A program made the position numbers and the translations under genes. The notes under the pieces were generated by a model. It was not told where the DNA came from. It ran no database searches and saw only the letters and a program-made list of their open reading frames with translations. From Bacillota bacterium (GTDB taxonomy: Bacteria; Bacillota; Sulfobacillia; JABLXB01), in NCBI GenBank assembly GCA_018434225.1, contig JAHDPS010000021.1:1-32968 (forward strand): DNA of 32,968 nt, read 5' to 3'. The first letter of the stretch is position 1; the number at the start of each line of letters is the position of its first letter. Positions 1 to 32,968 of this stretch are shown piece after piece.

Positions 1-411
1 ATGATGGGCCTATGCGTGTTGCCCACAATGTGGGTGGACGTCAATCTGTACAAGCTCGAGGACATCGTCGAATTCTACTCCATAATCACTGGCAGGGAAT
101 CATCCCCCGAGGAACTACTGAACGCGGGATCGAGGCTGCAGAACCTGGAGCGGGCGTTCAATGTCATACACGCGGGGTTCGGCCGCGGCGACGACATGCC
201 GCCGAGAAAGCTGTGTGAACTTCCGGTCAGCAGGGGATCGTTCAAAGGGGAGAAGTTGGACCTGGAACGATGGGGCGAGATGCTGGACGAATACTATGCC
301 TTGCACGGCTGGGATCCCCTGACGGGATGGCCAACGAGGAAGAATCTGGAGGAACTGGGCCTGCAGCGGGTCGTTGAGGTAGCGGCAAATCACAATGTGG
401 AACTGATCTGA
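1..411 (+). CDS. Aldehyde ferredoxin oxidoreductase, C-terminal part (truncated by window edge)
   Basis: The reading frame is open from base 1 and ends with TGA at 409-411. The 136 residues match the C-terminal domain of the tungsten/molybdopterin AOR family: an acidic-basic DDMPPRK segment, then WGEMLDEYYALHGWD and PTRKNLEELGL, the usual ending of these roughly 600-residue enzymes. AORs oxidise aldehydes to carboxylic acids with ferredoxin as acceptor. The cofactor- and cluster-binding parts lie upstream of the window, so the first ATG here is not claimed as the start. A ferredoxin-like gene follows after 34 bp on the same strand and is the likely electron partner. The subfamily (AOR, FOR, GAPOR or other) cannot be told from this end. 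Confidence 0.85.
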   Translation: MMGLCVLPTMWVDVNLYKLEDIVEFYSIITGRESSPEELLNAGSRLQNLERAFNVIHAGFGRGDDMPPRKLCELPVSRGSFKGEKLDLERWGEMLDEYYALHGWDPLTGWPTRKNLEELGLQRVVEVAANHNVELI

Positions 412-445
412 AGCACTAGAACGCTACACTAATGGGGAGAAGACT

Positions 446-688
446 ATGAAGATCACTGTGGACGAGAGCAAGTGCATGGGATGTCGCACGTGCGAGCTGC
501 TGTGTTCATTTCAGATGGAGAAGCATTTCAATCCGGAGCAATCCCTGATAAAGGTGTCTTTCGACGATGACGGCGGGATCCACCTCGAGATACCGCCCAT
601 GTGCGATTCCAACGATTGCGCGAGCGAACCATTCTGCGCCAGGTTCTGTCCGACCGGCGCCATTCAAAAGATGGAGACATCGGCATGA
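446..688 (+). CDS. Ferredoxin-like 4Fe-4S protein (AOR partner)
   Basis: This 80-residue protein has cysteines at 10, 13, 16 and 20 (CMGCRTCELLC) and a second group at about 53, 58, 64 and 68 (CDSNDCASEPFCARFCP). That suggests two cubane clusters as in the small HycB/AOR-linked ferredoxins, although the spacing of the second group differs from the classical CxxCxxCxxxCP. A GGGGAGAAG Shine-Dalgarno lies just before the ATG. The stop overlaps the lipoate ligase start (ATGA, 685-688), so the two are probably translationally coupled. The likely role is cytosolic electron transfer to or from the upstream AOR. The family is clear; the partner is inferred from gene order. Confidence 0.85.
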   Translation: MKITVDESKCMGCRTCELLCSFQMEKHFNPEQSLIKVSFDDDGGIHLEIPPMCDSNDCASEPFCARFCPTGAIQKMETSA

Positions 689-1746
689 TGACGTACGTTC
701 CGAACGACTCCCTGGACCCCCGTTTCAATCTGGCTCTCGAGGAGTACATCCTGAGGGATTGCCCCCTGGACGGCCCGTGCCTGCTTCTGTGGCGCAACAG
801 CCCTTCAGTCATCATCGGGCGCTTCCAAAACACCCTCGACGAGATCAATCCGGACTACATCGCCGAGAACGGGGTCAACGTGGTCAGGCGGATAACCGGA
901 GGAGGCGCCGTCTATCACGATCTGGGCAACCTCAACTTCAGCTTCATCGAGCGCGCCCCCGAGGACGGTATAAACCTCAGGATGTTCACCGACAGGGTGG
1001 CGGTCGCCCTGAGGCGCATGGGACTCGACGTGGGGGTGAGCGGGAGGAACGACCTGACCATCGACTGCCGGAAATTCTCGGGCAACGCCCAGTACCGCTA
1101 CAAGGACAGGGTCCTGCACCACGGGACGATCCTGTACGACTCCAACCTTGAGAACGTGCAAGCGGCGCTGAACGTCAAGGCTGAGAAGATGGCGTCCAAA
1201 GGGGTGAGGTCCGTCAGAGCGAGGGTCACGAATCTGTCGGCCTACATGCCGCGGCCGATCCCCATACTGGAGTTCAGGGATTCGCTACTCGGGGAGTTCT
1301 TGCGCGATGAGCAGGCGAGCGGGCCTTCCATTCGTCACCTGGACGAGCGGGATATGCTCGCCGTCAGGAGGTTGATCGACGACAAGTACTCCACCTGGGA
1401 CTGGAATTTCGGCCGGTCGCCCGAGTACAACCTGAAGGGCGCGGGACGATTCGCGTGCGGCAGCGTCGAGGCATATCTGAAGGTTGAACGCGGGGTCATC
1501 CAATCGTGCAGGATTTACGGGGATTTCTTCGCGGACGAGGATATCTCCGGCCTCGAAGCGGGCCTGGTGGGGACGGGTTACGCTGAGGCAGACCTGAGGG
1601 AGGCCTACGGGAGGCTCGGCGCGGGGAGATACATACCGGGCATGGGGATCGAGGACTTCCTCCGATTACTGCTGCTGAGCGGCTGGCAGGGGTTTCCGCC
1701 TATCCCTCGGCAGGGTGAGGCCGAGGAGTGTAACCACGATCGGTAG
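685..1746 (+). CDS. lplA: Lipoate-protein ligase A
   Basis: The enzyme activates lipoate (or octanoate) with ATP and transfers it to lysines of lipoyl domains such as GcvH or 2-oxoacid dehydrogenase E2. The 353-residue product carries the family signature RRITGGGAVYHDLGNLNFSF (about residues 66-85), the SGRNDL and KFSGNAQ segments of the adenylate and lipoate pocket, and a C-terminal accessory domain beginning near DKYSTWDWNFGRSPEYN, so it is a complete LplA. The ATG at 685 is chosen because it overlaps the ferredoxin stop; the frame also opens further upstream, inside the ferredoxin gene. The last 81 bp overlap the 3' end of the convergent MFS gene. Placement directly after AOR and ferredoxin is unusual for lplA. 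Confidence 0.92.
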   Translation: MMTYVPNDSLDPRFNLALEEYILRDCPLDGPCLLLWRNSPSVIIGRFQNTLDEINPDYIAENGVNVVRRITGGGAVYHDLGNLNFSFIERAPEDGINLRMFTDRVAVALRRMGLDVGVSGRNDLTIDCRKFSGNAQYRYKDRVLHHGTILYDSNLENVQAALNVKAEKMASKGVRSVRARVTNLSAYMPRPIPILEFRDSLLGEFLRDEQASGPSIRHLDERDMLAVRRLIDDKYSTWDWNFGRSPEYNLKGAGRFACGSVEAYLKVERGVIQSCRIYGDFFADEDISGLEAGLVGTGYAEADLREAYGRLGAGRYIPGMGIEDFLRLLLLSGWQGFPPIPRQGEAEECNHDR

Positions 1747-2895
1747 CGCGAGGATCGCCATCATGGACGTTCGCAGCCCGTAGATATCGGCTATCCACCC
1801 GAAGAGCGGGGCGACCAGCATCCCGATGCTCGACGCTATGCCCAGCGTGACTCCCGAGGCGAACCCTACGTGATTGGGCAGGTACTCTTGCCCGAGGACC
1901 ATGATGGCGCTGAACGGCGCCACCAGGGGCACGCCCAACAGCAGTGAGGCGCCTATCGCGCGCGCGACGCCGCCTTGCGCGAGGAACAGCCCCGCGAGAG
2001 GGATCGTCAGGCTTGTCGCCGCTATGATGGTGCGTCGGCAACCGTAACGGTCAGCCAGCGGGCCTCCGAGAATCGTTCCAACCACCCCGCTGAGACTGAA
2101 CAGGGATAGCGCCGCGCCGGCCTGTTGTGCGGTGCCGTGGAGGGCATCCGTGATGTACAGCGGCAGGAAGTTGCCGATGCCCTGCACTGCCGCCGCCCGA
2201 ATAACAAGCAAGGCCGCCAGGCGGGCGAACGCACTCCACCTATCCGCTCCGCCTCCGTTGCCGTCACCGGCGGTCTCGGGGGCGAGATGCGCGTTCAGGC
2301 GGTTCAACGCGATCGCCATCGCGACGGCCATGGCGACCGACGGAAGTATCGCGAACGATGATCCCCGCAGCCCGAACCTTAGCAGTAGTGGCATAAGCAC
2401 CATCGGGCTGGCCGCAAACCCCAGGCTCCCCCCGGCCGCGAATAACCCCATCCCCTCGCCGCCACGATCCCTCGAACACTGCCCCGCGAGTCGCGCCGTC
2501 GCTGGATGGAAACCGGCGATACCGATGCCGCTCAAGGCGATACACGCGAAGATCGCCGCGTAATCGCGCAAGACGCCCGCCAGGGCGATACCCGCTCCGC
2601 CCAACACCAGTCCGACGGGGGCCGTCCACATTACCGGATGCCTGTCGACAAATACGCCCATGAGAGGCTGCCACAGTGAAGACGTAAGCCCCAGCGCCAT
2701 CACGAGGCCCGAGGCCGCGGAATAAGAGAACTGGCGCTCCGACACGAAAAACGGCAGCAACACCGCCGGCGCCGCAAGATTGAAGTCGTTGAACGCATGG
2801 GCCAGTCCCATGAGGATGAGGGTCTTCCTATTCGCTTGCTCTATCCCGGAACCGCGTTCCAAGGTACGGACTGCGTTATCTCGCACACGGGCCAT
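1666..2895 (-). CDS. MFS transporter, fosmidomycin-resistance-like
   Basis: A 409-residue hydrophobic protein with about 12 membrane segments in two halves. The first helix has the GLAHAFNDFN motif, the loop between helices 2 and 3 reads GVFVDRHPVM, and helix 4-5 contains FHPATARLAG, a pattern typical of the Fsr branch of the major facilitator superfamily. The second half has the matching GGPLADRYGCRR loop. These proteins usually export small molecules by proton antiport; the substrate here is unknown. The ATG at 2895 was chosen because residues further upstream have no MFS character; only a weak AAAAG precedes it. It lies 127 bp beyond the ABC importer on the same strand, separated by a 10-bp hairpin, so it may be the last gene of that transcript or be expressed alone. 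Confidence 0.85.
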   Translation of the reverse strand: MARVRDNAVRTLERGSGIEQANRKTLILMGLAHAFNDFNLAAPAVLLPFFVSERQFSYSAASGLVMALGLTSSLWQPLMGVFVDRHPVMWTAPVGLVLGGAGIALAGVLRDYAAIFACIALSGIGIAGFHPATARLAGQCSRDRGGEGMGLFAAGGSLGFAASPMVLMPLLLRFGLRGSSFAILPSVAMAVAMAIALNRLNAHLAPETAGDGNGGGADRWSAFARLAALLVIRAAAVQGIGNFLPLYITDALHGTAQQAGAALSLFSLSGVVGTILGGPLADRYGCRRTIIAATSLTIPLAGLFLAQGGVARAIGASLLLGVPLVAPFSAIMVLGQEYLPNHVGFASGVTLGIASSIGMLVAPLFGWIADIYGLRTSMMAILALPIVVTLLGLTLPRDRRKPLPAAQQQ

Positions 2896-2972
2896 ATCTT
2901 GGTCTTTTCGAGGCGGCTTCCCCCCGATCCTCCTGACATTACTGACGATCACGATCCAGGTCCAAGAACAGG

Positions 2973-3008
2973 GTGGGCCGGGTACGTCCTCCAAAAGGCC
3001 CGGCCCAC
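2973..3008 (-). terminator. GC-rich hairpin after the ABC permease gene
   Basis: Perfect 10-bp inverted repeat, GTGGGCCGGG (2973-2982) with CCCGGCCCAC (2999-3008), 16-nt loop. It lies 15 bp past the stop of the permease on the minus strand. The sequence after it has no T-tract, so it is either a weak terminator or an RNA 3'-end stabiliser. Confidence 0.5.
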
Positions 3009-3022
3009 TACACGAGACGAAC

Positions 3023-4117
3023 TCACCGTCGCCTGGCGCGTTCCAGCGCGTGCAGGAACAACACCACTCCGATCACTGCATACGCGACGAACACCCGGAA
3101 ATACTCGCCCACCTGCGGGTGACCCATCAGGCGCTGGCCGGCGTGGGGCGCGACGATAAACAGCAGGTGGAACAGGATTATCCCGAGGACTGCCTGTCCC
3201 ACGGTGGCTTTGACCACAGTCGCCCCGCCCACCAGCAACGCGGCTATCGCGAACATCCCAACCTGTTCGTGACTACTATACACGTTGACGGTGCCGACGT
3301 TCTGCATAAAGACGATCTGGCCGACGGCCGCGAGAACAGTGGACATCACCACGGCGATGGTCCGCGTCCTATCGACGTCTATCCCCGATATCCTGGCCTT
3401 CTGCTCGCTCTGGCCCACCGCTCGGAAATCCTGGCCGAGCTTCGTGCGGAATAGCGCGCGGATCCCCAGAGCGCCCATCGCGCCGACCGCCAGGGTCACG
3501 ACGGGCACGGGTATCGGGCCCAAGATCAACATCAACAGGTTGTCCAGGGCGTACTTCATGTACTTCAGCTCCACCGTGACCCTCAAACCGAAACCCTGTG
3601 GGAGGATCAGGTCAGTGTTTCTAATGGGGATCAGCGTTCCGCACAAGAATAGGTATACCAGCTGATAGACCCCGTTCATGAAGTAGCCCAGTATCATGCC
3701 GGCGATCATCTCACGCCCGCGCGCGCGGTTGAGGATGTAAGCCGCGAGGAGGCCTAGCGCAATCGCCAGGGGGAGTGAGATAGCCGTGGCCGTCAGCAGG
3801 CCAAGCATATGCGGCATCCTGTAATGAGTCACCATAAACAGGCCCGTCTGCCCCGCCATCGCTCCGAGCACAATGCCGAAATTCAGGCCTAGACCAGCTG
3901 CGACGGGGATGATCAGGGACAATACCAGGAGCGAGTTCCTGGCGAGCCTCGTCACCACTTCCTGCAGCACAAAGATGATGGAGATCCTGCTGACCGCCAC
4001 ACCGGCGGCGCACAGGCAGAAGAACAACAAGGGCACGGCGTTATGGGACAACCAGTCCCGCGTGAACAGCCCGCGGACGCCCGACCCCTTTCGGATCCCC
4101 GTCTCGACGACGCTCAT
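3023..4117 (-). CDS. ABC transporter permease (BPD_transp_2 family), second subunit
   Basis: A 364-residue integral membrane protein with about 8-10 hydrophobic segments and the motif GLGLNFGIVLGAMAGQTG near residue 75, typical of RbsC/YufP-type permeases for sugars and nucleosides. The segment EQKARISGIDVDRTR near residue 245 is the cytoplasmic coupling loop seen in this family. The ATG at 4117 is chosen because it overlaps the stop of the preceding permease (ATGA, 4114-4117) and follows an AAGGGGGGG Shine-Dalgarno; the open frame runs much further upstream without membrane character. It should form a heterodimeric channel with the 4114-5154 product, powered by the double ATPase. The substrate is unknown. 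Confidence 0.88.
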   Translation of the reverse strand: MSVVETGIRKGSGVRGLFTRDWLSHNAVPLLFFCLCAAGVAVSRISIIFVLQEVVTRLARNSLLVLSLIIPVAAGLGLNFGIVLGAMAGQTGLFMVTHYRMPHMLGLLTATAISLPLAIALGLLAAYILNRARGREMIAGMILGYFMNGVYQLVYLFLCGTLIPIRNTDLILPQGFGLRVTVELKYMKYALDNLLMLILGPIPVPVVTLAVGAMGALGIRALFRTKLGQDFRAVGQSEQKARISGIDVDRTRTIAVVMSTVLAAVGQIVFMQNVGTVNVYSSHEQVGMFAIAALLVGGATVVKATVGQAVLGIILFHLLFIVAPHAGQRLMGHPQVGEYFRVFVAYAVIGVVLFLHALERARRR

Positions 4118-5154
4118 GAGCCGTTCCCCCCCCTTGTCAGGGCGTAGAGTATCATCGCGTTGGAGATGATCATCCTCGCGACTTCGGACAAGTCCCCCTG
4201 GATAAGGGTCTGAGTAACGGGTAGGGACACGGTGAGCAGCGTCTGGAATAGGAACACGCCCGCCACGGCGTGAAGCACCGTCGCCTGCCTCGTGCTCGCT
4301 CCACCTATGAGGACCGAGGCCACCGCTGGGAAGGCCATCATGAGAGGTGCGGTGTACAGCTGTATGAAGCCCAGGCTCTGAGCGTACACGACTATTCCCA
4401 CCGCGCCAAGCATCGTGGATGCCATTGAACCGATCATCCGAGTCCTGTCGCAATTGATTCCGCAGGCCTGGGCGTAGGCGGGGTTCGCTCCCGCGACTCG
4501 CATCGCGATGCCCCACGGCGTCTTGGCGAATACCCACACGAGCAAGCAGGTAATCGCAAAAACGGCGAGGAGCCCCGCCGGCACCTCCACCTGGCCGACC
4601 TTGAACCTCATCAGATTGTCCAGCACTCTCGCCAGATCATCATCCATGGCCATCGTCACGCGCAGGCCCTTTCCGCCCACGACGAAAATCATCTTGGGGT
4701 TGGTGAACGGGGCCGCCACCCAGAACATGCACATCGCGGCTACGACGGAGAAACCGGCGTACGTTCCCACCATCATCTCCTGACCCTTGACGTGATTCAG
4801 GAGATAGCCGTACACGTATCCGGCGCCGGCGGCGAACAGGCAGCCGAGGCCGGCGGCGACCAGGAAGCCCGTCAGCCCCACCAGGTTCCGTTCGAATGCC
4901 AGCACCAGGCCGAGTAATCCGCATATTATCCCCACGGGGAGCCCGAAGTTCAGTCCGAGGCCTGCCTGCACGCTCGGCACCATCGCAAGAACCATTATCC
5001 CGTTCATGCCCGCCCTGGTAAGGGAATTGGATATCAGCATGTCCATGGGAAGGCCGTTCACCCAGGCGATGGCGAGCATAAGGACAAGGAATGCGATGAT
5101 GACGAGCCGGGCAACCCCCACGCTCTTGATGAGTCCGTTTTTTTCACCCGGCAT
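4114..5154 (-). CDS. ABC transporter permease (BPD_transp_2 family), first subunit
   Basis: A 346-residue membrane protein with about 8-10 transmembrane segments. It has the family motif GLGLNFGLPVGIICG near residue 70 and a coupling-loop segment NPAYAQACGINCDRTRM near residue 230, both mirrored in its neighbour, so the two permeases are diverged paralogues. The ATG at 5154 follows AAAGGAGAAG by about 8 nt and lies 11 bp inside the end of the ATPase gene; longer frames would start with an Arg-rich tail that is a shadow of that gene. It sits in the operon DUF3798 protein, ATPase, permease, permease, the layout of YufNOPQ-type nucleoside importers but with a different binding-protein family. 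Confidence 0.88.
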   Translation of the reverse strand: MPGEKNGLIKSVGVARLVIIAFLVLMLAIAWVNGLPMDMLISNSLTRAGMNGIMVLAMVPSVQAGLGLNFGLPVGIICGLLGLVLAFERNLVGLTGFLVAAGLGCLFAAGAGYVYGYLLNHVKGQEMMVGTYAGFSVVAAMCMFWVAAPFTNPKMIFVVGGKGLRVTMAMDDDLARVLDNLMRFKVGQVEVPAGLLAVFAITCLLVWVFAKTPWGIAMRVAGANPAYAQACGINCDRTRMIGSMASTMLGAVGIVVYAQSLGFIQLYTAPLMMAFPAVASVLIGGASTRQATVLHAVAGVFLFQTLLTVSLPVTQTLIQGDLSEVARMIISNAMILYALTRGGNGS

Positions 5155-6742
5155 CCGCTGTCTTCTCCTTTCCCGCCATCGCCAGCCCGAACGCGGCATC
5201 GGAGGCCCCCGGGTCGAGCACGCTGCTGATCCTGCCCCCGTGCATTATCGCGATGCGGTCGCATATCTTTCGCAGTTCGTTGAGCTCGCTGGATGTCATG
5301 ATGACAGTAATCCCGTCTTCTCTGTTCAGGCGCAAGAGTTCGTCGAGCACGCGCTCTTTCGCCCCGACGTCGATCCCGCGCGTGGGCTCGGATACGAGAA
5401 GCACGTCGGGTTCCAACGTAAGCGCTTTCGCGACGCAGATCTTCTGCTGGTTGCCTCCGCTTATCTGGCGGACGCGCTGCTTCGTGCTTGTGCACCTTAT
5501 ATCCAGCTTGCGAACCATGTTTGAGGCGTGGGACCTTATCGCGCCATTGTCCCTCATCTTCAGAGGCAGGAGAAACATTCGCTTGAGGAACTTGCCCTGC
5601 GCCATCATGCCCGCCACAACGATGTTATCCTCCACCGAATCGTCGAGCAGCAGGCCGACCCCACGCCTGTCCTCCGATAGAAACGCGAGACCGGCGTTCA
5701 ACGCGCCCTTGGGGTCGTTCAGCGGAACCGAAGAGCCGTTCTTCTCCACGGCGCCGCTGGCCGGCTTAAGGCCCATGATCCCGTTGGCCACGCCGAGCTT
5801 GCCGTGACCGGCCAGACCGCCCAGTCCCAGGATCTCCCCCTTGCGAATCTCCAGCGATACTCCCTTGACGACCTCGCCCGGCATATCGACTTCCAGATTC
5901 TTGAGCCTCAGCGCTACGGGGGCACCTGAAAGCCTGCCCTCGTCTCCTTGCCGGGCGCCCTGTTCCAGGCTGCGGCCCACCATCAGCTCCGCGAGGCGGG
6001 CCACCTTCGCTTCGCCGCCCTTCATCCTGCCGACCACCTCGCCGTCCCTCAGGACGGTGATCCTATCGGCGACCTCCACCACCTCGTCCAGCCTGTGGGT
6101 GATGAATAGGATCGCTATGCCGGAAGAGGCGACTATCCTCATGGCCCGGAGGAGACCGGCGGCCTCTCCCTCGGTGAGAACCGCCGTCGGTTCATCGAGC
6201 ACCAGCAAGGAGACGGTTTTTTTGTCTATCTCCCTCGCTATCTCGATGAATTGCATGTGCCCGACTGGCATGCCGGCGACCGGTATCCACTCGTCTATGG
6301 ACATCTCCAGCTTATCCAGGGCACGCCTGGCGTCGATTCTCATTGCGGGTACGTCGAGGGTCTCCATGCGACGTCCCGCAATCCCGCTCAGGAAGTTCGG
6401 GTACGTAGTCTCCCGATTCAACTTGATGTTTTCGGTGACAGTGAAGCCTGGGAGCAGCATGAATTCCTGGTGCACCATACCGATCCCCGCCGTCATGGCA
6501 TCCCCCGGGCTCCTGAAATCGGCTTTCGACCCCTTGAACCACACCTCTCCACCGAAGCCCCCGGTCTCATGAATGACAGGCATTCCGAAAAGAATGTTCA
6601 TCAGCGTGGTCTTGCCCGCCCCGTTTTCCCCCACGAGGCCGTGGATCTCGCCGGCGCCGACATCCAGATCGACGCCTTTGAGGACCGTGTTGCCGTAGAA
6701 CTGCTTGTGGATTCCCCTTATCGAAAGTACAGGCTCTTCCAC
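5144..6742 (-). CDS. ABC transporter ATP-binding protein with two nucleotide-binding domains
   Basis: A 532-residue protein with two fused ABC domains, as in RbsA, MglA and YufO. Domain 1 has Walker A GENGAGKT (38-45), Q-loop HQEF (91-94), Walker B LLVLDEP (179-185) and H-loop at TH (215-216); its signature is altered to MPVGHMQ (158-164). Domain 2 has a degenerate P-loop (GLAGHGKLG, 309-317), a good signature ISGGNQQ (427-433) and Walker B with Ser for Asp (VLLVSEP). This one-good, one-degenerate arrangement is normal for the family. The start is GTG at 6742, 9 nt after GGAGG; the frame extends upstream into a hairpin and the previous gene. It energises the two downstream permeases on the inner membrane face. 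Confidence 0.9.
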   Translation of the reverse strand: MEEPVLSIRGIHKQFYGNTVLKGVDLDVGAGEIHGLVGENGAGKTTLMNILFGMPVIHETGGFGGEVWFKGSKADFRSPGDAMTAGIGMVHQEFMLLPGFTVTENIKLNRETTYPNFLSGIAGRRMETLDVPAMRIDARRALDKLEMSIDEWIPVAGMPVGHMQFIEIAREIDKKTVSLLVLDEPTAVLTEGEAAGLLRAMRIVASSGIAILFITHRLDEVVEVADRITVLRDGEVVGRMKGGEAKVARLAELMVGRSLEQGARQGDEGRLSGAPVALRLKNLEVDMPGEVVKGVSLEIRKGEILGLGGLAGHGKLGVANGIMGLKPASGAVEKNGSSVPLNDPKGALNAGLAFLSEDRRGVGLLLDDSVEDNIVVAGMMAQGKFLKRMFLLPLKMRDNGAIRSHASNMVRKLDIRCTSTKQRVRQISGGNQQKICVAKALTLEPDVLLVSEPTRGIDVGAKERVLDELLRLNREDGITVIMTSSELNELRKICDRIAIMHGGRISSVLDPGASDAAFGLAMAGKEKTADAG

Positions 6743-6770
6743 TATGACAATCCTCCATCGGCCCTTAATG

Positions 6771-6800
6771 CGTGCCGGGCGGGGGTTCCCGCCCGGCGTG
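6771..6800 (-). other. Strong intercistronic hairpin between binding-protein and ATPase genes
   Basis: Arms GCCGGGCGGG (6774-6783) and CCCGCCCGGC (6788-6797) pair perfectly around a 4-nt loop, and three further pairs (two G-U) extend the stem to 13 bp. There is no T-tract. It lies between the lipoprotein and ATPase genes, where importer operons often carry an RNA hairpin that stabilises the upstream message so that binding protein exceeds membrane subunits. That role is inferred. Confidence 0.7.
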
Positions 6801-6812
6801 AAGGCCCACTCG

Positions 6813-7931
6813 TTATTTCTTCCCAAATACAATGGAGCCGCAAATACCGAGGTACATGTTTTTGCCTTCCGCGAACCTCTTCATCTGAATGGGGACGCCC
6901 GCCTCTTTCTCCAGCGCCGCCTTCACCGCGTTCATGTCGCTGAGCTTCACCTTGCCCTGCACCGCCTGCATCACGAGTTCCGTTGCCGCTTTCATAGATA
7001 CCATGTTGTACGGAACGGGCCACGTCGCGAACCGACCGGCGCCTCCCTTCTCGACTATCTTCTGTTCGATCGCCTTCTTGATCGCGTCGAAATCGCCAGC
7101 CATGCCCTTCACGTCGATGCCGAGAGCCCCCGGATATCCGTGAGTCGGGCTGGGACAACACTGCTCGACGAATATGGTGCCGGCTTCCAGGGCCGCCTTG
7201 ATGAGGGGTTCCTGCATCCCGCAGTTTGTGCTGAACACGCAGATGTCCTTGCCGTGCTGCTTCACCTGCATCGGTACGTTTTCCAGTATGAATTTCTGCG
7301 CCCCGGGGATCCCGTCTGGGCCCATCGGGTCGGGCGCCGTGACGAATACGAACTCCAGGCCCTCTTTCGCGCAGACGTCCTTCATTATGTCGCGGCGCTT
7401 CGCGAGGAGCTCCATCGACATGTGACGGGGGAAAGAGTAGTGAAGGAACTTCTTAGCCCCAAGCTTCTTGGCCAGCTCGATGATGGTCCTGCCCCGCTCC
7501 AGGTTGTCGACCTCAAGGCAGAGGTCGGTTTTTTCGGCCATCATGGCCGGATCCTCATGCACCTCAATTGTGGCAATCAGAATGTCTTTTCGCGTCTGCC
7601 TGACTTTGTCTATCGCTGCGGCCGTGCCGGGAACTCCCTGGCAGATCACGATGGCCTTTACCTTGGGGTCCGCAGCTAATCCCGTGATCTGGCTGATCGT
7701 CGTCTCCTGTTCCTGCATGAAGTTGTCGGGATAAGTAACGTGAATAATGCGATCCTTGTACTTTGCCTTTATGGCCTCCCCGGCGCGGTACTCGTCCTCG
7801 CCCTGGGCAACCGTGCCCGTTACGATGCCGACCTTGAAATCCTGCGCGGCCCCTCCGCCCCCGCATCCGGCGAGGCCGGCGACGATGACGCCCATCAGAA
7901 TCAGGCCTATCAAACGCTTACCAAGACCCAC
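6813..7931 (-). CDS. DUF3798-family lipoprotein, presumed ABC importer binding protein
   Basis: A 372-residue protein with a lipoprotein signal ending in LAGC (Cys23) and a periplasmic-binding-protein-like fold starting FKVGIVTGTVAQGEDEYR. Conserved stretches such as HVTYPDNFMQEQETTISQI, HYSFPRHMS, STNCGMQEPL and EQCCPSPTHGYPGALGI match what I recall of DUF3798, a family with no established ligand. The GTG at 7931 is preferred over the GTG at 7979: it follows a perfect AAGGAGG by 9 nt and gives a normal 22-residue signal peptide, although the upstream GTG also has a GGAGG-like site. It is the first gene of an operon with a double ATPase and two RbsC-like permeases, so it probably binds the transported solute. 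Confidence 0.85.
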   Translation of the reverse strand: MGLGKRLIGLILMGVIVAGLAGCGGGGAAQDFKVGIVTGTVAQGEDEYRAGEAIKAKYKDRIIHVTYPDNFMQEQETTISQITGLAADPKVKAIVICQGVPGTAAAIDKVRQTRKDILIATIEVHEDPAMMAEKTDLCLEVDNLERGRTIIELAKKLGAKKFLHYSFPRHMSMELLAKRRDIMKDVCAKEGLEFVFVTAPDPMGPDGIPGAQKFILENVPMQVKQHGKDICVFSTNCGMQEPLIKAALEAGTIFVEQCCPSPTHGYPGALGIDVKGMAGDFDAIKKAIEQKIVEKGGAGRFATWPVPYNMVSMKAATELVMQAVQGKVKLSDMNAVKAALEKEAGVPIQMKRFAEGKNMYLGICGSIVFGKK

Positions 7932-8182
7932 GGTCCAATACCTCCTTGCGCAGAGTGTTTGAAGCCGTTTCCGAGTCACGGGCCACCCCCCTCCACAAGC
8001 TTACATAATTATCACTATACTCTGACAGTAGGCGTATTCTACGGCACCCGTTCCATTCCTTTCTGTATAGGCTTGTTCTTACAGAGCTGGCTATTACCGT
8101 CAGCAGGCGACGCAGCAAGGAATTCCAATCCCGCGCAGCGAATTGAGAGTGCCATTCTGTCCCTTTGAACGGAGGAGTATAA
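7932..8182. other. Divergent intergenic region (importer operon / degV)
   Basis: About 250 bp between the leftward importer operon and the rightward DegV gene. It has an AT-rich core (about 8001-8025) with TATACT on the plus strand and GATAAT on the minus strand, but neither has a convincing -35 box at 17 bp. It presumably holds both promoters; no operator or hairpin was recognised. Confidence 0.4.
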
Positions 8183-9037
8183 TTGACAGATCGCCGCGCA
8201 GAGATCTCCGTCGTAACAGACAGCACTTCGGACATTAACCCTCGGATGGCCGCGGATAAGGATATTGTCGTGGTACCGCTGTCTGTTCTGATGGGAGGAG
8301 AATCATACCTCGACGGCGTGGACATTACACCGTCCCAGTTCTACCCGATGCTAGCGGAGAGCCGCGATCTCCCGAAGACTTCGCAGGTGACTCCCGAACG
8401 CTTCATCTCGACTTACAGGCGTCTTCTCGACTCGGGGCGCTCAGTTGTGTCGGTGCATATTTCGAGCGGATTGAGCAGTACAGTGGAGTCCGCGATGGCG
8501 GCCGCCCGTGAGCTCGATCCGTCCCGAATCAGGGTCGTGGACTCAAAATCCATAAGCTACGGCATCGGTTTCCTGGCTCTGGAGGCCGCAAGGGCCGTCC
8601 GAGAGGGTCTCGGCCTCGACGCGATAGTCGAGCGCCTCGAAACTGTCAGGAAGAAAATCGAAGTGTTCTTTACACTGGATACCCTGGAGTACCTTCACAA
8701 GGGAGGCCGCATTGGAAAGGTTACGGCTCTCCTGGGCAGCCTCCTCGATATTAAACCCATAATCAGGGTGGAAAACGGCATATACGTGCCGGCCGGCAAG
8801 GTGAGGACTCGCAAGCAGGCATTGGAATCGCTGGTCCAGCACGTCAAGGAGATAGCGGGGGACAACCCTGTCAGGATAGCTGTCGGTCACGGACGCGCGG
8901 CGGAGGCGGCCGCGACGCTCAAGGAGATGGTAGCGCGCTCTCTGCGAGTGACCGGTGAAATCACTATGTTCGAGGTCGGGCCGGTCATAGGCGCGCACAC
9001 GGGGCCGGGCACCCTGGGTCTGGCCGTGCAGATGTAG
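8183..9037 (+). CDS. DegV family fatty-acid-binding protein
   Basis: A 284-residue DegV/FakB-type protein. These bind a fatty acid and, with the kinase FakA, allow its phosphorylation for phospholipid synthesis. Visible landmarks are the N-terminal VVTDSTSDI, PLSVLMGGESYLDGVDI, the substrate-clamping TSQVTPERF and HISSGLSSTVESA motifs, the central LEYLHKGGRIGK, and GPVIGAHTGPGTLG at the C-terminus. The start is a TTG at 8183, 5 nt after GGAGGAG; the protein begins at the expected place for the family (TDRRAEISVVTDSTSD). No FakA/DhaK-like gene is visible in the window, so the partner must lie elsewhere. It stands alone, with the decayed ABC-F fragment downstream. Confidence 0.93.
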   Translation: MTDRRAEISVVTDSTSDINPRMAADKDIVVVPLSVLMGGESYLDGVDITPSQFYPMLAESRDLPKTSQVTPERFISTYRRLLDSGRSVVSVHISSGLSSTVESAMAAARELDPSRIRVVDSKSISYGIGFLALEAARAVREGLGLDAIVERLETVRKKIEVFFTLDTLEYLHKGGRIGKVTALLGSLLDIKPIIRVENGIYVPAGKVRTRKQALESLVQHVKEIAGDNPVRIAVGHGRAAEAAATLKEMVARSLRVTGEITMFEVGPVIGAHTGPGTLGLAVQM

Positions 9038-9056
9038 CGATGCGGCGCCCCCGTCG

Positions 9057-9272
9057 GTGAAGTCGGTGCGCGCGAAGCCGGTGCGCGAAGAGGCGGTGGG
9101 GGCGAATCAGGCGGCTGCAGTGCAGGACGTTCAAGACCTCCTGGGCTGCCTGCTGTTCCGCGGGGCCGAGGTGCTCAAACCGGTGGCGGTGCTGTCGGCA
9201 GGCGAGAGGATCAGGCTGGGCCTTGCCAGGCTGCCGCTAGGCGCACGGGTTTCGGTGGAAACAGTGCTGTAG
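9057..9272 (+). pseudogene. Decayed ABC-F ATPase fragment
   Basis: The frame from GTG 9057 to the stop at 9272 encodes about 50 residues resembling the region before and over the second ABC signature of ABC-F (EttA/Uup-like) proteins: DVQDLLGCLLFRGAEVLKPV, then LSAGERIRLGLARL, where intact proteins have LSGGERxRLALA. Walker A, Walker B and all other domains are absent, the signature Gly is Ala, and the frame ends where LLLLDEPTNHLD is expected. There is no good Shine-Dalgarno. A 13-bp imperfect direct repeat (9241-9253 and 9272-9284) spans the break and may mark the deletion. It is read here as a relic, not a functional gene. Confidence 0.65.
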
Positions 9273-9378
9273 CGCACGGATTTCACCGTGATGCGTGTTT
9301 ATGAGCGCCATTAGTCGACAAAATTGTTGCTCAAGAGCACATATCGACCCAATGCGGTCGGCCGCACTGCCCGCCGTG

Positions 9379-9407
9379 TTGCGCATTACCAGATTAAGGA
9401 GTACAAT
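9379..9407 (+). promoter_or_regulatory. Sigma-A-type promoter of the RRM gene
   Basis: TTGCGC (9379-9384), 17-bp spacer, TACAAT (9402-9407). Transcription would start near 9414 and give a leader of about 115 nt before the ATG at 9529. The leader contains a small CCAGG/CCTGG inverted repeat but no riboswitch I recognise. The rest of 9273-9378 shows nothing clear. Confidence 0.6.
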
Positions 9408-9528
9408 GAGAACAACAGGCTGGAGTTCATCATGGGTACAATACCTCTTGGTTACACGACCACACACGGCTGACCAGGGGAGTGAACCTAGGATAACACC
9501 TGGCCAATCGCTCACAAGGAGTGTTAAG

Positions 9529-9837
9529 ATGACCAAGAGCTTGTACTTCGGGAATCTCAGCTGGGACGTTAGCGAGACAGATCTCAGCAACGCGGTGGCT
9601 CAGTACGGCAGGGTAGTATCGGCGCGCGTCGTGACCGACCGTGACACGGGCCGGTCCCGCGGATTCGGCTTTGTGGAAGTCGAGGATGAGGATGCGCCCA
9701 AAGTAATCGAGTCCATGAACGGTATGGAATGGTACGGCAGGCAGCTGACGGTGAACGAAGCCAGGGAACGCCAGGAAAGAGGCGGCGGATTCAGAAGCGA
9801 TCGAAGGGGTCAGGATAGGGGCTTCAGAAGATACTAA
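9529..9837 (+). CDS. RRM-domain RNA-binding protein
   Basis: A 102-residue protein with one RNA recognition motif: RNP2 is LYFGNL (residues 5-10) and RNP1 is RGFGFVEV (about 44-51). The tail, from about residue 83, is rich in Arg, Gly and Asp (RGGGFRSDRRGQDRGFRRY), as in the Rbp proteins of cyanobacteria and some Bacillota, which act as RNA chaperones and are often cold-regulated. The ATG at 9529 follows AAGGAG by 7 nt and starts the protein in the usual way (MTKSLYFGNLSW); the same frame is open further upstream but has no conserved content. It is a single-gene unit with its own promoter and intrinsic terminator. Confidence 0.93.
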   Translation: MTKSLYFGNLSWDVSETDLSNAVAQYGRVVSARVVTDRDTGRSRGFGFVEVEDEDAPKVIESMNGMEWYGRQLTVNEARERQERGGGFRSDRRGQDRGFRRY

Positions 9838-9852
9838 AGAGTCACGACTGAT

Positions 9853-9885
9853 AGCCCTCAGCGAAGCCTGGGGGCTTCTTCTTTT
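9853..9885 (+). terminator. Intrinsic terminator of the RRM gene
   Basis: Stem AGCCCTCAG (9853-9861) pairs with CTGGGGGCT (9868-9876) with one G-U pair and a 6-nt loop, followed by the T-rich TTCTTCTTTT (9876-9885). It starts 15 bp after the stop. It overlaps the last bases of the convergent minus-strand gene. Confidence 0.85.
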
Positions 9886-10655
9886 GGGCGCAGCGAGCCT
9901 CGCGCCAGGATACGCAGCCCGGCCGGCGTAAGATTCTCTCGATTTAGGGCGGCCAGGCACGCGAGTTCCTCCCCCGACAGGTAGCCGGGGTTGACGCGCG
10001 CGAAGAAAGCGATGTCCGGGTCGCCTGTGCGATGCGAGGGAATCACCGCGTACTCGCGCAGAAGGGGCGTGGCCCCGTCGAAACGGATCACCCCGCTCGC
10101 TGGATCGTATTCCTCGCCGAATTCCTGGAAGGCCAATTTCTCCAGCGTCCTCCTCATTTCCTTAGTGACTGGAGAGCCGCGCTTCGGACAATAGTCGCGG
10201 AAAAAGAGCGGTAGGAAACGATAAGTCCTATACGACGACGTGATCAGGAACCAGTAGGCCCTCGCGTCCCGCTCGCCCTCGGCCATTGCCATGATATGGC
10301 TGCCGGCAACTCGCGGGAGTTCGGCCTGTCCCCAGTGGCTTGGGTGAACGGCCGTTTCCCCCGAAGAATACGCAACAACCCGCCCTCCATCAATGATCGT
10401 TTCTATGCGTTTGATAGTGGAGAACCCCTGGATCCCGCCAGTGGAGGGATCAACAAGCAAGATCGCCCAGTGTTTCGCTAATATGGTGTCTTCGAATTGT
10501 CCCGGCGTCACGCTGGTGAAGAACATTTCCCTCAATGAATACAACTGGGCGAGTTGCCCGCCTGATAGCGCCGTGACCGGAACAACGCGCCCCGACAGTC
10601 GGTTGCCGGTTTCGCGGGAATGGTCGCATGGCCTTTCGATCTGGGTTCCCTCCAC
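9858..10655 (-). CDS. Hypothetical protein with GNAT-like features
   Basis: A 265-residue soluble protein not assigned to a named family. Its middle part reads like an acetyltransferase core: GGIQGFSTIKRIE, then SSGETAVHPSHWGQAELPR in the place of the acetyl-CoA loop, then ARAYWFLITSSYRTYRFLPLFFRDY. I recall proteins of similar pattern annotated as uncharacterised or GNAT-like, but the classical Q/RxxGxG/A loop is not clear. The start is a GTG at 10655 after a weak AAAGAG. A TATAAT (10683-10688, minus strand) lies about 28 bp upstream without a good -35. Its stop lies within the RRM terminator, so the two convergent genes share their 3' boundary. Confidence 0.65.
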   Translation of the reverse strand: MEGTQIERPCDHSRETGNRLSGRVVPVTALSGGQLAQLYSLREMFFTSVTPGQFEDTILAKHWAILLVDPSTGGIQGFSTIKRIETIIDGGRVVAYSSGETAVHPSHWGQAELPRVAGSHIMAMAEGERDARAYWFLITSSYRTYRFLPLFFRDYCPKRGSPVTKEMRRTLEKLAFQEFGEEYDPASGVIRFDGATPLLREYAVIPSHRTGDPDIAFFARVNPGYLSGEELACLAALNRENLTPAGLRILARGSLRPKEEAPRLR

Positions 10656-10734
10656 ATCTCTTTGTTAACATAAGTGCATTTCATTATATGGTGGTGCGGC
10701 CGGTCCTGTGATTCAGGTCGCGGGTATATGGAAC

Positions 10735-10764
10735 TTGCCACGCCGGAGTCCGTCCTGATACTGT
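10735..10764 (+). promoter_or_regulatory. Possible promoter of the DUF4846 gene
   Basis: TTGCCA (10735-10740), 18-bp spacer, TACTGT (10759-10764). The predicted start of transcription (about 10771) falls at the beginning of a 15-bp tandem repeat (10770-10784, 10785-10799; two mismatches) that contains two in-frame ATGs. Confidence 0.35.
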
Positions 10765-10812
10765 GTGTCCGAGAGAATTATGTTCGAGAGGATTATGATC
10801 GAAGGGGGAGCG

Positions 10813-11760
10813 ATGTTGAACCGTATTCTCAAGCGGACAACGCCGCCGGCCCGCGGCATATCATTTGCGGCCTCGCTTGCCGCCGTAATCGTGGCGTTGG
10901 CGGCGGTATTAATGATATCATCGTGCGTTCGAGGAAACGCCGCCCATCCGCCGGCCACTAATCCCGCCGGGACTCACCCATCGGAGTCGAGGCCCGCGGA
11001 TCCCCCAGCCCGGAGCCAGTTCATCAATAGCGACGGCAACACGATAGAAAGTAGGTTCGCCGCTCCGAGAGGGTTCACGAGGGTGAGCGCCCCGAAGGGC
11101 TCGTTCGCGGAGTATCTGAGATGCGTCCCGTTGAAACCGGACGGGGCGGCGGTCCATTACTACGACGGCAGAGTCAAGCCCCGGGACGTCGCGGAGGCCG
11201 TGTTGGACGTGGACGTCGGAGAAAGGGACCTGCAGCAGTGCGCCGACGCTATTATGAGGTTGAGGGCGGAGTACCTGTACGAGCGCGGGAAATACGATGA
11301 CATCCATTTCAACTTCGCCAACGGGTTCAGGGCGGAATACGCGAAGTGGAGGAACGGGTACAGGATCACGGTGACGGGGAACGATGCCGCCTGGGTCAGG
11401 ACGGCCGCCCCGAGCGACTCCCATCGTGATTTCAGGAAGTACCTTGACTTGGTTTTTGCATACGCCAACACCACCTCCCTCGCCCGGGAGATGGCGCACG
11501 TGGAAGTGGCGAAGATGGGCGTGGGCGATGTATTCATAGACCAGGGGCACTCGATTATCGTGGTGGACATGGCCGAAGACGCAGCCGCGGGGAAGAAAGT
11601 CTTCATGCTTGCCCAGAGCTATATGCCCGCGCAGGAAATCCACATCCTCAAGAACACCGGTGATCCCGGATTGAGCCCGTGGTACGATCTGGATTTCGGC
11701 GATACGCTGCAAACCCCCGAGTGGACATTCACCAGTCGCGACCTGAAGGGATTCAAATAG
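10813..11760 (+). CDS. DUF4846 family lipoprotein
   Basis: A secreted protein of about 315 residues. A basic N-terminus and hydrophobic stretch end in ISSC (Cys38), a likely lipobox. The rest matches what I recall of DUF4846: FAAPRGFTRV, YLRCVPLKPDG, VHYYDGRVK, DLQQCADAIMRLRAEYLY, FRKYLDLVFAYANTTSL, GDVFIDQGHSIIVVDMAE, MLAQSYMPAQEIHILKN and TPEWTF. The conserved Gln-Cys-Ala-Asp and His-Ser segments suggest an enzyme-like pocket, but no activity is known to me. The ATG at 10813 follows GGGGGAG closely; ATGs at 10780 and 10795 are in frame, each behind a GAGAG-like site, so the exact start is uncertain. It appears monocistronic. Confidence 0.85.
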   Translation: MLNRILKRTTPPARGISFAASLAAVIVALAAVLMISSCVRGNAAHPPATNPAGTHPSESRPADPPARSQFINSDGNTIESRFAAPRGFTRVSAPKGSFAEYLRCVPLKPDGAAVHYYDGRVKPRDVAEAVLDVDVGERDLQQCADAIMRLRAEYLYERGKYDDIHFNFANGFRAEYAKWRNGYRITVTGNDAAWVRTAAPSDSHRDFRKYLDLVFAYANTTSLAREMAHVEVAKMGVGDVFIDQGHSIIVVDMAEDAAAGKKVFMLAQSYMPAQEIHILKNTGDPGLSPWYDLDFGDTLQTPEWTFTSRDLKGFK

Positions 11761-11787
11761 GGGTTTCGGGTGTGCGCGCGCAGTTCG

Positions 11788-11835
11788 GTAGTGTACAGTT
11801 TTGGTAGTGTACAGTTTTAGTATTGTTCAGCTTTC
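11788..11835 (+). repeat. Three tandem 16-bp repeats upstream of the histidine kinase gene
   Basis: Consecutive copies: GTAGTGTACAGTTTTG (11788-11803), GTAGTGTACAGTTTTA (11804-11819) and GTATTGTTCAGCTTTC (11820-11835). Copies 1 and 2 differ at one base; copy 3 has diverged. They lie about 90 bp before the kinase start, and copy 3 includes a possible -35 box, so they may be binding sites for a regulator. Confidence 0.8.
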
Positions 11836-11851
11836 GCCGCGTGGCCAGAAT
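11823..11851 (+). promoter_or_regulatory. Possible promoter of the kinase/regulator operon
   Basis: TTGTTC (11823-11828), 17-bp spacer, CAGAAT (11846-11851). The -35 lies within the third 16-bp repeat, an arrangement compatible with activation or repression by a repeat-binding protein. The leader would be about 67 nt. Confidence 0.4.
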
Positions 11852-11924
11852 GCCTTACAGTGTGGTAACATATCTGTGATGGTCGACACTCCCAACCGTA
11901 GACGGCCATCTGGAGCGCCGAGGC

Positions 11925-13631
11925 ATGGGCTGGCATTACACACCGTATGTCTGGTATCTCATATTATCCACAGTGGTGTCAGCGGCTCTGGGGGGGTATG
12001 CCTGGCGTCGTCGCGACGTTCCCGCGGCGACTTCCCTGAGCCTGCTTTCTATTGTGGCGTCCGTTTGGTGCCTCTCGAACGCCCTGGAGATGGCCGCGCG
12101 CCAATTGCCCATGAAGACATTCTGGGCGAACGCCCAGTACATGTGCTATGGAACTGCCCCACTCGCGTGCTTGAACCTTGCAATCCAGCATACCGGCATG
12201 GGACGATGGCTCAACGGGCGCAGGATCGCTACACTTCTAGTCATCCCCGCGGTAACTTTCATCCTGACCTGGACGAATGACCTGCACGGCCTGATCCGGC
12301 GAGACGTGCGCATGGATACTACCGGACCGTTCCCCGTGATATCGAAGACATACGGGCCTTGGTTCTGGGTATTCGCAGCCTACTCGTACCTGCTGGTAAT
12401 GATGGCGCTGCTCCTTTTCGCGAATCACATGCTCCGGACAGCCCCCCCCTACCGCGGCCAGTCCCTTACCCTAATGGGTGGCCTCTTACTGCCGATGGTA
12501 TCCAGCGCGCTCTACACGCTGGGTTTGAGCCCGGTGCCTACGCACGACATCTCGCCCGCCGCTTTCACCGTTTCGGGGGCCGTGATCACGTGGGGCCTGT
12601 TCCGCTACAGGCTATTCGATATCGTGCCCGTCGCTTACGCGAACGTCATTGCCAACATGGGCGATGGGATCATCCTCCTCAACGTCCGGGGTCGAATCGT
12701 GGAATTGAACCCCGCCGCCCAGCGCATTTTCGGAGTCGGCACACTCGAGGCGGCGGGCCGGAGATGCGACGAGGCCCTGCCTGGATGGCCCATTTCCTGG
12801 GATTATTCCGGAAGCGCCGAATTGGAGTCGGACTCGGGCAGGCATTACGAGATGTACTCCTCGACTATCACCGATGATCGGTCGACATTGTGCGGTCGCC
12901 TGGTAGTCATCCACGACGCGACCGAGAACCGTAACACCCAGGCGATACTCGTGAAACATCAGAGGGAACTGGCTGTGGCTGGAGAGCGCGAACGCCTGGC
13001 CAGAGAACTGCACGATAGTCTCGGGCAAGTGCTTGGCTACGTGAACGTGGAGACGCAGGCGATACGCGAGCTCGTCGCCGCGGGGAATACCTCTCTGGCG
13101 GCCGAGCAGTTGGAGCGGTTGGCCGACGTGGCTCAGGAAGCCCATACCAGCCTGCGAGAATACATCCGCAGCATGAGGGAAACGTCGCCCGGCCTCGACT
13201 TCCTTTCCGCGCTGCGTCGCCGGGCCCTGTATTTCGAGCGTATAACCGGCATTCACACTGAACTGGTGGTCCCCGATAATGTTGAAAACGGGATGTTCGA
13301 GCCCGGCGTGGAAATACAGATACTCGGGATACTGCAGGAGGCGCTCGCCAACGTGAGAAAGCACGCACGCGCCACGTCTGTTAGGATACTGCTCTCCCCC
13401 GGCGAGAGCACCGCCGATATAATCGTCAGCGACGACGGTTGCGGTTTTGAGCCGGGCGAGTCCCATGCAATCAACGGCCATGGGTTCGGCCTCGACATCA
13501 TGAGAGAGCGGGCGGAAGAATCCGGGGGCTCGCTGGTAATACGCTCCGCCCCCGGCAAAGGGACAACGGTCATAGCGAGCGTGCCGCTCTCTAGCAGGGG
13601 GACGGGAAGTGAAGATACTCCTCGCGGATGA
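11925..13631 (+). CDS. Sensor histidine kinase, 7TM-PAS-HisKA_3-HATPase
   Basis: A 568-residue membrane sensor kinase. Residues 1-230 hold about seven hydrophobic helices of the kind found in 7TM-type kinases (a WCLSNALE segment near 48 and a WGLFRYRLFDIVPVA junction near 223). A PAS domain follows (about 238-335, GDGIILLNVRGRIVELNPAAQRIFG). The HisKA_3 dimerisation helix has the phospho-acceptor in ERERLARELHDSLGQ (His363). The HATPase domain has an N-box QEALANVRKHA (471-481), DDGCGF and GHGFGLDIM. The ATG at 11925 lies 9 nt after GGAG. The last 23 bp overlap the response-regulator gene, so the two form a cognate NarX/NarL-like pair. The signal, sensed in or near the membrane, is unknown. 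Confidence 0.92.
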   Translation: MGWHYTPYVWYLILSTVVSAALGGYAWRRRDVPAATSLSLLSIVASVWCLSNALEMAARQLPMKTFWANAQYMCYGTAPLACLNLAIQHTGMGRWLNGRRIATLLVIPAVTFILTWTNDLHGLIRRDVRMDTTGPFPVISKTYGPWFWVFAAYSYLLVMMALLLFANHMLRTAPPYRGQSLTLMGGLLLPMVSSALYTLGLSPVPTHDISPAAFTVSGAVITWGLFRYRLFDIVPVAYANVIANMGDGIILLNVRGRIVELNPAAQRIFGVGTLEAAGRRCDEALPGWPISWDYSGSAELESDSGRHYEMYSSTITDDRSTLCGRLVVIHDATENRNTQAILVKHQRELAVAGERERLARELHDSLGQVLGYVNVETQAIRELVAAGNTSLAAEQLERLADVAQEAHTSLREYIRSMRETSPGLDFLSALRRRALYFERITGIHTELVVPDNVENGMFEPGVEIQILGILQEALANVRKHARATSVRILLSPGESTADIIVSDDGCGFEPGESHAINGHGFGLDIMRERAEESGGSLVIRSAPGKGTTVIASVPLSSRGTGSEDTPRG

Positions 13632-14223
13632 CCATCCTTTGTTCCTGGAGGGCCTTCAGAACCTCCTCGCAGCCCACGGCGTCCAAGTCGTAGGCACGGC
13701 GACCGACGGCATGGACGCTCTGGCAAAAGCCCTAATCGAGAGGCCGGACGTGATCCTCATGGACATCATGATGCCCGTGTGCAGCGGCATCACTGCCACG
13801 AGCCTGATCAAGGCGCAAATGCCGGACGTTAAGATCATAATGCTGACCACGTCGGAGGACGACGAGAGCCTGTTCGAGGCCATAAAGAGCGGCGCCTCAG
13901 GCTATCTTTTGAAGAATCTCAGGTCTGCGGACCTCTTCGAGATGCTTGCGTCGCTCGAGCGTGGAGACGCCCCCCTATCGCCGGGGCTGGCGTCGAGGAT
14001 CCTGCGCGAGTTCAAAGGCGAAAAAAGGGAATCGTCCGTCGAACTCACGCAGGTGCAAATCAAGGTGCTGACGATGGTGACCCAGGGCATGGATTACAGG
14101 GAAACGGCCAACGCCCTGGGCCTCAACGAGAAGGGCGTCGCAGGGGAAATGGAAGAGGCGCTGAGGAAACTGCGCCTCATCCACCAGGATCAGGCGGAGA
14201 TACATGAAAGACGGGACGAGTAG
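13609..14223 (+). CDS. Response regulator with atypical LuxR-type output domain
   Basis: A 204-residue regulator. The receiver (1-120) is complete: acidic pair Asp7-Asp8, phospho-acceptor Asp52 in LMDIMMP, Thr80 and Lys102 in GYLLKN. The C-terminal part aligns in position with the LuxR/GerE helix-turn-helix (LTQVQIKVLTMVTQG, then ANALGLNEKGVAGEMEEALRKL) but lacks family hallmarks: the LTxRExEVL acidic residue pattern is changed, and the recognition-helix TVKxH is GVAGE. It may bind DNA differently or act through protein contacts. The start is a GTG at 13609 inside the kinase gene. The 3' end overlaps the Dph6-like gene by 20 bp, so all three are translationally linked. Confidence 0.88.
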   Translation: MKILLADDHPLFLEGLQNLLAAHGVQVVGTATDGMDALAKALIERPDVILMDIMMPVCSGITATSLIKAQMPDVKIIMLTTSEDDESLFEAIKSGASGYLLKNLRSADLFEMLASLERGDAPLSPGLASRILREFKGEKRESSVELTQVQIKVLTMVTQGMDYRETANALGLNEKGVAGEMEEALRKLRLIHQDQAEIHERRDE

Positions 14224-14890
14224 GGCAAGCGTCTGCGCCGTGTCCTGGAGCGGAGGGAAGGATTCCGCCCTTGCGCTGTACGCGGCCAGGAAGTCGGGAA
14301 TGGACGTCACGACGTTCATCAGCATGATGGCGCCCGGGATGGTCACGGTATCCAACGGGATCCCCGAAGCCATTGTGAAGGCGCAGGCCCGGGCGGCCGG
14401 CGCACGGTTGCTGGCGGGCGACCCCGTGGACTGGAACGGTTACGAACCGGAGTTTCGCAGATTGATGGCTTGTGCGGCCCGAGGGGGAATTTCGGGATGC
14501 GTCTTCGGGGACATCGACATCGCCGGGCACCGCGACTGGGGGCGGAGAATGTGCGCTGAAGCCGGAATGGAGGCTCACCATCCCCTGTGGGGGATGAGCC
14601 ACGACGGGGCGGTGCGGGAGTTCATCAGTCTGGGTTTCGAGGCATTCATAGTCGCCGTGGACCTCTCGAAGATGGATGAGGGATGGCTGGGGAAGAGACT
14701 GGACGAGCGGGCGGTCGATGATATCGCGGCGCTCGGCTTGTCCGTTGCGGGGGAATTCGGAGAGTATCACACCCTGGTCGCTGATGGCCCCATTTTCTCG
14801 GAAAGCCTCATTCCGTTATGGAATGCCTGCGCCCGCAGCGTGATTGCGCGGGACGGCTACGCCTTCATCGATTTCGCTAACACACTGTAA
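14204..14890 (+). CDS. Dph6-like ATP pyrophosphatase (adenine nucleotide alpha-hydrolase family)
   Basis: A 228-residue protein of the PP-loop superfamily. The P-loop SGGKDS is at residues 16-21 in VSWSGGKDSALALYAARK, and the C-terminal half has GEFGEYHTLVADGPIF, the Dph6 (diphthine-ammonia ligase) hallmark. Between them, GCVFGDIDIAGHRDWGRRMC and HHPLWGMSHD resemble the catalytic face of that family. Bacteria lack diphthamide, so the bacterial members must adenylate and amidate or otherwise modify some other carboxylate; the substrate is unknown. The ATG at 14204 follows GGCGGAG and overlaps the regulator gene by 20 bp. Linkage to a two-component system is not something I recognise as established for the family. 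Confidence 0.87.
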   Translation: MKDGTSRASVCAVSWSGGKDSALALYAARKSGMDVTTFISMMAPGMVTVSNGIPEAIVKAQARAAGARLLAGDPVDWNGYEPEFRRLMACAARGGISGCVFGDIDIAGHRDWGRRMCAEAGMEAHHPLWGMSHDGAVREFISLGFEAFIVAVDLSKMDEGWLGKRLDERAVDDIAALGLSVAGEFGEYHTLVADGPIFSESLIPLWNACARSVIARDGYAFIDFANTL

Positions 14891-14900
14891 CCCCGATGCG

Positions 14901-14932
14901 GAGACCTCGCGCCACGGTGGGCGCGAGGTCTC
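14901..14932. terminator. Perfect 13-bp hairpin between convergent genes
   Basis: GAGACCTCGCGCC (14901-14913) and GGCGCGAGGTCTC (14920-14932) form a perfect stem with a 6-nt loop, between the Dph6-like gene (+) and the small YjcZ-like gene (-). It probably marks the 3' end of both transcripts. Neither side has a T-tract. Confidence 0.6.
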
Positions 14933-14955
14933 GGGAAAGTCGCGCGCTCGGAGGA

Positions 14956-15051
14956 TCAGTTCCAGATGCCATCGCCGAAGAACAGGAGAATCAGTATCAG
15001 AAACAGGATGAACGCGAAATTGCCCATGCCCCATTCCTTTTTCTCGACCAC
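14956..15051 (-). CDS. YjcZ-like small hydrophobic sporulation-type protein
   Basis: A 31-residue peptide from GTG 15051 to TGA 14956. After a charged start (VEKKEWGMG) it has one hydrophobic helix, NFAFILFLILILLFF, ending GDGIWN. This is the pattern of the tiny YjcZ-type proteins of endospore formers, which are expressed during sporulation. A GGGAGG site (15060-15065) lies exactly 8 nt before the GTG. An overlapping ATG frame starts only 1 nt from the same site and encodes no hydrophobic segment, so it is rejected. A sequence resembling a mother-cell sigma-K promoter lies upstream. The protein would be a single-pass membrane peptide; its molecular role is unknown in the family. Confidence 0.75.
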   Translation of the reverse strand: MVEKKEWGMGNFAFILFLILILLFFGDGIWN

Positions 15052-15081
15052 GTTTCATACCTCCCTGGAAGGTTTCTAGTC

Positions 15082-15110
15082 AATCGTATGCGGCAGGCAT
15101 CTAAGCCGTT
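15082..15110 (-). promoter_or_regulatory. Possible sigma-K/sigma-E-like sporulation promoter
   Basis: On the minus strand, AAC (15110-15108) is followed by 17 nt and CATACGATT (15090-15082). This fits AC-N16/17-CATAnnnTA of sigma-K apart from the final base. The predicted start is about 10 bp before the GGGAGG of the YjcZ-like gene. The rest of the region up to the HD-GYP start (15111-15324) holds a short palindrome (TCGAG/CTCGA, 15161-15175) and no clear promoter for the rightward gene. Confidence 0.4.
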
Positions 15111-15324
15111 ACATAATCATCGCGGGGCGGCCCCAGTCCTCCGGCCGGGGGGGTTTCATCTCGAGTCTCACTCGAATTCGTCCCCTTGAAGTTTATTACA
15201 ACCGACAGGATTGCCGAGAACCGCGCAGAATACCGGTCGTGTATTGCTGATCATCCGGCCTGGCGATACCAACTCGCCCATACGGGTTCCGCGGCGGACG
15301 CAGGTCTATTGGGGGGAGACTGTA

Positions 15325-16488
15325 TTGCGCCTGGTGCCTACTGTTCAAGCGCGCCCCGGCATGCGACTGGGCCGGTCCGTATTCAACGTGGAGGGACGGC
15401 TCATTCTCGCGGCGGGAGTCACGCTCCGGGCCCGGTACATCGATCAGTTGCTCGAGCAGGGGTATAACACCATTTACATCGCCGATGACGTATTTCAGGT
15501 CGAACTCCCCGAGGTCGTCACGATAGAGACGCGCCAGCAAGCGGTCAAGTGTGTGGTGGAATTCGCGGAGAAGGCGGTCATAGGCGCCATCTCAAAAAAC
15601 GGGACGTCCGATCACTCACTCCGGTCGTACCATAGAATCGGACGCGGCGAACGACCCAACTTCGCCGCGAAGATCACACGGGCAAGCCAGATGCTGGTCG
15701 AACAGATCCTATCGAAGAAGGAAGTCATTATTGGGCTGCTGGACATCAAATCCCTCAACGACTACACCTTCGCGCACTCGGTCCAGGTGGCGATCTTGTC
15801 GATGGTGGCCGCCAAGGCCCTGAGATATCCCAAACCGGAACTGGTCGAGATGGGAGTGGGCGCCCTCCTGCACGATGTTGGGAAGGTCGAAGTCTCCGAA
15901 TACATCTGGAAGCGGGAAGGCGGCCTTACCAGCGATGAGGTGCAGATAGTGCAACTCCACCCGGAAAGGGGCTTCGACTTCCTGCGTCAGGCCAAGGTGG
16001 ATCTGCTATCCGCTCACGTGGCCCTTCAGCATCACGAGAGATGGGACGGGACGGGATACCCCAGGGGGCTGAAAGGGGAACAGATCCATAAGTACGCCCG
16101 CCTGTGCGCCGTGTGCGACGTCTACGACGCCATGACGTCGGACAGGCCGCATCGGGTGGCGCTCCATCCCAGCGAAGCACTAGTGTTCCTGACGGAGAAC
16201 GCAGGAAAGCTATACGATCCCAAGGTGGTCAACGCCCTTACCTCAGTGGTGGCGCCTTACCCGGTGGCGAGCAACGTGCTCCTATCCACCGGCGAAACTG
16301 CGGTCGTCAAGAGACTGAACCTCCACGCCCTGGACCAGCCCGTCGTCGTCGTCACTAAAAACCCTCGCGGCGAGTATTACCAGGTCTATCACGAGCTGGA
16401 CCTATCCAATTCCGCCAACGACGTGGTGATAGTCGACTACGCAATGTGGCACGAAAAGAGCGATCCTGAAGCAACGCCTGAGACATAG
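15325..16488 (+). CDS. HD-GYP domain protein, probable c-di-GMP phosphodiesterase
   Basis: A 387-residue cytosolic protein. An N-terminal region (1-135) of unclear fold is followed by an HD-GYP domain: HSVQVAILSM (151-160), the HD pair in LLHDVGKVEV (183-184), HPERG (212), HHERWDGTGYPRGLKG (236-251) carrying the GYP signature, and DVYDAMTSDRPHR (265-277). HD-GYP enzymes hydrolyse c-di-GMP, or cGAMP in some cases; all metal ligands appear present. The start is a TTG at 15325, 7 nt after GGGGGGAG; the frame opens 38 codons earlier, without a ribosome site or conserved sequence. It precedes the spore-type deacetylase on the same strand. Confidence 0.9.
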   Translation: MRLVPTVQARPGMRLGRSVFNVEGRLILAAGVTLRARYIDQLLEQGYNTIYIADDVFQVELPEVVTIETRQQAVKCVVEFAEKAVIGAISKNGTSDHSLRSYHRIGRGERPNFAAKITRASQMLVEQILSKKEVIIGLLDIKSLNDYTFAHSVQVAILSMVAAKALRYPKPELVEMGVGALLHDVGKVEVSEYIWKREGGLTSDEVQIVQLHPERGFDFLRQAKVDLLSAHVALQHHERWDGTGYPRGLKGEQIHKYARLCAVCDVYDAMTSDRPHRVALHPSEALVFLTENAGKLYDPKVVNALTSVVAPYPVASNVLLSTGETAVVKRLNLHALDQPVVVVTKNPRGEYYQVYHELDLSNSANDVVIVDYAMWHEKSDPEATPET

Positions 16489-16549
16489 CAAGACCGCCGG
16501 GCCGCGCGCATATCATCGGGAATATATCGCGTTCTCGAGGAGACCGGCG

Positions 16550-17269
16550 TTGAGGATTCGCGGATCTCTGGTCCTCATACTGTTATCCCTCTTCTCGGCA
16601 TCCCTGGCTGCGGGGTACCTGGCCGCCACCATCGCGCCGCCAGATACATCGTCAGCCACGCCAAGAACGACGGCAGGTGACGATCCCGTATACCACGGGC
16701 CGGCCGCCGGCGGGCTGGTGGCCCTTACGGTCAACGTCGACTGGGGAGAAGAGTTCCTCCCCGACATGCTAAAGATCTGCGAGACCAACGGCGTAGTCCT
16801 GACATTCTTCGTAACCGGCAGGTGGGCGGCGCAATTCCCCGATCTCGTGAGGGCCATGGCCGCCGCCGGTCACGAGATCGGAAACCACGGGTACGCTCAT
16901 CCACACCCAGACGGGTTGAGTGTCGAGGGCAACATGCGCGATATACAGCTCGCCGAGGACATCCTGCGCGGCATCACGGGCTCCAAGCCCCACCTGTATG
17001 CCCCGCCCTACGGCGAACGGGGCGAATCGGTCCTCAAGGCGGCGCGCAGCCTGGGCTATCGTACTATCCTCTGGAGCGCGGATTCGCTCGATTGGAAATA
17101 CCGAGACGAGCGCACGATCATCGAGCGTGTGAGGCGCGCCGTAGATCCCGGCGGAATAGTGCTTCTGCACCCCACCGCGGCAACCGCAGCCGCGCTGCCC
17201 ACTCTGATAGATGACCTCGCCGCCATGGGCCTGCAAATCGTGACTGTCTCGCGACTTCTGGGCCCCTGA
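16550..17269 (+). CDS. Polysaccharide deacetylase, PdaB/YlxY-like
   Basis: A 239-residue exported NodB-domain protein. It starts with a basic and hydrophobic signal or anchor (about residues 1-25, ending around SLAAGYLAA). Motif 1 reads ALTVNVDWGEEF, with the catalytic Asp in the DWGEE form typical of the spore-related PdaB/YlxY branch instead of TFDDG; motif 2 is HEIGNHGYAHPH with the zinc-binding histidines; motif 3 is APPYGERG; later come LWSADSLDWK and IVLLHPTAAT. The family removes N-acetyl groups from peptidoglycan or other glycans, often in spore cortex formation. The start is a TTG at 16550, 7-8 nt after AGGAG. A cluster with the HD-GYP gene is likely (61-bp gap). Confidence 0.88.
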   Translation: MRIRGSLVLILLSLFSASLAAGYLAATIAPPDTSSATPRTTAGDDPVYHGPAAGGLVALTVNVDWGEEFLPDMLKICETNGVVLTFFVTGRWAAQFPDLVRAMAAAGHEIGNHGYAHPHPDGLSVEGNMRDIQLAEDILRGITGSKPHLYAPPYGERGESVLKAARSLGYRTILWSADSLDWKYRDERTIIERVRRAVDPGGIVLLHPTAATAAALPTLIDDLAAMGLQIVTVSRLLGP

Positions 17270-17298
17270 AGTTTAAAGTTGAACCAGTCGAGGGCATG

Positions 17299-17345
17299 AA
17301 GGAGGTGAATGCCTGACTGAGAATCTACCCCTATGGAAAGGGGCG
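17299..17345 (+). promoter_or_regulatory. Minicistron with perfect Shine-Dalgarno and small hairpin before the methyltransferase
   Basis: AAGGAGGTGA (17299-17308) abuts ATG CCT GAC TGA (17309-17320), a three-codon open frame. Next comes a small hairpin, CCCCT (17328-17332) with AGGGG (17339-17343), whose right arm is the only ribosome site for the methyltransferase start. The layout suggests translational control, for example ribosome loading at the minicistron opening or blocking the hairpin. Confidence 0.45.
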
Positions 17346-17351
17346 GTGTTC

Positions 17352-18164
17352 TTGAAGCCTTTCGTGAAATGGGCTGGTGGCAAGGGACAGATCATCGGGG
17401 AACTGCTCGCCAGGGCGCCTGAGAAATACAATAGATACTTCGAACCATTCGTCGGCGCCGGGGCCCTGTTTTTCGCATTGAATCCGGGGCGCGCGGTGCT
17501 CAACGACAAGAACGAAGAACTGATGAACGCCTATTCAGTGGTCCGGACCAATGTATCGGACCTCGCCGCGTCGCTCGCGACGCACGCCTCGTTGCACGGA
17601 CGGCACGGCCGGGATCACTACTACCGTGTTCGAGGAATCGACCCCCATACTCTATCCAGCGTGGAACGCGCGTCGCGATTCATCTACCTGAACAGAACGT
17701 GCTACAACGGTCTCTGGAGGGTGAATAGCTCGGGCAGATTCAACGTCCCGTTGGGCCGCTACAAGAACCCGAAGATCCTCGACGAAGAAAACTTGCGGGC
17801 GGTGTCGGATCGCCTCCAGAATACCACCATCCTGTGCGTGGATTTCGAGGCGGCCGTCGCCGAGGCGGCACCTGGGGATTTCGTATATTTCGACCCACCG
17901 TATCACCCGCTCAGCGAGACATCGCGATTCACCGGATACGTTGATGAGGGATTCGGTCCGGAGTCCCAGGTCAGGCTGGCCGGGGTGTTCGGAACGCTGG
18001 CGGACCGTGGCGCGAGTGTCATGCTGAGCAATTCGGACACCGCATTCGTGCGGGGACTCTACGACGGATTCAGGATCGACGTCGTCCAGGCCAAGAGGCC
18101 CATCAATTGCAGGGCTGATGGAAGAGGCGTCGTCAACGAATTGATAGTCCGCAACTACTCGTGA
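17352..18164 (+). CDS. D12-class (Dam-like) DNA adenine N6-methyltransferase
   Basis: A 270-residue enzyme that methylates adenine N6 from SAM, probably at a GATC-type site as for many relatives. It begins KPFVKWAGGKGQ, has the SAM-binding FVGAGALFF (33-41), FIYLNRTCYNGLWRVN (110-125), and the catalytic DPPY (181-184), followed by SNSD. The TTG at 17352 is preferred because it gives the family-typical start and lies 8 nt after AAAGGGG; a GTG at 17346 is also possible. No cognate restriction gene is adjacent, so it looks solitary, although an OLD-family nuclease lies 1.3 kb away beyond a metabolic gene. A 17-bp duplication covers the stop codon. Confidence 0.9.
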   Translation: MKPFVKWAGGKGQIIGELLARAPEKYNRYFEPFVGAGALFFALNPGRAVLNDKNEELMNAYSVVRTNVSDLAASLATHASLHGRHGRDHYYRVRGIDPHTLSSVERASRFIYLNRTCYNGLWRVNSSGRFNVPLGRYKNPKILDEENLRAVSDRLQNTTILCVDFEAAVAEAAPGDFVYFDPPYHPLSETSRFTGYVDEGFGPESQVRLAGVFGTLADRGASVMLSNSDTAFVRGLYDGFRIDVVQAKRPINCRADGRGVVNELIVRNYS

Positions 18165-18181
18165 TCCGCAATTACTCGTGA
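18148..18181 (+). repeat. 17-bp tandem duplication at the methyltransferase stop codon
   Basis: TCCGCAACTACTCGTGA (18148-18164) is followed at once by TCCGCAATTACTCGTGA (18165-18181), with one difference. The first copy ends with the TGA stop, so the second is untranslated. Confidence 0.9.
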
Positions 18182-18191
18182 GTTGAAGCGC

Positions 18192-18223
18192 GTCCCAGGA
18201 GCTCCCGCGGTCGCTCCTGGGAC
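18192..18223. terminator. Perfect 11-bp hairpin between convergent genes
   Basis: GTCCCAGGAGC (18192-18202) pairs with GCTCCTGGGAC (18213-18223) around a 10-nt loop, between the methyltransferase (+) and ornithine carbamoyltransferase (-) genes. It probably marks both 3' ends; no T-tract on either side. Confidence 0.6.
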
Positions 18224-18242
18224 AGCCCGCGACAACGCGCCA

Positions 18243-19241
18243 CTACGCGCCGATAGTGGCGATCATGACGGCCTTGATGGTATGCATCCTGTTTTCCGCC
18301 TCGTCGAATACCACCGAGTGCCTGCTCCGGAACACCTCATCGGTGACCTCTCGGATATCCAGGTTTCTACCATGGGCTTCCCTTGCTACTGTTGTCTCCA
18401 TATCGTGGAAAGAAGGCAGGCAATGCATGAAGACCACGTCGTCGTTTTGGGTCGCCTTCACCATGTCCATGGTCACCCGGTACGGGGTGAGCAACCTGAC
18501 CCTCTCCTCCATCTTGGCCTCCTCCCCCATGGAGCACCAGAGGTCGGTGTAAATGGCATCGGCGCCCGCCAAATCCTCGATATCGCTGGTGATCGTTATA
18601 CGAGCCCCAGTCCCTTCCCGCGCGATGACCGCTTCCACCCTGCGGACGATCTCATTGTCCGGGTAGAGGGCCTCAGGGGCATAAGCCACGAAATGTATGC
18701 CCATCTTGGCGCATCCGTACATAAGGGCATACCCCATGTTGTTCCGCGCGTCCCCCACGAACACCAACTTTACCTTATCCAAGGGTTTGTAGATGTGTTC
18801 TTCGATGGTCATCAAATCCGCCAGCACCTGGGTAGGATGATCCACATCGGTCAAACCGTTCCAGACAGGGACGCCCGCGTGCTTGGCCAGCAGTTCGACG
18901 TCTTTCTGGTCATAGCCCCTGTATTCTATACCGTCATAGAAGCGGCCCAGTACTCTTGCCGAATCTTCCAGGGATTCCTTCCTCCTCATCTGGGAGCTAC
19001 CGGAATCCAGGAAGGTCACGTGTGCCCCTTCATCGAGGGCCGCTACCTCAAAAGCGCAACGCGTTCTCGTGGAAGTCTTCTCGAATAGAAGCACGATGTT
19101 CTTACCCACCAGGCGATTCCCCTTGATACCAGCTCTCTTTTCCCTCTTCAAATCGTGCGATAGATTCAGAAGGTACTTGATCTCCCGGGGCGTCAAATCC
19201 ATCAACGTCAAGAAATGGCGCCCGCGCAGATTCACCGGCAT
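18243..19241 (-). CDS. argF: Ornithine carbamoyltransferase
   Basis: A 332-residue cytosolic enzyme that makes citrulline from ornithine and carbamoyl phosphate. It has the carbamoyl-phosphate loop STRTR (57-61), DSGSSQMRRKESLEDSARVL, the HPTQ-type motif in DVDHPTQVLADLMT, FVGDARNNMGYAL, the ornithine-binding DLWCSMGEE and the catalytic MHCLPSFHD, ending VFDEAENRMHTIKAVM. The ATG at 19241 follows AAGGGGGAAT; the frame extends upstream without family sequence. The ending resembles ArcB-type enzymes, but no arcA, arcC, argG or argH is nearby, so biosynthetic (argF) versus catabolic (arcB) use cannot be decided. It stands alone on the minus strand. Confidence 0.93.
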   Translation of the reverse strand: MPVNLRGRHFLTLMDLTPREIKYLLNLSHDLKREKRAGIKGNRLVGKNIVLLFEKTSTRTRCAFEVAALDEGAHVTFLDSGSSQMRRKESLEDSARVLGRFYDGIEYRGYDQKDVELLAKHAGVPVWNGLTDVDHPTQVLADLMTIEEHIYKPLDKVKLVFVGDARNNMGYALMYGCAKMGIHFVAYAPEALYPDNEIVRRVEAVIAREGTGARITITSDIEDLAGADAIYTDLWCSMGEEAKMEERVRLLTPYRVTMDMVKATQNDDVVFMHCLPSFHDMETTVAREAHGRNLDIREVTDEVFRSRHSVVFDEAENRMHTIKAVMIATIGA

Positions 19242-19387
19242 ATCTATTCCCCCTTGTTCCGACCTAGCGTCTGATACGAAGAGACTCTTACGCCGCTTCG
19301 GGCGAATCCCCTTCATCCGTCCATCATTTCCGTGATGCGTTGGGGTCAACCGGAAAATATCCAACAAACGGCTCAGAGACAGCGTGA

Positions 19388-19409
19388 AGGACGCGTTTCG
19401 GCGCGTCCT
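19388..19409. terminator. Hairpin after the OLD-family gene
   Basis: AGGACGCG (19388-19395) pairs with CGCGTCCT (19402-19409), 6-nt loop, about 40 bp past the stop of the minus-strand OLD gene and upstream of the carbamoyltransferase. No T-tract. The rest of 19242-19448 shows no clear promoter, ARG box or riboswitch. Confidence 0.45.
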
Positions 19410-19448
19410 CCACGGCTTCACTCAAGATCGAGACTGCGTCCCGTCCAC

Positions 19449-21560
19449 CTATTCCTGCGGCAGCGCGGCATTGACCGTCGCGAATATCCTCCTTACGGCG
19501 AGTTTCGTCTCCTGGGAAAGCTCGTCGAGAGAACCCATCTTGGCCAGGGACATGCGCAGGGCCTTTGCCACGGCCACCTTATCGAACTTGATCCCGTAGC
19601 CCGACAGCGCCATCTCAACCCTCGTGGCGAGCTGTCTCCCGGGCGGCAGGGCCAATTCCGCGCAGCCTGCCGCGTTGAGCTGCTTCATGTAAACCTCCCT
19701 GACTTTACGGAGATAGAATTCCTCGCGGAAGATATCCTCGATTGAGAAACCGTCTTCCATGCCCATACACTGGGCGAGGCTCAGCACCTGTGCCCGCCCG
19801 GACGGGTATCTACGGAGCCATTTCTCCGCGAGATCCCTCTTCGGGCCCTCCCCTCCATCGTCCGAGTCGAAGAGCACCACAGCGTCCAGGCCGTGATCGA
19901 CCAGGAGAGTCGCTATGTACGCCGCTTCCGCGGCTCCGCCCGAGGGTATGACGAACAGGTCGCCGGGCAACCCCATCTCGCCGGATTGCAGCATCAGCCT
20001 GGACATTTCCGTCAATATCCAATAATCGTCAATTCCCTCGACGACTAGATTCCGTTGAGCCACTAGATAGCTCGGACAGGACGCCACGCTCAGCGCCGAC
20101 CTGATTACGAGTTTTGCTTCCTCCTGGCTCTCCATCAGGTCATCCGCCACAATCGAACCGTTGGATGTCTCGCTGAGAACCCGGATGCGGTCCGGCCTCT
20201 CGAGATCCATCATGAACGGCATGTGAGTCGTATATATGATCGTGTTGTCCGCTGAATAATCGCGCATCCGTTTCAGCAGATCCCTCTGCCCGTCAGGATG
20301 CAGGTGGAGCCCCGGCTCGTCCAGCAGGACGACGCAATTCTTGAACGTGCCCTTGCTCGCGTGCATGAACATCAGGTCAAACGAGAAGAACCATTGGAAG
20401 CCCCGCGAACGCTCCTCGAGCATGATAAGCGACGGATCGTATTCGTCCTTGATGAAAGTGTAGAACTTTTGGCCGTCCGCGCGCAGTTGGACCTGGTATT
20501 TTCTCTGCCTGTGCTTCGACAGATACCGTGTCAGCACAACCGAGGCGTCATCCAGGTCGAACTGCCTCTGTTCCAGATCGACCACATCGCTCTTGTCCAC
20601 CTCTTCGTCGAGATCGAGTCCAGCCATGTCCATTATCGTGAGGAGGGTCCGATCCTCTTCGGTGAGTTCGCCCCGATCCTTGCGTTGTTTCACCTGATCG
20701 ATCTGGGCGGTGCCCGTGAATGTCTGGCAATCGGATATGTAGACGAACGCCGGAATGCGTTTGGATACGTATTCGCGAGCCTTCTCCAGCACGGATGGCG
20801 TGGCCGTCACTCGCTCCAGCACTTGCTTGAGGCTTTCCCTGTAATCATCCATGAATTCCCTTTCCCTGGGAAAGATCGTCTGGAGCGCGCCCGCTTCCTC
20901 CGCGGCGGCCTCATCTTCGGCGGCCGAGGATTCCCCCCGCGACTCCAGCCTGCCGCCGGCGCCCGCGACGTCCGAAGACTGGACTGAGGTCGGCGCTGAC
21001 GTGATCTTGTTCAGCAGGGCCTGAAGGTGCTCGCCACGCGCGCGCGCGAGGTCCGAGAATCTGCCCTCCGAGATCATCTGCTTGGCTTCCTCGAGGCACT
21101 CACGCGCCTTGGAGCCGAACGAGGACCCTACGAGATCCGGCACTCTGGGGAACATTTCGAGAAGGGGATCGAGGTCCTGCTGCATGAGCCTGTCCGGAAA
21201 GAGCTCCGGCGGGAAAAGGACTTCCAGCCTGCCGGCATAATCCCGGCGCACCTCGAACACGCTCGGGATGACGTCCTCGCCCGAAAACTGCCTCAGTTCT
21301 TCAATCTCTTCCGGATCCAGTTCGAAACGGGCGCTGCAGACGACCTGCTCTTCATTCCTATCCTTTCGGAATCTCCTCGGCCATTCTCTATCCATGCAGT
21401 ACGGCTCCGGCACGGACGGGTTCAGCTTGTGAAGCGCCTTGAGGAGCGCTGTTTTACCAGACTCGTTTTTTCCAACCAGGGCAGTCAACGCGCAAACGTC
21501 TATCCAGCCGGAATCCACAATGCACCTGTACATCTGTACACGGAAGCCCACGAGTCTCAT
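19449..21560 (-). CDS. OLD-family ATPase with TOPRIM nuclease domain
   Basis: A 703-residue protein with an SMC/RecF-like ABC ATPase and a C-terminal TOPRIM domain, as in the OLD (overcoming lysogenisation defect) nucleases. Walker A is GKNESGKT (30-37), a signature-like segment is ERSRGFQWFFSF (383-394), Walker B is VVLLDEPGLHLHP (410-422), and the H-loop is YTTHMP (443-448). The TOPRIM part has LVVEG with Glu508 and DSDDGG with Asp565 and Asp567 as likely metal ligands. Residues 190-225 are a low-complexity Ala/Ser/Glu linker. The ATG at 21560 follows TAGGAGGAG. No UvrD-like helicase (GajB partner) is adjacent, which favours a class 1 stand-alone OLD; an anti-phage role is plausible but not shown. 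Confidence 0.9.
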   Translation of the reverse strand: MRLVGFRVQMYRCIVDSGWIDVCALTALVGKNESGKTALLKALHKLNPSVPEPYCMDREWPRRFRKDRNEEQVVCSARFELDPEEIEELRQFSGEDVIPSVFEVRRDYAGRLEVLFPPELFPDRLMQQDLDPLLEMFPRVPDLVGSSFGSKARECLEEAKQMISEGRFSDLARARGEHLQALLNKITSAPTSVQSSDVAGAGGRLESRGESSAAEDEAAAEEAGALQTIFPREREFMDDYRESLKQVLERVTATPSVLEKAREYVSKRIPAFVYISDCQTFTGTAQIDQVKQRKDRGELTEEDRTLLTIMDMAGLDLDEEVDKSDVVDLEQRQFDLDDASVVLTRYLSKHRQRKYQVQLRADGQKFYTFIKDEYDPSLIMLEERSRGFQWFFSFDLMFMHASKGTFKNCVVLLDEPGLHLHPDGQRDLLKRMRDYSADNTIIYTTHMPFMMDLERPDRIRVLSETSNGSIVADDLMESQEEAKLVIRSALSVASCPSYLVAQRNLVVEGIDDYWILTEMSRLMLQSGEMGLPGDLFVIPSGGAAEAAYIATLLVDHGLDAVVLFDSDDGGEGPKRDLAEKWLRRYPSGRAQVLSLAQCMGMEDGFSIEDIFREEFYLRKVREVYMKQLNAAGCAELALPPGRQLATRVEMALSGYGIKFDKVAVAKALRMSLAKMGSLDELSQETKLAVRRIFATVNAALPQE

Positions 21561-21735
21561 ATTACTCCTCCTAAGACAGGACTATTTGGCGAATCATGGC
21601 GAAGCAGTCGGACCTAGATAGGTATTTACTACGCAACTCGACAAAATCCTGGGGATTTGCCATCGAATTCCTATCGCCCACGGCGGTGCCAGCGGAAGGA
21701 AACACCGGCGGCGGGCTGGAATCCACCCCATTGCG

Positions 21736-22659
21736 ATGATACGCGGATATGCTCTCGCCCTCGGTTCGGCCGTCTTCATCGGAATGAACACGCTGGCGAA
21801 CAAGATCATACTCAACGCGGGAATCGACGCGCTTACGGCCGGGGCATTGACGTACCTGTGCGCCTCCTGTGTGTTCGTCCCTCTCGCCATCCGCTCGCTC
21901 AGCCGTGGCCGGCTGCCCCGCGGGATCAAATCGTCCGTTCTCGCGTGGTGGCTTCTATCGGGGGCCGTGTGCGGGCCGGTGCTCTATTTCCTCGGACTGG
22001 AACGCACGAGCGCCATCCACGGTTCGATACTGAACAACCTCGAATCGGCATTCACGGCCGTGCTCGCGTTCGGGTTTTTCCGCGAACGCCTCGATAGGCG
22101 GGGAGTAGTCGGGAGCATCCTGATATTGACGGGCGCGGCGTGGCTGTCGTGGCCGGCTCCCGCTCAAACGGCCGCCTCTGCGGGCCAAGTGACGGTGACC
22201 GGAGACATCCTCATGGCGATTGGGTATTTCTTCTGGGCGCTTGAAGCCAACCTCATCCGCCTCATGGACCCATCCGTCCCGGCAGTCGTCATGCTGGCGG
22301 CCAAGACAATGGCGACCAGTCTCGTCATGGCGGTGCTCTCGTTGTGGAAGGGAAGCGGGCTCGCTGTTCCCCGATCGACAATCCCGGCGATCGTCGCGAG
22401 CGGCGGCGTGTTCCTGGTCCTGTCCGTACTGTTCTATTACACGGCCACCCGCCTGATCGGCGCCGGCCGGTGCGGGCTGATCATCAGCACGTCCGGATTC
22501 TTCGGGACCATGGGCGCCGTGTTGTTCTTGCGCGAGGCGTTTTCGACGGGGATGATCGCACCTATCTCTGTGATCGCTCTCGGTCTGGCGGCGCTTGTAG
22601 GGGTCAGCCCAGCCTCCCGGTCACGTAGTCGTTCGTCCGACGGTCACGGGGGTTCATGA
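21736..22659 (+). CDS. EamA/DMT-family transporter
   Basis: A 307-residue membrane protein with about ten hydrophobic helices in two EamA repeats. The first half has SAVFIGMNTLANKIIL and GPVLYFLGLERTSAIHGSILNNLESAFTAVLAFGFFRERLDRR split over helices 3-5; the second repeat has GYFFWALEANLIR and a related helix pattern with STSGFFGTMGAVLFLREAF. Drug/metabolite transporters of this kind usually export amino acids or similar small metabolites; the substrate is unknown. The ATG at 21736 lacks a strong ribosome site. The final 56 bp overlap the 3' end of the convergent second pstB gene, giving a polar Arg/Ser tail (SRSRSRSSDGHGGS) that is probably not conserved. It is divergent from the OLD gene. 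Confidence 0.85.
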   Translation: MIRGYALALGSAVFIGMNTLANKIILNAGIDALTAGALTYLCASCVFVPLAIRSLSRGRLPRGIKSSVLAWWLLSGAVCGPVLYFLGLERTSAIHGSILNNLESAFTAVLAFGFFRERLDRRGVVGSILILTGAAWLSWPAPAQTAASAGQVTVTGDILMAIGYFFWALEANLIRLMDPSVPAVVMLAAKTMATSLVMAVLSLWKGSGLAVPRSTIPAIVASGGVFLVLSVLFYYTATRLIGAGRCGLIISTSGFFGTMGAVLFLREAFSTGMIAPISVIALGLAALVGVSPASRSRSRSSDGHGGS

Positions 22660-23341
22660 AAAGACTCCTGGTTGGACCGGATTCGATAACCTCGCCGCTG
22701 AGCATGAATATGGTATGGTCGGAAGCCCGCGCTGCCTGCTGCATGTTGTGAGTGACGATCACGATGGTGTATTCGTCGGCGAGCTGGGCGAGGAGGTCTT
22801 CAATCCTCAGCGTCGTGTACGGATCCAGCGCCGAGCACGGCTCATCGAGCAAGACGATGTCGGGGCGAGTCGCGATCGCCCTCGCAATGCACAGTTGCTG
22901 CTGTTGCCCCATCGAAAGCCTCAAGGCCGGACTTCTGAGCTCGTCTTTAAGATCATCCCACAGATTGACCTCCGACAGCGCTCTGTGCACTATCGGTTCG
23001 AGATCCGCGGCAGCCGTCACTCCGTGAACGCGCGGGGCCACGGCGACGTTGTCGAACACCGAGATCGGGAATACCGCGGGCCTTTGGAACACCATCCCGA
23101 CGCGCCGCCTCAACTCGATGACGTCGTAATCGGGCGAGTATATGTCGCGCCCCTCTATCAGCACCCTGCCCTCGACGCGGGCGTGAGGCACTCTGTCGTT
23201 CATCCTGTTGATGCATCTGAGCAGCGTGGATTTACCGCAGCCCGACGGCCCTATGATGGCAGTTATGGCGTTCTCGCGGAAATCCGCGGAGACGCCCTTC
23301 AGGGCCATGAATGCGCCGTAGTAGAGTCTCAGGTTGTCCAC
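22604..23341 (-). CDS. pstB: Phosphate ABC transporter ATP-binding protein, second PstB
   Basis: A 245-residue ABC ATPase. Walker A is GPSGCGKST (31-39), the Q-loop VFQRP has its Gln (Gln86), Walker B is IVLLDEP (162-168) and the H-loop His198 is present. The signature, however, is LSMGQ (142-146) instead of LSGGQ. The segment SGCGKSTLLRCINRMND is diagnostic for PstB. The GTG at 23341 is the only usable start, since a stop codon lies in frame shortly upstream, so the N-terminus is a few residues shorter than usual. It is the last gene of the pst cluster, 49 bp after the other pstB, and its 3' end overlaps the EamA gene. Together the two probably form an asymmetric ATPase heterodimer. Confidence 0.9.
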   Translation of the reverse strand: MDNLRLYYGAFMALKGVSADFRENAITAIIGPSGCGKSTLLRCINRMNDRVPHARVEGRVLIEGRDIYSPDYDVIELRRRVGMVFQRPAVFPISVFDNVAVAPRVHGVTAAADLEPIVHRALSEVNLWDDLKDELRSPALRLSMGQQQQLCIARAIATRPDIVLLDEPCSALDPYTTLRIEDLLAQLADEYTIVIVTHNMQQAARASDHTIFMLSGEVIESGPTRSLFMNPRDRRTNDYVTGRLG

Positions 23342-23390
23342 CCTGGCCTTGAATCTCTCCGTCGGTTATCTCTCCCGTTGGCTACAAGTG

Positions 23391-24149
23391 CTATCCGAGC
23401 CGGCCGCTGACGAAAGCCTCGGTGCGCTGATCCCCGGGACTCGTGAATATCTGCGCGGCCGGAGCGATTTCGACTATCTCTCCCTGGAAAAGGAACCCCA
23501 CCCTGGACCCGACGCGGGCAGCCTGGTGCGGGTTATGGGTGGCCAGTACGATGGTATACTTCTCGGCCAGATCCCTCAGAAGATCCTCAATCCTGAGCGT
23601 CGAGATCGGGTCGAGGCCGGACGTCGGCTCGTCCAACAGGATGACGTCCGGTTCCAGCGCGAGAATTCGCGCGAGCGCAAGGCGCTGCTGCTGCCCCCCT
23701 GACAGCCTGTCCGCCCTCTCGCCGAGCCTGTCCTTCACTTCATCCCAGAGGGCGGCCGCTATGAGGGATTTCTCGACAACAGTCGATATTACGACGGCGG
23801 CTCTCTCCCCCGCCCTCCTGAGACCGTAAGCCACATTCTCGTAAATGGATGCCGGCAGCACCGTCGGCATGGCGAATACCATGCCGACCCTTCTCCTGAG
23901 ACTCGTTACGTCGACACTGGGATCGTATATGCTCCGGCCGCCGACGAACACGGAGCCGGAACAACGGCCCGAACCGACCAGGTCGTTCAGCCTGTTCAGG
24001 CACCTGAGCATCGTAGTCTTGCCGCTGCCGGTGGGGCCCATCACTGTGAACAGCTCGTTCCCGGCGATCTCGATGTTGATGGACCTCAGAGCCTGCACTT
24101 CCCCATACGCGTAACTGAAATTCTCGAAACGGATCCCGTTGTGGTTCAC
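23391..24149 (-). CDS. pstB: Phosphate ABC transporter ATP-binding protein, first PstB-like
   Basis: A 252-residue ABC ATPase. Walker A GPTGSGKT (38-45), signature LSGGQQQR (149-156), Walker B VILLDEP (169-175) and H-loop His205 are intact, but the Q-loop reads VFAMPTVLP, so the canonical Gln is Ala93. SGKTTMLRCLNRLNDL keeps the PstB pattern. The start is a GTG at 24149 preceded by GAGGGTGGG. It lies 13 bp after pstA. Because its Q-loop is altered and its partner's signature is altered, each nucleotide site of a heterodimer would have different composition; I recall similar paired PstBs in other anaerobes but cannot check this here. Confidence 0.9.
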   Translation of the reverse strand: MNHNGIRFENFSYAYGEVQALRSINIEIAGNELFTVMGPTGSGKTTMLRCLNRLNDLVGSGRCSGSVFVGGRSIYDPSVDVTSLRRRVGMVFAMPTVLPASIYENVAYGLRRAGERAAVVISTVVEKSLIAAALWDEVKDRLGERADRLSGGQQQRLALARILALEPDVILLDEPTSGLDPISTLRIEDLLRDLAEKYTIVLATHNPHQAARVGSRVGFLFQGEIVEIAPAAQIFTSPGDQRTEAFVSGRLG

Positions 24150-24162
24150 GATCCCACCCTCG

Positions 24163-25029
24163 CTATCCGCGATTGGAGAATCTGGCCATGATCAGGTTTG
24201 CCATGACCTCGATGAAGAGCACGATCGCCAGGAGCACCGCCGCGGTGCCGTAAGCGTTGGCGCTCGATATCCCCTCTCTCGCAAGGACGTAGAAGTGTAT
24301 CGGAAGCGTCCTCACAGGGTCCATTATACTGCTCGGCAGCCTGAGCGAGGACCCGGCGGTGAATATAACCGCCGCGGTCTCCCCCACCGCCCTGCCGAGC
24401 GCCAGCATCACGCCGGTAATTATTCCGGGAAGCGCCGATGGCAGCACAACGAAAACCACCGTCTGCCACCTGCTTGCGCCGAGCGACAGGCTCAGTTCCT
24501 TGTGTTCCCTGGGCACAGTCCTTAACGCCTCTTCGGACGTCCTCATGATGGTTGGCAATACCATCAGGGCAAGCGTAAGGGCTCCCGATAGGATGGACCA
24601 TCCGAACTTGAGGAATATGACGAAGAACAGGAAGCCGAACAGCCCGAAGATGATGGACGGTATACCCGCGAGGCTTTCCGCCCCAAACCTGATTATGCTG
24701 GGAATCCATCCTTCGTCCGTGTAGTCCGTGAGGTAAATCGCGCTGGCGACCCCCAGAGGAGTGGCGATCGCGAGGGCAATGGCCGTTAGAACCACGGTGC
24801 CCACTATGCTTGGGAATATCCCGCCCTCGCGCCCCATCCTCAACGGTGACTGGGTGAGGAACTCCCAGGTGACAACCCCGATTCCCCTGGCGAAGATGAG
24901 CGAGACAATGAACGCGAGAAGCAATAGTGTCACTGCCGTCGCCGCTCCGAATATTGCGCCGGCGAAACGGTCCATCTTTTTTGAGTATGATCCGCAACGA
25001 CTAGCGGCGCTTCTGCTTGTCCCTGCCAT
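24163..25029 (-). CDS. pstA: Phosphate ABC transporter permease PstA
   Basis: A 288-residue permease with about six transmembrane helices. After an N-terminal helix comes TWEFLTQSPLRMGREGGIFPSI, the typical PstA entry, then GVASAIYLTDY, SLAGIPSIIFGLFGFLFFV, the cytoplasmic EAA loop (SLSLGASRWQTVVFVVLP) and GRAVGETAAVIFTAG. The ATG at 25029 follows GAGGAG by 6 nt and overlaps the end of pstC by 29 bp; an internal ATG at 24975 is less likely because it leaves no overlap with a ribosome site. With PstC it forms the inner-membrane phosphate channel. Confidence 0.93.
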   Translation of the reverse strand: MAGTSRSAASRCGSYSKKMDRFAGAIFGAATAVTLLLLAFIVSLIFARGIGVVTWEFLTQSPLRMGREGGIFPSIVGTVVLTAIALAIATPLGVASAIYLTDYTDEGWIPSIIRFGAESLAGIPSIIFGLFGFLFFVIFLKFGWSILSGALTLALMVLPTIMRTSEEALRTVPREHKELSLSLGASRWQTVVFVVLPSALPGIITGVMLALGRAVGETAAVIFTAGSSLRLPSSIMDPVRTLPIHFYVLAREGISSANAYGTAAVLLAIVLFIEVMANLIMARFSNRG

Positions 25030-25948
25030 ATACAGCTCCTCTCGAAGCCACAAACCTCGTGAGCCCGTTCAGAACAGCTATCATCGCGAACAGGACGACC
25101 GCGGTGGCGAACAGGGCGCCGCGGTGCCTCCCCGCGGCGTAGCCCATCTCGAGGGCTATGTTGCTCGTCAGGGTCCTCACCGGGGACAACAACGACGTCG
25201 GGATCGCCGGCGCGTTCCCCGCGACCATCAGCACGGCCATTGTCTCACCGAGAGACCTGCCTATACCTAGTATAATGCCCGCCACTATCCCCGAACCGGC
25301 CGCGGGAAGCAAGACCATGTGAATAGCCTGCCAACGGGTGCCGCCCAGGGCCGCCATGCCGTCGCGGTAGGACGCGGGTACAGCCCTCAGGGATTCGAAC
25401 GACACACTCGTTATTGTCGGGATGATCATTATCGCGAGCACAATGGATGCCGCGAGCACGGAAAAACCGGGCGCGTCGGTCAACCGCCTGATGAGGGGCA
25501 CGAGCGTGGTCAGCCCGACGAAACCATACACCACCGACGGTATAGCGGCAAGCAGCTCGACCAGGGCCTTCAACAATACCGCGGCCCCGGGCGGCGCCAT
25601 TTCCGAAAGGAATACCGCGCACGCCACAGCGATGGGCACACCGATCACGAGCGCGACCAGCGTGACCTCGATTGAGCCCACGATCATTGGGAGAACCCCG
25701 AATATCTCGCGTCCCGGCGACCAGGCGCTCCCAAAAACGAACCCCAGGGGACCCGTCTTGAGCAGTTCCGGAACGCCCTCCGCGAAGATGAACAACGTGA
25801 TCAGCACCAGGGCGGAAACCGCCGTCAGCGCGCAAACGAGCAGTGCCCTTTCGATGTTGCGCTCGCTCAATCCTCGCGTCCGCCCGTCAGGTCCCCGAGA
25901 TGAGCCCGTTGTCGCGGAGGATTCGTTGACCTTGTTCGGATATGACAA
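25001..25948 (-). CDS. pstC: Phosphate ABC transporter permease PstC
   Basis: A 315-residue permease with about six transmembrane helices and a polar 30-residue N-terminal tail. Recognisable parts are FVFGSAWSPGREIFGVLPMI, the PstC lead-in; AVFLSEMAPPG; LLAAIPSVVYGFVGL; the EAA loop AALGGTRWQAIHMVLLPAA; and GRSLGETMAVLMVAGN. The start is a TTG at 25948, about 10 nt after AAAGGAG, which places it 62 bp inside pstS; this is a tight overlap, and a later start is possible. It belongs to the order pstS, pstC, pstA, pstB, pstB. No phoU, phoB or phoR is present in the window. Confidence 0.92.
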   Translation of the reverse strand: MSYPNKVNESSATTGSSRGPDGRTRGLSERNIERALLVCALTAVSALVLITLFIFAEGVPELLKTGPLGFVFGSAWSPGREIFGVLPMIVGSIEVTLVALVIGVPIAVACAVFLSEMAPPGAAVLLKALVELLAAIPSVVYGFVGLTTLVPLIRRLTDAPGFSVLAASIVLAIMIIPTITSVSFESLRAVPASYRDGMAALGGTRWQAIHMVLLPAAGSGIVAGIILGIGRSLGETMAVLMVAGNAPAIPTSLLSPVRTLTSNIALEMGYAAGRHRGALFATAVVLFAMIAVLNGLTRFVASRGAVYGRDKQKRR

Positions 25949-26711
25949 AACTGATAAACTCCTTTACTGCGCCTTCCGGCTCTCCACTAGTAACAAACAA
26001 AAACGGCCTCACGATACGGTACTGCCCGCTCCCGGCCGTGTCGGGATTGGGAACGACGCCGTCGATCGCAACCGTCTTGACCCTTGGATCGACCAGACCC
26101 AGGGAAACGTATCCGATAGCGTATGGATCCGAGGCGACAGTCTCCAGCACGGAGCCGTTGGAATCCTGTACGACGGCGTAGGGCATCACCAGAGATTTCC
26201 CCAGAACCGCATCGTCGAACGACCCCCTAGTGCCCGATCCGTCTTCCCTGGAAATGACGTGTATGGGGCGATCCGGCCCTCCGAGAGTGCTCCAGTTTCG
26301 CGTCAATCCCGTGAACACCGCCTCGAGGTGCTTTGAAGGCAACGCCTCGACGGGGTTCGAGGCGTGCACGATCACGGATATCGCGTCGGTGGCGATCGTG
26401 ACGGGGATTACGTCCCCCTCTCCAGGACTGAGTACGCGGGAAAGCATCCCTATCTGCGCGGCACCGCTCGCCACCGCCCTGTACCCGGCGCTCGAGCCTC
26501 CGCCCTGCACATTGATTGCTATGTCTGGACGCCCCGTCATGAACTCTTCGGCCAGGATCTCAGCGAAAGGTTGAACGGATGTGGAACCGGCGATGGTAAC
26601 AGTAACCCTCGGCCCGCGCCCGGAACACCCGCCGAGGGCCAACGCTGTCGCCAGCAATAGCGCTATGTATACCCGGCGCGCCGGGAAACCAGCAATCAAG
26701 CGGCAGACCAT
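25887..26711 (-). CDS. pstS: Phosphate-binding lipoprotein PstS
   Basis: A 274-residue secreted phosphate receptor. A signal sequence with lipobox LGGC (Cys29) is followed by VTIAGSTSVQPFAEILAEEF, the ligand loop GGGSSAGYRAVASGAAQIGMLSR, and ISREDGSGTRGSFDD, whose Ser, Arg, Gly and Thr hold the phosphate in PstS. It is the compact form, typical of Bacillota. The ATG at 26711 has only a weak ribosome site (CTGAAG), so an alternative start cannot be excluded. Upstream there is one TTTACA on the minus strand but no convincing tandem Pho box. It delivers phosphate to PstC/PstA. Confidence 0.93.
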   Translation of the reverse strand: MVCRLIAGFPARRVYIALLLATALALGGCSGRGPRVTVTIAGSTSVQPFAEILAEEFMTGRPDIAINVQGGGSSAGYRAVASGAAQIGMLSRVLSPGEGDVIPVTIATDAISVIVHASNPVEALPSKHLEAVFTGLTRNWSTLGGPDRPIHVISREDGSGTRGSFDDAVLGKSLVMPYAVVQDSNGSVLETVASDPYAIGYVSLGLVDPRVKTVAIDGVVPNPDTAGSGQYRIVRPFLFVTSGEPEGAVKEFISFVISEQGQRILRDNGLISGT

Positions 26712-26794
26712 ACTTCAGACGTATTTCGACCATAGTTGGCGCAAACCTTCACAATCTGGGCAAAGAAATACCCCCTGTAAACCCAGTTCGCAGC

Positions 26795-26837
26795 AAAAAA
26801 GGCCGCGCGAGCGACCCAAAATCGCTCCCGCGGCCTT
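26795..26837 (-). terminator. Intrinsic terminator of the GNAT gene
   Basis: A 16-bp stem with one mismatch (26799-26814 with 26822-26837) and a 7-nt loop, followed on the minus strand by six T (26795-26800). It starts 9 bp after the acetyltransferase stop and separates that unit from pstS. Confidence 0.92.
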
Positions 26838-26845
26838 ACTGCAAT

Positions 26846-27508
26846 CTATCCCTGGGATCTACCGTTCCTCGGCAGCTTCTTCATGTACACGAGCGACGTG
26901 TAGAATGTTCCCTCGATGCCTTCATATCTTACCCCGACCAGCCTGTACTTTTGTTTGCGCCTGAACTCGAGCGAGGCGTAGTTAGGTGCGGGAGCGATCA
27001 CCGTCTCCGCGAATACATTCTCGATGCCCTTGAGATTGATGTCGCCGAGCAGCCGCTCGTACAACATGCTCCCGATCCCCTGACCTGTGGATCCCGCCAT
27101 GACGGCTGTCCTGTCCACTACCACGAACTTCTCAAGATCCCGCCTGTCGAACTCGGGGTGCCAGTGAGTGCGCGCCTGCCAGTCCGGGTAATATTCCAAC
27201 CACGCGTCCCGGCCGCAAGCCATGAGAAACCCGCACACCCTCTTGCTCTCAGCGACATAGAAGTGATCCATCTCCAGGGCCTTGCGGGCGAATTCCCTGC
27301 GGTATCTCAAGGGGTCCGACGCATAGTTCGTTAGCAGGAACCCCATCGACGGGTCCTGAACGGAGTTTCCCACACTGCACGCTACTCGAAGGATATCGTG
27401 AGCATCATCGGGAGTCGCTTTGCGCACCTTCAGGCGATGCGTAAGCGGGTTGCGGGCGACCAAACCTTCCGGACTGATCGTGGGTGAGCCGGCGATAGCA
27501 CTAGACAC
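26846..27508 (-). CDS. GNAT family N-acetyltransferase under a c-di-AMP riboswitch
   Basis: A 220-residue acetyltransferase. A 28-residue tail precedes the core, which begins LKVRKATPDDAHDILRVA. The acetyl-CoA loop is STGQGIGSMLYERLL, preceded by the beta-4 strand EKFVVVDRTAV, and followed by NYASLEFRRKQKYRLVGVRYE, the beta-6/7 region. The acceptor substrate is unknown; it could be a small molecule or protein. The start is a GTG at 27508, 8 nt after GAGGAGG. The riboswitch ends just before this ribosome site and an independent promoter lies upstream, so the gene is a single-gene unit directly controlled by the RNA, ended by an intrinsic terminator. A role in osmolyte or envelope metabolism is inferred only from that control. 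Confidence 0.85.
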   Translation of the reverse strand: MSSAIAGSPTISPEGLVARNPLTHRLKVRKATPDDAHDILRVACSVGNSVQDPSMGFLLTNYASDPLRYRREFARKALEMDHFYVAESKRVCGFLMACGRDAWLEYYPDWQARTHWHPEFDRRDLEKFVVVDRTAVMAGSTGQGIGSMLYERLLGDINLKGIENVFAETVIAPAPNYASLEFRRKQKYRLVGVRYEGIEGTFYTSLVYMKKLPRNGRSQG

Positions 27509-27524
27509 ACCAATTACCTCCTCT

Positions 27525-27650
27525 TTCCACGCTTACGAGGTTAGCTGACGGGTTCGGATCGAAAGAGCTGACCCTACTCGCGTCCCGCGAGATTCACCCC
27601 GAAGTGCTGGGTTCCCCCGTTCCTCCCTCGGGAGGATTCAGCGTTCGTCA
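27525..27650 (-). ncRNA. ydaO/yuaA riboswitch (cyclic di-AMP)
   Basis: The minus strand carries the conserved order of this class: CGCTGAATCC at the 5' side, GGGGGAACCCA, TTCGGGGTGAATCTC, AGTAGGGTCAG, then CCGAACCCGTCAGCTAACC and CTCGTAAGCG. P1 can form from ACGCT (5') and AGCGT (3'). At about 125 nt it is of the compact type known from Thermoanaerobacter. The class binds c-di-AMP and usually turns genes off; it typically controls cell-wall hydrolases, potassium transport or osmolyte genes. Here the aptamer ends about 5 nt before the Shine-Dalgarno of the GNAT gene with no separate terminator hairpin, which suggests control of translation initiation. Confidence 0.93.
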
Positions 27651-27715
27651 TTATCCGACGTAGCCTCTCCTCTAGCTCATCGCCCCCTTCCACCCGCGGA
27701 AAGTCTACAAATGGT

Positions 27716-27745
27716 ATTTTATCACATCTGAGCCTGATGGTTCAA
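27716..27745 (-). promoter_or_regulatory. Promoter driving the c-di-AMP riboswitch and GNAT gene
   Basis: On the minus strand TTGAAC (27745-27740), 18-bp spacer, TAAAAT (27721-27716). It overlaps the stop of the upstream hydrolase gene. Transcription would begin near 27709 and give a leader of about 200 nt that contains the complete aptamer. Confidence 0.65.
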
Positions 27746-28734
27746 CCTCGTTCCGCGGCGCCTCGTTCCGCGATTGTCGCCCTCGTCCTTATATGATCGT
27801 ATATCTTGCTCGATATCATGGCGATAGTGTTCGCAGCGCCTTCCGTAGATGGGACGTCTCTGGACATGACGGCCAACACGTATTCGACCTCACCATACAT
27901 GACGATCCCCACGTCGTTGACTGTTCCCGGCCAGGTTCCGATCTTGTTGGCCACCTTGACGGTATCCGGCAACATCGCCGGGATTCTATCTTTGAATTCC
28001 GCCTGGAGGAAGTAGTCGAGCAGCTCGCGCCCCAGAGCCGCGTGTCGTGACGCGAATTCAAGCAGGCGCTCCGCAAACAAACCCATGTCGGCGGGGCTCG
28101 AATGGTTTACATTCTCGGGAATGACGCTGGCACCGACCCTTTTCTGGTATTCTATGAACCGCTCCTTACCCAGATGTCTGAGGAGCATGTTTGCGGCCAC
28201 GTTGTCGCTTTTCACCACCGCCAGGTTGGCGAGTTCCCTCAACGAGAACTGGGAGCCGTACTTGTATCCAATGACGATGCCCGTCCCGGTTTCCCGGTCC
28301 TCCGGCGAGTACGCGACCTTCTCGGAAAGGTCTATCTCCCCAGCCTGCGCCTCCTCATACAACATCAACACTAAAGGGAGCTTGTAGCAACTGGCGGCGA
28401 AGAACTCGTCGCGGCAGCGTATACCCACCTCTTCTCCCGTCTGAACGATCCTTACGTACACACCGTACGTCCCACCGGCTTCATCGAGAATGCCCTGGAT
28501 CTCCTGGGCCAGACTCTCTTCTTCGATGTAATCGCTGACGGGGAGGGTGCCCCGCACTCCCCGGTTTTCAAGATGACGAGCCAACGCCAACACGCACACG
28601 GCCACCAGGCCCAGCAACAATGCCAATCTCCCGTGGCCGCCGCCGGGCGTTCCTCCCCTTCGCTTACGCCTGCGCGGCTTCGTCCTCCACCGCAGGTCGC
28701 GGTATCCCATTCCGTATCCGCCGGTGGATGTCAT
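27742..28734 (-). CDS. Class A beta-lactamase-like serine hydrolase (membrane-anchored)
   Basis: A 330-residue protein of the beta-lactamase2/penicillin-recognising fold. A very basic N-terminus (RTKPRRRKRR) precedes one membrane helix (about 35-53, LALLLGLVAVCVLALA), so the domain faces outward. The catalytic SxxK is ASCYKLP, the second motif is SDN in VVKSDNVAANMLL, and the third is KIG in VANKIGTWPG where lactamases have KTG. The general-base Glu of the omega loop of true class A enzymes is not evident, so a resistance enzyme is unlikely; a cell-wall peptidase or sensor role is more probable. The ATG at 28734 follows GGGGGT. It follows the S-layer gene on the same strand. Confidence 0.85.
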   Translation of the reverse strand: MTSTGGYGMGYRDLRWRTKPRRRKRRGGTPGGGHGRLALLLGLVAVCVLALARHLENRGVRGTLPVSDYIEEESLAQEIQGILDEAGGTYGVYVRIVQTGEEVGIRCRDEFFAASCYKLPLVLMLYEEAQAGEIDLSEKVAYSPEDRETGTGIVIGYKYGSQFSLRELANLAVVKSDNVAANMLLRHLGKERFIEYQKRVGASVIPENVNHSSPADMGLFAERLLEFASRHAALGRELLDYFLQAEFKDRIPAMLPDTVKVANKIGTWPGTVNDVGIVMYGEVEYVLAVMSRDVPSTEGAANTIAMISSKIYDHIRTRATIAERGAAERG

Positions 28735-28806
28735 AATACCCCCAGTAGTGTACTTCTCGTTCTCGCCGAAATTCTCCTTCCCTGGACCGGCGCGGCCACC
28801 CGCACG

Positions 28807-28847
28807 AGCGGACGACCGGGAGGATTGAGTCCCCCCGGTCGTCCGCT
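28807..28847 (-). terminator. Long GC-rich hairpin after the S-layer gene
   Basis: A 17-bp stem with one mismatch (28807-28823 with 28831-28847) and a 7-nt loop, 27 bp past the S-layer stop on the minus strand. No T-tract; probably a transcript end or stabiliser between the S-layer and hydrolase genes. Confidence 0.6.
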
Positions 28848-28873
28848 AGATCGGAAATCCGGCCGCCGCACTG

Positions 28874-30826
28874 TCAGTCGATTACCGTGATCCTGACCGC
28901 GACGTTCCCCCCCTTTATCCTGAGGGTGGCGGTGTCCCCTGCACCGAGATCCTTCATCCTGAGTGAATCGGACCCCCGTTTCACCAATACGTCCGGATGC
29001 GCGAGGTAGGTGGCGGACGAGCCGTCCGACTTTCGCAGTTTGACGCTGTAACAGCCGTCTCCATAAGTCACCGATTGAATGGTGCCGCTAATGCTGGACG
29101 AGGGCCGGTCTTCGATGGTGACCTTGCGCACCTTCGAACTGACGAGCCTGAGTACGACCTCGTCCCCCTCGACGATATCCTCGAATTGCAGGGCCATTCC
29201 ATCGTAGTCCACGGTTACGCTTGACGATACGTCGTATCCCCGCTCGGACCCGCTGCCGGTCTCGATGTATATCCTGCGCGAAGTGGACGATGTCCTCAGC
29301 CGGGTCACAGTCCCATTCCGACTGCCGGCGGAATCCCCGCCGACGGTTATGCGAACCGCCTTGGAATCTCTGACGGCGACCTCCGCTTCATCCCCCACCC
29401 TCAGGTCCCCGAGTTCAGCGTACTCGCCGTCCCGGGTTATGTCAGCGCCCGACGATACCGTGATGACCCGCGTGTTGCCCGTATCCAGTTCCAGCGTTAT
29501 GCGGTTCTTGCTGGAAGACACGCCGGCTACTTCGCCGCTCACGACCTCGTCGGCTTCGTCCTCCGTTTCGGCCGTTATCCTGACGACCTCGTACGAATCC
29601 AGCCTCAGGGTCACTCGATCTCCCGCCCTGAGATCCTCGAGGTCGGCGGAATACCCGTTGCGCTTAACCTCACAGTCGTCGGCTACGTCGTACGTCTTGC
29701 TCACCCCGTCCTCATCGCGAATGCGAATCGTCGGGTAGCGACCGAGCTCGGTCTCTCGAATAGTCCCCTCCACCAGGCTGCCGGATCCCGCGTCTCCGTC
29801 GTCGTCCTCATCTTCCGCGTAGCCAGGCCACCCCACCGTCTTCCGTGTGTGTGCATCGACGACGGAAGCGTACGAGCCGGTCTTGATCACCGTCACAGTG
29901 TATCCGCTATTCAAGTCGGAGAGGTCGGCGTGCCGCTTGTCCAATAGTATGAGGGCGCCCGGCATCACCGATACGGTCACCTTGCCCCCCTGAGCGGCCT
30001 CGCCTTCGCGTCGCGATTTCGACCACCAATTCGAGTCATACGTCCTGATCGTCAGGCTGAGGCCGTCGGAACCGACGGAGGACACGGTACCGCGCAATTC
30101 ATTCGAACTGCTGGGTCCCAGGTAATCATCGCACCTCACGAGCACGGCAGCCAGTTCCGCGCGGGAGAGAGACTGGTTGGGCCTGAACGTGTCGCCGGAC
30201 CCCTTCATTATCCCCTTGACGTTGGCGACGAACACGTACCCGACTTTGTCGTACGGCACCGAGTACCTATCGGCGAATGGGAGCTGGGAGTCCATTTTCG
30301 CCAGGGCGTCTGATCCCATCCCAAGAGCCCGAACGAACACCTCCGCCGCCCACGCGCGTGTCGCCGGCATGTAGGGGCGGAACGCCTCCGAGGAGGACGG
30401 CAACAGGCCCTGGCTCAGCGCCTCCGCCAGATAACCGACCGCCCACGGGTACTGCGCCTCTATGTACGAGGCGTCAATGAAAGGAAGTACGGCGCCGTCC
30501 CTTGACTTAGCGTCGTCTTCCCCGCCCAATAATCGCACGGCGGTCGCGATCAATTCGGCGCGGCTGACCTGCGAATTGGGCTTGAAGAAACCGCCGGGGT
30601 ATCCCGTGACGAGTCCTTTCGCCTTGACCTTGGCCATGTAACCGACAGCCCAGGCTGCCTCGTCCTCGTCCACGAACATCTTCCTGAGCCATCCGGGCCC
30701 CCAGGTTTCGCTTCCCGACTCCGCGAAACCCACATGGGGGGCGCCGGCCATCATAATCGCCGCGACGCAGGCGCAGACCAAAATGGCTATTAGCCTGCGG
30801 CGTCCCCACGACAGTCCTGGATTCAC
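28874..30826 (-). CDS. S-layer-homology (SLH) protein with five beta-rich repeats
   Basis: A 650-residue exported protein. Signal peptide 1-35 ends GFAES. Three SLH domains follow (about 50-100, 115-170, 183-235), recognisable by WAVGYMAKVKAKGLVTGYPGG, FRPYMPATRAWAAEVFVRALG and FRPNQSLSRAELAAVLVR; they should bind pyruvylated secondary wall polymer. Residues 244-650 consist of five repeats of about 70 residues (starts near 244, 352, 429, 503, 579), each of the form xGTV..., then a D-L-xx-GD-x-V turn, ending in V-R-I-T/V. An acidic spacer (DEDDDGD, near 339-345) separates repeats 1 and 2. The start is a GTG at 30826, 8 nt after GGGAGG. It probably is a structural or anchoring cell-surface protein. 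Confidence 0.9.
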   Translation of the reverse strand: MNPGLSWGRRRLIAILVCACVAAIMMAGAPHVGFAESGSETWGPGWLRKMFVDEDEAAWAVGYMAKVKAKGLVTGYPGGFFKPNSQVSRAELIATAVRLLGGEDDAKSRDGAVLPFIDASYIEAQYPWAVGYLAEALSQGLLPSSSEAFRPYMPATRAWAAEVFVRALGMGSDALAKMDSQLPFADRYSVPYDKVGYVFVANVKGIMKGSGDTFRPNQSLSRAELAAVLVRCDDYLGPSSSNELRGTVSSVGSDGLSLTIRTYDSNWWSKSRREGEAAQGGKVTVSVMPGALILLDKRHADLSDLNSGYTVTVIKTGSYASVVDAHTRKTVGWPGYAEDEDDDGDAGSGSLVEGTIRETELGRYPTIRIRDEDGVSKTYDVADDCEVKRNGYSADLEDLRAGDRVTLRLDSYEVVRITAETEDEADEVVSGEVAGVSSSKNRITLELDTGNTRVITVSSGADITRDGEYAELGDLRVGDEAEVAVRDSKAVRITVGGDSAGSRNGTVTRLRTSSTSRRIYIETGSGSERGYDVSSSVTVDYDGMALQFEDIVEGDEVVLRLVSSKVRKVTIEDRPSSSISGTIQSVTYGDGCYSVKLRKSDGSSATYLAHPDVLVKRGSDSLRMKDLGAGDTATLRIKGGNVAVRITVID

Positions 30827-30840
30827 TTAGCAGCCCTCCC

Positions 30841-30902
30841 ATAGACGGATTGTGGCCCCGGGGGACCAGTTGCCTGAGCATTTCTGTCCCTCGTCCATCT
30901 AT
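30841..30902 (-). other. Structured 5' leader of the S-layer gene, unassigned
   Basis: The transcript leader can form an outer stem ATAGATGG (30902-30895) with CCGTCTAT (30848-30841), one G-U pair, enclosing a GGGAC/GTCCC stem (30890-30886 with 30866-30862). The inner loop contains ATGCTCAGGCAACTGG. The 3' arm of the outer stem is directly before the GGGAGG ribosome site, so it could control translation. It does not match the glycine, c-di-GMP, c-di-AMP, SAM or TPP consensus as I know them. Confidence 0.4.
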
Positions 30903-30942
30903 CCCTCTTCTTTACCAACTCTAGGGACGACACCCAGGTGGG

Positions 30943-30971
30943 ATTGTTCCGGATACACCTCCCGAATACAA
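30943..30971 (-). promoter_or_regulatory. Promoter of the S-layer gene
   Basis: Minus strand TTGTAT (30971-30966), 17-bp spacer, AACAAT (30948-30943). Start near 30936 gives a leader of about 110 nt that contains the structured element. Confidence 0.5.
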
Positions 30972-30972
30972 G

Positions 30973-31009
30973 GGGGTTGGCTCCGCGGCATTGTCGCCGA
31001 ACCAACCCC
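30973..31009 (-). terminator. Hairpin after the CAP-domain gene
   Basis: GGGGTTGG (30973-30980) pairs with CCAACCCC (31002-31009) and a smaller GC stem fits inside the loop. It lies about 29 bp past the CAP gene stop on the minus strand and directly before the S-layer promoter. T-poor on the 3' side. Confidence 0.5.
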
Positions 31010-31037
31010 TCCTGGACGCGCTATGGAATTCCCGCTA

Positions 31038-31661
31038 TCACCCTACGAACATCTGGGTCCAGTAATTACCGTAGTACCCCCCGCTCACTTGACCGACGCC
31101 GATCGTCGTGAAGCTCGGGTTCATGATATTGGCTCGATGTCCAGAGCTATTCATCCAGGCGTTCATGACCTCCTGTGGCGAACGCTGCCCTGCGGCTATG
31201 TTTTCTCCCGCGACTCTGTACGATATGCCGGAGTCCCTCATCATCTTGAACGGCGAACCGTACGTGGGGGATTCGTGGGCGAAGTATCCCTTATCCCGCA
31301 TGTCGGCCGCCTTGCGGCGCGCCACTTGCGACAACACCGCGTCAACGTTCAGCGGCTTCAAACCGGCCTTAGCCCGCTCCGTGTTCACCAGCCTGACGAC
31401 TTCCAACTCCCACGAGCTCATTTGCGTCGAACCAACGCTCGTGGGGGGAGTCGCAGGTTGCTGCGGAGAAGCCTTCGGAGATTGATACGACTGTGACGGC
31501 CGCGACGTGGTGTTCCGGTAGTACCTCCAGTACGGGTGATACCCCGGGGTGACGTAGGTCGTGGCCGCATAGGCGGCTGGTGTAACGGCAAACAACACGG
31601 CCGCTACTAGCGCCGTCGTGATGAGGGTGCGAACGATGTGTCTTCCGGCGTTTCTCGCCAT
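31038..31661 (-). CDS. Secreted CAP/SCP-domain protein, YkwD-like
   Basis: A 207-residue exported protein. The signal peptide (about 1-32, ending PAAYAA) is followed by a Tyr-rich and Pro/Ser/Gln-rich linker (33-75) and a CAP domain (about 80-207): ELEVVRLVNTERAKAGLKPL, YFAHESPTYGSPF, YRVAGENIAAGQRSPQEVMNAWMNSSGHRANIMNPSFTTIGVG split over several motifs, and the final YWTQMFVG. The His-Glu-His set of the CAP cavity is visible in HES, GENIAAG and GHRANI. YkwD-type proteins are found in cell envelopes and spore coats of Bacillota; their activity is unknown. The ATG at 31661 follows AGGAGGGG by 7 nt. Confidence 0.92.
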   Translation of the reverse strand: MARNAGRHIVRTLITTALVAAVLFAVTPAAYAATTYVTPGYHPYWRYYRNTTSRPSQSYQSPKASPQQPATPPTSVGSTQMSSWELEVVRLVNTERAKAGLKPLNVDAVLSQVARRKAADMRDKGYFAHESPTYGSPFKMMRDSGISYRVAGENIAAGQRSPQEVMNAWMNSSGHRANIMNPSFTTIGVGQVSGGYYGNYWTQMFVG

Positions 31662-31778
31662 TACAATACCCCTCCTGTTCCAGTGTTGTCCCGATACGCC
31701 ATTCTAGCACGTCTTTTTGGGTCGCTTCAGCATGCAAATTGTGGTATGCGAACACCCTTCGCGAACATCCTTCAGGTG

Positions 31779-31808
31779 TTGACCTGCTATGCTGCACAGA
31801 TGTAGAAT
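31779..31808 (+). promoter_or_regulatory. Promoter of the YchF-like gene, suggesting a leaderless transcript
   Basis: TTGACC (31779-31784), 18-bp spacer, TAGAAT (31803-31808). The ATG at 31816 is only 7 bp past the -10, at the position where RNA synthesis should begin. No Shine-Dalgarno is present before it. Confidence 0.6.
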
Positions 31809-31815
31809 ACGACGC

Positions 31816-32889
31816 ATGAACATAGCGATAATCGGAATGCAATCATCCGGAAAGAGCAGCCTGTTTTCGCTGCTGACAGGGATCGAGCCGCGCAACGGGA
31901 AGAACGGTTGCGCCGAAGGAATCGCCAGGGTTCCCGACGAGAGGGTAGACGCCCTCTCAGGGCTGTTCAACCCGCGCAAGACTACTTACGCGCAGATAGG
32001 TCTCACCGACCACCCCGGTTACTCGCCCTCGACCTGCCGGTCTATAGCGAAGAACGCCGACGCGCTTCTTTTTGTGATTGGCGCGTTCTCCATAGATCCG
32101 TCGTCGCCCGCTCCCGGACAGGGCGCCTCCGGATCGCGCGGCGACGCAAGGCGGACCGTGGTGTCAGAGTACGATGACCTGTTAACTGACATGGTGCTGG
32201 GCGACCTCCAGCAGGTGGAAGGCACGCTCGAACGCATGTCCCGCGCAAGGGGAAAGCCCCAGCGTACCGGCGACATTGAGGCGCTGGAGGCAGTAAGGCG
32301 GGCGCTCAGTGACGGGACTCCGGCTCGCGCGGCGAACCTGGACCCTGAAGCACGGTCGTTGATGAGTTCGTTCGGCTTCGCCACGTGGAAACCGGCTGTG
32401 GTAGCGGTCAATCTATCGGAGGATCAGATCTCTTCGGGGGAATACTCCGGCAAGGACGACCTGCTTGCCAGGTGTTCGGATATCGGGGCGGAGGTTATGG
32501 AGTTCAGCTGTATGGTGGAGAAGGAAGTGGCCTTGCTGGACAGAGACGAGCAACAGTCGTTCCTGTCGGCATACGGCCTGCTAGAACCCGGCATCAACCG
32601 CCTGGCGATAGCAGCGTACAGGAGCGCGGGCCTCATCTCGTTCTTCACTTGCGGCGAAGACGAGGTGCGCGCCTGGACTGTAAGGGTGGGAGCGACGGCC
32701 CGCGAGGCGGCCGGCAAGATTCACACCGACATCGAAAGGGGATTCATCCGCGCCGAGGTATTTTCTTTCGACGACATCCAGGAGTACCGATCTGTTCGGG
32801 CCCTCAAGGAAGCGGGCAAATTCCGCCTGGAATCGAAAGATTATGTCGTTAAGGACGGGGATGTATGTTCATTCAGATTCAACGTATGA
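31816..32889 (+). CDS. Divergent YchF/OBG-type GTPase (DUF933/TGS domain)
   Basis: A 357-residue P-loop NTPase. The P-loop is GMQSSGKSS (7-15) where typical YchF has GLPNVGKST; DHPG (65-68) is the G3 motif; and NLSE (199-202) corresponds to the NxxE motif that lets YchF bind ATP over GTP. The C-terminus is clearly the YchF TGS/DUF933 domain: LISFFTCGEDEVRAWTVR, IHTDIERGFIRAEVFSFDD, EAGKFRLESKDYVVKDGDV and SFRFNV. It looks like a second, diverged lineage and not the housekeeping YchF. The ATG at 31816 is where family similarity starts (MNIAIIG). No ribosome site is visible and a promoter ends 7 bp upstream, so it may be translated from a leaderless mRNA. Confidence 0.87.
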   Translation: MNIAIIGMQSSGKSSLFSLLTGIEPRNGKNGCAEGIARVPDERVDALSGLFNPRKTTYAQIGLTDHPGYSPSTCRSIAKNADALLFVIGAFSIDPSSPAPGQGASGSRGDARRTVVSEYDDLLTDMVLGDLQQVEGTLERMSRARGKPQRTGDIEALEAVRRALSDGTPARAANLDPEARSLMSSFGFATWKPAVVAVNLSEDQISSGEYSGKDDLLARCSDIGAEVMEFSCMVEKEVALLDRDEQQSFLSAYGLLEPGINRLAIAAYRSAGLISFFTCGEDEVRAWTVRVGATAREAAGKIHTDIERGFIRAEVFSFDDIQEYRSVRALKEAGKFRLESKDYVVKDGDVCSFRFNV

Positions 32890-32902
32890 ATTTTCATCCC
32901 GG

Positions 32903-32928
32903 GCGGCGCGAGCACGCGCGCTCGCCGC
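32903..32928 (+). terminator. Possible hairpin after the YchF-like gene
   Basis: GCGGCG-C-GAGC (32903-32913, one bulged base) pairs with GCTCGCCGC (32920-32928), 6-nt loop, 14 bp past the stop. No T-tract. Confidence 0.45.
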
Positions 32929-32957
32929 TGGACAACCGAAACGCCCGGTGGTATGAT
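32929..32957 (+). promoter_or_regulatory. Promoter reading out of the window
   Basis: TGGACA (32929-32934), 17-bp spacer, TATGAT (32952-32957). It should start a transcript near 32964 for a gene beyond the window edge. Confidence 0.55.
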
Positions 32958-32968
32958 CAAGTTTGCAG

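Follow-up and report, generated by a model that had tools for sequence, protein, structure and literature searches.

What does a c-di-AMP riboswitch control when the gene that follows it encodes a single GNAT acetyltransferase? The question is raised by a stretch of 32,968 nucleotides from a Bacillota bacterium of the class Sulfobacillia (contig JAHDPS010000021.1), which we call the window. A preliminary description, made from the letters alone, had placed there a near-complete ydaO/yuaA aptamer with its own promoter, sitting right at the ribosome site of a lone GNAT gene and apparently acting on translation, and had suggested acetylated osmolytes or wall modification as the outcome. The scan with RF00379 that it proposed gave a highly significant match by cmscan (window 27653-27516, minus strand, 98.4 bits against a gathering score of 38 bits, E 2.2e-22), which is the sole above-threshold match when the window is compared with all Rfam families. 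The RNA is almost certainly a c-di-AMP riboswitch of this class and, judged from its sequence, should bind c-di-AMP. It is also full length rather than near-complete, since positions 1-134 of the 134 in the model are covered. The promoter is found where it was expected, upstream of the aptamer (Table 1): it is sigma-70-like with 9 of 12 matches to the consensus, although the motif scan alone is not significant (one site found against 0.6 expected in shuffled sequences), and an extended -10 can also be seen by eye upstream of the leaders of three other genomes (G001, G002 and G011). As had been described, the Shine-Dalgarno sequence lies at the very 3' end of the aptamer.

Table 1. Positions in the window of the elements of the riboswitch-GNAT unit.
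Feature	Position	Strand	Basis
Promoter, TTGAAC (27745-27740), 18 nt, TAAAAT (27721-27716), TG-extended -10	27716..27745	-	Consensus scan
c-di-AMP riboswitch aptamer (RF00379; ydaO/yuaA), full length	27516..27653	-	cmscan
Pseudoknot 5' strand CUCUUUC, apical loop of the aptamer	27561..27567	-	Pairs with 27527-27521
Pseudoknot 3' strand GAAAGAG (tail), abuts the Shine-Dalgarno sequence and overlaps it by two bases	27521..27527	-	Complementarity, alignment
Shine-Dalgarno sequence AGGAGGU, about 8 nt before GTG	27516..27522	-	Sequence
GNAT acetyltransferase gene, GTG start, 220 aa, proposed beta-lysine N-acetyltransferase	26846..27508	-	ORF, predicted fold, orthologues
Intrinsic terminator closing the GNAT unit	26795..26837	-	-32.1 kcal/mol, z -6.0, then U-run

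The identity of the protein is given by its predicted fold rather than by a Pfam cut-off. An AlphaFold2 model of the window protein, built on seven relatives (mean pLDDT 85.9), predicts one compact GNAT domain preceded by a short disordered N-terminal stretch, and Foldseek matches it to many GNATs at probability 1.00 (best E 1.9e-9, a phosphinothricin acetyltransferase), in agreement with the acetyltransferase originally named. The best structural matches in the PDB are phosphinothricin/ArsN acetyltransferases, and PaiA is also among the matches. The phosphinothricin/arsinothricin enzymes (PDB 9igl and 5wph) superimpose at TM-scores of about 0.5-0.6, but they share only 16-20% identity with the window protein, which has a longer chain and no resistance context. 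By sequence, the protein falls just below the gathering score of PF00583 (Acetyltransf_1; 18.3 against 20.7 bits), whereas three relatives exceed it (21.8-25.6 bits); its NCBIfam matches are weak and ArsN1b-like, and a sequence search of the PDB gives a best E of only about 0.6. Thus, the gene belongs to a divergent, unnamed GNAT family whose members pass the Pfam threshold in part.

Searches of relatives and of the contigs of named genomes recovered 22 members of this family in 21 genomes. An RF00379 aptamer lies directly upstream of the GNAT start in 12 of them, namely in the window and in 11 further genomes (G001, G002, G011, G536 [L048], G537 [L049], G570, G571, G572, G593, G626 and G679), so that the orthologues retain the leader well beyond the window; these leader-bearing members come from the window's class, where they fall in families f1 and f10, and from the G536 group. 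The other 10 members (a paralogue in G002 beside CobQ, and those of G538, G640, G708, G424, G539, G541, G542, G543 and G544) have no such leader, and rescanning them for RF00379 at E up to 0.5 gave nothing. On the protein tree, computed without the truncated G570 gene, the distribution of the leader takes three changes, and the AU test does not reject a tree that unites the leader-bearing genes in one clade (p 0.43). The leaderless G002 paralogue (L041 4160-4795 in G002:C66, also L051) shares four bases with the start of a cobyric acid synthase-like gene, which suggests a different role for it.

A hint to the substrate came from G424, in which a GNAT gene without leader lies next to, and diverges from, a gene above the TIGR03820 cut-off for lysine 2,3-aminomutase. 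This arrangement suggested synthesis of N-acetyl-beta-lysine, in which AblA acts before AblB, and the suggestion was then tested by co-occurrence. A lysine 2,3-aminomutase or KamA-family gene above cut-off is present in all 21 GNAT genomes (a KamA-family match in 8/8 and a TIGR03820 match in the 13/13 others). Among 148 relatives of G536, TIGR03820 is matched above cut-off in 30, comprising 10/10 genomes with the GNAT and 20/138 without it (Fisher 3e-8), and in the window's class an aminomutase occurs in 4/4 GNAT genomes against 53/150; because the genomes are related and Fisher's test treats them as independent, these p-values overstate independence. The two genes are neighbours or nearly so in only two genomes, G424 and G542, the latter holding aminomutase, amino-acid ABC transporter and GNAT within 4.4 kb, with the transporter filling the 2.5-kb gap. 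The contexts of the aminomutase vary: kdd and kamB lie on either side of the gene in the window's genome, as in lysine fermentation, whereas G424, G541, G542, G572, G640 and G708 each have at least one aminomutase gene without fermentation genes beside it. The common factor would therefore be beta-lysine itself. No c-di-AMP riboswitch was found among the aminomutase genes scanned in the GNAT genomes.

In the pathway that we propose, lysine 2,3-aminomutase would supply beta-lysine and the GNAT would acetylate it to the compatible solute N-epsilon-acetyl-beta-lysine, in the role of AblB but from outside the AblB family. Membership in that family was rejected on the TIGR03827 model score: the model finds no match in three relatives at E up to 10 or in the window protein at E up to 1, and it stays below cut-off in all eight GNAT genomes searched. 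The two enzymes would share the GNAT fold, the reaction and the genomic company of the aminomutase, but the window family is shorter (about 210 aa, the AblB model having 266 positions) and is not in an operon with ablA. Independent support comes from Dehalobacter sp. CF, whose ablA is preceded by a tandem Na+/c-di-AMP riboswitch that is turned off by c-di-AMP, which its authors explain as control of N-acetyl-beta-lysine synthesis (PMC9337991). In both cases c-di-AMP would shut off a step toward this osmolyte; there, however, the first enzyme is controlled, through a Na+ aptamer and terminators, whereas the window riboswitch governs a different gene, for the proposed second step, with neither Na+ aptamer nor terminator. 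The position of the window's aminomutase amid lysine-fermentation genes would account for the riboswitch being confined to the step of the acetylation branch.

Beta-lysine is thus a somewhat favoured candidate for the substrate, and the riboswitch probably governs whether an acetylated osmoprotectant is produced. Of the outcomes first suggested, acetylated osmolytes are the best-supported reading, given the co-occurrence and the published control of ablA; wall modification found no support. The whole account, in which a single-gene unit switched off by c-di-AMP makes N-acetyl-beta-lysine, is in our estimate slightly favoured too. More tentatively still, this unnamed GNAT family may take the place of AblB where anaerobic Bacillota produce beta-lysine, which several of them do through lysine fermentation, with c-di-AMP gating the branch point between burning beta-lysine and keeping it as an osmoprotectant through three expression platforms that use the same aptamer strand. 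The locus would add a conserved target to the c-di-AMP regulon, and the family gains a testable function, as a candidate for the beta-lysine acetyltransferase that is missing from bacteria with lysine 2,3-aminomutase and without AblB. If the reading is true, lysine fermentation is linked to osmoprotection by one second messenger, c-di-AMP.

The main competitor retains the OFF riboswitch and replaces the substrate by another small amine or amino acid, such as alpha-lysine, ornithine, diaminobutyrate or a glufosinate-like compound, which might still serve as an osmolyte. The structural resemblance to phosphinothricin/ArsN acetyltransferases and PaiA, the weak ArsN1b matches and the distance of most family members from an aminomutase gene all speak for it, but it leaves unexplained why all 21 GNAT genomes, against 20 of 138 GNAT-free relatives, have the aminomutase, and we regard it as rather unlikely. 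A protein or peptidoglycan/cell-wall acetyltransferase, through which c-di-AMP would tune wall modification, is much less probable. Wall hydrolases are among the classical targets of these riboswitches (PMC9337991, PMC9960051), and beta-lactamase-fold, SLH and CAP genes lie upstream in the window; these neighbours, however, lie upstream of the promoter, neither G011 nor the G536 group has them beside the GNAT, the family shows no consistent link to any wall gene, and the predicted protein is a single compact domain.

Returning to N-acetyl-beta-lysine synthesis as the favoured output, we consider how c-di-AMP would reach the ribosome site. Each of the 12 leaders has an apical loop, CUCUUUC or in G011 CUCCUUC, that complements a tail GAAAGAG or a close variant of it (GAAGGAG in G011), found in the window RNA 27653-27500 within GAAAGAGGAGG. 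Across an alignment of 11 leaders, this 7-bp loop-tail pseudoknot is paired in 100% of cells, and its helix shows one compensatory double change (G011) and several G-U changes. At high c-di-AMP, when K+ and turgor are sufficient, the aptamer would fold and its loop would pair with the tail; in the window, the paired tail would abut and partly overlap the Shine-Dalgarno sequence, whose GGAGGU forms an anti-Shine-Dalgarno duplex of -9.9 kcal/mol, so that the ribosome site would be occluded and GNAT synthesis off. A drop in c-di-AMP upon osmotic upshift would open the pseudoknot and the GNAT would be made. Because the pseudoknot overlaps the Shine-Dalgarno sequence by only two bases, occlusion in the window must be partly steric.

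The same strand appears in three expression platforms, which cover 11 of the 12 leaders and leave G572 outside. In the first, the tail abuts the Shine-Dalgarno sequence with a two-base overlap (the window's genome G000, G001 and G002), or the pseudoknot strand itself holds four of the six Shine-Dalgarno bases (G011). In the second (G536, G537, G570 and G571), the tail GAAAGAGGG or a variant, when free, can pair with CCCUCUUUC or a variant, which otherwise pairs with the Shine-Dalgarno sequence GAAAGGGGAG. In the third (G593, G626 and G679), an intrinsic terminator follows, and CUCC segments within or next to this terminator offer a pairing partner for the tail GGAGG. Holding the tail in the pseudoknot predicts the OFF state in all three. 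Energy-model folding of the leaders shows a clear switch in G571 and G679, a partial one in G536 and little or no switching in G537, G570, G572, G593 and G626, a result to be read with the fact that nearest-neighbour folding cannot represent the pseudoknot.

Control of the GNAT by c-di-AMP in the OFF direction is very likely. For the window, both the direction and the translational level are drawn by analogy with known riboswitches, and the latter, as first proposed, would fit the layout, with the Shine-Dalgarno sequence at the aptamer's 3' end and no terminator found between aptamer and GNAT start codon. Translational c-di-AMP riboswitches are already known: that of nlpC in C. glutamicum is an OFF switch without a terminator (PMC9960051). 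The window riboswitch likewise has no terminator and would also act on translation; the C. glutamicum target, however, is a wall peptidase, and the authors propose a different CUCC/GGAG pairing (PMC9960051). Compared with RF00379 members in general, the window leader is alike in its full-length aptamer with all helices and pseudoknot, in its position and in its predicted OFF direction; unlike them, it has one GNAT gene as target and a tail that abuts and overlaps the Shine-Dalgarno sequence instead of feeding a terminator. An ON switch, or a mainly transcriptional action, in the window's species would be favoured by the competing local structure that the Shine-Dalgarno region can also form in the free state, but the absence of a terminator before the start codon, the OFF behaviour of the c-di-AMP riboswitches described in PMC9337991 and PMC9960051 and the four Shine-Dalgarno bases inside the G011 pseudoknot strand make it quite improbable.

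That the gene stands alone, as first described, is shown by the terminator directly 3' of its stop codon, AAGGCCGCG-GAGCGAUU-loop-GGUCGCUC-CGCGGCCUU-UUUU. A strong stem also follows the GNAT in G011, where the next gene is convergent, and in G001 a stem was seen by eye, upstream of the stretch folded for terminators. The pstS-pstC-pstA-pstB-pstB genes begin 135 bp beyond the GNAT on the same strand, and pst is likewise downstream in G001 and G002; because a terminator of -32.1 kcal/mol stands between, the GNAT is a single-gene unit and pst, on this reading, is separate. That the riboswitch actually serves this phosphate operon, with the GNAT merely its first gene, was rejected as most improbable, since the U-run-bearing terminator closes the GNAT and the leader and GNAT are kept without pst in G011 and the G536 group. 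The pst operon ends with two adjacent, divergent pstB-like ATPase genes (window 22604-24149). Farther off, at 17346-21560, a DNA adenine methylase-like gene is close to an opposite-strand gene of 703 aa that looks by eye like an OLD-family ATPase; a similar pair is present in G002 (L039 49-3268), and the two genes may form a defence pair.

The GNAT is the riboswitch's single gene, but not the only possible c-di-AMP target in the window's genome, which holds one further RF00379 match, on contig C259. Promoter (TTGACC-17-TATAAT) and intrinsic terminator are both present at this second riboswitch (L003, G000:C259, 3963-3825 minus), but no conserved ORF lies downstream; it reads into the 3'-terminal part of spoIID in antisense orientation. 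Aptamer, terminator and spoIID are arranged in this way in three genera, including at L043 7359-7224 minus and L042 1884-1748 minus, and the RNA is a candidate c-di-AMP-controlled antisense RNA. Other c-di-AMP riboswitches of the relatives (L045 6983-7117 and G011:C21:158896-159029) lie in front of genes for a peptidoglycan-binding and a LysM protein, classical targets of the class. In G572, the aptamer (L095 1097-1403) carries an insertion of about 170 nt in one peripheral hairpin and still scores 88 bits.
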